Shown: in pieces, positions 1 to 32,081 of the stretch
Layout of the letters: the number at the start of each line of letters is the position of its first letter
Numbering within the stretch: position 1 is the first letter of the stretch
Assembly (NCBI GenBank): GCA_018820315.1
Contig: JAHJOQ010000157.1
Location: 1-32,081, forward strand
Direction of reading: 5' to 3'
From: Candidatus Zixiibacteriota bacterium
GTDB taxonomy: Bacteria; Zixibacteria; MSB-5A5; JAABVY01; JAHJOQ01
Length of the DNA stretch: 32,081 bases
Notes under the pieces: model-generated
What the model was told of the DNA's origin: nothing
Databases searched by the model: none
What the model saw: only the letters and a program-made list of their open reading frames with translations
Program-made: the position numbers and the translations under genes

Positions 1-848
1 GCTGTGATGTGATTAGTTCCTCATCCTTTGAATTCCCAGCCGATCCACTCCAGCTGTCCGTCGCACTCGATACCGTTAAGACTGAGGCTGGTCTCAGATA
101 CTCACTCCTTGCCGGTCTCGATATTGCCCTTCACGATTTTGCGTCACGATCAGCGAATCAACCGCTCTGGGAATACCTGGCGCTGCCGAATCCCGCAGGA
201 CGAGAGAGCTCTTACACCATATCTGTGGATGCGCCCGGGATGATTGAGAAACGACTCAAGAGTGCGGAGGACTTCCGAATTCTGAAACTCAAACTCGGAG
301 GTGAATACGATCAGGAGAACCTGGAACTGCTGGGACGTCAGCGTGGTCGCACGGTGAGAGTCGACGCCAATGGGGCTCTTGATCTGAACAACATCGAGTG
401 GCTTGTCAGGGCAGCGCATGACCTCAAGCTCGAACTCGTCGAGGAACCTCTGACGGATCCGAAACCATCCTGCCTCGCAGAGCTTCAGAAGGAACTGAAT
501 TGTCCGATCATAATGGACGAGAGCATTAAAGATATTAATGATGTCGAGAAGTACGCCGGTAGTATCGGAGGGATAAACATCAAGCTCCAAAAAGTAGGCG
601 GAATCAGGAATGCGCTCGCAATGATCGCCGCTGCACAATTCGCCAAGATGAGAATCATGATAGGTTGTATGCTCGAGACTTCAATAGGGATATCTGCTTC
701 TGCGAATCTCGCCGGTCTGGCGGACTATCTCGATCTCGATAGCAGTTATCTTCTTAAAGATGAACCGTTCGAAGGTGTATACTTGAAGGATAGCAAGCTT
801 GTTTTCCCGGATCGCCCCGGTCACGGAGCTACGGAGAGAGACAAATGA
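1..848 (+). CDS. Dipeptide epimerase (L-Ala-D/L-Glu epimerase type, enolase superfamily), 5' end cut off
   Basis: This is the C-terminal part of an enolase-superfamily racemase. The reading frame is open to the left edge of the window, so the gene starts upstream; the first in-window GTG (position 9) is not the real start, and roughly 60-80 residues are missing compared with the usual ~340-residue family length. Counting from that GTG, the KxK catalytic motif is at K93/K95, the metal-ligand acidic residues are D119 (in VDANG), E145 or E146 (in EEPL) and D170 (in MDES), and the opposing lysine is K192 in NIKLQKVGG. That set is typical of Ala-Glu epimerases, which isomerise L-Ala-D-Glu from murein peptides to L-Ala-L-Glu in the cytoplasm. 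Its stop overlaps the start of the murein amidase gene by 4 nt (ATGA), which supports a role in peptidoglycan peptide recycling. Other dipeptide specificities exist in this family and cannot be excluded. Confidence 0.88.
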   Translation, partial: CDVISSSSFEFPADPLQLSVALDTVKTEAGLRYSLLAGLDIALHDFASRSANQPLWEYLALPNPAGRESSYTISVDAPGMIEKRLKSAEDFRILKLKLGGEYDQENLELLGRQRGRTVRVDANGALDLNNIEWLVRAAHDLKLELVEEPLTDPKPSCLAELQKELNCPIIMDESIKDINDVEKYAGSIGGINIKLQKVGGIRNALAMIAAAQFAKMRIMIGCMLETSIGISASANLAGLADYLDLDSSYLLKDEPFEGVYLKDSKLVFPDRPGHGATERDK

Positions 849-2734
849 GGATTACCGGCCTTAAGATAATTTTGCGCAGGTTAGAATTCGTGTCACTATT
901 GGTGGCAACCGTCATTGCACTATCCGCGGTCGCGATGGCGCAGGAACCACTGATCAAAGTGCAGTATCCTCGGAAGAATCAGAGCCTTCCTGCAGTAGAC
1001 TCCACTTTTATCATAGGCAAAGTGACGCCGGGATCGAGCCTGGAGATCAATGGCATCAGAGTTCCTGTCCACAAAGAGGGTGGATTTCTTGCGTTCCTCG
1101 ATGTCTCTGCCGGTGAATTTGAGTTTGTGCTCACTGCGAATCTGGCCGGTCTCTCTACGACACTTGTTTGGCCGGTGAGGATTGCAGACCGATATTGCGC
1201 AGTCCCCAGGGATTCCCTCGCGATACTGCATCAATATCACGTACCGACTGTGTATCAAGAGCTCGTCTCAGGTGATCTGCTGGAGGTTAGCCTCAGAGGA
1301 ACGCCGGGGGGTAAAGCTTCATTCTCGATAGAGGGCGTTGCAAGAGATATTCCGATGGTGGAAAGCGGCCTGCTGTATGAAAATTCATGGGGTAGCGAGG
1401 TGTTCGGTTCGGGTGCAGTTCAGCAGGAGAGCAATGTAGCCGGCATATATAATGGAAGTCTCTACATACCGGATTCTGCGCTGGTCGACAGTGCACGCAT
1501 TTTCTACAAATTGCAGGTTTCCGCAAAGCAGGTAGCGGCCGGGCGGACCGGACCTAAGGTTGCTGTGGCGGACAGTGTCTATTCGGTCGTAGAAGACACC
1601 GCATTTGGTCGTGTGACTGTTACCCGTCACGGATACCCGCGAGTCGTCGAGTTGAAAGATTCTGTGCAGTCGATCAGGACCGGACCGCGCAAAGGGTACC
1701 TGTCGATATTTCAGCCAAAAGGCGTTCGATTCGTCTGCATCGGCAAATATTCGAACTACCTCAGGTTGGCGTTGGCGCCGGGCCAGACAGCCTGGGTGCC
1801 CGACACATCGGTGATCCTGATGGCCCAGGGTACACCATCACCGCAGAGCTTCATCAGGGATCTTAGATGCACGGGTCTCGTCGACCGGGTCAGATTGCAG
1901 GTGTTTCTTGACGAAAAGCTCCCGTTCCAGGTCGAGGAACTCCTCGACGAACGCAAGTTCGTGCTTCGCGTATTCTATGGCACATCCGATACCGACTGGA
2001 TTAGGTATATTCGCTCTCAGGAATTCGTGAAACGAGTCACCTGGAGTCAGGAGCAGGATGGTGTATATAGACTCGTAGTAGAGCTTGAGGACTTCAATGT
2101 CTGGGGATGGGATAGCTATTACGAAGGCAATACGCTGACACTCGACATAATCCGCGGACCCTCCAAGTTGCGATCATACAAGGACTTGAGGATCATGCTG
2201 GACCCCGGGCATTCCGCAGATCCCGGTGCTATCGGGCCTACCGGACTTACGGAGGCCGAGGCGAATCTGTCCATTGCTCTCCGGCTGGCGGAAATGCTCC
2301 GTAAGAAGGGAGCGACGGTATTTGTGACACGGGTCGACAATTCGGATGTGAAGTTGTATGACCGTCCGAAAATGACGAGAGAACACAATTGCGATATCTT
2401 CATTTCGATTCACAATAACTCTGTTCCGGATGGCATGAATCCGTATTATGCGAACGGAACGTCTGCATACTACTACAATTCTCACAGCAAGGCACTGGCT
2501 GAATCGATATTGGCGCGGATGGTCGACCGAACCGACCTGCGCGATCACGGTTTGTTCTATGCGAATTTCGCGGTGACTCGTCCTACACAGTACATCGCTG
2601 TTCTTGCGGAATGTGCATTCATGATCATTCCGGAGCAGGAGGCGGCTCTGAGGACAGAGTCATTCCAGGAGAAATGTGCCAAGGGCATTCTCGAGGGTCT
2701 CGATGATTACCTGGATTCACTCGATGATGACTGA
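845..2734 (+). CDS. Secreted N-acetylmuramoyl-L-alanine amidase (Amidase_3)
   Basis: The product (629 aa) begins with a Sec signal peptide ending near AMA-QE (about residue 33). The first ~440 residues form an extended extracytoplasmic region rich in beta structure that I do not assign to a named family, probably including an SH3-like and an AMIN-like part. The C-terminal catalytic domain (about 448-625) is an Amidase_3 zinc amidase: H456 in LDPGH, E470 in the TEAEANL segment and H523 in SIHNN are the expected zinc ligands, and E589 in AECAF is the catalytic glutamate. The enzyme cleaves the lactyl-amide bond between MurNAc and the stem peptide in the periplasm, typically in cell separation. 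The ATG overlaps the epimerase stop by 4 nt, so the two are translationally coupled: one protein can release peptides, the other can process them. The gene is convergent with the ABC transporter operon, 14 nt away. Confidence 0.93.
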   Translation: MRITGLKIILRRLEFVSLLVATVIALSAVAMAQEPLIKVQYPRKNQSLPAVDSTFIIGKVTPGSSLEINGIRVPVHKEGGFLAFLDVSAGEFEFVLTANLAGLSTTLVWPVRIADRYCAVPRDSLAILHQYHVPTVYQELVSGDLLEVSLRGTPGGKASFSIEGVARDIPMVESGLLYENSWGSEVFGSGAVQQESNVAGIYNGSLYIPDSALVDSARIFYKLQVSAKQVAAGRTGPKVAVADSVYSVVEDTAFGRVTVTRHGYPRVVELKDSVQSIRTGPRKGYLSIFQPKGVRFVCIGKYSNYLRLALAPGQTAWVPDTSVILMAQGTPSPQSFIRDLRCTGLVDRVRLQVFLDEKLPFQVEELLDERKFVLRVFYGTSDTDWIRYIRSQEFVKRVTWSQEQDGVYRLVVELEDFNVWGWDSYYEGNTLTLDIIRGPSKLRSYKDLRIMLDPGHSADPGAIGPTGLTEAEANLSIALRLAEMLRKKGATVFVTRVDNSDVKLYDRPKMTREHNCDIFISIHNNSVPDGMNPYYANGTSAYYYNSHSKALAESILARMVDRTDLRDHGLFYANFAVTRPTQYIAVLAECAFMIIPEQEAALRTESFQEKCAKGILEGLDDYLDSLDDD

Positions 2735-2748
2735 TTCTCTCCCAGTCG

Positions 2749-3564
2749 CTATGACTTGACTGCGCCGGCGGTTATCCCGGATACGATCTGGCGCTGGAAC
2801 AGTAGAAAGACAGCTATCACAGGAATCGCCGATATTGTCGATGCCGCGAACAGCTGTGGCCAATCGATTTGCTGATACCCCTGCAAAAGTGCGAGCATGA
2901 CCGGAAGTGTTCGCATTGTCTCCGATGATGTCAGGATGAACGGAAGCAAGAATGAATTCCAGTTTGTCATGAAGACTTGCACGGCAAGGACCGCCAGCAC
3001 CGGTTTGCACATCGGCGCGACCACCGAGAAAAGAATTCTCAGCTCACCCGCACCATCGATGCGTGCCGCCTCTTCAAGATCGGGCGGAAGCTCTCGGATG
3101 TACTGAGTGATCAGCAGCACGGCGAGTGGATTCACGAGGAAAGGCACAATAAGGGCGAAGTAGGAATCGTACCACCCGAGGCCTTTTATCAAGAGAAATA
3201 GGGGGATGATGATTATATGCACCGGTATCATCAGGACTGCCGCCACCGACAGAAAGAGGAGCTTGTTAAACTTGAGTTTGAACCGCGCGAAAGCATAACC
3301 GACCATCAGACAGAAGACGAGATTGCCGACTGTTACGATTCCGCCGACAACGAGCGAATTTAAGATTGAACGGCTGAAACCGCTGACTTTGAGGATCGAA
3401 GAGAGATTCTCAAGAGTGAACCTGTACTCAGTCAAATTGCGAAGGAGCGAGCCCGATGCAAAACTCTCGGAGAATGTTCCGAGAAGCATCCACCAGAGTG
3501 GCAGAAGCATGCCAATGAGGATCACCAGCATGAGAATCCATGTAAGAACGTTGCGAATCTTCAT
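2749..3564 (-). CDS. Carbohydrate ABC transporter permease, MalG-like
   Basis: A 271-residue inner-membrane permease of the CUT1 sugar-importer type, with about six hydrophobic segments. The cytoplasmic EAA loop, which docks onto the ATPase, is visible at about residues 165-184 (EAARIDGAGE, then a conserved P at 184). An N-terminal transmembrane segment lies at about 8-28. The start ATG overlaps the stop of the partner permease by 4 nt (3561-3564), so the two permeases are translationally coupled and presumably form a heterodimer. It is the last gene of a three-gene minus-strand operon. The substrate cannot be read from the sequence; the family imports oligosaccharides, glycerol-3-phosphate or similar solutes. 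Confidence 0.93.
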   Translation of the reverse strand: MKIRNVLTWILMLVILIGMLLPLWWMLLGTFSESFASGSLLRNLTEYRFTLENLSSILKVSGFSRSILNSLVVGGIVTVGNLVFCLMVGYAFARFKLKFNKLLFLSVAAVLMIPVHIIIIPLFLLIKGLGWYDSYFALIVPFLVNPLAVLLITQYIRELPPDLEEAARIDGAGELRILFSVVAPMCKPVLAVLAVQVFMTNWNSFLLPFILTSSETMRTLPVMLALLQGYQQIDWPQLFAASTISAIPVIAVFLLFQRQIVSGITAGAVKS

Positions 3565-4451
3565 TCTGCAGTGCTCCGTCCAACGCGGAAGAGCCGCATT
3601 TGTATCAGCGCGAAAATCATGATCAGGACGAACAGTATATATGCTGCCGCCGATGCATAGCCCATGTCGAACCGATGCAGCCCTCGGTCATAAACAAAAT
3701 AGACAGCGGTGAGCGTTGAGTTCAACGGTCCGCCTTTGGTCATGACGAATATCTCGACGAACACCTGGAAAGACTTGATGGTATTGATCAGTATTATGTA
3801 AAGTGCCATTGGGCGCAATTGCGGGAGCGTGATCCTGATAAATGATGACCATGACGATGCACCATCGATTGCAGCTGCTTCATAATGCTCCTGCGGGATT
3901 GATTTGAGTGCGGCGAGGAATAGAAGCATATAGTAGCCGGAGGCAATCCAGATGTCCATCGCCATAATGGCAAAGAGCGCCGTTGACTCAGAGAAAAGAA
4001 AGCCACGTTCCGGCGTCGGGATGCCAACCAGGTCGCAGAGCATCGTCAGGTAGCCGCCTCTGGAGTACAGATTCGTGAAAATCAATGCTATGACAACGAG
4101 AGATGTGATAGATGGAATGAAGTATCCCGATCTGAAGAATCGTGCTCCCGGTATCTTACGATTGACCAGCAGCGCAAGAGCTAACGCAAACAGAGTCGTG
4201 AATGGAATAGTCCCGACTACGAATATCAGCGTATTGAACAATGCCTTCAGGAAGTCCGAATCCATGAAAAGATTGCGGTAGTTCGCAAAGCCGACGAAGT
4301 TGATGGTTCGACCGAGCAATTCATAGTCTGTGAGACTTAGATAGAAAGAGTAGGCGAGAGGATAGAGCCAGAATAGCAATAGAGTGATAATCCAGGGTGA
4401 AAGATACAACAGCGCAGTTCTTCGGTATGAGAGCGGTCGATTGACGGCCAT
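3561..4451 (-). CDS. Carbohydrate ABC transporter permease, MalF/UgpA-like
   Basis: A 296-residue integral membrane protein with six predicted transmembrane helices, the first at about 13-33. The EAA loop is at about residues 190-210 (EAAAIDGAS followed by LPQLRP). This is the MalF/UgpA side of a CUT1 permease pair. It starts 4 nt after the stop of the upstream binding-protein gene and overlaps the downstream permease gene by 4 nt, as in standard sugar importers. No long periplasmic insert like that of enterobacterial MalF is present, so it is the short UgpA-like form. Confidence 0.93.
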   Translation of the reverse strand: MAVNRPLSYRRTALLYLSPWIITLLLFWLYPLAYSFYLSLTDYELLGRTINFVGFANYRNLFMDSDFLKALFNTLIFVVGTIPFTTLFALALALLVNRKIPGARFFRSGYFIPSITSLVVIALIFTNLYSRGGYLTMLCDLVGIPTPERGFLFSESTALFAIMAMDIWIASGYYMLLFLAALKSIPQEHYEAAAIDGASSWSSFIRITLPQLRPMALYIILINTIKSFQVFVEIFVMTKGGPLNSTLTAVYFVYDRGLHRFDMGYASAAAYILFVLIMIFALIQMRLFRVGRSTAE

Positions 4452-4455
4452 ATCT

Positions 4456-5676
4456 CTATTCCAGCAGCTTTTTGATTTCGTTGGAAGCTTTTGTCAGCGC
4501 GGTGCTCGCATCTGATTTGTGGTAGATCGCTTCTTCTACAGCTCTTTCAATGATTTCCTCAATATACACCCACTCTGGATGGAGCGGTGAGGAGCGAGCG
4601 GTCATGATCTGCTGGAGAAATATCCATCGCAGTGCGTTCGGATCCTGCATCATCTTTACTGAAGCCATGATATTCGCAGGCGTAGGACTACCGACAGCTT
4701 TGCAGAATTCGTAATCCGGTATTTCTGAGGTCAGATAGGTGGCAAGCTTAAGCGCTTCGCTTTGATAGTCGGATGCCGAGTTAACAGCAAGATATTCTCC
4801 TCCAGCGAATGATACGGACACATCACCGGAGTCAGGGACAGGAATTACCCACCCGCCGACATCGAAGGGAGGGGGCTGTTTGTCAATGCGTTTCAACAGC
4901 CAGTCGCCGGAAATTATGAACCCGAGTTCACCCGCGAGGAACTTGTCATCGAGTGCGCGTTGCGTGTCCATGTAACCGACATCTGAGAGGGAGACATAAT
5001 ACTCTAATGCTTCGATAGCCGGCTGTTCACCGAGCAGCGATTCGGATCCATTGTCGGAGAGTATTTCGCCGCCATTGCTCCACAGGAACGGCAGAAACTT
5101 CTTGTAGAGCCGATGCCTCTCGGCAGAGTTCGAGCCGAAACCGAAATACGGCTCTCCAAGCGCCGTTATCTGCTTAGACTGCCGCAGCAAATCTGCCCAA
5201 GTGGCTGGAGGATCTGTATTACTTTCACCGGACCGTAATAGCAGATCCTTGTTGTAATAGAGAATCCTCGTTCCGAGCAGCCACGGGATAGCGTACGCTC
5301 GGTTCTGGTACAGCGCAGGTTCCCACATCATGAATTCAGCTTGTGCGCTGTCATGGAATTCGGATATATCTGCGAGAACGCCCTGCCTCGCGAATTCGCC
5401 GATCCAGTCTGATCCCAATTCGATTAAATCGGGAGCGGTTCTGGTAGAAAACGCAACGACTATTTTCTCGTGTCCGTCGGACCACGTGAGATCGACCAGA
5501 TCAACAGTCACGTTGGGGTTAAGCTCTTCATATTCGCGGATTAGTCTTTCGATGGTCGGTTTGACTTCCGGAGAAGTCCAGAACTGCCAGAAGCTGAGCC
5601 GAATCTTGTTCGAGTCGGCACTGCCTCCACAACCGGCCAGCAAGGCTACAAGACAAAGCAATGCGATCTTCTTCAT
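4456..5676 (-). CDS. Extracellular solute-binding lipoprotein of the sugar ABC importer
   Basis: A 406-residue family-1 solute-binding protein. The N-terminus has a short hydrophobic signal with lipobox LLAGC and lipid-attachment cysteine C16, followed by GGS linker residues. The body has features of sugar-binding proteins, such as the early FWQFWTS strand, the AFSTRTAPDL segment and the AIPWLLGTRILYYNKDLL region. It would deliver a sugar or related solute to the permease pair encoded directly downstream. It is the first gene of the minus-strand operon; the operon lacks an ATPase, as is common when one MsmX/UgpC-type ATPase serves several importers. Its 5' end faces the divergent unknown membrane operon across about 130 nt. 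Confidence 0.93.
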   Translation of the reverse strand: MKKIALLCLVALLAGCGGSADSNKIRLSFWQFWTSPEVKPTIERLIREYEELNPNVTVDLVDLTWSDGHEKIVVAFSTRTAPDLIELGSDWIGEFARQGVLADISEFHDSAQAEFMMWEPALYQNRAYAIPWLLGTRILYYNKDLLLRSGESNTDPPATWADLLRQSKQITALGEPYFGFGSNSAERHRLYKKFLPFLWSNGGEILSDNGSESLLGEQPAIEALEYYVSLSDVGYMDTQRALDDKFLAGELGFIISGDWLLKRIDKQPPPFDVGGWVIPVPDSGDVSVSFAGGEYLAVNSASDYQSEALKLATYLTSEIPDYEFCKAVGSPTPANIMASVKMMQDPNALRWIFLQQIMTARSSPLHPEWVYIEEIIERAVEEAIYHKSDASTALTKASNEIKKLLE

Positions 5677-5730
5677 AACTTACAAGAGATGCGTCCAGCC
5701 ACCATGAGTCAACATTAAAATCTGTTTTTG

Positions 5731-5758
5731 TTGACCATAACAGCCTGCTACGTACATT
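5731..5758 (+). promoter_or_regulatory. Possible sigma-70 promoter for the unknown membrane operon
   Basis: TTGACC (5731-5736) and TACATT (5753-5758) are separated by 16 nt. If used, transcription would start near 5765, which excludes translation from the upstream TTG at 5728 and fits a start at GTG 5806. An AGGAGG lies at 5782-5787 but is 18 nt from that GTG. Confidence 0.4.
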
Positions 5759-5805
5759 TGCTATTGATAAGAAGTCTGTGTAGGAGGTGCATCGTCCGGC
5801 ATTCT

Positions 5806-6927
5806 GTGAGGGCATTCTGGCTGCTCCTGTTCTGCGTTATATCTGCGCTGTTCTGTCCTGTCGCGAGCGCAGAATTCACTGCCATTGATACTCCTTCCGA
5901 TGGTGGCGGAAGTGTGACGCTTTGTTGGTCCGCGTATGATTTCGTTGGATCATCCGCCGCAGACACCCTGACAATTTATCGGCGCAATGTAGGTTCCATC
6001 GCCTGGAAATTGATAGCTGTGGCTGCATTGAGTGATGAATCGCACTTGGACGACTCTGTGGCTGATGGGAAGCCTTACGAATACATGATAGTGGCCAGAG
6101 GCGGTGATTCCTCATCGAATCTCTACGCAGGTCCGGTCTCTGCAAGTGCGCAGTGGTATAACGCACATCGCACGACTGTGCTCATCGGCACGCTCGTATG
6201 CGTCCTCACGCTCGTGGCTGTGACACTCCTGTCGAGACGCAACAAGCCATTCTATATTCGACCGATCAAAGGGCTCGAAGCAGTCGACGAGGCCGTCGGA
6301 CGGGCGACTGAGATGGGCAAGCCTGTCCTGTTCACGCCGGGTTGGGGGGGAGACATCCAGCGGCCTACCACGATTGCCGCTTTGAATATCCTTCGCTACG
6401 TGGCTGCGAAAACTGCGGAGTACCGATGCGATCTGTATTTTCCAACTCACGATCCGGTAATCATGGCTGCGGCTGAGGAAGTCGTCCGCGAATCGTATAT
6501 CGAGCAGGGACAAGCCGATATGTATAATGCTGACAATGTCTTCTATACATCATCGTCGCAGCTCGGTTATGCGGCAGCGGTGGATGGCGTTGTTTCTCGA
6601 TATAAACCAGCCGCGATCTTTCTCCTCGGGACCTTCGAGGGAGAGGCGCTCATTCTCGCGGAAACAGGCAATTCTGTCGGTGCCATGCAGGTGGCGGGGA
6701 CCGACTCCACAATACAGCTATCGTTCTTCATGGTAGCTTGCGATTTTACGTTGATCGGAGAAGAACTCTTTGCAGCCTCCGGCTATTTGACTAAGGATGC
6801 CAAGATACTGTCATCGGTGAAAGTGCAGGACTTCCTGAAAATTGCAATTGTCGCACTGCTCTTTGCCGGTGCAATCATGGTAACATTCGGATCGAACACA
6901 CTGGCAGAGTGGATCGGACGAACGTAG
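5806..6927 (+). CDS. Unrecognised membrane protein with signal peptide, fibronectin-III-like domain and C-terminal domain
   Basis: I do not recognise this protein with confidence; a DUF6754-like assignment is possible. With the GTG at 5806 it has 373 residues. It opens with a signal peptide (MRAFWLLLFCVIS to about CPVASA), then a domain of about 80 residues with fibronectin-III character (tryptophan in TLCWSAYD, later YEYMIVARG). A transmembrane helix follows (about 119-138, VLIGTLVCVLTLVAV) ending in SRRNK, which by the positive-inside rule puts the next domain in the cytoplasm. That ~200-residue alpha/beta domain contains FTPGWGGDIQRPTT, YFPTHDP and FLLGTFEGE. A final hydrophobic helix sits near the C-terminus. 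The open frame extends to a TTG at 5728, but that would bury the signal peptide. It is the first gene of a packed operon, 10 nt before the next gene. Confidence 0.75.
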   Translation: MRAFWLLLFCVISALFCPVASAEFTAIDTPSDGGGSVTLCWSAYDFVGSSAADTLTIYRRNVGSIAWKLIAVAALSDESHLDDSVADGKPYEYMIVARGGDSSSNLYAGPVSASAQWYNAHRTTVLIGTLVCVLTLVAVTLLSRRNKPFYIRPIKGLEAVDEAVGRATEMGKPVLFTPGWGGDIQRPTTIAALNILRYVAAKTAEYRCDLYFPTHDPVIMAAAEEVVRESYIEQGQADMYNADNVFYTSSSQLGYAAAVDGVVSRYKPAAIFLLGTFEGEALILAETGNSVGAMQVAGTDSTIQLSFFMVACDFTLIGEELFAASGYLTKDAKILSSVKVQDFLKIAIVALLFAGAIMVTFGSNTLAEWIGRT

Positions 6928-6937
6928 GATATCAACT

Positions 6938-7561
6938 GTGCTGAACAAGAAAATGCCATTGGCGGTTTGCTTCCTTGCAGGCGTATTCGGGCTTGTTCAG
7001 TATTTCTCTCCACATCCAATGGTAGTGTCAACATATTCGACACTACTGGACTGGGTCCAGATCATATTTGCGTTTACACTGATTGTCGGCGTGTTGTCGG
7101 TCTTCCAGATGCACTTCAAGCGGATTTCACGCCGCGAAAGATTCTGGGGTTTCAGCATAATCACACTCATGGCTATTGTGGTTATGGCTGTGGCTGGCTT
7201 TGCCGGCGGAACAGACAGTGGATCGGTCTTTGTCTGGATGTTTGACAATATGCAGGTGCCTATGCAGTCGACGGTGTTCGCGTTGCTTGCGTTCTTTGTT
7301 GCATCGGCTGCCTACCGCGGATTTCGACTTCGCAATGTTGAGGCAGGCATCCTGCTGGCTACAGCGCTCGTGATAATGCTTGGAAGGATACCGGTCGGCG
7401 AACTCATCGGTGACTTCGTTCCTGCGAGTGCGGAGTGGATACTGAATGTTCCGTCAATGGCGGCCAAGAGGGCAGTGCTGATCGGTATCGGGCTCGGCTC
7501 CATAACCACGGCATTGCGCGTGATACTCGGGATTGAGAGAAGCTATCTCGGGAGGAATTGA
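6938..7561 (+). CDS. Unrecognised polytopic membrane protein
   Basis: A 207-residue protein made almost entirely of hydrophobic segments: I count about six transmembrane helices (around 5-22, 32-55, 65-85, 95-118, 125-145 and 178-198). Charged loops such as KRISRRER after the second helix suggest a cytoplasmic loop there. I do not recognise a family. The GTG at 6938 is used here; an in-frame ATG at 6953 is an alternative. The stop codon (7559-7561) overlaps the ATG of the next gene (7561) in a TGATG arrangement, indicating translational coupling and probably a shared complex. Confidence 0.75.
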   Translation: MLNKKMPLAVCFLAGVFGLVQYFSPHPMVVSTYSTLLDWVQIIFAFTLIVGVLSVFQMHFKRISRRERFWGFSIITLMAIVVMAVAGFAGGTDSGSVFVWMFDNMQVPMQSTVFALLAFFVASAAYRGFRLRNVEAGILLATALVIMLGRIPVGELIGDFVPASAEWILNVPSMAAKRAVLIGIGLGSITTALRVILGIERSYLGRN

Positions 7562-8361
7562 TGGATTTGTCACGACTCGACAGGAGGATCATATATCTTT
7601 TGCTGCTGGCAGCAGTCGCGATACCGCTGACTCTCAAGGTAAACCTGCCGGTCAGTGTTGGACCGGAGACGCAAAAAGTGTATGACGCCATAGATGCTCT
7701 GCCGCAAGGCAGCAGGATCATGATCTCGTTTGATATCGAGGCATCATCGCTGCCGGAGATTCAGCCGGTCGCAATTGCGATCATCAAACATGCATTCAGC
7801 AAGGACCTTCACATTATCGGACTCGCGCTCTTCTCTGAAGGTACTGCGATTGGATATAATCTCCTGTCGTCTATCGCTCGCAGCTATGACAAGGAATATG
7901 GCGATGACTTCATATACCTGGGATACCGTCCGCAGTACGTCTCTGCCATATTGGGAATGGGGGAGAATATCAGGGATGTCTTTCCGCTCGATTATCGCAA
8001 CGAGAATTGGCTCGACTTTCCGGCATTTTCTGATCTTTCCGACTACGATGATATTCCCCTTGTAGTCTCCCTTGCAGATGGCTCGCTGCCGACGTACTGG
8101 GTCGAGTATGCCGGGGCACGATACGGCCAGAAAGTGGCCACGGGCCTGACTGCCGTGATGGCAACATCCTACTATCCGTATACGGCCTCCGGTCAACTTG
8201 AAGGGCTTGTTGGTGGGTTGAAGGGCGCTTCCGAATATGAGAAGCTGCTCGGCTACAGTGGCGGCGGACAGAGGGGCATGCTTGCACAGTCATCAGGTCA
8301 CCTTATGATTGTCCTCCTTGTAATTATCGCCAACCTTGCCGCCTGGAGAAGGAAGCTCTGA
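7561..8361 (+). CDS. Unrecognised bitopic membrane protein with a large extracytoplasmic alpha/beta domain
   Basis: Using the ATG at 7561, preceded by GGAGG at 7551-7555, the protein has 266 residues. An N-terminal membrane anchor (about 10-27, after RLDRR) should place the bulk of the protein outside the cytoplasm. The central ~210 residues read as alternating strands and helices (RIMISFDIE, IIGLALFSEG, DDFIYLGYRP, IPLVVSLADG) like a Rossmann-type fold. A second helix (about 242-261) returns it to the membrane, ending AWRRKL. No catalytic motif is obvious. It is coupled to both neighbours by TGATG overlaps. The order of strands and helices resembles the C-terminal domain of the first gene of the operon, which may mean distant homology. 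Confidence 0.75.
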   Translation: MDLSRLDRRIIYLLLLAAVAIPLTLKVNLPVSVGPETQKVYDAIDALPQGSRIMISFDIEASSLPEIQPVAIAIIKHAFSKDLHIIGLALFSEGTAIGYNLLSSIARSYDKEYGDDFIYLGYRPQYVSAILGMGENIRDVFPLDYRNENWLDFPAFSDLSDYDDIPLVVSLADGSLPTYWVEYAGARYGQKVATGLTAVMATSYYPYTASGQLEGLVGGLKGASEYEKLLGYSGGGQRGMLAQSSGHLMIVLLVIIANLAAWRRKL

Positions 8362-8957
8362 TGGAACTCGGTACACTTGTCGCACTCGTGCTGACTCTGC
8401 TGATCTTCTCATTCCTGTATAGGGAGAATCCATTCTATCGCTTTGCTGAATATCTTCTGGTCGGCATCTCTGTAGGGTATTATCTGGTCATAATATCGAG
8501 AAACACGATTTATCCGCTGGTGATCGATAAGCTATTTCTCAGAGGCGAGATGATTGTGCTGGTACCGGTAATTCTCGGATTGATGATGTTCGCACGCCTG
8601 AATAGGCGATGGGCGTACATGTCACGATTGCCGCTCTCCTTAATGATCGGCTTTGGAGCAGGCATATCGATTCCAGCGATGCTTCAAGCACGAATCCTTA
8701 AGCAGATGTCTGCTTCGATGCAGTCTCTTTTCACGATCAATGGCATTATCATCCTGGTTGGGATTGTCACCACGACGGCGTATTTTTTCTTCTCGCGAAA
8801 GCAAGAAGGCTTTTACGGTGAGTTCACGAAACTCGGAACCTATTTTCTCATGGTCTTTTTCGGTGCGACATTCGGATATACAGTGATGTCGCGAATATCG
8901 TTACTTATTGGTAGACTTGAATTTATACTGAGAGATGCAATTGGGTTGATTTCCTGA
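8361..8957 (+). CDS. Unrecognised polytopic membrane protein
   Basis: A 198-residue protein with about six hydrophobic helices (around 3-20, 28-46, 63-78, 91-106, 124-145 and 160-178). Short charged loops include YRENPFYRFAEY near the N-terminus and SRKQEGFYGEF after the fifth helix. I recognise no family. Its ATG overlaps the previous stop by one base, and its own stop (8955-8957) overlaps the ATG of a 39-codon zinc-ribbon gene in the same TGATG manner. Such end-to-end coupling over four genes strongly suggests that the products work together in the membrane. Confidence 0.75.
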   Translation: MELGTLVALVLTLLIFSFLYRENPFYRFAEYLLVGISVGYYLVIISRNTIYPLVIDKLFLRGEMIVLVPVILGLMMFARLNRRWAYMSRLPLSLMIGFGAGISIPAMLQARILKQMSASMQSLFTINGIIILVGIVTTTAYFFFSRKQEGFYGEFTKLGTYFLMVFFGATFGYTVMSRISLLIGRLEFILRDAIGLIS

Positions 8958-9076
8958 TGATATGCACCAAATGCAGCACAGCGATGAAAGAGATCAAGCG
9001 GTCTTTCCACAAGCAGCGCAAGTGGATATGCCCTAAATGCGGTGCTGTGAAATTCCAGAAGATCAGAAAGAAGTGA
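8957..9076 (+). CDS. 39-residue zinc-ribbon protein
   Basis: This short gene has an ATG at 8957 that overlaps the previous stop codon by one base, and ends with TGA at 9074-9076. The product has two CxxC knuckles, C3-TK-C6 and C25-PK-C28, separated by a basic helix-like linker, and a lysine/arginine-rich tail (QKIRKK). This is the pattern of a minimal zinc ribbon, which commonly binds nucleic acid or protein partners. It is reported because the two CxxC motifs, the coupled start and the clean stop are unlikely to occur by chance, although it is too short for many gene callers. What it does in the membrane operon is unknown. Confidence 0.75.
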   Translation: MICTKCSTAMKEIKRSFHKQRKWICPKCGAVKFQKIRKK

Positions 9077-9120
9077 ACCCCAACTACCGACAATTAATAT
9101 GGTGACTGACAGATATTGAT

Positions 9121-9927
9121 ATGGCAGATCTAAGGGAAGTAAAAATCGGCACTTCGGGCTACTCTTTTCTTGATTGGGTAGGTGTGTTTTATCCCGATGA
9201 TATCAAGAAGGGCAAAATGCTCGATTACTATGTCAATCACTTTGACATTGTCGAAATAAACTCATCCTATTATAGGATTCCACATCCGAGAGTATTTGAG
9301 AATATGGAGAAGAAGACGCCCGATCATTTTGAGTTTATGGTCAAGACTCACATGAGCGTGACGCATGATCGAAAGGACGTCATGGCGCAGGTGGATGAAT
9401 TCAAAGAGAGCATTAAACCTCTTGTTGATGCGGGTAAGCTGAGAGGCCTGTTGATGCAATTTCCATTCTCATTCAGGTGGTCACAGCAGAACCTGTCATA
9501 TCTGGCGCGTGCAACCGGGTTGCTTGACAGATACCCGCTCTACATTGAATTCAGACATAGGGGATGGCATCGAGACGAAGTATTTGCACTGTGCGAGAAG
9601 GCGAACATCAGTCTCTGCTCCGTCGACGGTCCTCAGTTATCCTCGCTGCCCAGGCCGGAGCTATTCGAATGCGCGCGGAGGATATATGTGCGGCTGCACG
9701 GGAGGAATGCTGAGCATTGGTGGAATGGAGGGGCGCTCAGATATGATTATCTGTATTCCGAAAAGCAACTGAAGAGCTGGATAGATAATATTCGCGAAGC
9801 GAAGAGGGCAGCCGGTGAAATGTATGTCTTCTTCAACAACTGCCATCATGGTCAGGCTGTGCAAAATGCCAAAATGTTGAAAGAGATGATCAGGCGCGAG
9901 ATTGACCAGGAGAGTGACAACAAATGA
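9121..9927 (+). CDS. DUF72 family protein (YecE-like)
   Basis: The 268-residue product matches the DUF72/YecE family, predicted to be a TIM barrel. Signature segments are IGTSGYSFLDW near the start, VEINSSYYRIP, MQFPFSF, IEFRHRGWH, YVRLHGRN and FFNNCHHGQAVQNA near the end. The length is typical. The biochemical function of the family is not established; a nuclease or sugar-related TIM-barrel role has been suggested but I see nothing that decides it. No strong Shine-Dalgarno lies ahead of the ATG at 9121. Its stop overlaps the start of the carboxypeptidase gene by 4 nt (9924-9927). Confidence 0.9.
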   Translation: MADLREVKIGTSGYSFLDWVGVFYPDDIKKGKMLDYYVNHFDIVEINSSYYRIPHPRVFENMEKKTPDHFEFMVKTHMSVTHDRKDVMAQVDEFKESIKPLVDAGKLRGLLMQFPFSFRWSQQNLSYLARATGLLDRYPLYIEFRHRGWHRDEVFALCEKANISLCSVDGPQLSSLPRPELFECARRIYVRLHGRNAEHWWNGGALRYDYLYSEKQLKSWIDNIREAKRAAGEMYVFFNNCHHGQAVQNAKMLKEMIRREIDQESDNK

Positions 9928-10892
9928 AACGCAGCAGACAGATATTCTTCATAGGAGCCGCGACATTGATTATGCTTGGCTGCTATCACCGTTTCGGGTA
10001 TCCATTACGGAACTTCTTTGATGCTTCATTGTGCGCTGACGCTTATCTCGCTACTGTGACAATGCCACTTACTGACACATATTTCCAGACTGAGCGAAAC
10101 GTAAGTCGAAAGCCTTCCGTGAACTGCAGCGCTGCGATCGTGATTGACAACTCCACAAATGAGATTCTCTATCAGAAGAACGCTGACGCCGTTCGGTCGA
10201 TCGCTTCAATCACCAAGCTGCTGACCGCTATGGTATTGATTGACCTCGACCTCGATTGGGCCGAAGTAGTCAAAGTCAGCAGAGAGGATGCGAGTAACTC
10301 AGCTCGATCCAGGTTGAAGATTGGAGAGACCTTCTATGCCAGTGATCTGTTTTACATTATGCTCATCAACTCGGACAATCGCGCAGCCCGGACGCTTGCC
10401 CGGAGTACAGGTCTGTCAAATGCTGAGTTCGTAGCGCGCATGAACCAAAAAGCAAAATCGCTCGGAATGTACGACACGGAAATATATGAGGTGACCGGCC
10501 TCGACCAACGGAATGTGTCGACAGCTATGGACTGCGCTCGACTTATTGACGCAGCGCTGAAAGTCAAGCTGATAGCTACTGCCGCTACTACCGACCGCTA
10601 CAGCTACCGATCGCTGAATCACAAACGCAGACGGGACATTGTTAATACGAATAAGCTGCTTAGCTCAGGGTGGAGTGTGCTGGGTGGCAAGACCGGTTAC
10701 ATTCAGAAGTCAGGCTATTGCTTTGTTACGCGTCTTTGTGATGACAACAATCATGATATCACAGTTGCAGTTCTGGGTGCGCCGGGAACGAATACAAGGT
10801 TTCGCACAGCCAGAACACTTGCATCCTGGGCATTCAAGAACCTAAACCGTTTTGATCAGGAGAGCCATCATGCCGAAAGAGGAAGTGACTGA
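9924..10892 (+). CDS. D-alanyl-D-alanine carboxypeptidase (peptidase S11, PBP5/6-like)
   Basis: This 322-residue penicillin-binding protein carries the three active-site motifs of family S11: S95-I-T-K98 (nucleophile and general base), S150-D-N152 and K256-T-G258. It trims the terminal D-Ala from murein pentapeptides on the periplasmic side. The N-terminus has a hydrophobic export segment (about 8-20) ending at a cysteine (IMLGC), a poor lipobox, so it may be a signal anchor or a lipoprotein. The usual C-terminal amphipathic anchor domain of PBP5 is absent; the protein ends soon after the transpeptidase fold, as in short S11 enzymes. It overlaps the DUF72 gene by 4 nt and the next small gene by 23 nt. 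Confidence 0.93.
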   Translation: MKRSRQIFFIGAATLIMLGCYHRFGYPLRNFFDASLCADAYLATVTMPLTDTYFQTERNVSRKPSVNCSAAIVIDNSTNEILYQKNADAVRSIASITKLLTAMVLIDLDLDWAEVVKVSREDASNSARSRLKIGETFYASDLFYIMLINSDNRAARTLARSTGLSNAEFVARMNQKAKSLGMYDTEIYEVTGLDQRNVSTAMDCARLIDAALKVKLIATAATTDRYSYRSLNHKRRRDIVNTNKLLSSGWSVLGGKTGYIQKSGYCFVTRLCDDNNHDITVAVLGAPGTNTRFRTARTLASWAFKNLNRFDQESHHAERGSD

Positions 10893-11151
10893 TCCGGGGT
10901 CGATCGAACAGCTTCAGTTCAGTATCGACGCTGTTGGCACAATAGTCAACACCGATCTCCCCAAACTTGCACGGTCGATTGCGCAGCTTGATGAGATGCT
11001 GAACAATGTCGATGCCGGCAGAAAGAGAGACAACCTCGTGCTCAAGGAACTCGGATCGAATATACAGGATATTGATGCCAAGCTGGACATGCTCCTCGGG
11101 AAAGTAGACATGCTGGAACGACGGTTCGCGGAACTCATGATCGAAGGTTGA
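10870..11151 (+). CDS. Small coiled-coil protein of unknown function
   Basis: I choose the ATG at 10870 because AGGAGAG (10858-10864) lies six bases ahead of it; the open frame also extends to an ATG at 10852. The 93-residue product is acidic and helical with heptad-like leucine and isoleucine spacing (VGTIVNTDLPKLARSIAQLD, then LDMLLGKVDMLERRF), so it probably forms a coiled coil. No signal peptide, membrane segment or cysteine is present. I recognise no family. The start lies inside the 3' end of the carboxypeptidase gene, so it is likely cotranscribed and translationally coupled. Confidence 0.7.
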   Translation: MPKEEVTDPGSIEQLQFSIDAVGTIVNTDLPKLARSIAQLDEMLNNVDAGRKRDNLVLKELGSNIQDIDAKLDMLLGKVDMLERRFAELMIEG

Positions 11152-11264
11152 TGGGCCGCTGGATTTGTCGGGCGACCAGATACATCCATACTCGATCATC
11201 GAGTTAGTCTGGTCTTATTCTGCATTGAATCTGCTCCTACACTCCTGCCAGACCTAAAAAGATA

Positions 11265-11293
11265 TTGACAGATTCCGAAGAATAGATTAAATA
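11265..11293 (+). promoter_or_regulatory. Promoter of the tRNA-Phe gene
   Basis: A perfect TTGACA (11265-11270) is followed after 17 nt by TAAATA (11288-11293). The predicted start, around 11300, lies a few bases ahead of the mature tRNA 5' end at 11306. Confidence 0.65.
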
Positions 11294-11305
11294 TGGTTTC
11301 CATTT

Positions 11306-11378
<73 letters not shown>

Positions 11379-11487
11379 TTTGTTACTCCTACGAGCCATT
11401 AGCACCTCTTCAGCCGAACATCTAAACAGGACGCCTTTGACCTGATATTGCGACCTTCTGCATAGAGAAGGAGAGAGCCTAATACTA

Positions 11488-11516
11488 TTGACAAGCGCAT
11501 TAATATGTACTAATCT
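11488..11516 (+). promoter_or_regulatory. Probable promoter of the CBS-domain/transporter operon
   Basis: A perfect TTGACA (11488-11493) sits 17 nt before TAATCT (11511-11516), a weaker -10. About 90 nt of leader follow before the ATG at 11613; the leader contains a CCGAG/CTCGG stem around 11537-11560. A separate 6-bp hairpin, CCTTCT/AGAAGG (11454-11471), lies just upstream of the promoter. Confidence 0.5.
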
Positions 11517-11612
11517 TGGTGCAACTTCATTACCGAGCTGAGATCACTCTGCTCGGGTCGCTGAAGTGACAAGTTTGTGACGCGAACTACAGGCAGAAAT
11601 CAGGAGTAAGCA

Positions 11613-12137
11613 ATGCCAACTAAGTGCGCCGGGGAGATCATGATTCCCCTTCAGGACTATCCTCATATCCCATATTGGTTCACGCTGCGTCAGGCAGTAG
11701 TCGAGATCGAGAAATCTGTTATTGAGTTTCGCGGTCAGAAATCGCTTCCGCGCGCGCTGCTTGTCTTTGACGAGAAGTACAACCTGGTCGGCACCGTTAG
11801 GCGACGCGATCTCCTGCGCGGCCTTGAACCTAAATTCCTGCGTACGATGTCAATCTCCTACCGCAAGCAGCTGTTCGATGTCGAAGCCGATCCTAATCTG
11901 GTGGACATCTCCGGTGGTAAGGTAGGCCAGGCCATGAAAGAGCAATCGGCTCACCCCGTAAGCGAAATTATGCAGCCGATTGTCTCGACCGTAGACTATA
12001 ATGATAATCTCGCAAAGGTCATCTATAAGATGTTGAGCAAGGACCTGCATCTTCTGCCGGTTCTGAGTGACCAGGAGATCGTCGGAGTGGTGCGGAGTGT
12101 CGATGTGTTTCACGAAGTAGCGAAGATGCTTGATTGA
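11613..12137 (+). CDS. Protein with paired CBS domains
   Basis: The 174-residue product consists essentially of two CBS domains: the first around residues 15-85 (LPRALLVFDEKYNLVGTVRRRDLL) and the second around 110-172 (VSEIMQPIVSTVDYNDNL to HLLPVLSDQEIVGVVRSVDVF). CBS pairs bind adenine nucleotides and usually sense energy state to gate transporters or enzymes. An AGGAG precedes the ATG at a normal distance. The gene is followed after 31 nt by a membrane transporter gene, so a regulatory role for that transporter is a reasonable inference. No other domain is present, so it may act as a separate regulatory subunit. Confidence 0.88.
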   Translation: MPTKCAGEIMIPLQDYPHIPYWFTLRQAVVEIEKSVIEFRGQKSLPRALLVFDEKYNLVGTVRRRDLLRGLEPKFLRTMSISYRKQLFDVEADPNLVDISGGKVGQAMKEQSAHPVSEIMQPIVSTVDYNDNLAKVIYKMLSKDLHLLPVLSDQEIVGVVRSVDVFHEVAKMLD

Positions 12138-12168
12138 AGCCCTCCCCGCGAATTATGAAGAGGACATT

Positions 12169-13713
12169 ATGAGCTGGCTTAGAGTATTCAGCAGGAAAAA
12201 ACAACTTGACGAGTCAGTATCGGGCATGTTGCCACAAATGCCTGAACACATCAAGCTCGCCAAAGGCGTAGCTCAAGTAGACTGGAAGCGAATCTCCTTC
12301 ATACTCCTCGGCCTATTGCTCTTTGGAGTTGTTTACTTTTCACCCGCGTGGCCGGATGCAGTCGATCCCGAAGGCAAGAACTTTGTTCTCACACGAGAAG
12401 GTAAGGCCGCTCTTGCGCTCTTCCTGCTTGCAGCAACCTGGTGGGTGTTCGAGGTGGTGCCAATCGGCGTAACCAGCATCGCAATCGGTGTTGTCCAGGC
12501 ATTGTTTCTGATTCGCCCGGCAGAGATCGCATTCAAAGACTTCATGGATCCGTCGGTCTGGTTCATCATCGGCTCGGTCGTGATCGGTATGGCATTTAGC
12601 AAGTCTGGATTGACCAAACGCATGGCTTACAAGATGCTCGTGATGGTTGGCGAGAAGACGAGCATGATATATCTCGGATGCTTTGTTATGACTGCCACGA
12701 TGACGCTGATAATGGCGCATACTGCCGTTGCGGCTGCAATGTTTCCGCTTCTGATGGCAATCTACGGCCTTTACGAGGAGGACGAGCGACCCACCAAATT
12801 CGGCAAAGGACTCTTCATAGGCATGGCATTTGTAGCCGGTGCGGGCAGCATCATAACACTGCTTGGAGCCGCCAGAGGCGCGGTCGCAATCGGATTCTTC
12901 AGGGATATAACAGGACGTGAGATTTCCTTCTTCGAGCTATCTGAATACATGCTGCCAGTCGGAGTAGTAATGACTATCCTGCTGTGGGGATACATAATGA
13001 TATTCTTTCGTCCCGAGCGAAAGACCATCCCCGGTTTACGCGAGAGGGCCAAGGCTCTGAATGCCAGTCTGGGGCCGGTGAAGCGCGGTGAGTATCTCAC
13101 CATTATCATCGTCACCACCGCGATCGCGGTGATGAGTCTGAGATCGTTCATCCCGGGTCTCGATCTGATCAACAAGAGTGCCATCATTCTGGTCGCTACG
13201 ATTCTCTTCTTTATGTTTAAGATTCTGACAATCAAAGACCTTGAGGAGATTCCGTGGAATATTGTTCTGCTGTTCGGTGGGGCGATGAGTATCGGATTCT
13301 GCCTGTGGCAGACAGGCGCAGCACAGTGGCTCGCTATCGAATGGCTGACTCTTCTCAAAGATGCGACTTGGTTCATATTTGTGATGGGAATTGCTCTGTT
13401 CGTGTTGGTAATGACGAATCTGATCATGAACGTCGCGGCGATCGCGATTTCGCTGCCGGTGGCGCTTGTGATCGCGCCATATCTTGGCGTGGCGCCCGAA
13501 GTTGTCCTCTTTAGCTGTCTCGTTACCGCCGGCATGCCATTTTTGCTGCTGGTGGGCGCGGCTCCCAATGCCATTGCGTATGAGAGTAGACAATTCTCCA
13601 GCGGAGAGTTCTTCAAAGCGGGCATTCCCGCGAGCGTGGTGCTGATGCTTGTTCTTGCGCTCTTCGTCGCTGTGATCTGGCCTATGATGGGGATGCCGGT
13701 GACGGTTTCGTGA
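12169..13713 (+). CDS. DASS/SLC13-family anion transporter
   Basis: The start is placed at ATG 12169 because GAAGAGG (12157-12163) precedes it; the frame extends further to a TTG at 12130. The 514-residue product has about 11-13 hydrophobic helices and the family order: a cytoplasmic N-terminus, TWWVFEVVPIGVTSI early on, and GAAPNAIAYES near the C-terminus, equivalent to the family's P-P-N-A-I segment. DASS proteins import dicarboxylates, citrate or sulfate with sodium. The two SNT motifs that bind sodium and substrate in characterised members are not intact: the equivalent positions read AHTAVAA (about residue 184) and IMNVAAI (about residue 422). Ion coupling and substrate therefore cannot be taken from the family. 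It lies just after a CBS-domain gene. Confidence 0.85.
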   Translation: MSWLRVFSRKKQLDESVSGMLPQMPEHIKLAKGVAQVDWKRISFILLGLLLFGVVYFSPAWPDAVDPEGKNFVLTREGKAALALFLLAATWWVFEVVPIGVTSIAIGVVQALFLIRPAEIAFKDFMDPSVWFIIGSVVIGMAFSKSGLTKRMAYKMLVMVGEKTSMIYLGCFVMTATMTLIMAHTAVAAAMFPLLMAIYGLYEEDERPTKFGKGLFIGMAFVAGAGSIITLLGAARGAVAIGFFRDITGREISFFELSEYMLPVGVVMTILLWGYIMIFFRPERKTIPGLRERAKALNASLGPVKRGEYLTIIIVTTAIAVMSLRSFIPGLDLINKSAIILVATILFFMFKILTIKDLEEIPWNIVLLFGGAMSIGFCLWQTGAAQWLAIEWLTLLKDATWFIFVMGIALFVLVMTNLIMNVAAIAISLPVALVIAPYLGVAPEVVLFSCLVTAGMPFLLLVGAAPNAIAYESRQFSSGEFFKAGIPASVVLMLVLALFVAVIWPMMGMPVTVS

Positions 13714-13834
13714 GGGGCTAGAAGACATCTACGCGGATGACCCCCCTTTCCTTGGGCATGAGAAATTCATTGCTCCTGCTTTCACATCTCTTACGACTGT
13801 CGCGCTGTCTTCACTCGTACCTCGCCAAGAGCAT

Positions 13835-14260
13835 CTAGGCCCGACCCGGTACCTTAGTCCCCTCTATGTATGGCTTGTAACGCATGTCCATGACAATAAT
13901 GTGGTCTATCCACCAATCCTTCAGGAAGGACATCGCTTCTTGAGAAATGCCTTCCTCGTTTTGCAGGGATCGATCGCGCAGTTCCTGCGTCTTCCGGGCA
14001 AGGCAACGATGAAGATGTCTGTGCCTTTCCGATTCCGGGAAGCGAGCCTCCTCCATAAGTCGCTCTTCTCGCTCAAAATGAGATAGGATGTATTCAAGCA
14101 GCCTGTCGAGTATCCTCCTGATTTCCGAGCGATCGGTTTTCATCTGTATGGCTGTGTAAAGATCGTTGATGATGGAAATGATAGCCTTGTGATCGTTGTC
14201 AAGATCAAGGTTTCCGACACCGTAGCGATCGTGCCATTTGACGAAAGTCCTGGTATTCAT
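13835..14260 (-). CDS. Bacteriohemerythrin
   Basis: A 141-residue four-helix bundle with a full set of di-iron ligands: H24 (DNDH), H61 and E65 (HFEREE), H80 and H84 (HRHLH), H120 and D125 (HIIVMD), plus the N-terminal tryptophan W9. Such single-domain proteins bind oxygen reversibly and are thought to deliver or sense O2 in microaerophiles and anaerobes. There is no signal peptide. AAAGGGG lies four bases ahead of the ATG on the minus strand. The gene stands alone: it is convergent with the transporter gene across 121 nt in which I see no clear terminator. Confidence 0.95.
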   Translation of the reverse strand: MNTRTFVKWHDRYGVGNLDLDNDHKAIISIINDLYTAIQMKTDRSEIRRILDRLLEYILSHFEREERLMEEARFPESERHRHLHRCLARKTQELRDRSLQNEEGISQEAMSFLKDWWIDHIIVMDMRYKPYIEGTKVPGRA

Positions 14261-14410
14261 CGTGCCCCTTTCTGCGAAGTGCCTGGTAGTCCTGCTCTAG
14301 CGTACCTGTGAAAGCAAACTAGTTTTCTATGCTTGTTGTCTGCTTTGCAAGATTGAAACAGACCAATTCTCCGCGTCAATTTCAAAAACTCAGAATCCCA
14401 ACAATCCTAT

Positions 14411-14458
14411 GGAGATCCCAGTATCGCCGGATGGCGACATGATGACATCTCCCCTTTT
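14411..14458 (+). other. Hairpin in the intergenic region upstream of bacteriohemerythrin
   Basis: An outer stem GGAGAT/ATCTCC (14411-14416 with 14447-14452) encloses a stem TCGCC/GGCGA with loop GGAT (14424-14437), followed by TTTT. It resembles a weak terminator on the plus strand, but there is no plus-strand gene within 700 nt. Apart from this hairpin I see nothing clear in 14261-14546. Confidence 0.3.
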
Positions 14459-14546
14459 GTATTATTCGTCATTTGATCAGATTTCCTTAGGCCGGGCTGA
14501 GATGTGTTCAGGCTCGATGCGTTCTCGGGCTGAAGACACAAAAAAG

Positions 14547-14619
14547 AGCCACCGAGCAGAATCGAACTGCTGACCTGACGATTACGAATCGTCTGCTCTA
14601 CCAGCTGAGCTACGGTGGC
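14547..14619 (-). tRNA. tRNA-Thr (anticodon CGU)
   Basis: Read on the minus strand, the acceptor GCCACCG (14619-14613) pairs with CGGTGGC (14554-14548), discriminator U at 14547. The anticodon stem GACGA/TCGTC holds loop TTCGTAA with anticodon CGT, which reads the threonine codon ACG. The T loop TTCGATT is normal. The 3' CCA is not encoded. After the gene the minus strand continues with TCTTTTTTGT, a possible termination tract. Confidence 0.96.
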
Positions 14620-14646
14620 CTCATTTAAACCTATCGGCCGTACAAT

Positions 14647-14701
14647 AAAAAAGCCACGGTCTATTTACGCAACCGAAAAGTACTCCACCGCTCGCTTTTT
14701 T
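14647..14701. repeat. Inverted repeat with A6GC and GCT6 ends
   Basis: AAAAAAGC (14647-14654) is mirrored by GCTTTTTT (14694-14701), with a weak CGGT/ACCG pair inside. Both strands would end a transcript in six U residues, so it could be a bidirectional terminator between tRNA-Thr and the upstream small RNA gene. The internal stem is weak, so this is tentative. Confidence 0.3.
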
Positions 14702-14825
14702 CGATGTCAGAGCCCGAAACAATCCCGAAAGCGTTGTCATAACGTGGCTATATTCACGAGTACCAGAGCTGTCAGATGTGCAGGCAATCGCTGCATAGGT
14801 AGAGGATCAGATGTAGAAGACAAAT

Positions 14826-14905
14826 AAAAAGAGGGTGCCTTCTGGTAGGGTAGAGGGGGCTAGGAAACTACCCAGGGACAGCAGAGGAACACCCTCAAAA
14901 TCTTC
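14826..14905 (-). ncRNA. Candidate free-standing structured small RNA
   Basis: On the minus strand, GAGGGTG (14896-14890) pairs perfectly with CACCCTC (14837-14831), followed at once by TTTTTATTT, an intrinsic terminator shape. Inside are a second stem CCTCTG/CAGAAGG with one bulged base and a third stem GGGTAG/CTACCC with a 14-nt apical loop containing CTAG and CCCCC. A sigma-70-like promoter sits just upstream (14912-14939) with a predicted start near 14905, giving a transcript of about 80 nt. I could not match it to SRP RNA (no GGAAGCAG core), 6S, tmRNA or RNase P. A terminator-like or mobile palindromic element is the main alternative. Confidence 0.5.
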
Positions 14906-14911
14906 ATCAAC

Positions 14912-14939
14912 AATCTACATAAGAGCGCTTGTTTGTCAA
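14912..14939 (-). promoter_or_regulatory. Promoter of the candidate small RNA
   Basis: Read on the minus strand: a perfect TTGACA (14939-14934), a 16-nt spacer, and TAGATT (14917-14912), matching four of six -10 bases. It points at the structured element, not at a protein gene. Confidence 0.5.
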
Positions 14940-15099
14940 GTCATTTTTTCTTCAGTTGCTTCAATATTTGGACCGAGCTCTTTGGCGGCAAGACCGCCAT
15001 CTTAAGTGACAGTTCCAGAGGTGAAACGTTGCAGTGCAGGTGCTTTCTGACGCTATCTGATCTGCCGTAATAGATTGGATCGAGCCAACTTACTGACAA

Positions 15100-15831
15100 T
15101 CAACTCGCAGGCAAAAACAGGGGTATCGTGAGTCTCTGCTTCTGAGGATCGTTCGTCTCCAGAGTGACCGAGTACCATGCGTCCTTCTGAGACTCGCGAG
15201 TCGATCTCAGCTTGATAATCAAATCGATAGACTGACCAGGCTCGATACTCGCTCTGGATAACTTGGCTTCCAGATACGGCTCTGAGCTAGAGACAATATC
15301 GACACCGATTGGTGCATCGCCAGTGTTAGAGAGCTTGACTTGATACGAGCTGCCGATCTTCTCTCTCTCTTCCAGTGACGACTCGACAACAGCGGGAGTC
15401 GCGCTAAGCAATGGATGCACGCGGTCGACGAGGGCGGAGAAATATATTTCGGTAAAGGGGTCAGTGGGATCGTTGGAGAGTACGGAAACCTTCTTTGTTA
15501 TCTTGCCATGGAACTTCTTGGAATCGAAGAAGATATCGAGTTGTGAGCTGTCGCCCGGGCCGACGTCGGACTTGGACAGCGGAGCATATGTGCAGCCACA
15601 CGATGGAGTAACTTTGATTATTCGCAGCGTGTCCGTGCCTTTGTTCTCGATATTATAAGTGTGTGTAACCTTGGCTCCTTTAGGCATGCAGCCGAAATCA
15701 AAATTGTGTTCGCTGAAATCAATCGTAGCATTTAGAGGCTTCTCGAGCTGCTGCCCAGAGACTGAGACAATCATAACCGACATGACCAGCGAGATCGCCA
15801 GAAGTGTGATTTTGCATATTGTTGCGTACAT
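15100..15831 (-). CDS. Exported DUF1573 protein
   Basis: The ATG at 15831 is chosen because AGGAGG lies six bases ahead of it; the open frame extends seven codons further to 15852. The 243-residue product has a signal peptide (MYATICKITLLAISLVM to about VSVSG), then a DUF1573 domain (about 35-130) with the hallmark NFDFGCMPKG, HTYNIENKGTDTLRI and VTPSCGCTYA segments, followed by a second immunoglobulin-like beta domain (about 140-240) with a similar SNTGDAP segment. DUF1573 proteins are ASPM/SPD-2/Hydin-like beta sandwiches at the cell envelope of many FCB bacteria; their job is not known. The gene follows the PLP enzyme gene by 26 nt and ends the operon. Confidence 0.88.
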   Translation of the reverse strand: MYATICKITLLAISLVMSVMIVSVSGQQLEKPLNATIDFSEHNFDFGCMPKGAKVTHTYNIENKGTDTLRIIKVTPSCGCTYAPLSKSDVGPGDSSQLDIFFDSKKFHGKITKKVSVLSNDPTDPFTEIYFSALVDRVHPLLSATPAVVESSLEEREKIGSSYQVKLSNTGDAPIGVDIVSSSEPYLEAKLSRASIEPGQSIDLIIKLRSTRESQKDAWYSVTLETNDPQKQRLTIPLFLPAS

Positions 15832-15857
15832 ACTAATCCTCCTGATGCCCATTGAAT

Positions 15858-16865
15858 CTACCGTACTTCTTCGATCTTCTCACTCTCTCCAACATCGGAC
15901 AGCATCCCATGTTCTTTCATCCATTCATCATTATACATTTTGGACAGGTATCTGATTCCTCCGTCGGCCAGAATAGTCACGACTACATCGTTCTCCGAGA
16001 GATTGCCGCAGCACTGCCGGATTGCCCAGAGCACCGCTCCTGATGAACCACCAGCAGAGATACCTTCGCTACGGCAGAGTTCGCGAGCCATTCTGAAAGC
16101 GTCTCTGTCGTCAACCTGTACAACGTCATCCACATATTCTTTCAGGAACGCCTTGGTGATAACATCCGTCCCGATGCCCTCGACTTTGTACGGGCGGGGA
16201 TTCGGAATCGGCTCGCTGTTCATGTATGCCGCGAATAGTGAACCCTTCGGATCGACACCGATTGTGACGATATTCGCGTTCTTCTCTTTGAGGAATTTGG
16301 AGGCACCGGAGATTGTTCCGCCGGTTCCGATGCCGCAGACGAAATGCGTGACCCTGCCATCGGTGTCTCTCCAGATCTCAGGCCCCGTAGTCATGTAATG
16401 CCCCTCGACATTGACCTGGCTGTCATACTGATCCATATAGAAATGTCCAGGTCTGCTCCCAAAAGTCTTGGCCTGCATGTAGAAGCTCGACGGGTCGTCA
16501 TGCGGCACGTCGGACGGTGTAACGACAATCTCTGCACCGAACGACTTGATCAGATCGCGCTTCTCCTTGCTGGTCTTCTCGGGCGTCGTGAACAGCGATC
16601 TGTAACCTTTCGCCGCAGCCACCATAGCACCGCTGGAGCCTGTATTTCCGGACGTGTTGTCCACAATCACGTCATTCGGCTTCAGAAGACCATGTTTCTC
16701 TCCGTGCGTGATAATGTAATACGCCATCCGATCCTTGATTGACCCGCTTGGATTTAAGAATTCCAGCTTAGCGAGGATTATAGGCTTCAGATCTGCGACA
16801 GTTTTCGTTAGTCTGACCATAGGCGTGTTGCCAATCAGGTCACAGATGTTCTCGGCGTATTTCAC
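15858..16865 (-). CDS. Cystathionine beta-synthase / cysteine synthase-like PLP enzyme
   Basis: A 335-residue fold-type II PLP enzyme. The PLP lysine is K44 in NPSGSIKDR, the cofactor is cradled by TSGNTG (71-76), and the phosphate-binding GIGTGGT is at 178-184. The C-terminal DGGIRYLSKMYNDEWM (301-316) and the PEKTSKEKRDLIKSFGAEIV stretch look more like cystathionine beta-synthases than like CysK/CysM. The regulatory CBS domains of animal cystathionine beta-synthases are absent. The reaction is beta-replacement on serine or O-acetylserine giving cysteine or cystathionine. The ATG overlaps the CDF transporter stop by 4 nt. I cannot decide between the two substrates from sequence alone. Confidence 0.9.
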   Translation of the reverse strand: MKYAENICDLIGNTPMVRLTKTVADLKPIILAKLEFLNPSGSIKDRMAYYIITHGEKHGLLKPNDVIVDNTSGNTGSSGAMVAAAKGYRSLFTTPEKTSKEKRDLIKSFGAEIVVTPSDVPHDDPSSFYMQAKTFGSRPGHFYMDQYDSQVNVEGHYMTTGPEIWRDTDGRVTHFVCGIGTGGTISGASKFLKEKNANIVTIGVDPKGSLFAAYMNSEPIPNPRPYKVEGIGTDVITKAFLKEYVDDVVQVDDRDAFRMARELCRSEGISAGGSSGAVLWAIRQCCGNLSENDVVVTILADGGIRYLSKMYNDEWMKEHGMLSDVGESEKIEEVR

Positions 16866-17752
16866 TTCTGGTCCTTCTCCCTATCGGGGTCAAACGGCTC
16901 CACATGGATCATTACATCCTGCAGCTTGTCAAGGACTTGTCGCAGTGTCATTTTCAGAGCAGTTGCAATGTCGTGTCCCTGGTGAACCGTTAGGTCTCTA
17001 TCTACCATGATCTTGAGATCGGCGATGTATGTCGGTCCGGATGATCTCACCTTTATCTCTCTTACATGTTTTACACCGTCATGCGCAAGTGCAGTTTCAA
17101 GAATCTTTAGTCTGATAGCTGGATCCGGCGCCCCACCCATCAGAAAGTGGAGGTTGTTCTTGAGAAGATTTACGGCATTCTTGAGAATCAGGAATCCAAT
17201 CCAGAATCCGGCGATCGGATCAAGCACGGGAAAACCGATCTGAGCAACCACTATGCCGATCAGCGCCCCGGAAGATGCATAGACATCGGCGCGATGATCG
17301 TACGCGTTCGCAATCACGGCTGGTGAGTTGGCCTTCCGGCCAGCACGAATAGTCCATTGATACAGGATTTCCTTGACGACTATCGTAAATGCTGCCACCG
17401 CGGTTGCCAGTTTTCCTGGTACTGTATAATCCTTGTCGATTATTACGTGGACTGCGCTGTAGCCAATGTAGATGCCGGTGATAACCAGCAGAGTCGACAC
17501 GAATAGCGCAGCGATTGTATCTGCATGACCATGGCCGTATGGATGTCCCTCGTCGGCGGGACGTTTTGCGATTCTGATCCCTATCCAGACGACCGTATTG
17601 CCCACGATATCCAGCAGTGAATTGATGGCATCGGCAAGAAGCGCTCTGCTATGACCGAACACCCCGCCAACCACCTTCAACTGGAAGAGAAGGATGTTTA
17701 CTATCAGTGAAAATCGAGTAGTGTTTTCTGCTGTCAACGCGAATATGTTCAT
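16862..17752 (-). CDS. Cation diffusion facilitator (CDF) metal transporter
   Basis: A 296-residue CDF protein with about six transmembrane helices and a soluble C-terminal domain (about 205-290, HVREIKVRSSGPTYIADLKIMVD). The family landmark HPYGHGHAD is at 70-78. The transport-site residues are N44 and D48 in helix 2 (aligned with D45/D49 of E. coli FieF) and D152 and D156 in helix 5 (aligned with H153/D157). This ND/DD set lacks the helix-5 histidine of classic zinc CDFs and points towards Mn, Fe or broad divalent-cation efflux. It heads a three-gene operon with a sulfur-amino-acid enzyme and a DUF1573 protein. A 12-bp palindrome lies about 140 nt upstream. Confidence 0.92.
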   Translation of the reverse strand: MNIFALTAENTTRFSLIVNILLFQLKVVGGVFGHSRALLADAINSLLDIVGNTVVWIGIRIAKRPADEGHPYGHGHADTIAALFVSTLLVITGIYIGYSAVHVIIDKDYTVPGKLATAVAAFTIVVKEILYQWTIRAGRKANSPAVIANAYDHRADVYASSGALIGIVVAQIGFPVLDPIAGFWIGFLILKNAVNLLKNNLHFLMGGAPDPAIRLKILETALAHDGVKHVREIKVRSSGPTYIADLKIMVDRDLTVHQGHDIATALKMTLRQVLDKLQDVMIHVEPFDPDREKDQK

Positions 17753-17891
17753 GTTGAAAACGGTGCGAAGTTCTGTAACTGCAACGCAGATACGGTTGCT
17801 GAATTCACTCCGGAACTGTTGTTCTCCTTAGGCGGATATGTACGGAATTGAGGCGAGCAGCGCAACCAGAATCGATATGGATCTGATCGAG

Positions 17892-17903
17892 TCAGAATTC
17901 TGA
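17892..17903. promoter_or_regulatory. Perfect 12-bp palindrome upstream of the CDF gene
   Basis: TCAGAATTCTGA reads the same on both strands. It lies in the spacer between the terminator of the purine operon and the CDF gene, about 140 nt ahead of the CDF ATG, and could be an operator; no clear promoter hexamers pair with it. Confidence 0.3.
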
Positions 17904-17954
17904 TGTCTATCAAGAACGAGTTCAGATTCCCGGTGCGAACTGTGGATCGATGAA

Positions 17955-17985
17955 CAAAAAAGGCCGCATCTCATAATGCGGCCTT
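17955..17985 (-). terminator. Intrinsic terminator of the purD-purE-TPR operon
   Basis: On the minus strand an 8-bp GC-rich stem, GGCCGCAT/ATGCGGCC (17983-17976 with 17969-17962) with a 6-nt loop, is followed by TTTTTT. It lies 40 nt after the TPR gene stop. Confidence 0.9.
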
Positions 17986-18023
17986 CAAATTCTCTGAATC
18001 AATGAGCACCAAAAGCGTCTCTG

Positions 18024-18938
18024 CTATTGATAATCTATCGCTTCTGCCTCGAAATACTCCTTCAATTGAGCCGTGATCTGCTGAGCCTGCTGACGCATTT
18101 TCGTCACAGAGCCGCTCTTGTAGCTGGAGGTCAGCTTGAGGAACTGCGAGTAAGCCTGGTATGCCTCGACATAGTCCTCCTGCGTTTCCATGGCCTGTTT
18201 TGCAATCCCGAGATTATAGAATGACTGCCAGTGAGTCTTGTCCAGCTTTGACGATTTCGCAAACTCATCGGCAGCCTTATTATATTCTTTGTCGGCAAGG
18301 TAGAGGCTCCCGAGCTGGAAGTGAGCCATAGCGTAATTGGGGTCAGCCTTTGTCGCCTTATAATAGGTCGTGATAGCTTCAGTCTTCTTGCCGACCTCCT
18401 GATAGCACTTTGCGAGGCTTGTCAATGCTCTGGTATCTGTATGACTTTCAGGAAGATAGGCATTGAATTTCTCGATAGCTTTCTCCCACTTGTCGGCTTT
18501 GTAATACAGGTTCGCGTACCCCTTGAGAAGCTCGGTGTCTCTGTCTTTGATCTTGAGTCCCGCATCAAAAGCGGCTGCTCCGGTAACCAGATCGCCTGCC
18601 TCAACGCAGGCATAACCGAGGTTCTTGAAACCATCATAGCTGGATGGCTCCAATTCGGTGTACTTCTTGAAATTATCAATCGCGTTTTTGTAATCCTCCT
18701 GACCGAAGTAGATAACTCCAAGGTTCAGGTAAGGATCGGCAAATGCTGCGTCGGCGGCAATCGCTGCTTTGTAATTTGTGATAGCTCCCGCCTGATCACC
18801 TTTGCCCTCCGCCTCGATTCCAGCGTTGAACTTCTCTTTGGCAGCGTTATCCTGAGCGAGGGAAGGTACCGCCAGAAAGATGCACACTCCCAGCAGAGTC
18901 GCGGTGAAAATCGAGATGTGGTTTCCAAAATGCTTCAT
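18024..18938 (-). CDS. Exported tetratricopeptide-repeat protein
   Basis: The 304-residue product has a signal peptide (to about PSLAQ, residue 29) and then about six TPR units covering residues 33-250, for example AITNYKAAIAADAAFADPYLNLGVIYF, AIDNFKKYTELEPSSYDGFKNLGYA and AITTYYKATKADPNYAMAHFQLGSLY. TPR arrays bind protein partners; this one would act in the periplasm or on the outer membrane. It follows purE by 13 nt and ends the operon at a strong terminator, but I see no functional link to purine synthesis. No enzyme domain is present. Confidence 0.88.
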   Translation of the reverse strand: MKHFGNHISIFTATLLGVCIFLAVPSLAQDNAAKEKFNAGIEAEGKGDQAGAITNYKAAIAADAAFADPYLNLGVIYFGQEDYKNAIDNFKKYTELEPSSYDGFKNLGYACVEAGDLVTGAAAFDAGLKIKDRDTELLKGYANLYYKADKWEKAIEKFNAYLPESHTDTRALTSLAKCYQEVGKKTEAITTYYKATKADPNYAMAHFQLGSLYLADKEYNKAADEFAKSSKLDKTHWQSFYNLGIAKQAMETQEDYVEAYQAYSQFLKLTSSYKSGSVTKMRQQAQQITAQLKEYFEAEAIDYQ

Positions 18939-18951
18939 TTCTCTTTCCTCT

Positions 18952-19413
18952 TTATTTCTGCTTCAGACTTTCCCGATAGTCATTAAGGTTCTTTCTGATT
19001 TCATCATCGTTCAGTGCCAGTATTCTCGCTGCGAGGACCGCTGCATTGATTGCTCCCGGCTTGCCGACAGCAACGGCAGCCACCGGAATTCCGGGCGGCA
19101 TCTGTACTACAGACATCAAAGCGTCCATTCCGTTCAACGCCGATCCATCCAATGGCACTCCTATCACCGGAAGGCTTGTATGGGCCGCCACTACTCCCGG
19201 CAGCGCCGCAGACATTCCGGCAAGGCAGATCACTACTTTAAAACCGTTCGCTTCCGCCTCACGTGCGAGATCGGCTGTCCGGTCAGGGTCCCGGTGAGCG
19301 GAACTGTATTCGGTCTCAAACCCGATGCCGAGCTTTATCAGGTATTCCTCAGACCGGTCCACGGCCTCGGAATCAGACCTCGACCCGGCTATAATTAATA
19401 CTTTCTTATCCAT
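18952..19413 (-). CDS. purE: PurE, 5-(carboxyamino)imidazole ribonucleotide mutase or AIR carboxylase
   Basis: A 153-residue PurE with the N-terminal IIAGSRSDSEAV loop, the SAHRDPDR active-site loop (about 39-46) and the PVIGVPLDGSALNGMDALMSVVQMPPGIPVAAVAVGK stretch shortened here only in citation. It catalyses carboxylation chemistry on the imidazole ring in purine synthesis. In class I enzymes such as E. coli the second loop reads A-A-H-L-P-G; here it reads S-A-A-L-P-G, so the histidine is missing, a feature nearer to the CO2-using class II type. The gene sits 10 nt after purD, and no purK is present in the window. Confidence 0.92.
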   Translation of the reverse strand: MDKKVLIIAGSRSDSEAVDRSEEYLIKLGIGFETEYSSAHRDPDRTADLAREAEANGFKVVICLAGMSAALPGVVAAHTSLPVIGVPLDGSALNGMDALMSVVQMPPGIPVAAVAVGKPGAINAAVLAARILALNDDEIRKNLNDYRESLKQK

Positions 19414-19423
19414 CGAATGTTCC

Positions 19424-20710
19424 TTAGTGTGTCAGCTTGCTCCTGCGACGAGTCGCTTTCTGACCGATGTCCTTTCTGCAGAATGCTCCGTCGAAACCAA
19501 TCTTCTGCACAATTTCGTATGCGCCCGCAATCGCATCATGCAGGTTCGCATCCAGTTTTGTCACACCGAGTACTCGCCCGCCGTTGGTCACGGTCTGATC
19601 CCCGAAGCGCTCGGTACCTGCATGGAACACGAAGCTATCATCACTGCCATTGCCGTGTAGACCGCTGATCGGTTTGCCCTTTACGTAGCTTCCGGGATAA
19701 CCTTCTGAAGCCATGATCACGCACACCGAGTAGGCATCTTTCCACGTCAATTCTTCGAGAGAAAGGTTGCCGTCGGCAATAGATATGAATATTTCTGCAA
19801 GATCATTCTCGAGAAGCGGCAGGACGACCTGAGTCTCGGGATCGCCGAATCTGCAATTGAATTCAATCACTTTCGGACCTCTCTCATTGATCATCAGCCC
19901 TGCATACAGAATACCCTTAAACGTTCGCCCCTCCGCCTTGAGGCCTCGAACGGTCGGTTCGAGGACAAGATCGAGAATGTCTACCATCAGTCGGTCCGAG
20001 ACAAAGGGTACCGGACAATATGCTCCCATGCCTCCTGTGTTCGGTCCTTGATCGCCATCGAAGACCGGCTTGTGATCCTGCGACGGGAGCATTGGCAGGA
20101 TTGTCTCCCCATCGGTGAACGCCATCACTGTCACTTCCTCACCGATAAGTTTGTCCTCTATGACGACCTTATTACCTGCTTCGCCGAACACCTTCTCGAC
20201 CATCATATTGTCAATAGTCTCTCTCGCTTCTTCCACATTATTAACGATGATGGCCCCCTTACCGGCAGCGAGACCGTCAGCTTTGATCACCAGCGGGTAT
20301 CTCGTCTCAGCGCAGAAACGATGTGCTTCGTCGCGTTCCTCGAATATCCTGAACGGAGCTGTCGGTATGTGATGGTCCCTCATGAACTCCTTGGCAAATG
20401 CCTTCGACCCCTCGATCACAGAGGCCTCCTTCGTGGGTCCGAAAATTCTGAGCCCGCGAGCTACGAATGTATCCACGATTCCGCTGGTGAGCGGTTGCTC
20501 CGGTCCGACAACTGTCAGATCGACACGCTCTCTCTCTGCAAACTCGACCAGATCGTTGATATTGTCAGCGTTTGCAGGGACGCACTCACCGATCTCAGCT
20601 ATCCCCGCATTTCCAGGTGCACAGTAGATCTTCTTGACCAGTCGCGAGCGGGAGAGCTTGTGGCAGATTGCATGTTCTCTCCCTCCCGATCCAACAACGA
20701 GTATCTTCAT
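19424..20710 (-). CDS. purD: Phosphoribosylamine-glycine ligase (GAR synthetase)
   Basis: The 428-residue product is a full-length ATP-grasp enzyme of purine synthesis that joins glycine to phosphoribosylamine. Recognisable segments are VVGSGGREHAI at the N-terminus, VGPEQPLTSGIVD, LVIKADGLAAGKGAI in the ATP-grasp core, DGDQGPNTGGMGAYCPVP, ILYAGLMINERGPKVIEFNCRFGDPETQ, and a typical C-terminal domain with NGGRVLGV. It is the first gene of the purD-purE-TPR operon. A promoter-like pair on the minus strand and an AAAGGG Shine-Dalgarno precede the ATG. Confidence 0.97.
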   Translation of the reverse strand: MKILVVGSGGREHAICHKLSRSRLVKKIYCAPGNAGIAEIGECVPANADNINDLVEFAERERVDLTVVGPEQPLTSGIVDTFVARGLRIFGPTKEASVIEGSKAFAKEFMRDHHIPTAPFRIFEERDEAHRFCAETRYPLVIKADGLAAGKGAIIVNNVEEARETIDNMMVEKVFGEAGNKVVIEDKLIGEEVTVMAFTDGETILPMLPSQDHKPVFDGDQGPNTGGMGAYCPVPFVSDRLMVDILDLVLEPTVRGLKAEGRTFKGILYAGLMINERGPKVIEFNCRFGDPETQVVLPLLENDLAEIFISIADGNLSLEELTWKDAYSVCVIMASEGYPGSYVKGKPISGLHGNGSDDSFVFHAGTERFGDQTVTNGGRVLGVTKLDANLHDAIAGAYEIVQKIGFDGAFCRKDIGQKATRRRSKLTH

Positions 20711-20737
20711 TCTCTAACCCTTTCCGTATGAGCCCGT

Positions 20738-20765
20738 AATATAGAAATATGGCGTCGGGTTGCAA
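20738..20765 (-). promoter_or_regulatory. Probable promoter of the purD operon
   Basis: Read on the minus strand: TTGCAA (20765-20760), a 16-nt spacer, then TATATT (20743-20738), which matches five of six -10 bases. Predicted start near 20731, about 20 nt before the purD ATG. Confidence 0.5.
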
Positions 20766-20806
20766 ATGGTTTTTGAAGACAGCCGCCAACATGGTAGAAT
20801 TCTGTT

Positions 20807-20821
20807 GACATAGTCTATGTC
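20807..20821. promoter_or_regulatory. Perfect 15-nt palindrome (operator candidate) upstream of yhhQ
   Basis: GACATAG and CTATGTC flank a single T. The left arm overlaps a TTGACA (20805-20810), a plausible -35 whose -10 would be the weak TTATTT at 20828-20833. A repressor bound here would cover the promoter of the transporter gene. Confidence 0.5.
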
Positions 20822-20854
20822 CTGCACTTATTTGCTGCGATTCAAGGAGTCCCG

Positions 20855-21535
20855 TTGCACAACGAAATACTCTGGATACTATTTGTCATCTTCGATTTGT
20901 CGGTCGTGCTGCTGGCGTTTCGTCTCTGGGGCAAGAATGGCTTGTATGCGATGATCGCGTGTTCCGGAGTAATATGCAATATTCAGGTAGTAATCACTGT
21001 GCAACTTTTCGGGCTTGTTGCAACCCTGGGCAATATTGTTTATGCCTCGATCTTTCTCGCGACAGATATACTGTCCGAACATTTCGGTCCACGGGCAGCG
21101 CGTAAAGGAGTGTGGATCGGGTTTTTTACTCTGATTTGGGCAACTGTTGCGATGCAGTTTGCCGTACATTTTGTACCAGACGAGTCTGATTTCATGCTCG
21201 GGCACGTTCGAGAGTTGTTTAGCCTGATGCCGAGAATTGTAGTTGCCAGCCTGGTGGCATATCTGATCAGTCAGCATCACGATATATGGGCGTTCGATTT
21301 CTGGAAGAAGCGGACAGCCGGCAAGCATCTCTGGCTCAGAAATAACGCCTCGACTTTGATTAGTCAGCTCATGGATTCTCTGGTGTTCACTTTGATTGCA
21401 TTTGTCGGTGAGTTTGATACGGGAGTCCTGATTCAGATTCTGATAACAACTTACTTGATGAAAGTCATCGTTGCAGTGGCTGACACACCATTCGTTTACC
21501 TATCGCGATCATTCGCCCGGAGGGAATCAGGCTGA
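20855..21535 (+). CDS. yhhQ: Queuosine precursor transporter (YhhQ/VUT family)
   Basis: A 226-residue integral membrane protein with about six helices. The family signature is seen as GNIVYASIFLATDILSEHFG followed by AARKGVWIGF, plus the later SQLMDSLVFTLIAF segment. Family members import the 7-deazaguanine precursors preQ0 or preQ1 for queuosine tRNA modification. The start is TTG at 20855, with AAGGAG (20844-20849) five bases ahead. The gene stands alone, divergent from purD, and is preceded by a perfect 15-nt palindrome. I see no preQ1 riboswitch in the leader. Confidence 0.88.
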   Translation: MHNEILWILFVIFDLSVVLLAFRLWGKNGLYAMIACSGVICNIQVVITVQLFGLVATLGNIVYASIFLATDILSEHFGPRAARKGVWIGFFTLIWATVAMQFAVHFVPDESDFMLGHVRELFSLMPRIVVASLVAYLISQHHDIWAFDFWKKRTAGKHLWLRNNASTLISQLMDSLVFTLIAFVGEFDTGVLIQILITTYLMKVIVAVADTPFVYLSRSFARRESG

Positions 21536-21546
21536 TTCGTTTTTGT

Positions 21547-21575
21547 TTGACAATGCACACAAATAGTGCTAAAAT
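21547..21575 (+). promoter_or_regulatory. Near-consensus sigma-70 promoter
   Basis: A perfect TTGACA (21547-21552), an ideal 17-nt spacer, and TAAAAT (21570-21575). Transcription should start near 21582, leaving about 190 nt before the next ATG. Confidence 0.7.
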
Positions 21576-21581
21576 GTATAA

Positions 21582-21774
21582 ATGAGTATTGTCTCGAGCG
21601 GGAGATAAGTTCGGGGCTGCATCGATTTTGCTTAGATATTTAATGAGCGTTGCTTATTGACATCAATTAAATGTCCTTTGGCTCGCTCTGATCATTGCGA
21701 GGGGCATCCTATGAATCAGAGTTTACACTTGAGTCAGAGCTAACTCCATCCCTAATAGCTGCCGGAAAAATGCC
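21582..21774 (+). promoter_or_regulatory. Structured leader of the cysteine-rich protein gene
   Basis: The leader holds a hairpin CTCTGATCAT (21686-21695) with ATG-A-ATCAGAG (21711-21721), 10 bp with one bulge. A second copy of TCAGAG (21734-21739) could compete for the same CTCTGA, and GAGTT/AACTC offers a further stem, so alternative folds are possible. GACAT/ATGTC (21659-21675) forms another small inverted repeat. It matches no riboswitch I know; it could be a cis-regulatory leader or a separate small RNA. Confidence 0.35.
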
Positions 21775-22080
21775 ATGGCCGATATCCTAATCTGCTGGAA
21801 TTGCAAAGAAGAGATTGAAATTGGCGACAAGGTTACTCGCCAGGATGCTTGTCTTCATTGCGAAACTCCCGTTAAGTGCTGCTTCAATTGCCTGCACTAT
21901 AACAAAGATGCTTTCCATCAGTGCAACGAGTCAGCGGTTGCAGAGTGGGTGCGGTACAAGGAGAAGGCAAATTTCTGCGAGTTTTTCACGCCGCGGCTTC
22001 CACGCTTTGTGAAGGTCGAAGAAAAACCGAAAACTCCTGAGGATAAAAAGAAGGCTTGGGATAAGTTGTTCGGCGATTGA
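21775..22080 (+). CDS. Nine-cysteine putative metal-binding protein of unknown function
   Basis: The 101-residue product has nine cysteines in the first 68 residues: C7-WN-C10, C26-LH-C29, C35, C36, C39, C50 and C68, followed by a lysine-rich, proline-containing tail and a final KKAWDKLFGD helix. The paired CxxC motifs suggest one or two zinc or iron-sulfur sites. Similar short cysteine-rich proteins with a WxxxKExANFCEFF segment are widespread among bacteria, but I know of no function. No signal peptide is present. The Shine-Dalgarno is weak; a strong promoter and a long structured leader lie upstream. Confidence 0.8.
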   Translation: MADILICWNCKEEIEIGDKVTRQDACLHCETPVKCCFNCLHYNKDAFHQCNESAVAEWVRYKEKANFCEFFTPRLPRFVKVEEKPKTPEDKKKAWDKLFGD

Positions 22081-22257
22081 CATTCACAGATTGACATACA
22101 CCTGCCAACCATCCTCCAGATTTAACTTGCAGGCAAAGATTCCGTTCAGTAGATTTATACCTACATCTGTTCTCTTCATGTCTCACTGAAGATGTGATGA
22201 TAAGTTGTTGTGAATGTGATGTATATCGTCAATTCTCACGGAGGAGTAGATCGCAAA

Positions 22258-23565
22258 ATGGAAGAACGACTGCTATACATAATTGAGGATGACGACTACG
22301 GTAACTTCGGCCCGTTGACTGTAAATCGGGCAGTTTATCAACTGCGGCTCGGAATCGACCTGCTTCACGAAAAGTGGACGTCATTCATACCGGCCAGCGA
22401 GACGCGGCTTACAATCCGAAACGAACTCGCCGGGATTGCATCTGAGAAGAACGGTATGCGGTGCAATGACTTCCGGGGTGTCGCATCTTCCGGTGCGGTG
22501 TTTGTCAATGGTAGATACATAGCTGACTCCTCTCTGGCAGAGACAATTAGGTCACTCGACAAAGCGCAGATCTTGCTGTGTGAGGGTAATCTCGTCGCGG
22601 CGTTCGTCCCAGCGGGGTCAGCCGAAGCAAGTGATCTGGAGCGTCTGAAGTTCTGGGGCTACGGACATTTCAAAGAAATTATCAAGAAGATTCCGAAAAA
22701 GGACGTTATAGCGACAGAAGTGAAGCATATTTGGGACTTCATAAGGCTAAACCCCGAGCAGATTTCGGCTGATTTCGAACGCATTACGCAAGATGCGGGG
22801 GGTGCCTCGATTGCGGAGAGTTCACTGGTTGACGCCGGTTGCACAATTCACAACAGGTGCGCGGTTCGGATCGCTGAGGGGGCCATGGTCGATAGTCAGG
22901 TGGTCATAGATGCTCGCGGGGGACCTGTCTACATAGGTTTCGGAGCGAGAATCGAACCACATACGAGAATCGAAGGCCCCTGCTATGTCGGTGAGAACAC
23001 TATGCTCGTAGGGGGAAAGATCAGAGAGGGTTGCTCGATCGGACCAGTGTGCAAAGTCGGAGGCGAACTTGAGGAGTCGATCATTCTCGGCCATTCCAAC
23101 AAGTTTCACGATGGTTTTCTCGGCCACGCCTATCTTGGTGAATGGGTCAATCTGGGCGCCATGACAACTAATTCCGATCTCAAGAACAACTATGGTACTA
23201 TTCGCGTTGATCTTGGAGAAGGCCAGCAGGATACGGGCATGACCAAGGTGGGATCATTCATCGGCGACCACGTAAAGACCGGTATCGGGACAATGCTGAA
23301 CACAGGAATATCCCTCGGATTCGCCACCAATGTATTCGGGGCCGGGCTTGTTGCCGATAAATTCGTTCCTCCATTTTGTTGGGGGAGCAGCGGCAACTAT
23401 GCCGAGTACGATATCGAGCGAGCAATTGCGACAGCTCGCGTTGTCGTCGAGCGACGAAACGTGGCATTCACAGCTGAAGATGAGAGGGTATTCAGAGCAG
23501 TCTTTGAGGAAAGCCTTGAGAAGCGTGCGCATTTCATCGACTCATCCAAGTCTGATAGAGGTTAA
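22258..23565 (+). CDS. GlmU-like sugar nucleotidyltransferase/acetyltransferase (alternative bacterial GlmU type)
   Basis: With the ATG at 22258 the protein has 435 residues; the open frame runs further up to a GTG at 22210, but GGAGGAG (22240-22246) favours 22258. The N-terminal ~200 residues carry the family's IIEDDDYGNFGPLTVNRAVYQLRLG pattern (partly cited), a diverged nucleotidyltransferase without the usual GxGTRM loop. The C-terminal half is a left-handed beta-helix of hexapeptide repeats (VDAGCTIHNRC, VYIGFGARI, GHAYLGEWVNLGAMTTNSDL). This matches the alternative GlmU-like family of Bacteroidetes and relatives, expected to make UDP-GlcNAc or a similar nucleotide sugar. It is followed by galT. 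Confidence 0.82.
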   Translation: MEERLLYIIEDDDYGNFGPLTVNRAVYQLRLGIDLLHEKWTSFIPASETRLTIRNELAGIASEKNGMRCNDFRGVASSGAVFVNGRYIADSSLAETIRSLDKAQILLCEGNLVAAFVPAGSAEASDLERLKFWGYGHFKEIIKKIPKKDVIATEVKHIWDFIRLNPEQISADFERITQDAGGASIAESSLVDAGCTIHNRCAVRIAEGAMVDSQVVIDARGGPVYIGFGARIEPHTRIEGPCYVGENTMLVGGKIREGCSIGPVCKVGGELEESIILGHSNKFHDGFLGHAYLGEWVNLGAMTTNSDLKNNYGTIRVDLGEGQQDTGMTKVGSFIGDHVKTGIGTMLNTGISLGFATNVFGAGLVADKFVPPFCWGSSGNYAEYDIERAIATARVVVERRNVAFTAEDERVFRAVFEESLEKRAHFIDSSKSDRG

Positions 23566-23673
23566 CCAGATGTTAGACGTGACGATAATAGGGAGAGGGT
23601 ACTTCTCACGCGCGGGCAGGGCTACTGTCTCTTGCTCCGAGGAACTTGCACCGATTGAATCCGGGAGATGTAG

Positions 23674-24702
23674 ATGCCTGAACTAAGAAAAGATCCTGTA
23701 AGTGGGCGCTGGGTGATAATTTCCACTGAGCGTGGCAAGCGTCCGTCAGATTTTGCGACACCGCCGAAGACTCGCGAACCGAAGATGTGTCCTTTTTGTC
23801 CCGGATCGGAGCATCTGACTCCTCCGGAGGTGTTTGCGGTCAGGCCGACTGCGACAAGTCCAAATACTCCAGGATGGGAATTGCGGGTGATCTCCAATAA
23901 ATATCCCGCTCTTAAGATTGAGGGTGGCCTCAATCGAGAAGCGGAGGGCATGTTCGACAAGATGAACGGCGTCGGCGCTCACGAAGTGATCATTGAAACT
24001 CCGCACCATCATCTTGATCTGGCTGATCTGAGTCCCCATGAGATCGAAATGGTGATAGATGCATTTCGCCTGCGAATGAATGACCTGCGCAATGATTTCA
24101 GATTTAGATATGTAATGCTGTTCAAGAATCAGGGCGAGATGGCCGGAGCGTCACTCGAGCACGCTCACAGTCAATTGATTGCGACTCCGATTATACCCAA
24201 GCGTGTGCTTGAGGAACTCAAGGGCGCTAAGACCTATTACGATTTCAAAGAGCGTTGCATTTTTTGCGACATAATCAGGCAGGAGCTTTCGCAGGGAATT
24301 CGAGTTGTCGATCAGAATGAGGAGATGGTGTCTATCCAGCCATTCGCGCCTCGCTTTCCATTCGAGACCTGGATTCTTCCCAAGAAGCATGCAACTCATT
24401 TCGACAAATCGAGTGATAAGGCATATGCCGGACTAGCGGCAATCCTGAAGGATACACTGCTGCGACTCAAGATCGCTCTCAAAGATCCTCCGTACAATCT
24501 CGTCATCCATTCCGGTCCGCTCATCGACGGCTACGAACGCGAGTACCACTGGCATGTGGAGATCTTCCCGAAACTGACCAAAATTGCCGGATTCGAATGG
24601 GGTACGGGATTCTATATCAACCCGACACCTCCAGAGGCTGCGGCTGACTATCTTAATGAAATCGATGTCAACGCGGTACTGACGTCGACACAGACGACAT
24701 AG
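23674..24702 (+). CDS. galT: Galactose-1-phosphate uridylyltransferase
   Basis: A 342-residue HIT-superfamily enzyme. Metal-binding CPFC is at 39-42 and a second CxxC (CIFC) at 195-198. The nucleophile motif reads H163-A-H165-S-Q167 where the family usually has H-P-H; the catalytic second histidine is kept. Other landmarks are RVISNKYPAL, GAHEVIIETPHH and YHWHVEIFPKL near the C-terminus. GalT transfers UMP between UDP-glucose and galactose-1-phosphate in the Leloir pathway; related enzymes handle other sugar phosphates or ADP. It sits between a GlmU-like gene and a glycosyltransferase gene, consistent with nucleotide-sugar supply. Confidence 0.92.
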   Translation: MPELRKDPVSGRWVIISTERGKRPSDFATPPKTREPKMCPFCPGSEHLTPPEVFAVRPTATSPNTPGWELRVISNKYPALKIEGGLNREAEGMFDKMNGVGAHEVIIETPHHHLDLADLSPHEIEMVIDAFRLRMNDLRNDFRFRYVMLFKNQGEMAGASLEHAHSQLIATPIIPKRVLEELKGAKTYYDFKERCIFCDIIRQELSQGIRVVDQNEEMVSIQPFAPRFPFETWILPKKHATHFDKSSDKAYAGLAAILKDTLLRLKIALKDPPYNLVIHSGPLIDGYEREYHWHVEIFPKLTKIAGFEWGTGFYINPTPPEAAADYLNEIDVNAVLTSTQTT

Positions 24703-24722
24703 ATATTAAGCCAGATTTCGGG

Positions 24723-24750
24723 TTGCCAACATCTCAGTTTTAGGTATCTT
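24723..24750 (+). promoter_or_regulatory. Weak promoter candidate ahead of the glycosyltransferase gene
   Basis: TTGCCA (24723-24728) and TATCTT (24745-24750), 16 nt apart. The predicted start falls almost on the ATG at 24759, so the message would be nearly leaderless; readthrough from galT is as likely. Confidence 0.25.
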
Positions 24751-24758
24751 ACAAATCT

Positions 24759-26579
24759 ATGGGCGCCGCCAGGATAATTATCTGGAAGGAAGCCACGCTC
24801 CTTCTAGTGCTGCTTACTCTTTTTGCATTCCACTCATGGTCTCTGAATTTCACTCAGGATGACGCCTACATATCGTATCGCTATGTCGAGAATTTCACCG
24901 AAGGTCACGGGCTCGTGTTCAACTACGGTGAAAGGGTGGAGGGTTACACGAATTTCCTTTGGATTATGATCCTCACTCTCGTCACTTTGGTCGGACTGCC
25001 GATGATTCTCGTCTCAAAGGTTCTTGGGGTTGTGTTCGGTGCAGGGACAGTTGTTCTGACCTGGTTGTTCGGTAGAGAATACTCCGATCATAAACGCTGG
25101 CTCGTGCCGTTTATCGCTCCCGCATTTCTTGTGGCGAACGGTGCTCTCTGTTACTGGGTCATCGGCGGTCTGGAGACCGGTCTATTCATATTCCTGTTCT
25201 CGCTGACGCTGTATGTGGAGATGAAGAGACCCTCGCTGACGCCGTTCATTCTGGTTCTGGCAGCACTCACACGCCCCGAAGGGGGACTACTTTTCGGCAT
25301 AGTGTTTCTCTATAGGTGGATAATCCTGCGGCACAACATGAAGCAACTCGCTGTCTTTGCCGGATCGTTCTTCGGCTTGCTCCTTCCGTATGTTATCTTC
25401 AAGCTGATTTACTTCGGTGATCTACTTCCGAATCCTTTCTATGCGAAGACAGGCCTTTCGGTAGAGTACCTGAAGAGCGGGATTGGATACGCGTGGTTGT
25501 TCTTGAAACACTACGGCGCATTCGGATTATTCTTCATCTTGCCGTTGCTCTTTCGCCGAAGCCTCCCGAATATGATCAAGTTGATGTGGATGGCGGTCGT
25601 CATCTATACTGTCTATATCATTCTCGTGGGCGGAGACGTACTGAAAGTCCACAGGTTCTTTCTCCCGATACTTCCGGCATTCTATCTCATCGCAGCGTTT
25701 AGTGCATGGAGTGTGTTAACAACGTATAAGAAAGCGAAGTGGCCGGGACTGGTCGTAGCTGCTTTTGTCGGGGGCTATATAATATGGGGTATCCTCATAC
25801 CTTTGGACTATATCAAGCAGACCGGTTATCTGGAGAGGGCCTTCATCAGCAAGATGACGCTTGTCACCGAGAGTCTCAGGGACATCGATAGAAGCGATTT
25901 TTCCATTGCGACTACAACCATCGGCAAAGTCTCGTACACTCTCAAGGGGCACAAGGTCATCGATATGCTCGGCCTGACAGATCGTCATATCGCGAAGAAT
26001 CCGGAGAAGATAGAGGGGATGCAGACTACCTGGAAGGAGCGGAATTTCAATACTGCATATCTCCTTGAACAGAAACCGGATTACATTCTGTTCTCCACCG
26101 GTCACAAAGCATCTGCGCCCGCCGAGCGAGCACTGATTCTGAACTCACAGTTCAGAGAGAATTACTCTACGATCGGTTTTCTCTCAGGCAATCGACTGAA
26201 GGTAATCTGGAAGAAGCGTGGCAACTTCTCCTCACCGAACAGGCAGCTGCCGACAACAGAATTCGCAGACCTGATGTACGACGGTCTGAATCTCATGAAT
26301 GATAAAAAGCATACAGAGGCGGTGGAAGCCTTTGAAAAAGCGGCTGAATTGTGCAATCATGACTTTGCGCTTGCGGAGTTTTTCATAGGCCAATGCTCTG
26401 GTGAACTCGGCCAGACTGAGAAGATGGTCAAGCACTGTCGAAAGGCGATTGAGCTTGATTCATACAATCTCGAAGCCAGAATGGACTTATCCACTTACTA
26501 CTCAAGTATCGGAAATGTGGAAGAAGTCCGGAAGTTGAGCAACGAGATCCTGACCATAGCTCCCTGGCTCAGGCGCTGA
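24759..26579 (+). CDS. Polytopic membrane glycosyltransferase-like protein with C-terminal TPR region
   Basis: The first ~350 residues form about ten to eleven transmembrane helices. An acidic pair in the first extracytoplasmic loop, FTQDDAYISYRY (about 30-41), followed by GHGLVFNYGERVEGYTNFLW, marks the GT-C fold of lipid-linked sugar transferases (ArnT/GT39/GT87-like). Residues ~360-500 form a soluble region outside the membrane, and ~505-606 form two to three TPR units (EAVEAFEKAAELCNHDFALAEFFIGQ and following, cited in part). The protein probably moves a sugar from a polyprenyl phosphate donor to an envelope acceptor. The acceptor is unknown. The TPR tail is unusual for this group and may bind a partner. 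Confidence 0.8.
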   Translation: MGAARIIIWKEATLLLVLLTLFAFHSWSLNFTQDDAYISYRYVENFTEGHGLVFNYGERVEGYTNFLWIMILTLVTLVGLPMILVSKVLGVVFGAGTVVLTWLFGREYSDHKRWLVPFIAPAFLVANGALCYWVIGGLETGLFIFLFSLTLYVEMKRPSLTPFILVLAALTRPEGGLLFGIVFLYRWIILRHNMKQLAVFAGSFFGLLLPYVIFKLIYFGDLLPNPFYAKTGLSVEYLKSGIGYAWLFLKHYGAFGLFFILPLLFRRSLPNMIKLMWMAVVIYTVYIILVGGDVLKVHRFFLPILPAFYLIAAFSAWSVLTTYKKAKWPGLVVAAFVGGYIIWGILIPLDYIKQTGYLERAFISKMTLVTESLRDIDRSDFSIATTTIGKVSYTLKGHKVIDMLGLTDRHIAKNPEKIEGMQTTWKERNFNTAYLLEQKPDYILFSTGHKASAPAERALILNSQFRENYSTIGFLSGNRLKVIWKKRGNFSSPNRQLPTTEFADLMYDGLNLMNDKKHTEAVEAFEKAAELCNHDFALAEFFIGQCSGELGQTEKMVKHCRKAIELDSYNLEARMDLSTYYSSIGNVEEVRKLSNEILTIAPWLRR

Positions 26580-26788
26580 TCCCACAAGTCTCCTTTCCGT
26601 TCATTCATTGCTTCCTGACGGAAATTCCCTCCAGACAACCGGGAAATCTTTTCTCTAGATTCGTCATTAGGAGATACTCCTACCGGTCGCTGCACCAATC
26701 GACCTAAGGCTTGCGATCGAACCTAACTTCCTGTGAATCTGTCGTATAGCTTCGCTCACGAAACCGAATTGCAGCTCACAACTGCGCT

Positions 26789-26804
26789 TGGCATGAGTTT
26801 CGCT
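26789..26804 (+). promoter_or_regulatory. Sigma-54 (-24/-12) promoter of the flagellar operon
   Basis: TGGCATGAGTTTCGCT matches 14 of 16 positions of the RpoN consensus (TGGCACRNNNNTTGCW), with the essential GG (26790-26791) and GC (26802-26803) at the right spacing. Transcription would begin near 26815, immediately ahead of the GGAGG of flgF. RpoN control of rod and hook genes is well known in flagellated bacteria. Confidence 0.65.
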
Positions 26805-26825
26805 AAAATGGGGGTGGAGGATTTT

Positions 26826-27560
26826 ATGATCAAGGGCATATATCGCGCTGCATCCGGCATGCTGCCGCGGATCAAAAGACAGGAAGTCATCGCCAATAAT
26901 CTGGCGAATGTGAATACGGCAGGCTTCAAACGCCAGGGTGTGTTCAGTCAGGAACTCGGCCGAGCAGAACAGCGGATAGTTCCGAAACAGGAAGGATGGG
27001 AGACTCCTATGTTAAGCGATATCTACACCGATCACTCACAGGCTGTGCTCGACCCGACAGGCAATGATTTCGACATTGCTCTGGATGGAAGCGGGTTTAT
27101 GGTCGTCGAATCGCCCGAAGGAGACGAACTGTATACCCGTGCCGGAGGATTCTCGCTCTCTACAGAAGGCCAACTCATCACTTCTTCGGGGCATGTGCTG
27201 ATGTCTGATGCCGGACCACTCACCCTTGAACCAGACAGCACATTTGAAGTTGGCATTGATGGGAGCATTACAATCAATGGCGAGGAGGTCGGCAGGTTGG
27301 CGTTGGTGGACTTTGAGAGACCGTATGATCTCGAGCGGCTCGATAGTGGCACGTTCAAAGCCTCGAACGGAGCTGTCCCAATAGATCCGGAGAAACTCCA
27401 TGTCAGACAGGGATATCTCGAGAGAGCAAATGTCGACGTTATCCGAGAGATGATCGATATGATAACGTCATTTCGTGAATATGAATCAAATCAGAGGGCA
27501 ATTCAGATAGCTGATGACACCCTTCAGAAGACAGTGAACCAAGTAGGAGCAAAGAGATAG
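26826..27560 (+). CDS. flgF: Flagellar rod protein FlgF
   Basis: The start is ATG 26826, five bases after GGAGG (26816-26820) and just after the sigma-54 promoter; the open frame continues upstream to 26733 but that part precedes the promoter. The 244-residue product has the conserved rod/hook N-terminus (GIYRAASGM and VIANNLANVNTAGFKRQ), a central FlgE/F/G-type domain (FDIALDGSGFMVVESPEG, YTRAGGFSLS) and the C-terminal helix (GYLERANVDVIREMIDMI, SNQRAIQIADDTLQK). It forms part of the proximal rod. FlgF is distinguished from the next gene by its shorter length and position ahead of flgG. Confidence 0.93.
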   Translation: MIKGIYRAASGMLPRIKRQEVIANNLANVNTAGFKRQGVFSQELGRAEQRIVPKQEGWETPMLSDIYTDHSQAVLDPTGNDFDIALDGSGFMVVESPEGDELYTRAGGFSLSTEGQLITSSGHVLMSDAGPLTLEPDSTFEVGIDGSITINGEEVGRLALVDFERPYDLERLDSGTFKASNGAVPIDPEKLHVRQGYLERANVDVIREMIDMITSFREYESNQRAIQIADDTLQKTVNQVGAKR

Positions 27561-27572
27561 GGAGGGCATGAT

Positions 27573-28361
27573 ATGATAAAAGCAATGAGAACAGCGGCAA
27601 GCGGTATGGCCGCGCAGCAGATGAACGTCGATACTATCGCGAATAACCTCGCGAATGTCAATACAACTGGATTCAAGAAGAGCAAGCTGGAATTTCAGGA
27701 TCTTCTCTACACTAACATTCGACAGGCCGGGGTGTCGTCCTCAACAGGTACGACCGTGCCGACAGCGCTTGAGGTCGGCTACGGAACAAGGCCGGTGGCG
27801 ACCGTGAGGCAGTTTCAGGTTGGCGACTTATCTCAAACCGGGAATCCACTCGATGTAGCCATCGAAGGCAACGGTTTCTTCCAGGTGACAATGCCGGACG
27901 GAACAACCGGGTTTACGCGGGATGGGTCGTTCAAGCTGTCACCTGACGGCCAGTTGACTACCTCGGATGGATTCTTCATCACGCCCGAAATCACGATTCC
28001 AGAAGATGCGGAGTCGATCTCGTTCGGATTCGACGGAAGAGTCTATGCGAAGATAGTGGGGCAAACCGACCCGCAGGAACTCGGTCAGCTCGAACTGGCG
28101 AAGTTCATCAATCCCGCCGGACTGGAAGCAATCGGCCATAACCTTTACAACCAGACCGTCGCGTCCGGCGATCCGGTCGTAGGTGTGCCGGGTGAGGAAG
28201 GGCTTGGGACTCTCGGACAGGGCTTTCTTGAGATGTCAAATGTCGATGTTGTTCAGGAGATGGTGAACATGATTGTGGCCCAAAGGGCGTACGAAATAAA
28301 CTCAAAGGCCATCCAGACTTCCGACGACATGTCCGGATTGGCGAACAACCTGAAGAGATAA
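27573..28361 (+). CDS. flgG: Flagellar distal rod protein FlgG
   Basis: A 262-residue distal rod subunit with the expected N-terminal MRTAASGMAAQQ and IANNLANVNTTGFKKS, the central VAIEGNGFFQV and GFTRDGSFKLSPDGQL, and C-terminal GFLEMSNVDVVQEMVNMIVAQRAYE (cited in part). The length is exactly that of typical FlgG. GGAGGG precedes the ATG by six bases. It lies 12 nt after flgF and 2 nt before flgA, in the usual operon order. Confidence 0.97.
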   Translation: MIKAMRTAASGMAAQQMNVDTIANNLANVNTTGFKKSKLEFQDLLYTNIRQAGVSSSTGTTVPTALEVGYGTRPVATVRQFQVGDLSQTGNPLDVAIEGNGFFQVTMPDGTTGFTRDGSFKLSPDGQLTTSDGFFITPEITIPEDAESISFGFDGRVYAKIVGQTDPQELGQLELAKFINPAGLEAIGHNLYNQTVASGDPVVGVPGEEGLGTLGQGFLEMSNVDVVQEMVNMIVAQRAYEINSKAIQTSDDMSGLANNLKR

Positions 28362-28363
28362 TT

Positions 28364-29047
28364 ATGAGAATGTTCAATATAGGATTGTTGCTTCTCTGTT
28401 TGACCGCTGCGGCTGTGCAAGCTGATTCCAGGGTCCTAGATGCAGCTCGTGATTACATCATCGACAGGTTCGATTTAGACCCGGCGTCAGTGACAGTGAG
28501 CATGCGCGACAACAAATCGTTCGATTGTCTGATTCCGGGCGATTCCATCGGAGTCTATGCGACTTCCGATGCGCCTCCACGTGGCAATTACTCCCTGCGG
28601 TACGAGATCATCAGGGGTGGTGCGATCATCAAGACAATTTCTGCGTCAGTGAGAGTATCGATCTGGGCGGATGTCTGTACGGCCAACAGAAAGATCAAGC
28701 GTGGAGAATCGATAGCACTTGACGATTTGACTGTCGAGCGCAGAGAGGTGACCCGCAATTTCGACAAGGTGATTACTTCCGCAAATGATCTGCTCGATAT
28801 GAGAGCAGCGAAGTCTATTCAAGCTGGAAACGTGATAGAACGTGACATGATGGAGGTCACTCCAGTGATCAGTCGAGGAGATGAAGTGATCATCAGATGT
28901 GATGTGGGAGCAATGGAGATCAGCACTACCGGTGTAGCAAAAAATGACGGTTCGCCGGGAGATCAAATAACCGTGCAAAACAAGGCCACGAAGCAGAGAG
29001 TCATTGCAGAGGTCTTTGCGCCCGGTGTTGTTGTAATCAGAAGATAA
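28364..29047 (+). CDS. flgA: P-ring assembly chaperone FlgA
   Basis: The 227-residue product has a signal peptide (to about AVQAD, residue 21) and a C-terminal SAF-type domain: RKIKRGESIALDDLTVERRE, then DMRAAKSIQAGNVIERDMM and GDEVIIRCDVGAMEISTTGVA, cited in part. FlgA works in the periplasm, helping FlgI subunits assemble into the P ring. The N-terminal half is diverged, as is normal for the family. The gene is tightly placed between flgG and flgH. Confidence 0.93.
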   Translation: MRMFNIGLLLLCLTAAAVQADSRVLDAARDYIIDRFDLDPASVTVSMRDNKSFDCLIPGDSIGVYATSDAPPRGNYSLRYEIIRGGAIIKTISASVRVSIWADVCTANRKIKRGESIALDDLTVERREVTRNFDKVITSANDLLDMRAAKSIQAGNVIERDMMEVTPVISRGDEVIIRCDVGAMEISTTGVAKNDGSPGDQITVQNKATKQRVIAEVFAPGVVVIRR

Positions 29048-29066
29048 GATGTTAAGGAGCTTGACG

Positions 29067-29654
29067 ATGTCCATATTGATGAGACTCATTATCCTCTCGG
29101 TGGCAGCCCTGCTACTGGTGAATCCTGCCATGTCGACACCTCTGGTCGGGAGATCGGGCAGTCTCTTCACCGACATTAAAGCTCACGGAATCGGTGATAT
29201 TCTGACTGTGAAGATCTATGAAGATGCCCAGGCGACAAATCTGTCGCAGACGAATGTGACGAAGGAAGGGAAGTTTGAAACCAGCGGCGGGCCGGGGATC
29301 GGGACCCTTGATTTCATCCCCATATTCGGTGCTTCCGGCGAAAACAAGAATGAATACAAAGGAACCGGCAACAATGCGCGTGCCGGCAATCTGAAAGCGC
29401 GGATGACGGTCAAAGTCGTCGCGGTGCGCACCAATGGCGATCTGGTGGTTGAAGGAAACAGACTGATCACGATCAACAATGACACTGAAACTCTGACCCT
29501 CAGCGGCATTGTCAGACCACAGGATGTCGACGCCGGTAATTCAGTAGAGTCGTACAACATCGCAGATGCGCAGATATCTTACCGTGGCAAAGGTCCGGCT
29601 TCTACCGGGTCACGGCCCGGTATAGTAATTCGTTTCCTGAACTGGATATTCTAA
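29067..29654 (+). CDS. flgH: Flagellar L-ring protein FlgH without a lipobox cysteine
   Basis: The ATG at 29067 is chosen since AAGGAG (29054-29059) lies seven bases upstream; the open frame begins at 29049. The 195-residue protein has the FlgH core: SLFTDIKAHGIGDILTVKI, then NEYKGTGNNARAGNLKARMTV, VVEGNRLITINNDTETLTLSG and GIVRPQDVDAGNSV, with the ISYRGKG and final FLNWIF (cited in part). It has a cleavable signal peptide (to about PAMS) but no cysteine anywhere, so it cannot be lipidated like the standard FlgH. It is also shorter than the usual ~230 residues. It should form the outer-membrane bushing of the flagellum. Confidence 0.93.
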   Translation: MSILMRLIILSVAALLLVNPAMSTPLVGRSGSLFTDIKAHGIGDILTVKIYEDAQATNLSQTNVTKEGKFETSGGPGIGTLDFIPIFGASGENKNEYKGTGNNARAGNLKARMTVKVVAVRTNGDLVVEGNRLITINNDTETLTLSGIVRPQDVDAGNSVESYNIADAQISYRGKGPASTGSRPGIVIRFLNWIF

Positions 29655-29663
29655 GGTGCAGTT

Positions 29664-30779
29664 ATGTTTAAGAAACTAGTAATAGCAGCAATCATAATCA
29701 TAGTCCCGATAATCTGGTTCGGAGCAAAGGCGATGGCTGACGTTCGGGTGAAGGATATCGCCCGCATAAATAGCCAGAATGAGGTATCGCTCATCGGCTA
29801 TGGTCTGGTCGTCGGTTTGGAAGGCACGGGGGATGGTAAAGGGACGATCTTCACTGTTCAGTCGCTGGTGAACATGCTCCAGCGGATGGGCGTGACTGTG
29901 CCGGTCGATAAAGTCAAGATCAAAAATGTCGCGGCAGTCATTGTGACTGCGGCTCTTCCTCCTGGCTCAAAACAGGGAAGTAGCATCGATTGTACGGTCT
30001 CCTCCCTTGGCGATGCTACTTCCCTAAAGGGTGGCACACTGCTGATGACACCGATGAGTGCAGTTGATGGTCGAGGTTTCGGATATTCATCCGGGCCGAT
30101 CTCAATTGGTGGCTTCAATGTCCAGGTGGATGAGAATAACAAGATTGTCAACAATTACACATTGGTCGGACGGATACCAAACGGGTTTCATGTTGATGTA
30201 GATTATTCGATGGAGGATTTCGACTGTCAACTTCTACAGCTCAGCCTTACGAATCCTGATTTCACGACCGCCGACAGACTCAAAGATAAAATCAACGAGG
30301 TGTTCCCGGGAAGTGCCTATCCACTCGACGCCGGAACTGTAGAGCTTGTGGTGCCCGATTCACTTCAGATGAAGTCGGGCTGGGTGAAATTTGTATCGTG
30401 CGTAGAGAACTTGACTATTGAACCGGATGTGCCTGCTCGTGTGGTGATCAATGAAAAGACCGGCACGATTGTAGCCGGAGAGAACGTGTCGATTGCGCCG
30501 GTTGCACTGGCTCACGGCACCATAACTATAAGCATCAAGTCCGTACCGGTGATTTCGCAGCCAGCTCCGTTCTCTCAGGGCAAGACTGTGGAAACTCAGG
30601 AGAGTTTCATCGATGTCACCGATGAAGAAGCGAGAATAGTATATTTCGAGGAGCGAACTAACATCTCCGAAGTTGCATCTGCGCTCAACGCTATCGGTGC
30701 CACTCCTCGTGATGTCATATCGATATTTCAAGCTCTGAAGGCAGCGGGAGCGCTGAGAGCGCAACTCGTGATACTCTGA
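29664..30779 (+). CDS. flgI: Flagellar P-ring protein FlgI
   Basis: A full-length, 371-residue P-ring protein. It has a signal peptide (MFKKLVIAAII to AMA-D, about residue 26), then the invariant RVKDIARI, LIGYGLVVGLEGTGDG, NVAAVIVTAALPPGSKQGS, LKGGTLLMTPM and GRIPNG segments, and the C-terminal TNISEVASALNAIGATPRD and ALKAAGALRAQLVIL (each cited in part). The P ring surrounds the rod in the peptidoglycan layer. The gene follows flgH by 9 nt. Confidence 0.97.
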   Translation: MFKKLVIAAIIIIVPIIWFGAKAMADVRVKDIARINSQNEVSLIGYGLVVGLEGTGDGKGTIFTVQSLVNMLQRMGVTVPVDKVKIKNVAAVIVTAALPPGSKQGSSIDCTVSSLGDATSLKGGTLLMTPMSAVDGRGFGYSSGPISIGGFNVQVDENNKIVNNYTLVGRIPNGFHVDVDYSMEDFDCQLLQLSLTNPDFTTADRLKDKINEVFPGSAYPLDAGTVELVVPDSLQMKSGWVKFVSCVENLTIEPDVPARVVINEKTGTIVAGENVSIAPVALAHGTITISIKSVPVISQPAPFSQGKTVETQESFIDVTDEEARIVYFEERTNISEVASALNAIGATPRDVISIFQALKAAGALRAQLVIL

Positions 30780-30794
30780 TCCTGGGAGTCCAGC

Positions 30795-31631
30795 GTGGTT
30801 GGTCAAATTGGAATCGACTCTGCCCGCGACATGATTCGCATGGGCGCAGATCAGAAGGACGCTACAGTCAGACGACTGAAGCTGGAGAAGGCTGCGAAAG
30901 ATTTTGAGTCTCTATTCGTGTTTCAGCTACTCAAGACTATGCGTGCATCATATGTGTCGGATTCGAAGGATGACAACGGCCTGGGAAAGGGCATGTTCAT
31001 GTCTATAGCCGACGAGGCGCTTGCAAACAAGATCAGTGAGACCGGAGCATTCGGAATTGCGGATAAGCTCCTTGAGGCATTCGATAAGCGGGAAGGATCT
31101 TCGGTCGGTTTGTCTCCTGACGGGATAGAATCTTCGGATGCTACTCTTCGCCGACAGATCTACCAGAATCTGCCGTCCAGAGCTAAGTTATTCGATCTCA
31201 AGGCACTCACCGACACCAGAACTAACAGAAAAGAATCAGGCTTGACTTCAGTGGAATTGGACGATGTTATCAGCGCGGCTGCGAAAGAACACAAGATTCC
31301 TGCGAAGCTGATAAGAGCAGTAATTCAGGTCGAGTCGTCCGGTGACACCTTGGCTGTCTCCAGGCGCGGCGCGAAAGGGCTCATGCAATTGACTGATTCG
31401 ACTGCTTCGGAGATGGGTGTAAACAATGTCTTCGATCCGGAAGAGAATATTCAGGGCGGGGCGATGTATCTCGGTGGACTCATGAAGAGGTTTTCCGGAA
31501 ATCTCAAACTCGCTTTGGCAGCCTACAACGCTGGTCCGGGAGCCGTGGAGCGTCATGGGGGGATTCCTCCCTACCCGGAGACAGAGCGTTATGTGGATAA
31601 AGTGCTGAGTATCATGGAGAATGCCAGATAA
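30795..31631 (+). CDS. flgJ: FlgJ-type protein: rod-binding domain fused to an SLT lytic transglycosylase
   Basis: The start is GTG 30795 with GGGAG (30784-30788) ahead. Residues ~20-100 are the rod-binding (rod-capping) domain (KAAKDFESLFVFQLLKTMR, then NGLGKGMFMSIADEALANKI, cited in part). After a linker, residues ~155-275 form an SLT-type lytic transglycosylase: catalytic E180 in VIQVESSGD, then GAKGLMQL, FDPEENIQGGAMYL and ALAAYNAGPGAVE. Classical enteric FlgJ carries a different (GH73) glucosaminidase domain; here the wall-cutting activity is an SLT fold. No signal peptide is seen, so export is probably through the flagellar apparatus. Confidence 0.93.
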   Translation: MVGQIGIDSARDMIRMGADQKDATVRRLKLEKAAKDFESLFVFQLLKTMRASYVSDSKDDNGLGKGMFMSIADEALANKISETGAFGIADKLLEAFDKREGSSVGLSPDGIESSDATLRRQIYQNLPSRAKLFDLKALTDTRTNRKESGLTSVELDDVISAAAKEHKIPAKLIRAVIQVESSGDTLAVSRRGAKGLMQLTDSTASEMGVNNVFDPEENIQGGAMYLGGLMKRFSGNLKLALAAYNAGPGAVERHGGIPPYPETERYVDKVLSIMENAR

Positions 31632-31692
31632 GAGGTAAAGGTATCTGTTCAAAAGTCCGACAATATGAATCGAGAGACAATTAGGAGATAGT

Positions 31693-32081
31693 GTGGAGTC
31701 GCTGACGAAAAAGTTGACCGACATCGTTTCACGCGAGGTCTTACAGTTCGAGCTTGTGCTCCAATTGATGGCTGACCAGCAGAATTATCTGGTGGCGAAT
31801 GATTTGGAAAACCTGAATCGAGTGGTCAAGGAGCAGGAAGAAGCGATCCTGAAAGTGCGCGAACTGGAGAAATCCCGTCTGCTTATTATTGATGAGATCT
31901 CCGATGTGACCGACGACGATTCGGAAAATCTAACGTTGACTCAAATTGCGAAGAAGCTGGCTCTGCCTCAGGCGGAGAAACTCCAAAGGCTGCAGAAGAC
32001 ACTTCTGGATCTGCATGAGAAGATTACAAGGGCCAGGTCGAGAAATGAATTCCTGATAAAGAAATCAATGGAACACATAGA
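31693..32081 (+). CDS. flgN: Flagellar export chaperone FlgN, 3' end cut off
   Basis: The open frame starts at GTG 31693, after AGGAGA (31683-31688), and runs without a stop to the window edge, giving 129 codons so far. The product is almost wholly helical and heptad-rich (VLQFELVLQLMADQQNYLV, NDLENLNRVVKEQEEAIL, LQRLQKTLLDLHEKI, cited in part), as expected for FlgN, which in the cytoplasm guards the hook-filament junction proteins FlgK and FlgL before export. Its place after flgJ supports the call. FlgN is poorly conserved, so the name depends partly on context. The gene starts about 60 nt after flgJ. Confidence 0.85.
   Translation, partial: MESLTKKLTDIVSREVLQFELVLQLMADQQNYLVANDLENLNRVVKEQEEAILKVRELEKSRLLIIDEISDVTDDDSENLTLTQIAKKLALPQAEKLQRLQKTLLDLHEKITRARSRNEFLIKKSMEHI

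Follow-up and report, generated by a model that had tools for sequence, protein, structure and literature searches.

A conserved four-gene membrane cassette of candidate bacterial phyla, and its version with a zinc-ribbon gene in Zixibacteria

A 32,081-nucleotide stretch of a Zixibacteria genome (the window) carried, at 5806–9076 on the + strand, a cassette of four membrane-protein genes followed by a small zinc-ribbon gene. Across about a dozen candidate phyla, 149 cassettes all had these four genes in the order gene 1-2-3-4. The products of genes 1–4 very probably form a physical complex in the inner membrane, undescribed so far. The features were as follows:

5806–6927, + strand: gene 1, signal-like segment, FN3, transmembrane (TM) helix, DUF6754, TM helix
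6938–7561, + strand: gene 2, polytopic, about six TM helices, no known family
7561–8361, + strand: gene 3, Rossmann-like domain (predicted periplasmic) flanked by two TM helices, no known family
8361–8957, + strand: gene 4, polytopic, five to six TM helices, below cut-off for every known family
8957–9076, + strand: gene 5, 39-aa zinc ribbon, two CxxC pairs, clade-W-specific
9121–9927, + strand: DUF72 protein (PF01904, E 7e-64), 44 nt past gene 5
9924–10892, + strand: D-Ala-D-Ala carboxypeptidase/endopeptidase, PBP7-like (PF00768, E 7e-48)
10852–11151, + strand: short coiled-coil-like ORF overlapping the preceding gene
4456–5676, − strand: sugar ABC transporter binding protein (PF01547, E 1e-38), divergent from the cassette
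3561–4451 and 2749–3564: sugar ABC transporter permeases, beside the binding protein gene

The initial annotation had described five ORFs with TGATG overlaps at three of four junctions and a 10-nt gap at the other, and direct reading of the junctions bore this out. Gene 1 stopped with TAG at 6925–6927 and gene 2 started with GTG at 6938; TGATG lay at 7559–7563, 8359–8363 and 8955–8959, so neighbouring genes shared an A at 7561, 8361 and 8957. The start of gene 3 was the ATG at 7561, the upstream TTG at 7558 of the ORF list being unnecessary. Gene 1 could start as far upstream as TTG at 5728; GTG at 5806 gave a signal-like N terminus. The operon had been placed at 5806–9076; its five coupled ORFs stood, but the transcription unit probably continues beyond 9076: three further + strand ORFs, the DUF72 gene, the D-Ala-D-Ala peptidase gene and the coiled-coil-like ORF, extend the run as far as 11151. 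The coiled-coil-like ORF was the last of this co-directional run before a tRNA-Phe gene. A promoter and terminator scan gave signals no better than shuffles, and the only RNA families found in the region were two tRNAs.

A neighbourhood survey across phyla found genes 1–4 kept together. Gene 2 came directly after gene 1 in 159 instances, gene 3 after gene 2 in 155 and gene 4 after gene 3 in 152. The only departures were a cassette repeat or a doubled gene 1; the gene order is therefore far beyond chance. Coupling was tight (83–89% of junctions within 20 nt), the genes were co-inherited (gene-gene distance correlations of 0.78–0.94) and a cell could carry up to five or more copies. DUF6754 was present in 118 of 118 sampled Zixibacteria genomes, 59 of 59 sampled Poribacteria and none of 14 control genomes. 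One copy in the window's own genome, on contig 37, had gene 1 about 10 kb away from genes 2–4, indicating that contiguity was not indispensable. Neighbouring genes varied between phyla, so no single pathway was indicated.

A named complex for the cassette was ruled out by searches of Pfam, NCBIfam, PADLOC, PDB sequences and PDB folds. This absence of a characterised match, with the conserved neighbourhood, supported the earlier reading of a membrane complex. The claim that no named system was recognisable held for the complex but not for gene 1, which belonged to a named family: DUF6754 (PF20539) was matched at 323.5 bits (cut-off 27; E 1e-96) over profile positions 2–256 of 257, i.e. the whole domain, although Pfam assigns the family no function. 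Genes 2–4, unlike gene 1, matched no family in Pfam or PDB. Among the papers searched, none mentioned DUF6754 or PF20539, and nothing relevant was found on FCB conserved proteins and GlmL. A viral origin was also rejected, a BFVD fold search giving scattered low-TM matches only.

Gene 1 had a signal-like segment and two helices by hydropathy, and was laid out as FN3 (~23–115), TM helix (120–143), DUF6754 (~150–331) and a second TM helix (332–372). Its AlphaFold2 model had a pLDDT of 89 (~80–98 in the FN3 region). The fibronectin-III-like domain proposed earlier was recovered as a good fold match (Robo3 FN1, TM 0.69 on target over ~100 residues) with weak Fn3 profile matches; Pfam fn3 itself appeared only below threshold, in a paralogue. 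The FN3 part dominated the PDB fold search made with gene 1. The DUF6754 domain was predicted to be Rossmann-like and cytosolic. Conservation was 0.76 in this domain versus 0.43 in FN3, and the outer part of gene 1 was variable, lacking FN3 at one extreme and reaching several hundred residues at the other. Near-invariant charged residues of the domain were R152, R166, E169, E225, R265, E280, E286, D313, E319 and E320. Conservation did not single out a ligand pocket at the carboxyl strand ends, loops at both ends being equally conserved.

Hydropathy gave six helices in gene 2, two in gene 3 and five in gene 4, in agreement with the earlier count of two polytopic products with about six helices each. 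Gene 3 was modelled at high confidence (pLDDT 96.5, pTM 0.92) as a Rossmann-like domain between two TM helices, predicted to be periplasmic; it had no PDB fold match with TM above 0.5, a weak fold resemblance to NAD- and sugar-nucleotide enzymes, and near-invariant charged residues E65, D115, D143 and E226. In the AlphaFold models the gene 1 and gene 3 domains had identical helix/strand order, each between two membrane helices. No sequence homology was found between them (hhalign probability 0.6–3.5%), so the like topology is claimed from secondary-structure order only. Judged by sequence, the two domains would lie on opposite faces; the earlier suggestion of soluble domains on both faces was likewise supported by AlphaFold and the positive-inside rule. 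Genes 2 and 4 showed no homology to each other. Gene 4 reached YLATT (PF20303) in one of 27 members and below the cut-off (16 against 26.7 bits), and its weak match to a 2TM effector (E 0.003) was the sole one to PADLOC anti-phage models.

A concatenated tree resolved five ortholog clades: Zixibacteria carry five ancient paralogous cassettes, three of them in tandem. The window cassette belonged to clade W, the only clade with the 39-aa zinc ribbon as fifth gene. The other cassettes of its own genome (three on contig 121, one on contig 37) had the same four genes in the same order, but differed in being without the zinc ribbon, at ~33–48% identity (41–48% for gene 1), and in their neighbours (MutL, a barrel-sandwich protein and a PPDK-like enzyme). 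Clade W had conserved surroundings of its own: a DUF72 family member (15 loci, nearly all clade W), the D-Ala-D-Ala peptidase gene (about 10 other clade-W loci; ATGA overlap with DUF72) and, divergent beside nearly all clade-W cassettes, the sugar ABC transporter.

Gene 5 had been called a 39-codon zinc-ribbon gene, and its four Cys in two CxxC pairs agreed with this; it reached PF13453 marginally, at 22.2 against 22 bits, and nearly all of ~20 homologues kept the Cys pairs. Its product may, as suggested earlier, bind nucleic acid or protein. The proposed five-gene unit, by contrast, stood for genes 1–4 only, the zinc ribbon being restricted to one of the five clades. Gene 5 could even be an unrelated passenger, the window operon being just the four-gene cassette plus neighbours, and it speaks for this that gene 5 is missing from the four other clades and also from L042 and L051, two W copies that branch deeply. 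We consider it unlikely on balance, since an ORF with the signature KRSFHKQRKWxCPxCG directly followed gene 4 in ~20 clade-W loci.

Outside the window, a MutL-family ATPase (MutL/GlmL, PF13941) and a 375-aa barrel-sandwich protein were each found in 31 of 33 genomes, the ATPase gene adjoining the tandem cassette. The family is known by name from glutamate mutase operons; here the ATPase was paired with the barrel-sandwich protein and the membrane cassette. The two genes adjoined tandem-type cassettes in Zixibacteria, Fermentibacteria and others, and in other genomes they were fused (PF13941 plus weak Biotin_lipoyl/RnfC_N). An ExbB gene lay 600–890 bp from the barrel-sandwich gene in five of eight Zixibacteria genomes tested; three WOR-3/Stahlbacteria genomes had ExbB at ~5–6 kb from gene 1. 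Clade W adjoined neither MutL nor ExbB, so the link to a power unit rests on the tandem clades.

The cassette might instead encode a membrane-bound enzyme, its Rossmann-like domain(s) catalysing a lipid, sugar or envelope-polymer step while the polytopic subunits bind a lipid substrate. The many near-invariant charged residues of the gene 1 and gene 3 domains fit this, as do the fold resemblance of gene 3 and the sugar-phosphate isomerase and nucleotidyltransferase-like genes beside clade-S copies. We regard it as rather improbable, however: no enzyme family was matched by sequence, no nucleotide-binding or catalytic motif was recognised, the gene 3 fold had no counterpart with TM above 0.5, and conservation was not focused on the loops at the strand carboxyl ends. 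An envelope scaffold, which would neither transport nor catalyse but organise the inner membrane or anchor it to the cell wall or outer membrane, would suit universal presence in two sampled phyla (often in multiple copies), an adhesive outer part that varies (FN3-like repeats, helical stretches) and the cell-wall hydrolases beside clade W. Yet the cytosolic domain, rather than the outer part, was the most conserved, and a passive scaffold needs no co-occurring ATPase, which makes this quite improbable.

Divergence from a known complex (Rnf/Nqr, ExbB-TolQ, ABC or secretion machinery) beyond recognition by sequence appears very improbable. Like Rnf/Nqr, the system is multi-subunit with two polytopic subunits, and its barrel-sandwich partner has weak RnfC_N similarity; TMD0_ABC was matched by seven of 25 gene 2 members, the window copy not among them; and ExbB-ExbD-TonB genes recur next to tandem-type cassettes in Zixibacteria, WOR-3/Stahlbacteria and Fermentibacteria. 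But genes 1–4 had no RnfA/D/E/G-type subunit and no flavin- or Fe-S-binding family, genes 2 and 4 did not match PF01618 (ExbB/TolQ/MotA), and no ABC nucleotide-binding subunit or permease domain was found in genes 1–5. Moreover, window genes 2–4 matched no Rnf, Nqr, ExbB or ABC family at cut-off and no PDB sequence, and separate ExbB genes occurred in the same genomes.

The reading we prefer, as possible though somewhat short of probable, is an uncharacterised four-subunit inner-membrane machine linking cytosolic and periplasmic domains, perhaps ATP-assisted and specialised by paralogue. Genes 1–4 would form a single stoichiometric complex, with the DUF6754 domain of gene 1 in the cytosol, an FN3 adaptor outside in the window copy, and the gene 3 domain in the periplasm. 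The flanking helices and the polytopic genes 2 and 4 would connect the faces, so that binding or work at one could be relayed to the other. The chance that it couples transport or signals across the membrane, rather than catalysing or scaffolding, is slightly less than even. ATP dependence has about an even chance: for the tandem copies, the MutL-family ASKHA ATPase and barrel-sandwich protein would be the likely cytosolic power unit or gate, and a single pair may serve all cassette copies in one cell. Each of the five paralogues would be specialised, with its own ligand or envelope partner. Version W, specific to Zixibacteria, would recruit the zinc-ribbon peptide, either as a further cytosolic subunit or as an assembly factor, and would work with the adjoining sugar importer and cell-wall enzymes.

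More tentatively still, the cassette may represent a new kind of inner-membrane machine, one that is ancestral to several candidate phyla, both FCB-affiliated and neighbouring. Two Rossmann-like domains with one topology would sit on opposite faces, a MutL-type ATPase and a barrel-sandwich adaptor used in common would drive them, and paralogues would serve different cargo, tandem triplication having arisen at least twice. The window's five genes are the Zixibacteria-specific version of the cassette, with a putative added zinc-ribbon subunit. Genes 2–4 had not even a family name; together with the MutL and barrel-sandwich partners and the paralogue clades, the cassette makes a concrete, testable unit. 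Present in every sampled genome of two phyla and in about ten more phyla, with as many as five or more copies in one cell, it is likely to belong to the core physiology of lineages that have hardly any cultured members.

The five open reading frames at 5806–9076 of the window, and all four of their junctions, were as the initial annotation had claimed:
5806–6927, + strand, gene 1
6938–7561, + strand, gene 2
7561–8361, + strand, gene 3
8361–8957, + strand, gene 4
8957–9076, + strand, gene 5
Gene 1 encoded a full-length DUF6754 protein (PF20539, E 1e-96) with an FN3 domain N-terminal to DUF6754; the FN3-like domain proposed earlier was borne out by fold/profile evidence and the AlphaFold model. 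Genes 2–4 reached no Pfam or NCBIfam cut-off and had no match in a PDB sequence search, in keeping with the earlier statement that no named system was recognised. Among 25–32 diverse relatives of each of these genes no consistent family was found, apart from ABC-TMD0 matches, which 7 of the 25 members examined for gene 2 showed. The product of gene 5, previously called a zinc ribbon, was indeed a 39-aa zinc ribbon, although its score only just reached the Pfam cut-off. Beyond gene 5 the same-strand run extended to 11151, taking in DUF72, a D-Ala-D-Ala peptidase and a short ORF. The window also contained FlgI, the flagellar P-ring protein (PF02119, 29664–30779), and a 606-aa protein (24759–26579) with weak TPR matches only.

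The nearest relatives with a name belonged to Candidatus Zixiibacteriota. The source genome (3.78 Mb, the window being its contig 157) contained five DUF6754 genes. Three complete cassettes of genes 1–4 lay head to tail on contig 121 (locus L009) and the window held the fourth. The fifth, on contig 37 (locus L053), was split: genes on the opposite strand, about 10 kb in all, separated gene 1 from genes 2–4:
L053:1469–11559, opposite strand, stretch between gene 1 and gene 2, with both sides still open
The intervening genes encoded an ArsR regulator, an ArsP-type permease, a small thioredoxin, a DsbD-like protein, an SBF-family symporter and a 1491-aa beta-helix protein.

All 118 genomes sampled from the same phylum carried DUF6754 (4–6 copies in most), as did all 59 sampled from the phylum to which a Poribacteria locus belongs (a single copy in most). 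None of 14 control genomes carried it, among them E. coli, B. subtilis and a Bacteroides. The best 80 matches gave loci from Latescibacterota, WOR-3/Stahlbacteria, Fermentibacteria, Poribacteria, Cloacimonadota, Eisenbacteria, Edwardsbacteria, Coatesbacteria, TA06 and Mcinerneyibacteriota, a lower bound that does not imply absence elsewhere. The check proposed earlier, whether the genes stay together across phyla, came out positive for genes 1–4, which kept their order: over all loci read, the successor of gene 1 was gene 2 in 159 cases, that of gene 2 was gene 3 in 155 and that of gene 3 was gene 4 in 152. Apart from these there were just 40 cases in which gene 4 led into another gene 1, and two in which gene 1 was doubled. 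One rare break of this order was a clade-S cassette with doubled gene 1 (L064:5512–7315). Junctions were ≤20 nt in 83–89% of cases, figures biased towards tightness by measuring from the nearest possible start, and overlaps of 1 or 4 nt were frequent.

Built from 52 cassettes of the Zixibacteria sample, a concatenated tree resolved five clades (tandem clades T1–T3, S for contig 37 and W for the window), and the gene-by-gene distance matrices of genes 1–4 correlated at 0.78–0.94. In a tree of 109 cassettes across phyla, with weak support for deep branches, clade W was limited, with support 1.0, to Zixibacteria plus two unclassified bins. Some members of the tandem clades were non-Zixibacteria or from unclassified genomes, indicating an early date for some of the expansion. 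The WOR-3 and TA06 triple tandems (L146 and L152) clustered together, apart from the Zixibacteria triple, which suggests that triplication probably arose at least twice, independently in two lineages. The zinc ribbon directly followed gene 4 in about 20 clade-W loci, some possibly representing one genome from two collections, and was absent from the other clades and from two deep W copies (L042 and L051). Its homologues kept the four cysteines in nearly all cases and showed a KRSFHKQRKW signature. In place of the partner genes of the tandem clades described below, clade W had as neighbours a divergent sugar ABC transporter, DUF72 and the D-Ala-D-Ala peptidase, with an ABC-2-type exporter in many relatives and an amidase at a small number of loci, the window among them.

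In the AlphaFold models, gene 3 (pLDDT 96.5) consisted of a TM helix, a helix, six alternating strands/helices and a TM helix, and gene 1 (pLDDT 89) of FN3 followed by the same succession. The secondary-structure elements of the two soluble domains followed the same order; profile comparison of the two detected no sequence homology, so that a shared ancestry is an inference. By the positive-inside rule, the charged motifs RRNK (following the first TM helix of gene 1), DRR and RRKL (ahead of and behind the TM helices of gene 3, respectively) predict a cytosolic gene 1 domain and a periplasmic gene 3 domain, in agreement with the earlier placement of alpha/beta domains on opposite faces. A PDB fold search with the gene 3 model gave no TM > 0.5 among the best 50; that with gene 1 was dominated by the FN3 part rather than by the cytosolic domain. 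Conservation was highest in the gene 1 cytosolic domain (0.76), followed by the gene 3 domain (0.56) and FN3 (0.43). The outer part of gene 1 varied: some proteins lacked FN3 altogether, and at the other extreme the 950–1160-residue proteins of Cloacimonadota and Mcinerneyibacteriota had long extracytoplasmic regions. Those of two such homologues (L154:5652–8504, 950 aa, and L156:4534–8016, 1160 aa) contained FN3-like repeats or a mostly charged, probably helical stretch.

Ahead of this genome's tandem array lay the genes for a MutL-family ATPase (PF13941) and for a 375-aa protein whose start resembles a barrel sandwich. Each was present in 31 of 33 DUF6754-bearing genomes, usually in single copy irrespective of cassette number, and in several genomes they were fused into one 960–1090-aa protein. 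Fusions occurred in Cloacimonadota and Fermentibacteria (L164:7963–10866, L165, L166, L167 and L168), and in two Cloacimonadota genomes the fused gene came right after a pair of sugar-type ABC permease genes. In several phyla a 119–137-aa protein with the conserved motif PAIxxxES.KPL and no Pfam family (L132:5775–6188, L175:9686–10048, L173:7241–7600, L180:13729–14106) preceded or adjoined MutL, or lay between cassettes. ExbB lay 600–890 bp from the barrel-sandwich gene in 5 of 8 tested Zixibacteria genomes and about 5–6 kb from gene 1 in three WOR-3/Stahlbacteria genomes; given an ExbB density of roughly four genes per 3.5 Mb, such proximity is far from random. Since these genomes are related, however, it may represent one or a few inherited layouts. 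ExbD- and TonB-like genes followed in the same clusters, called by eye from sequence, ExbB alone being called by profile. Six WOR-3/Stahlbacteria cassettes (L091, L095, L100, L114, L120, L129) had a fixed downstream set: a DUF4388 protein, several small unnamed proteins (two of them membrane proteins) and, after these, genes resembling ExbB and ExbD.

The invariant order, co-evolution and tight coupling of genes 1–4 make it highly probable that they form a single four-subunit complex. The domain in gene 1 is already a Pfam family, one of unknown function, and all the genes are presumably in public databases as hypothetical; the literature searched gave no description of the cassette as a system, its partners, clades or prevalence. 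No known kind of complex fits the cassette, though a structure could yet show genes 2 and 4 to be akin to a membrane fold already known. With soluble domains on opposite faces, joined through two-helix anchors and a pair of polytopic subunits, the complex would be suited to moving material or a signal between cytosol and periplasm; it may instead serve catalysis or scaffolding. The co-occurring ATPase and, at some of the loci, ExbB-ExbD-TonB point to an energy input. The existence of several ancient paralogues whose outer parts vary suggests that each version has its own partners.
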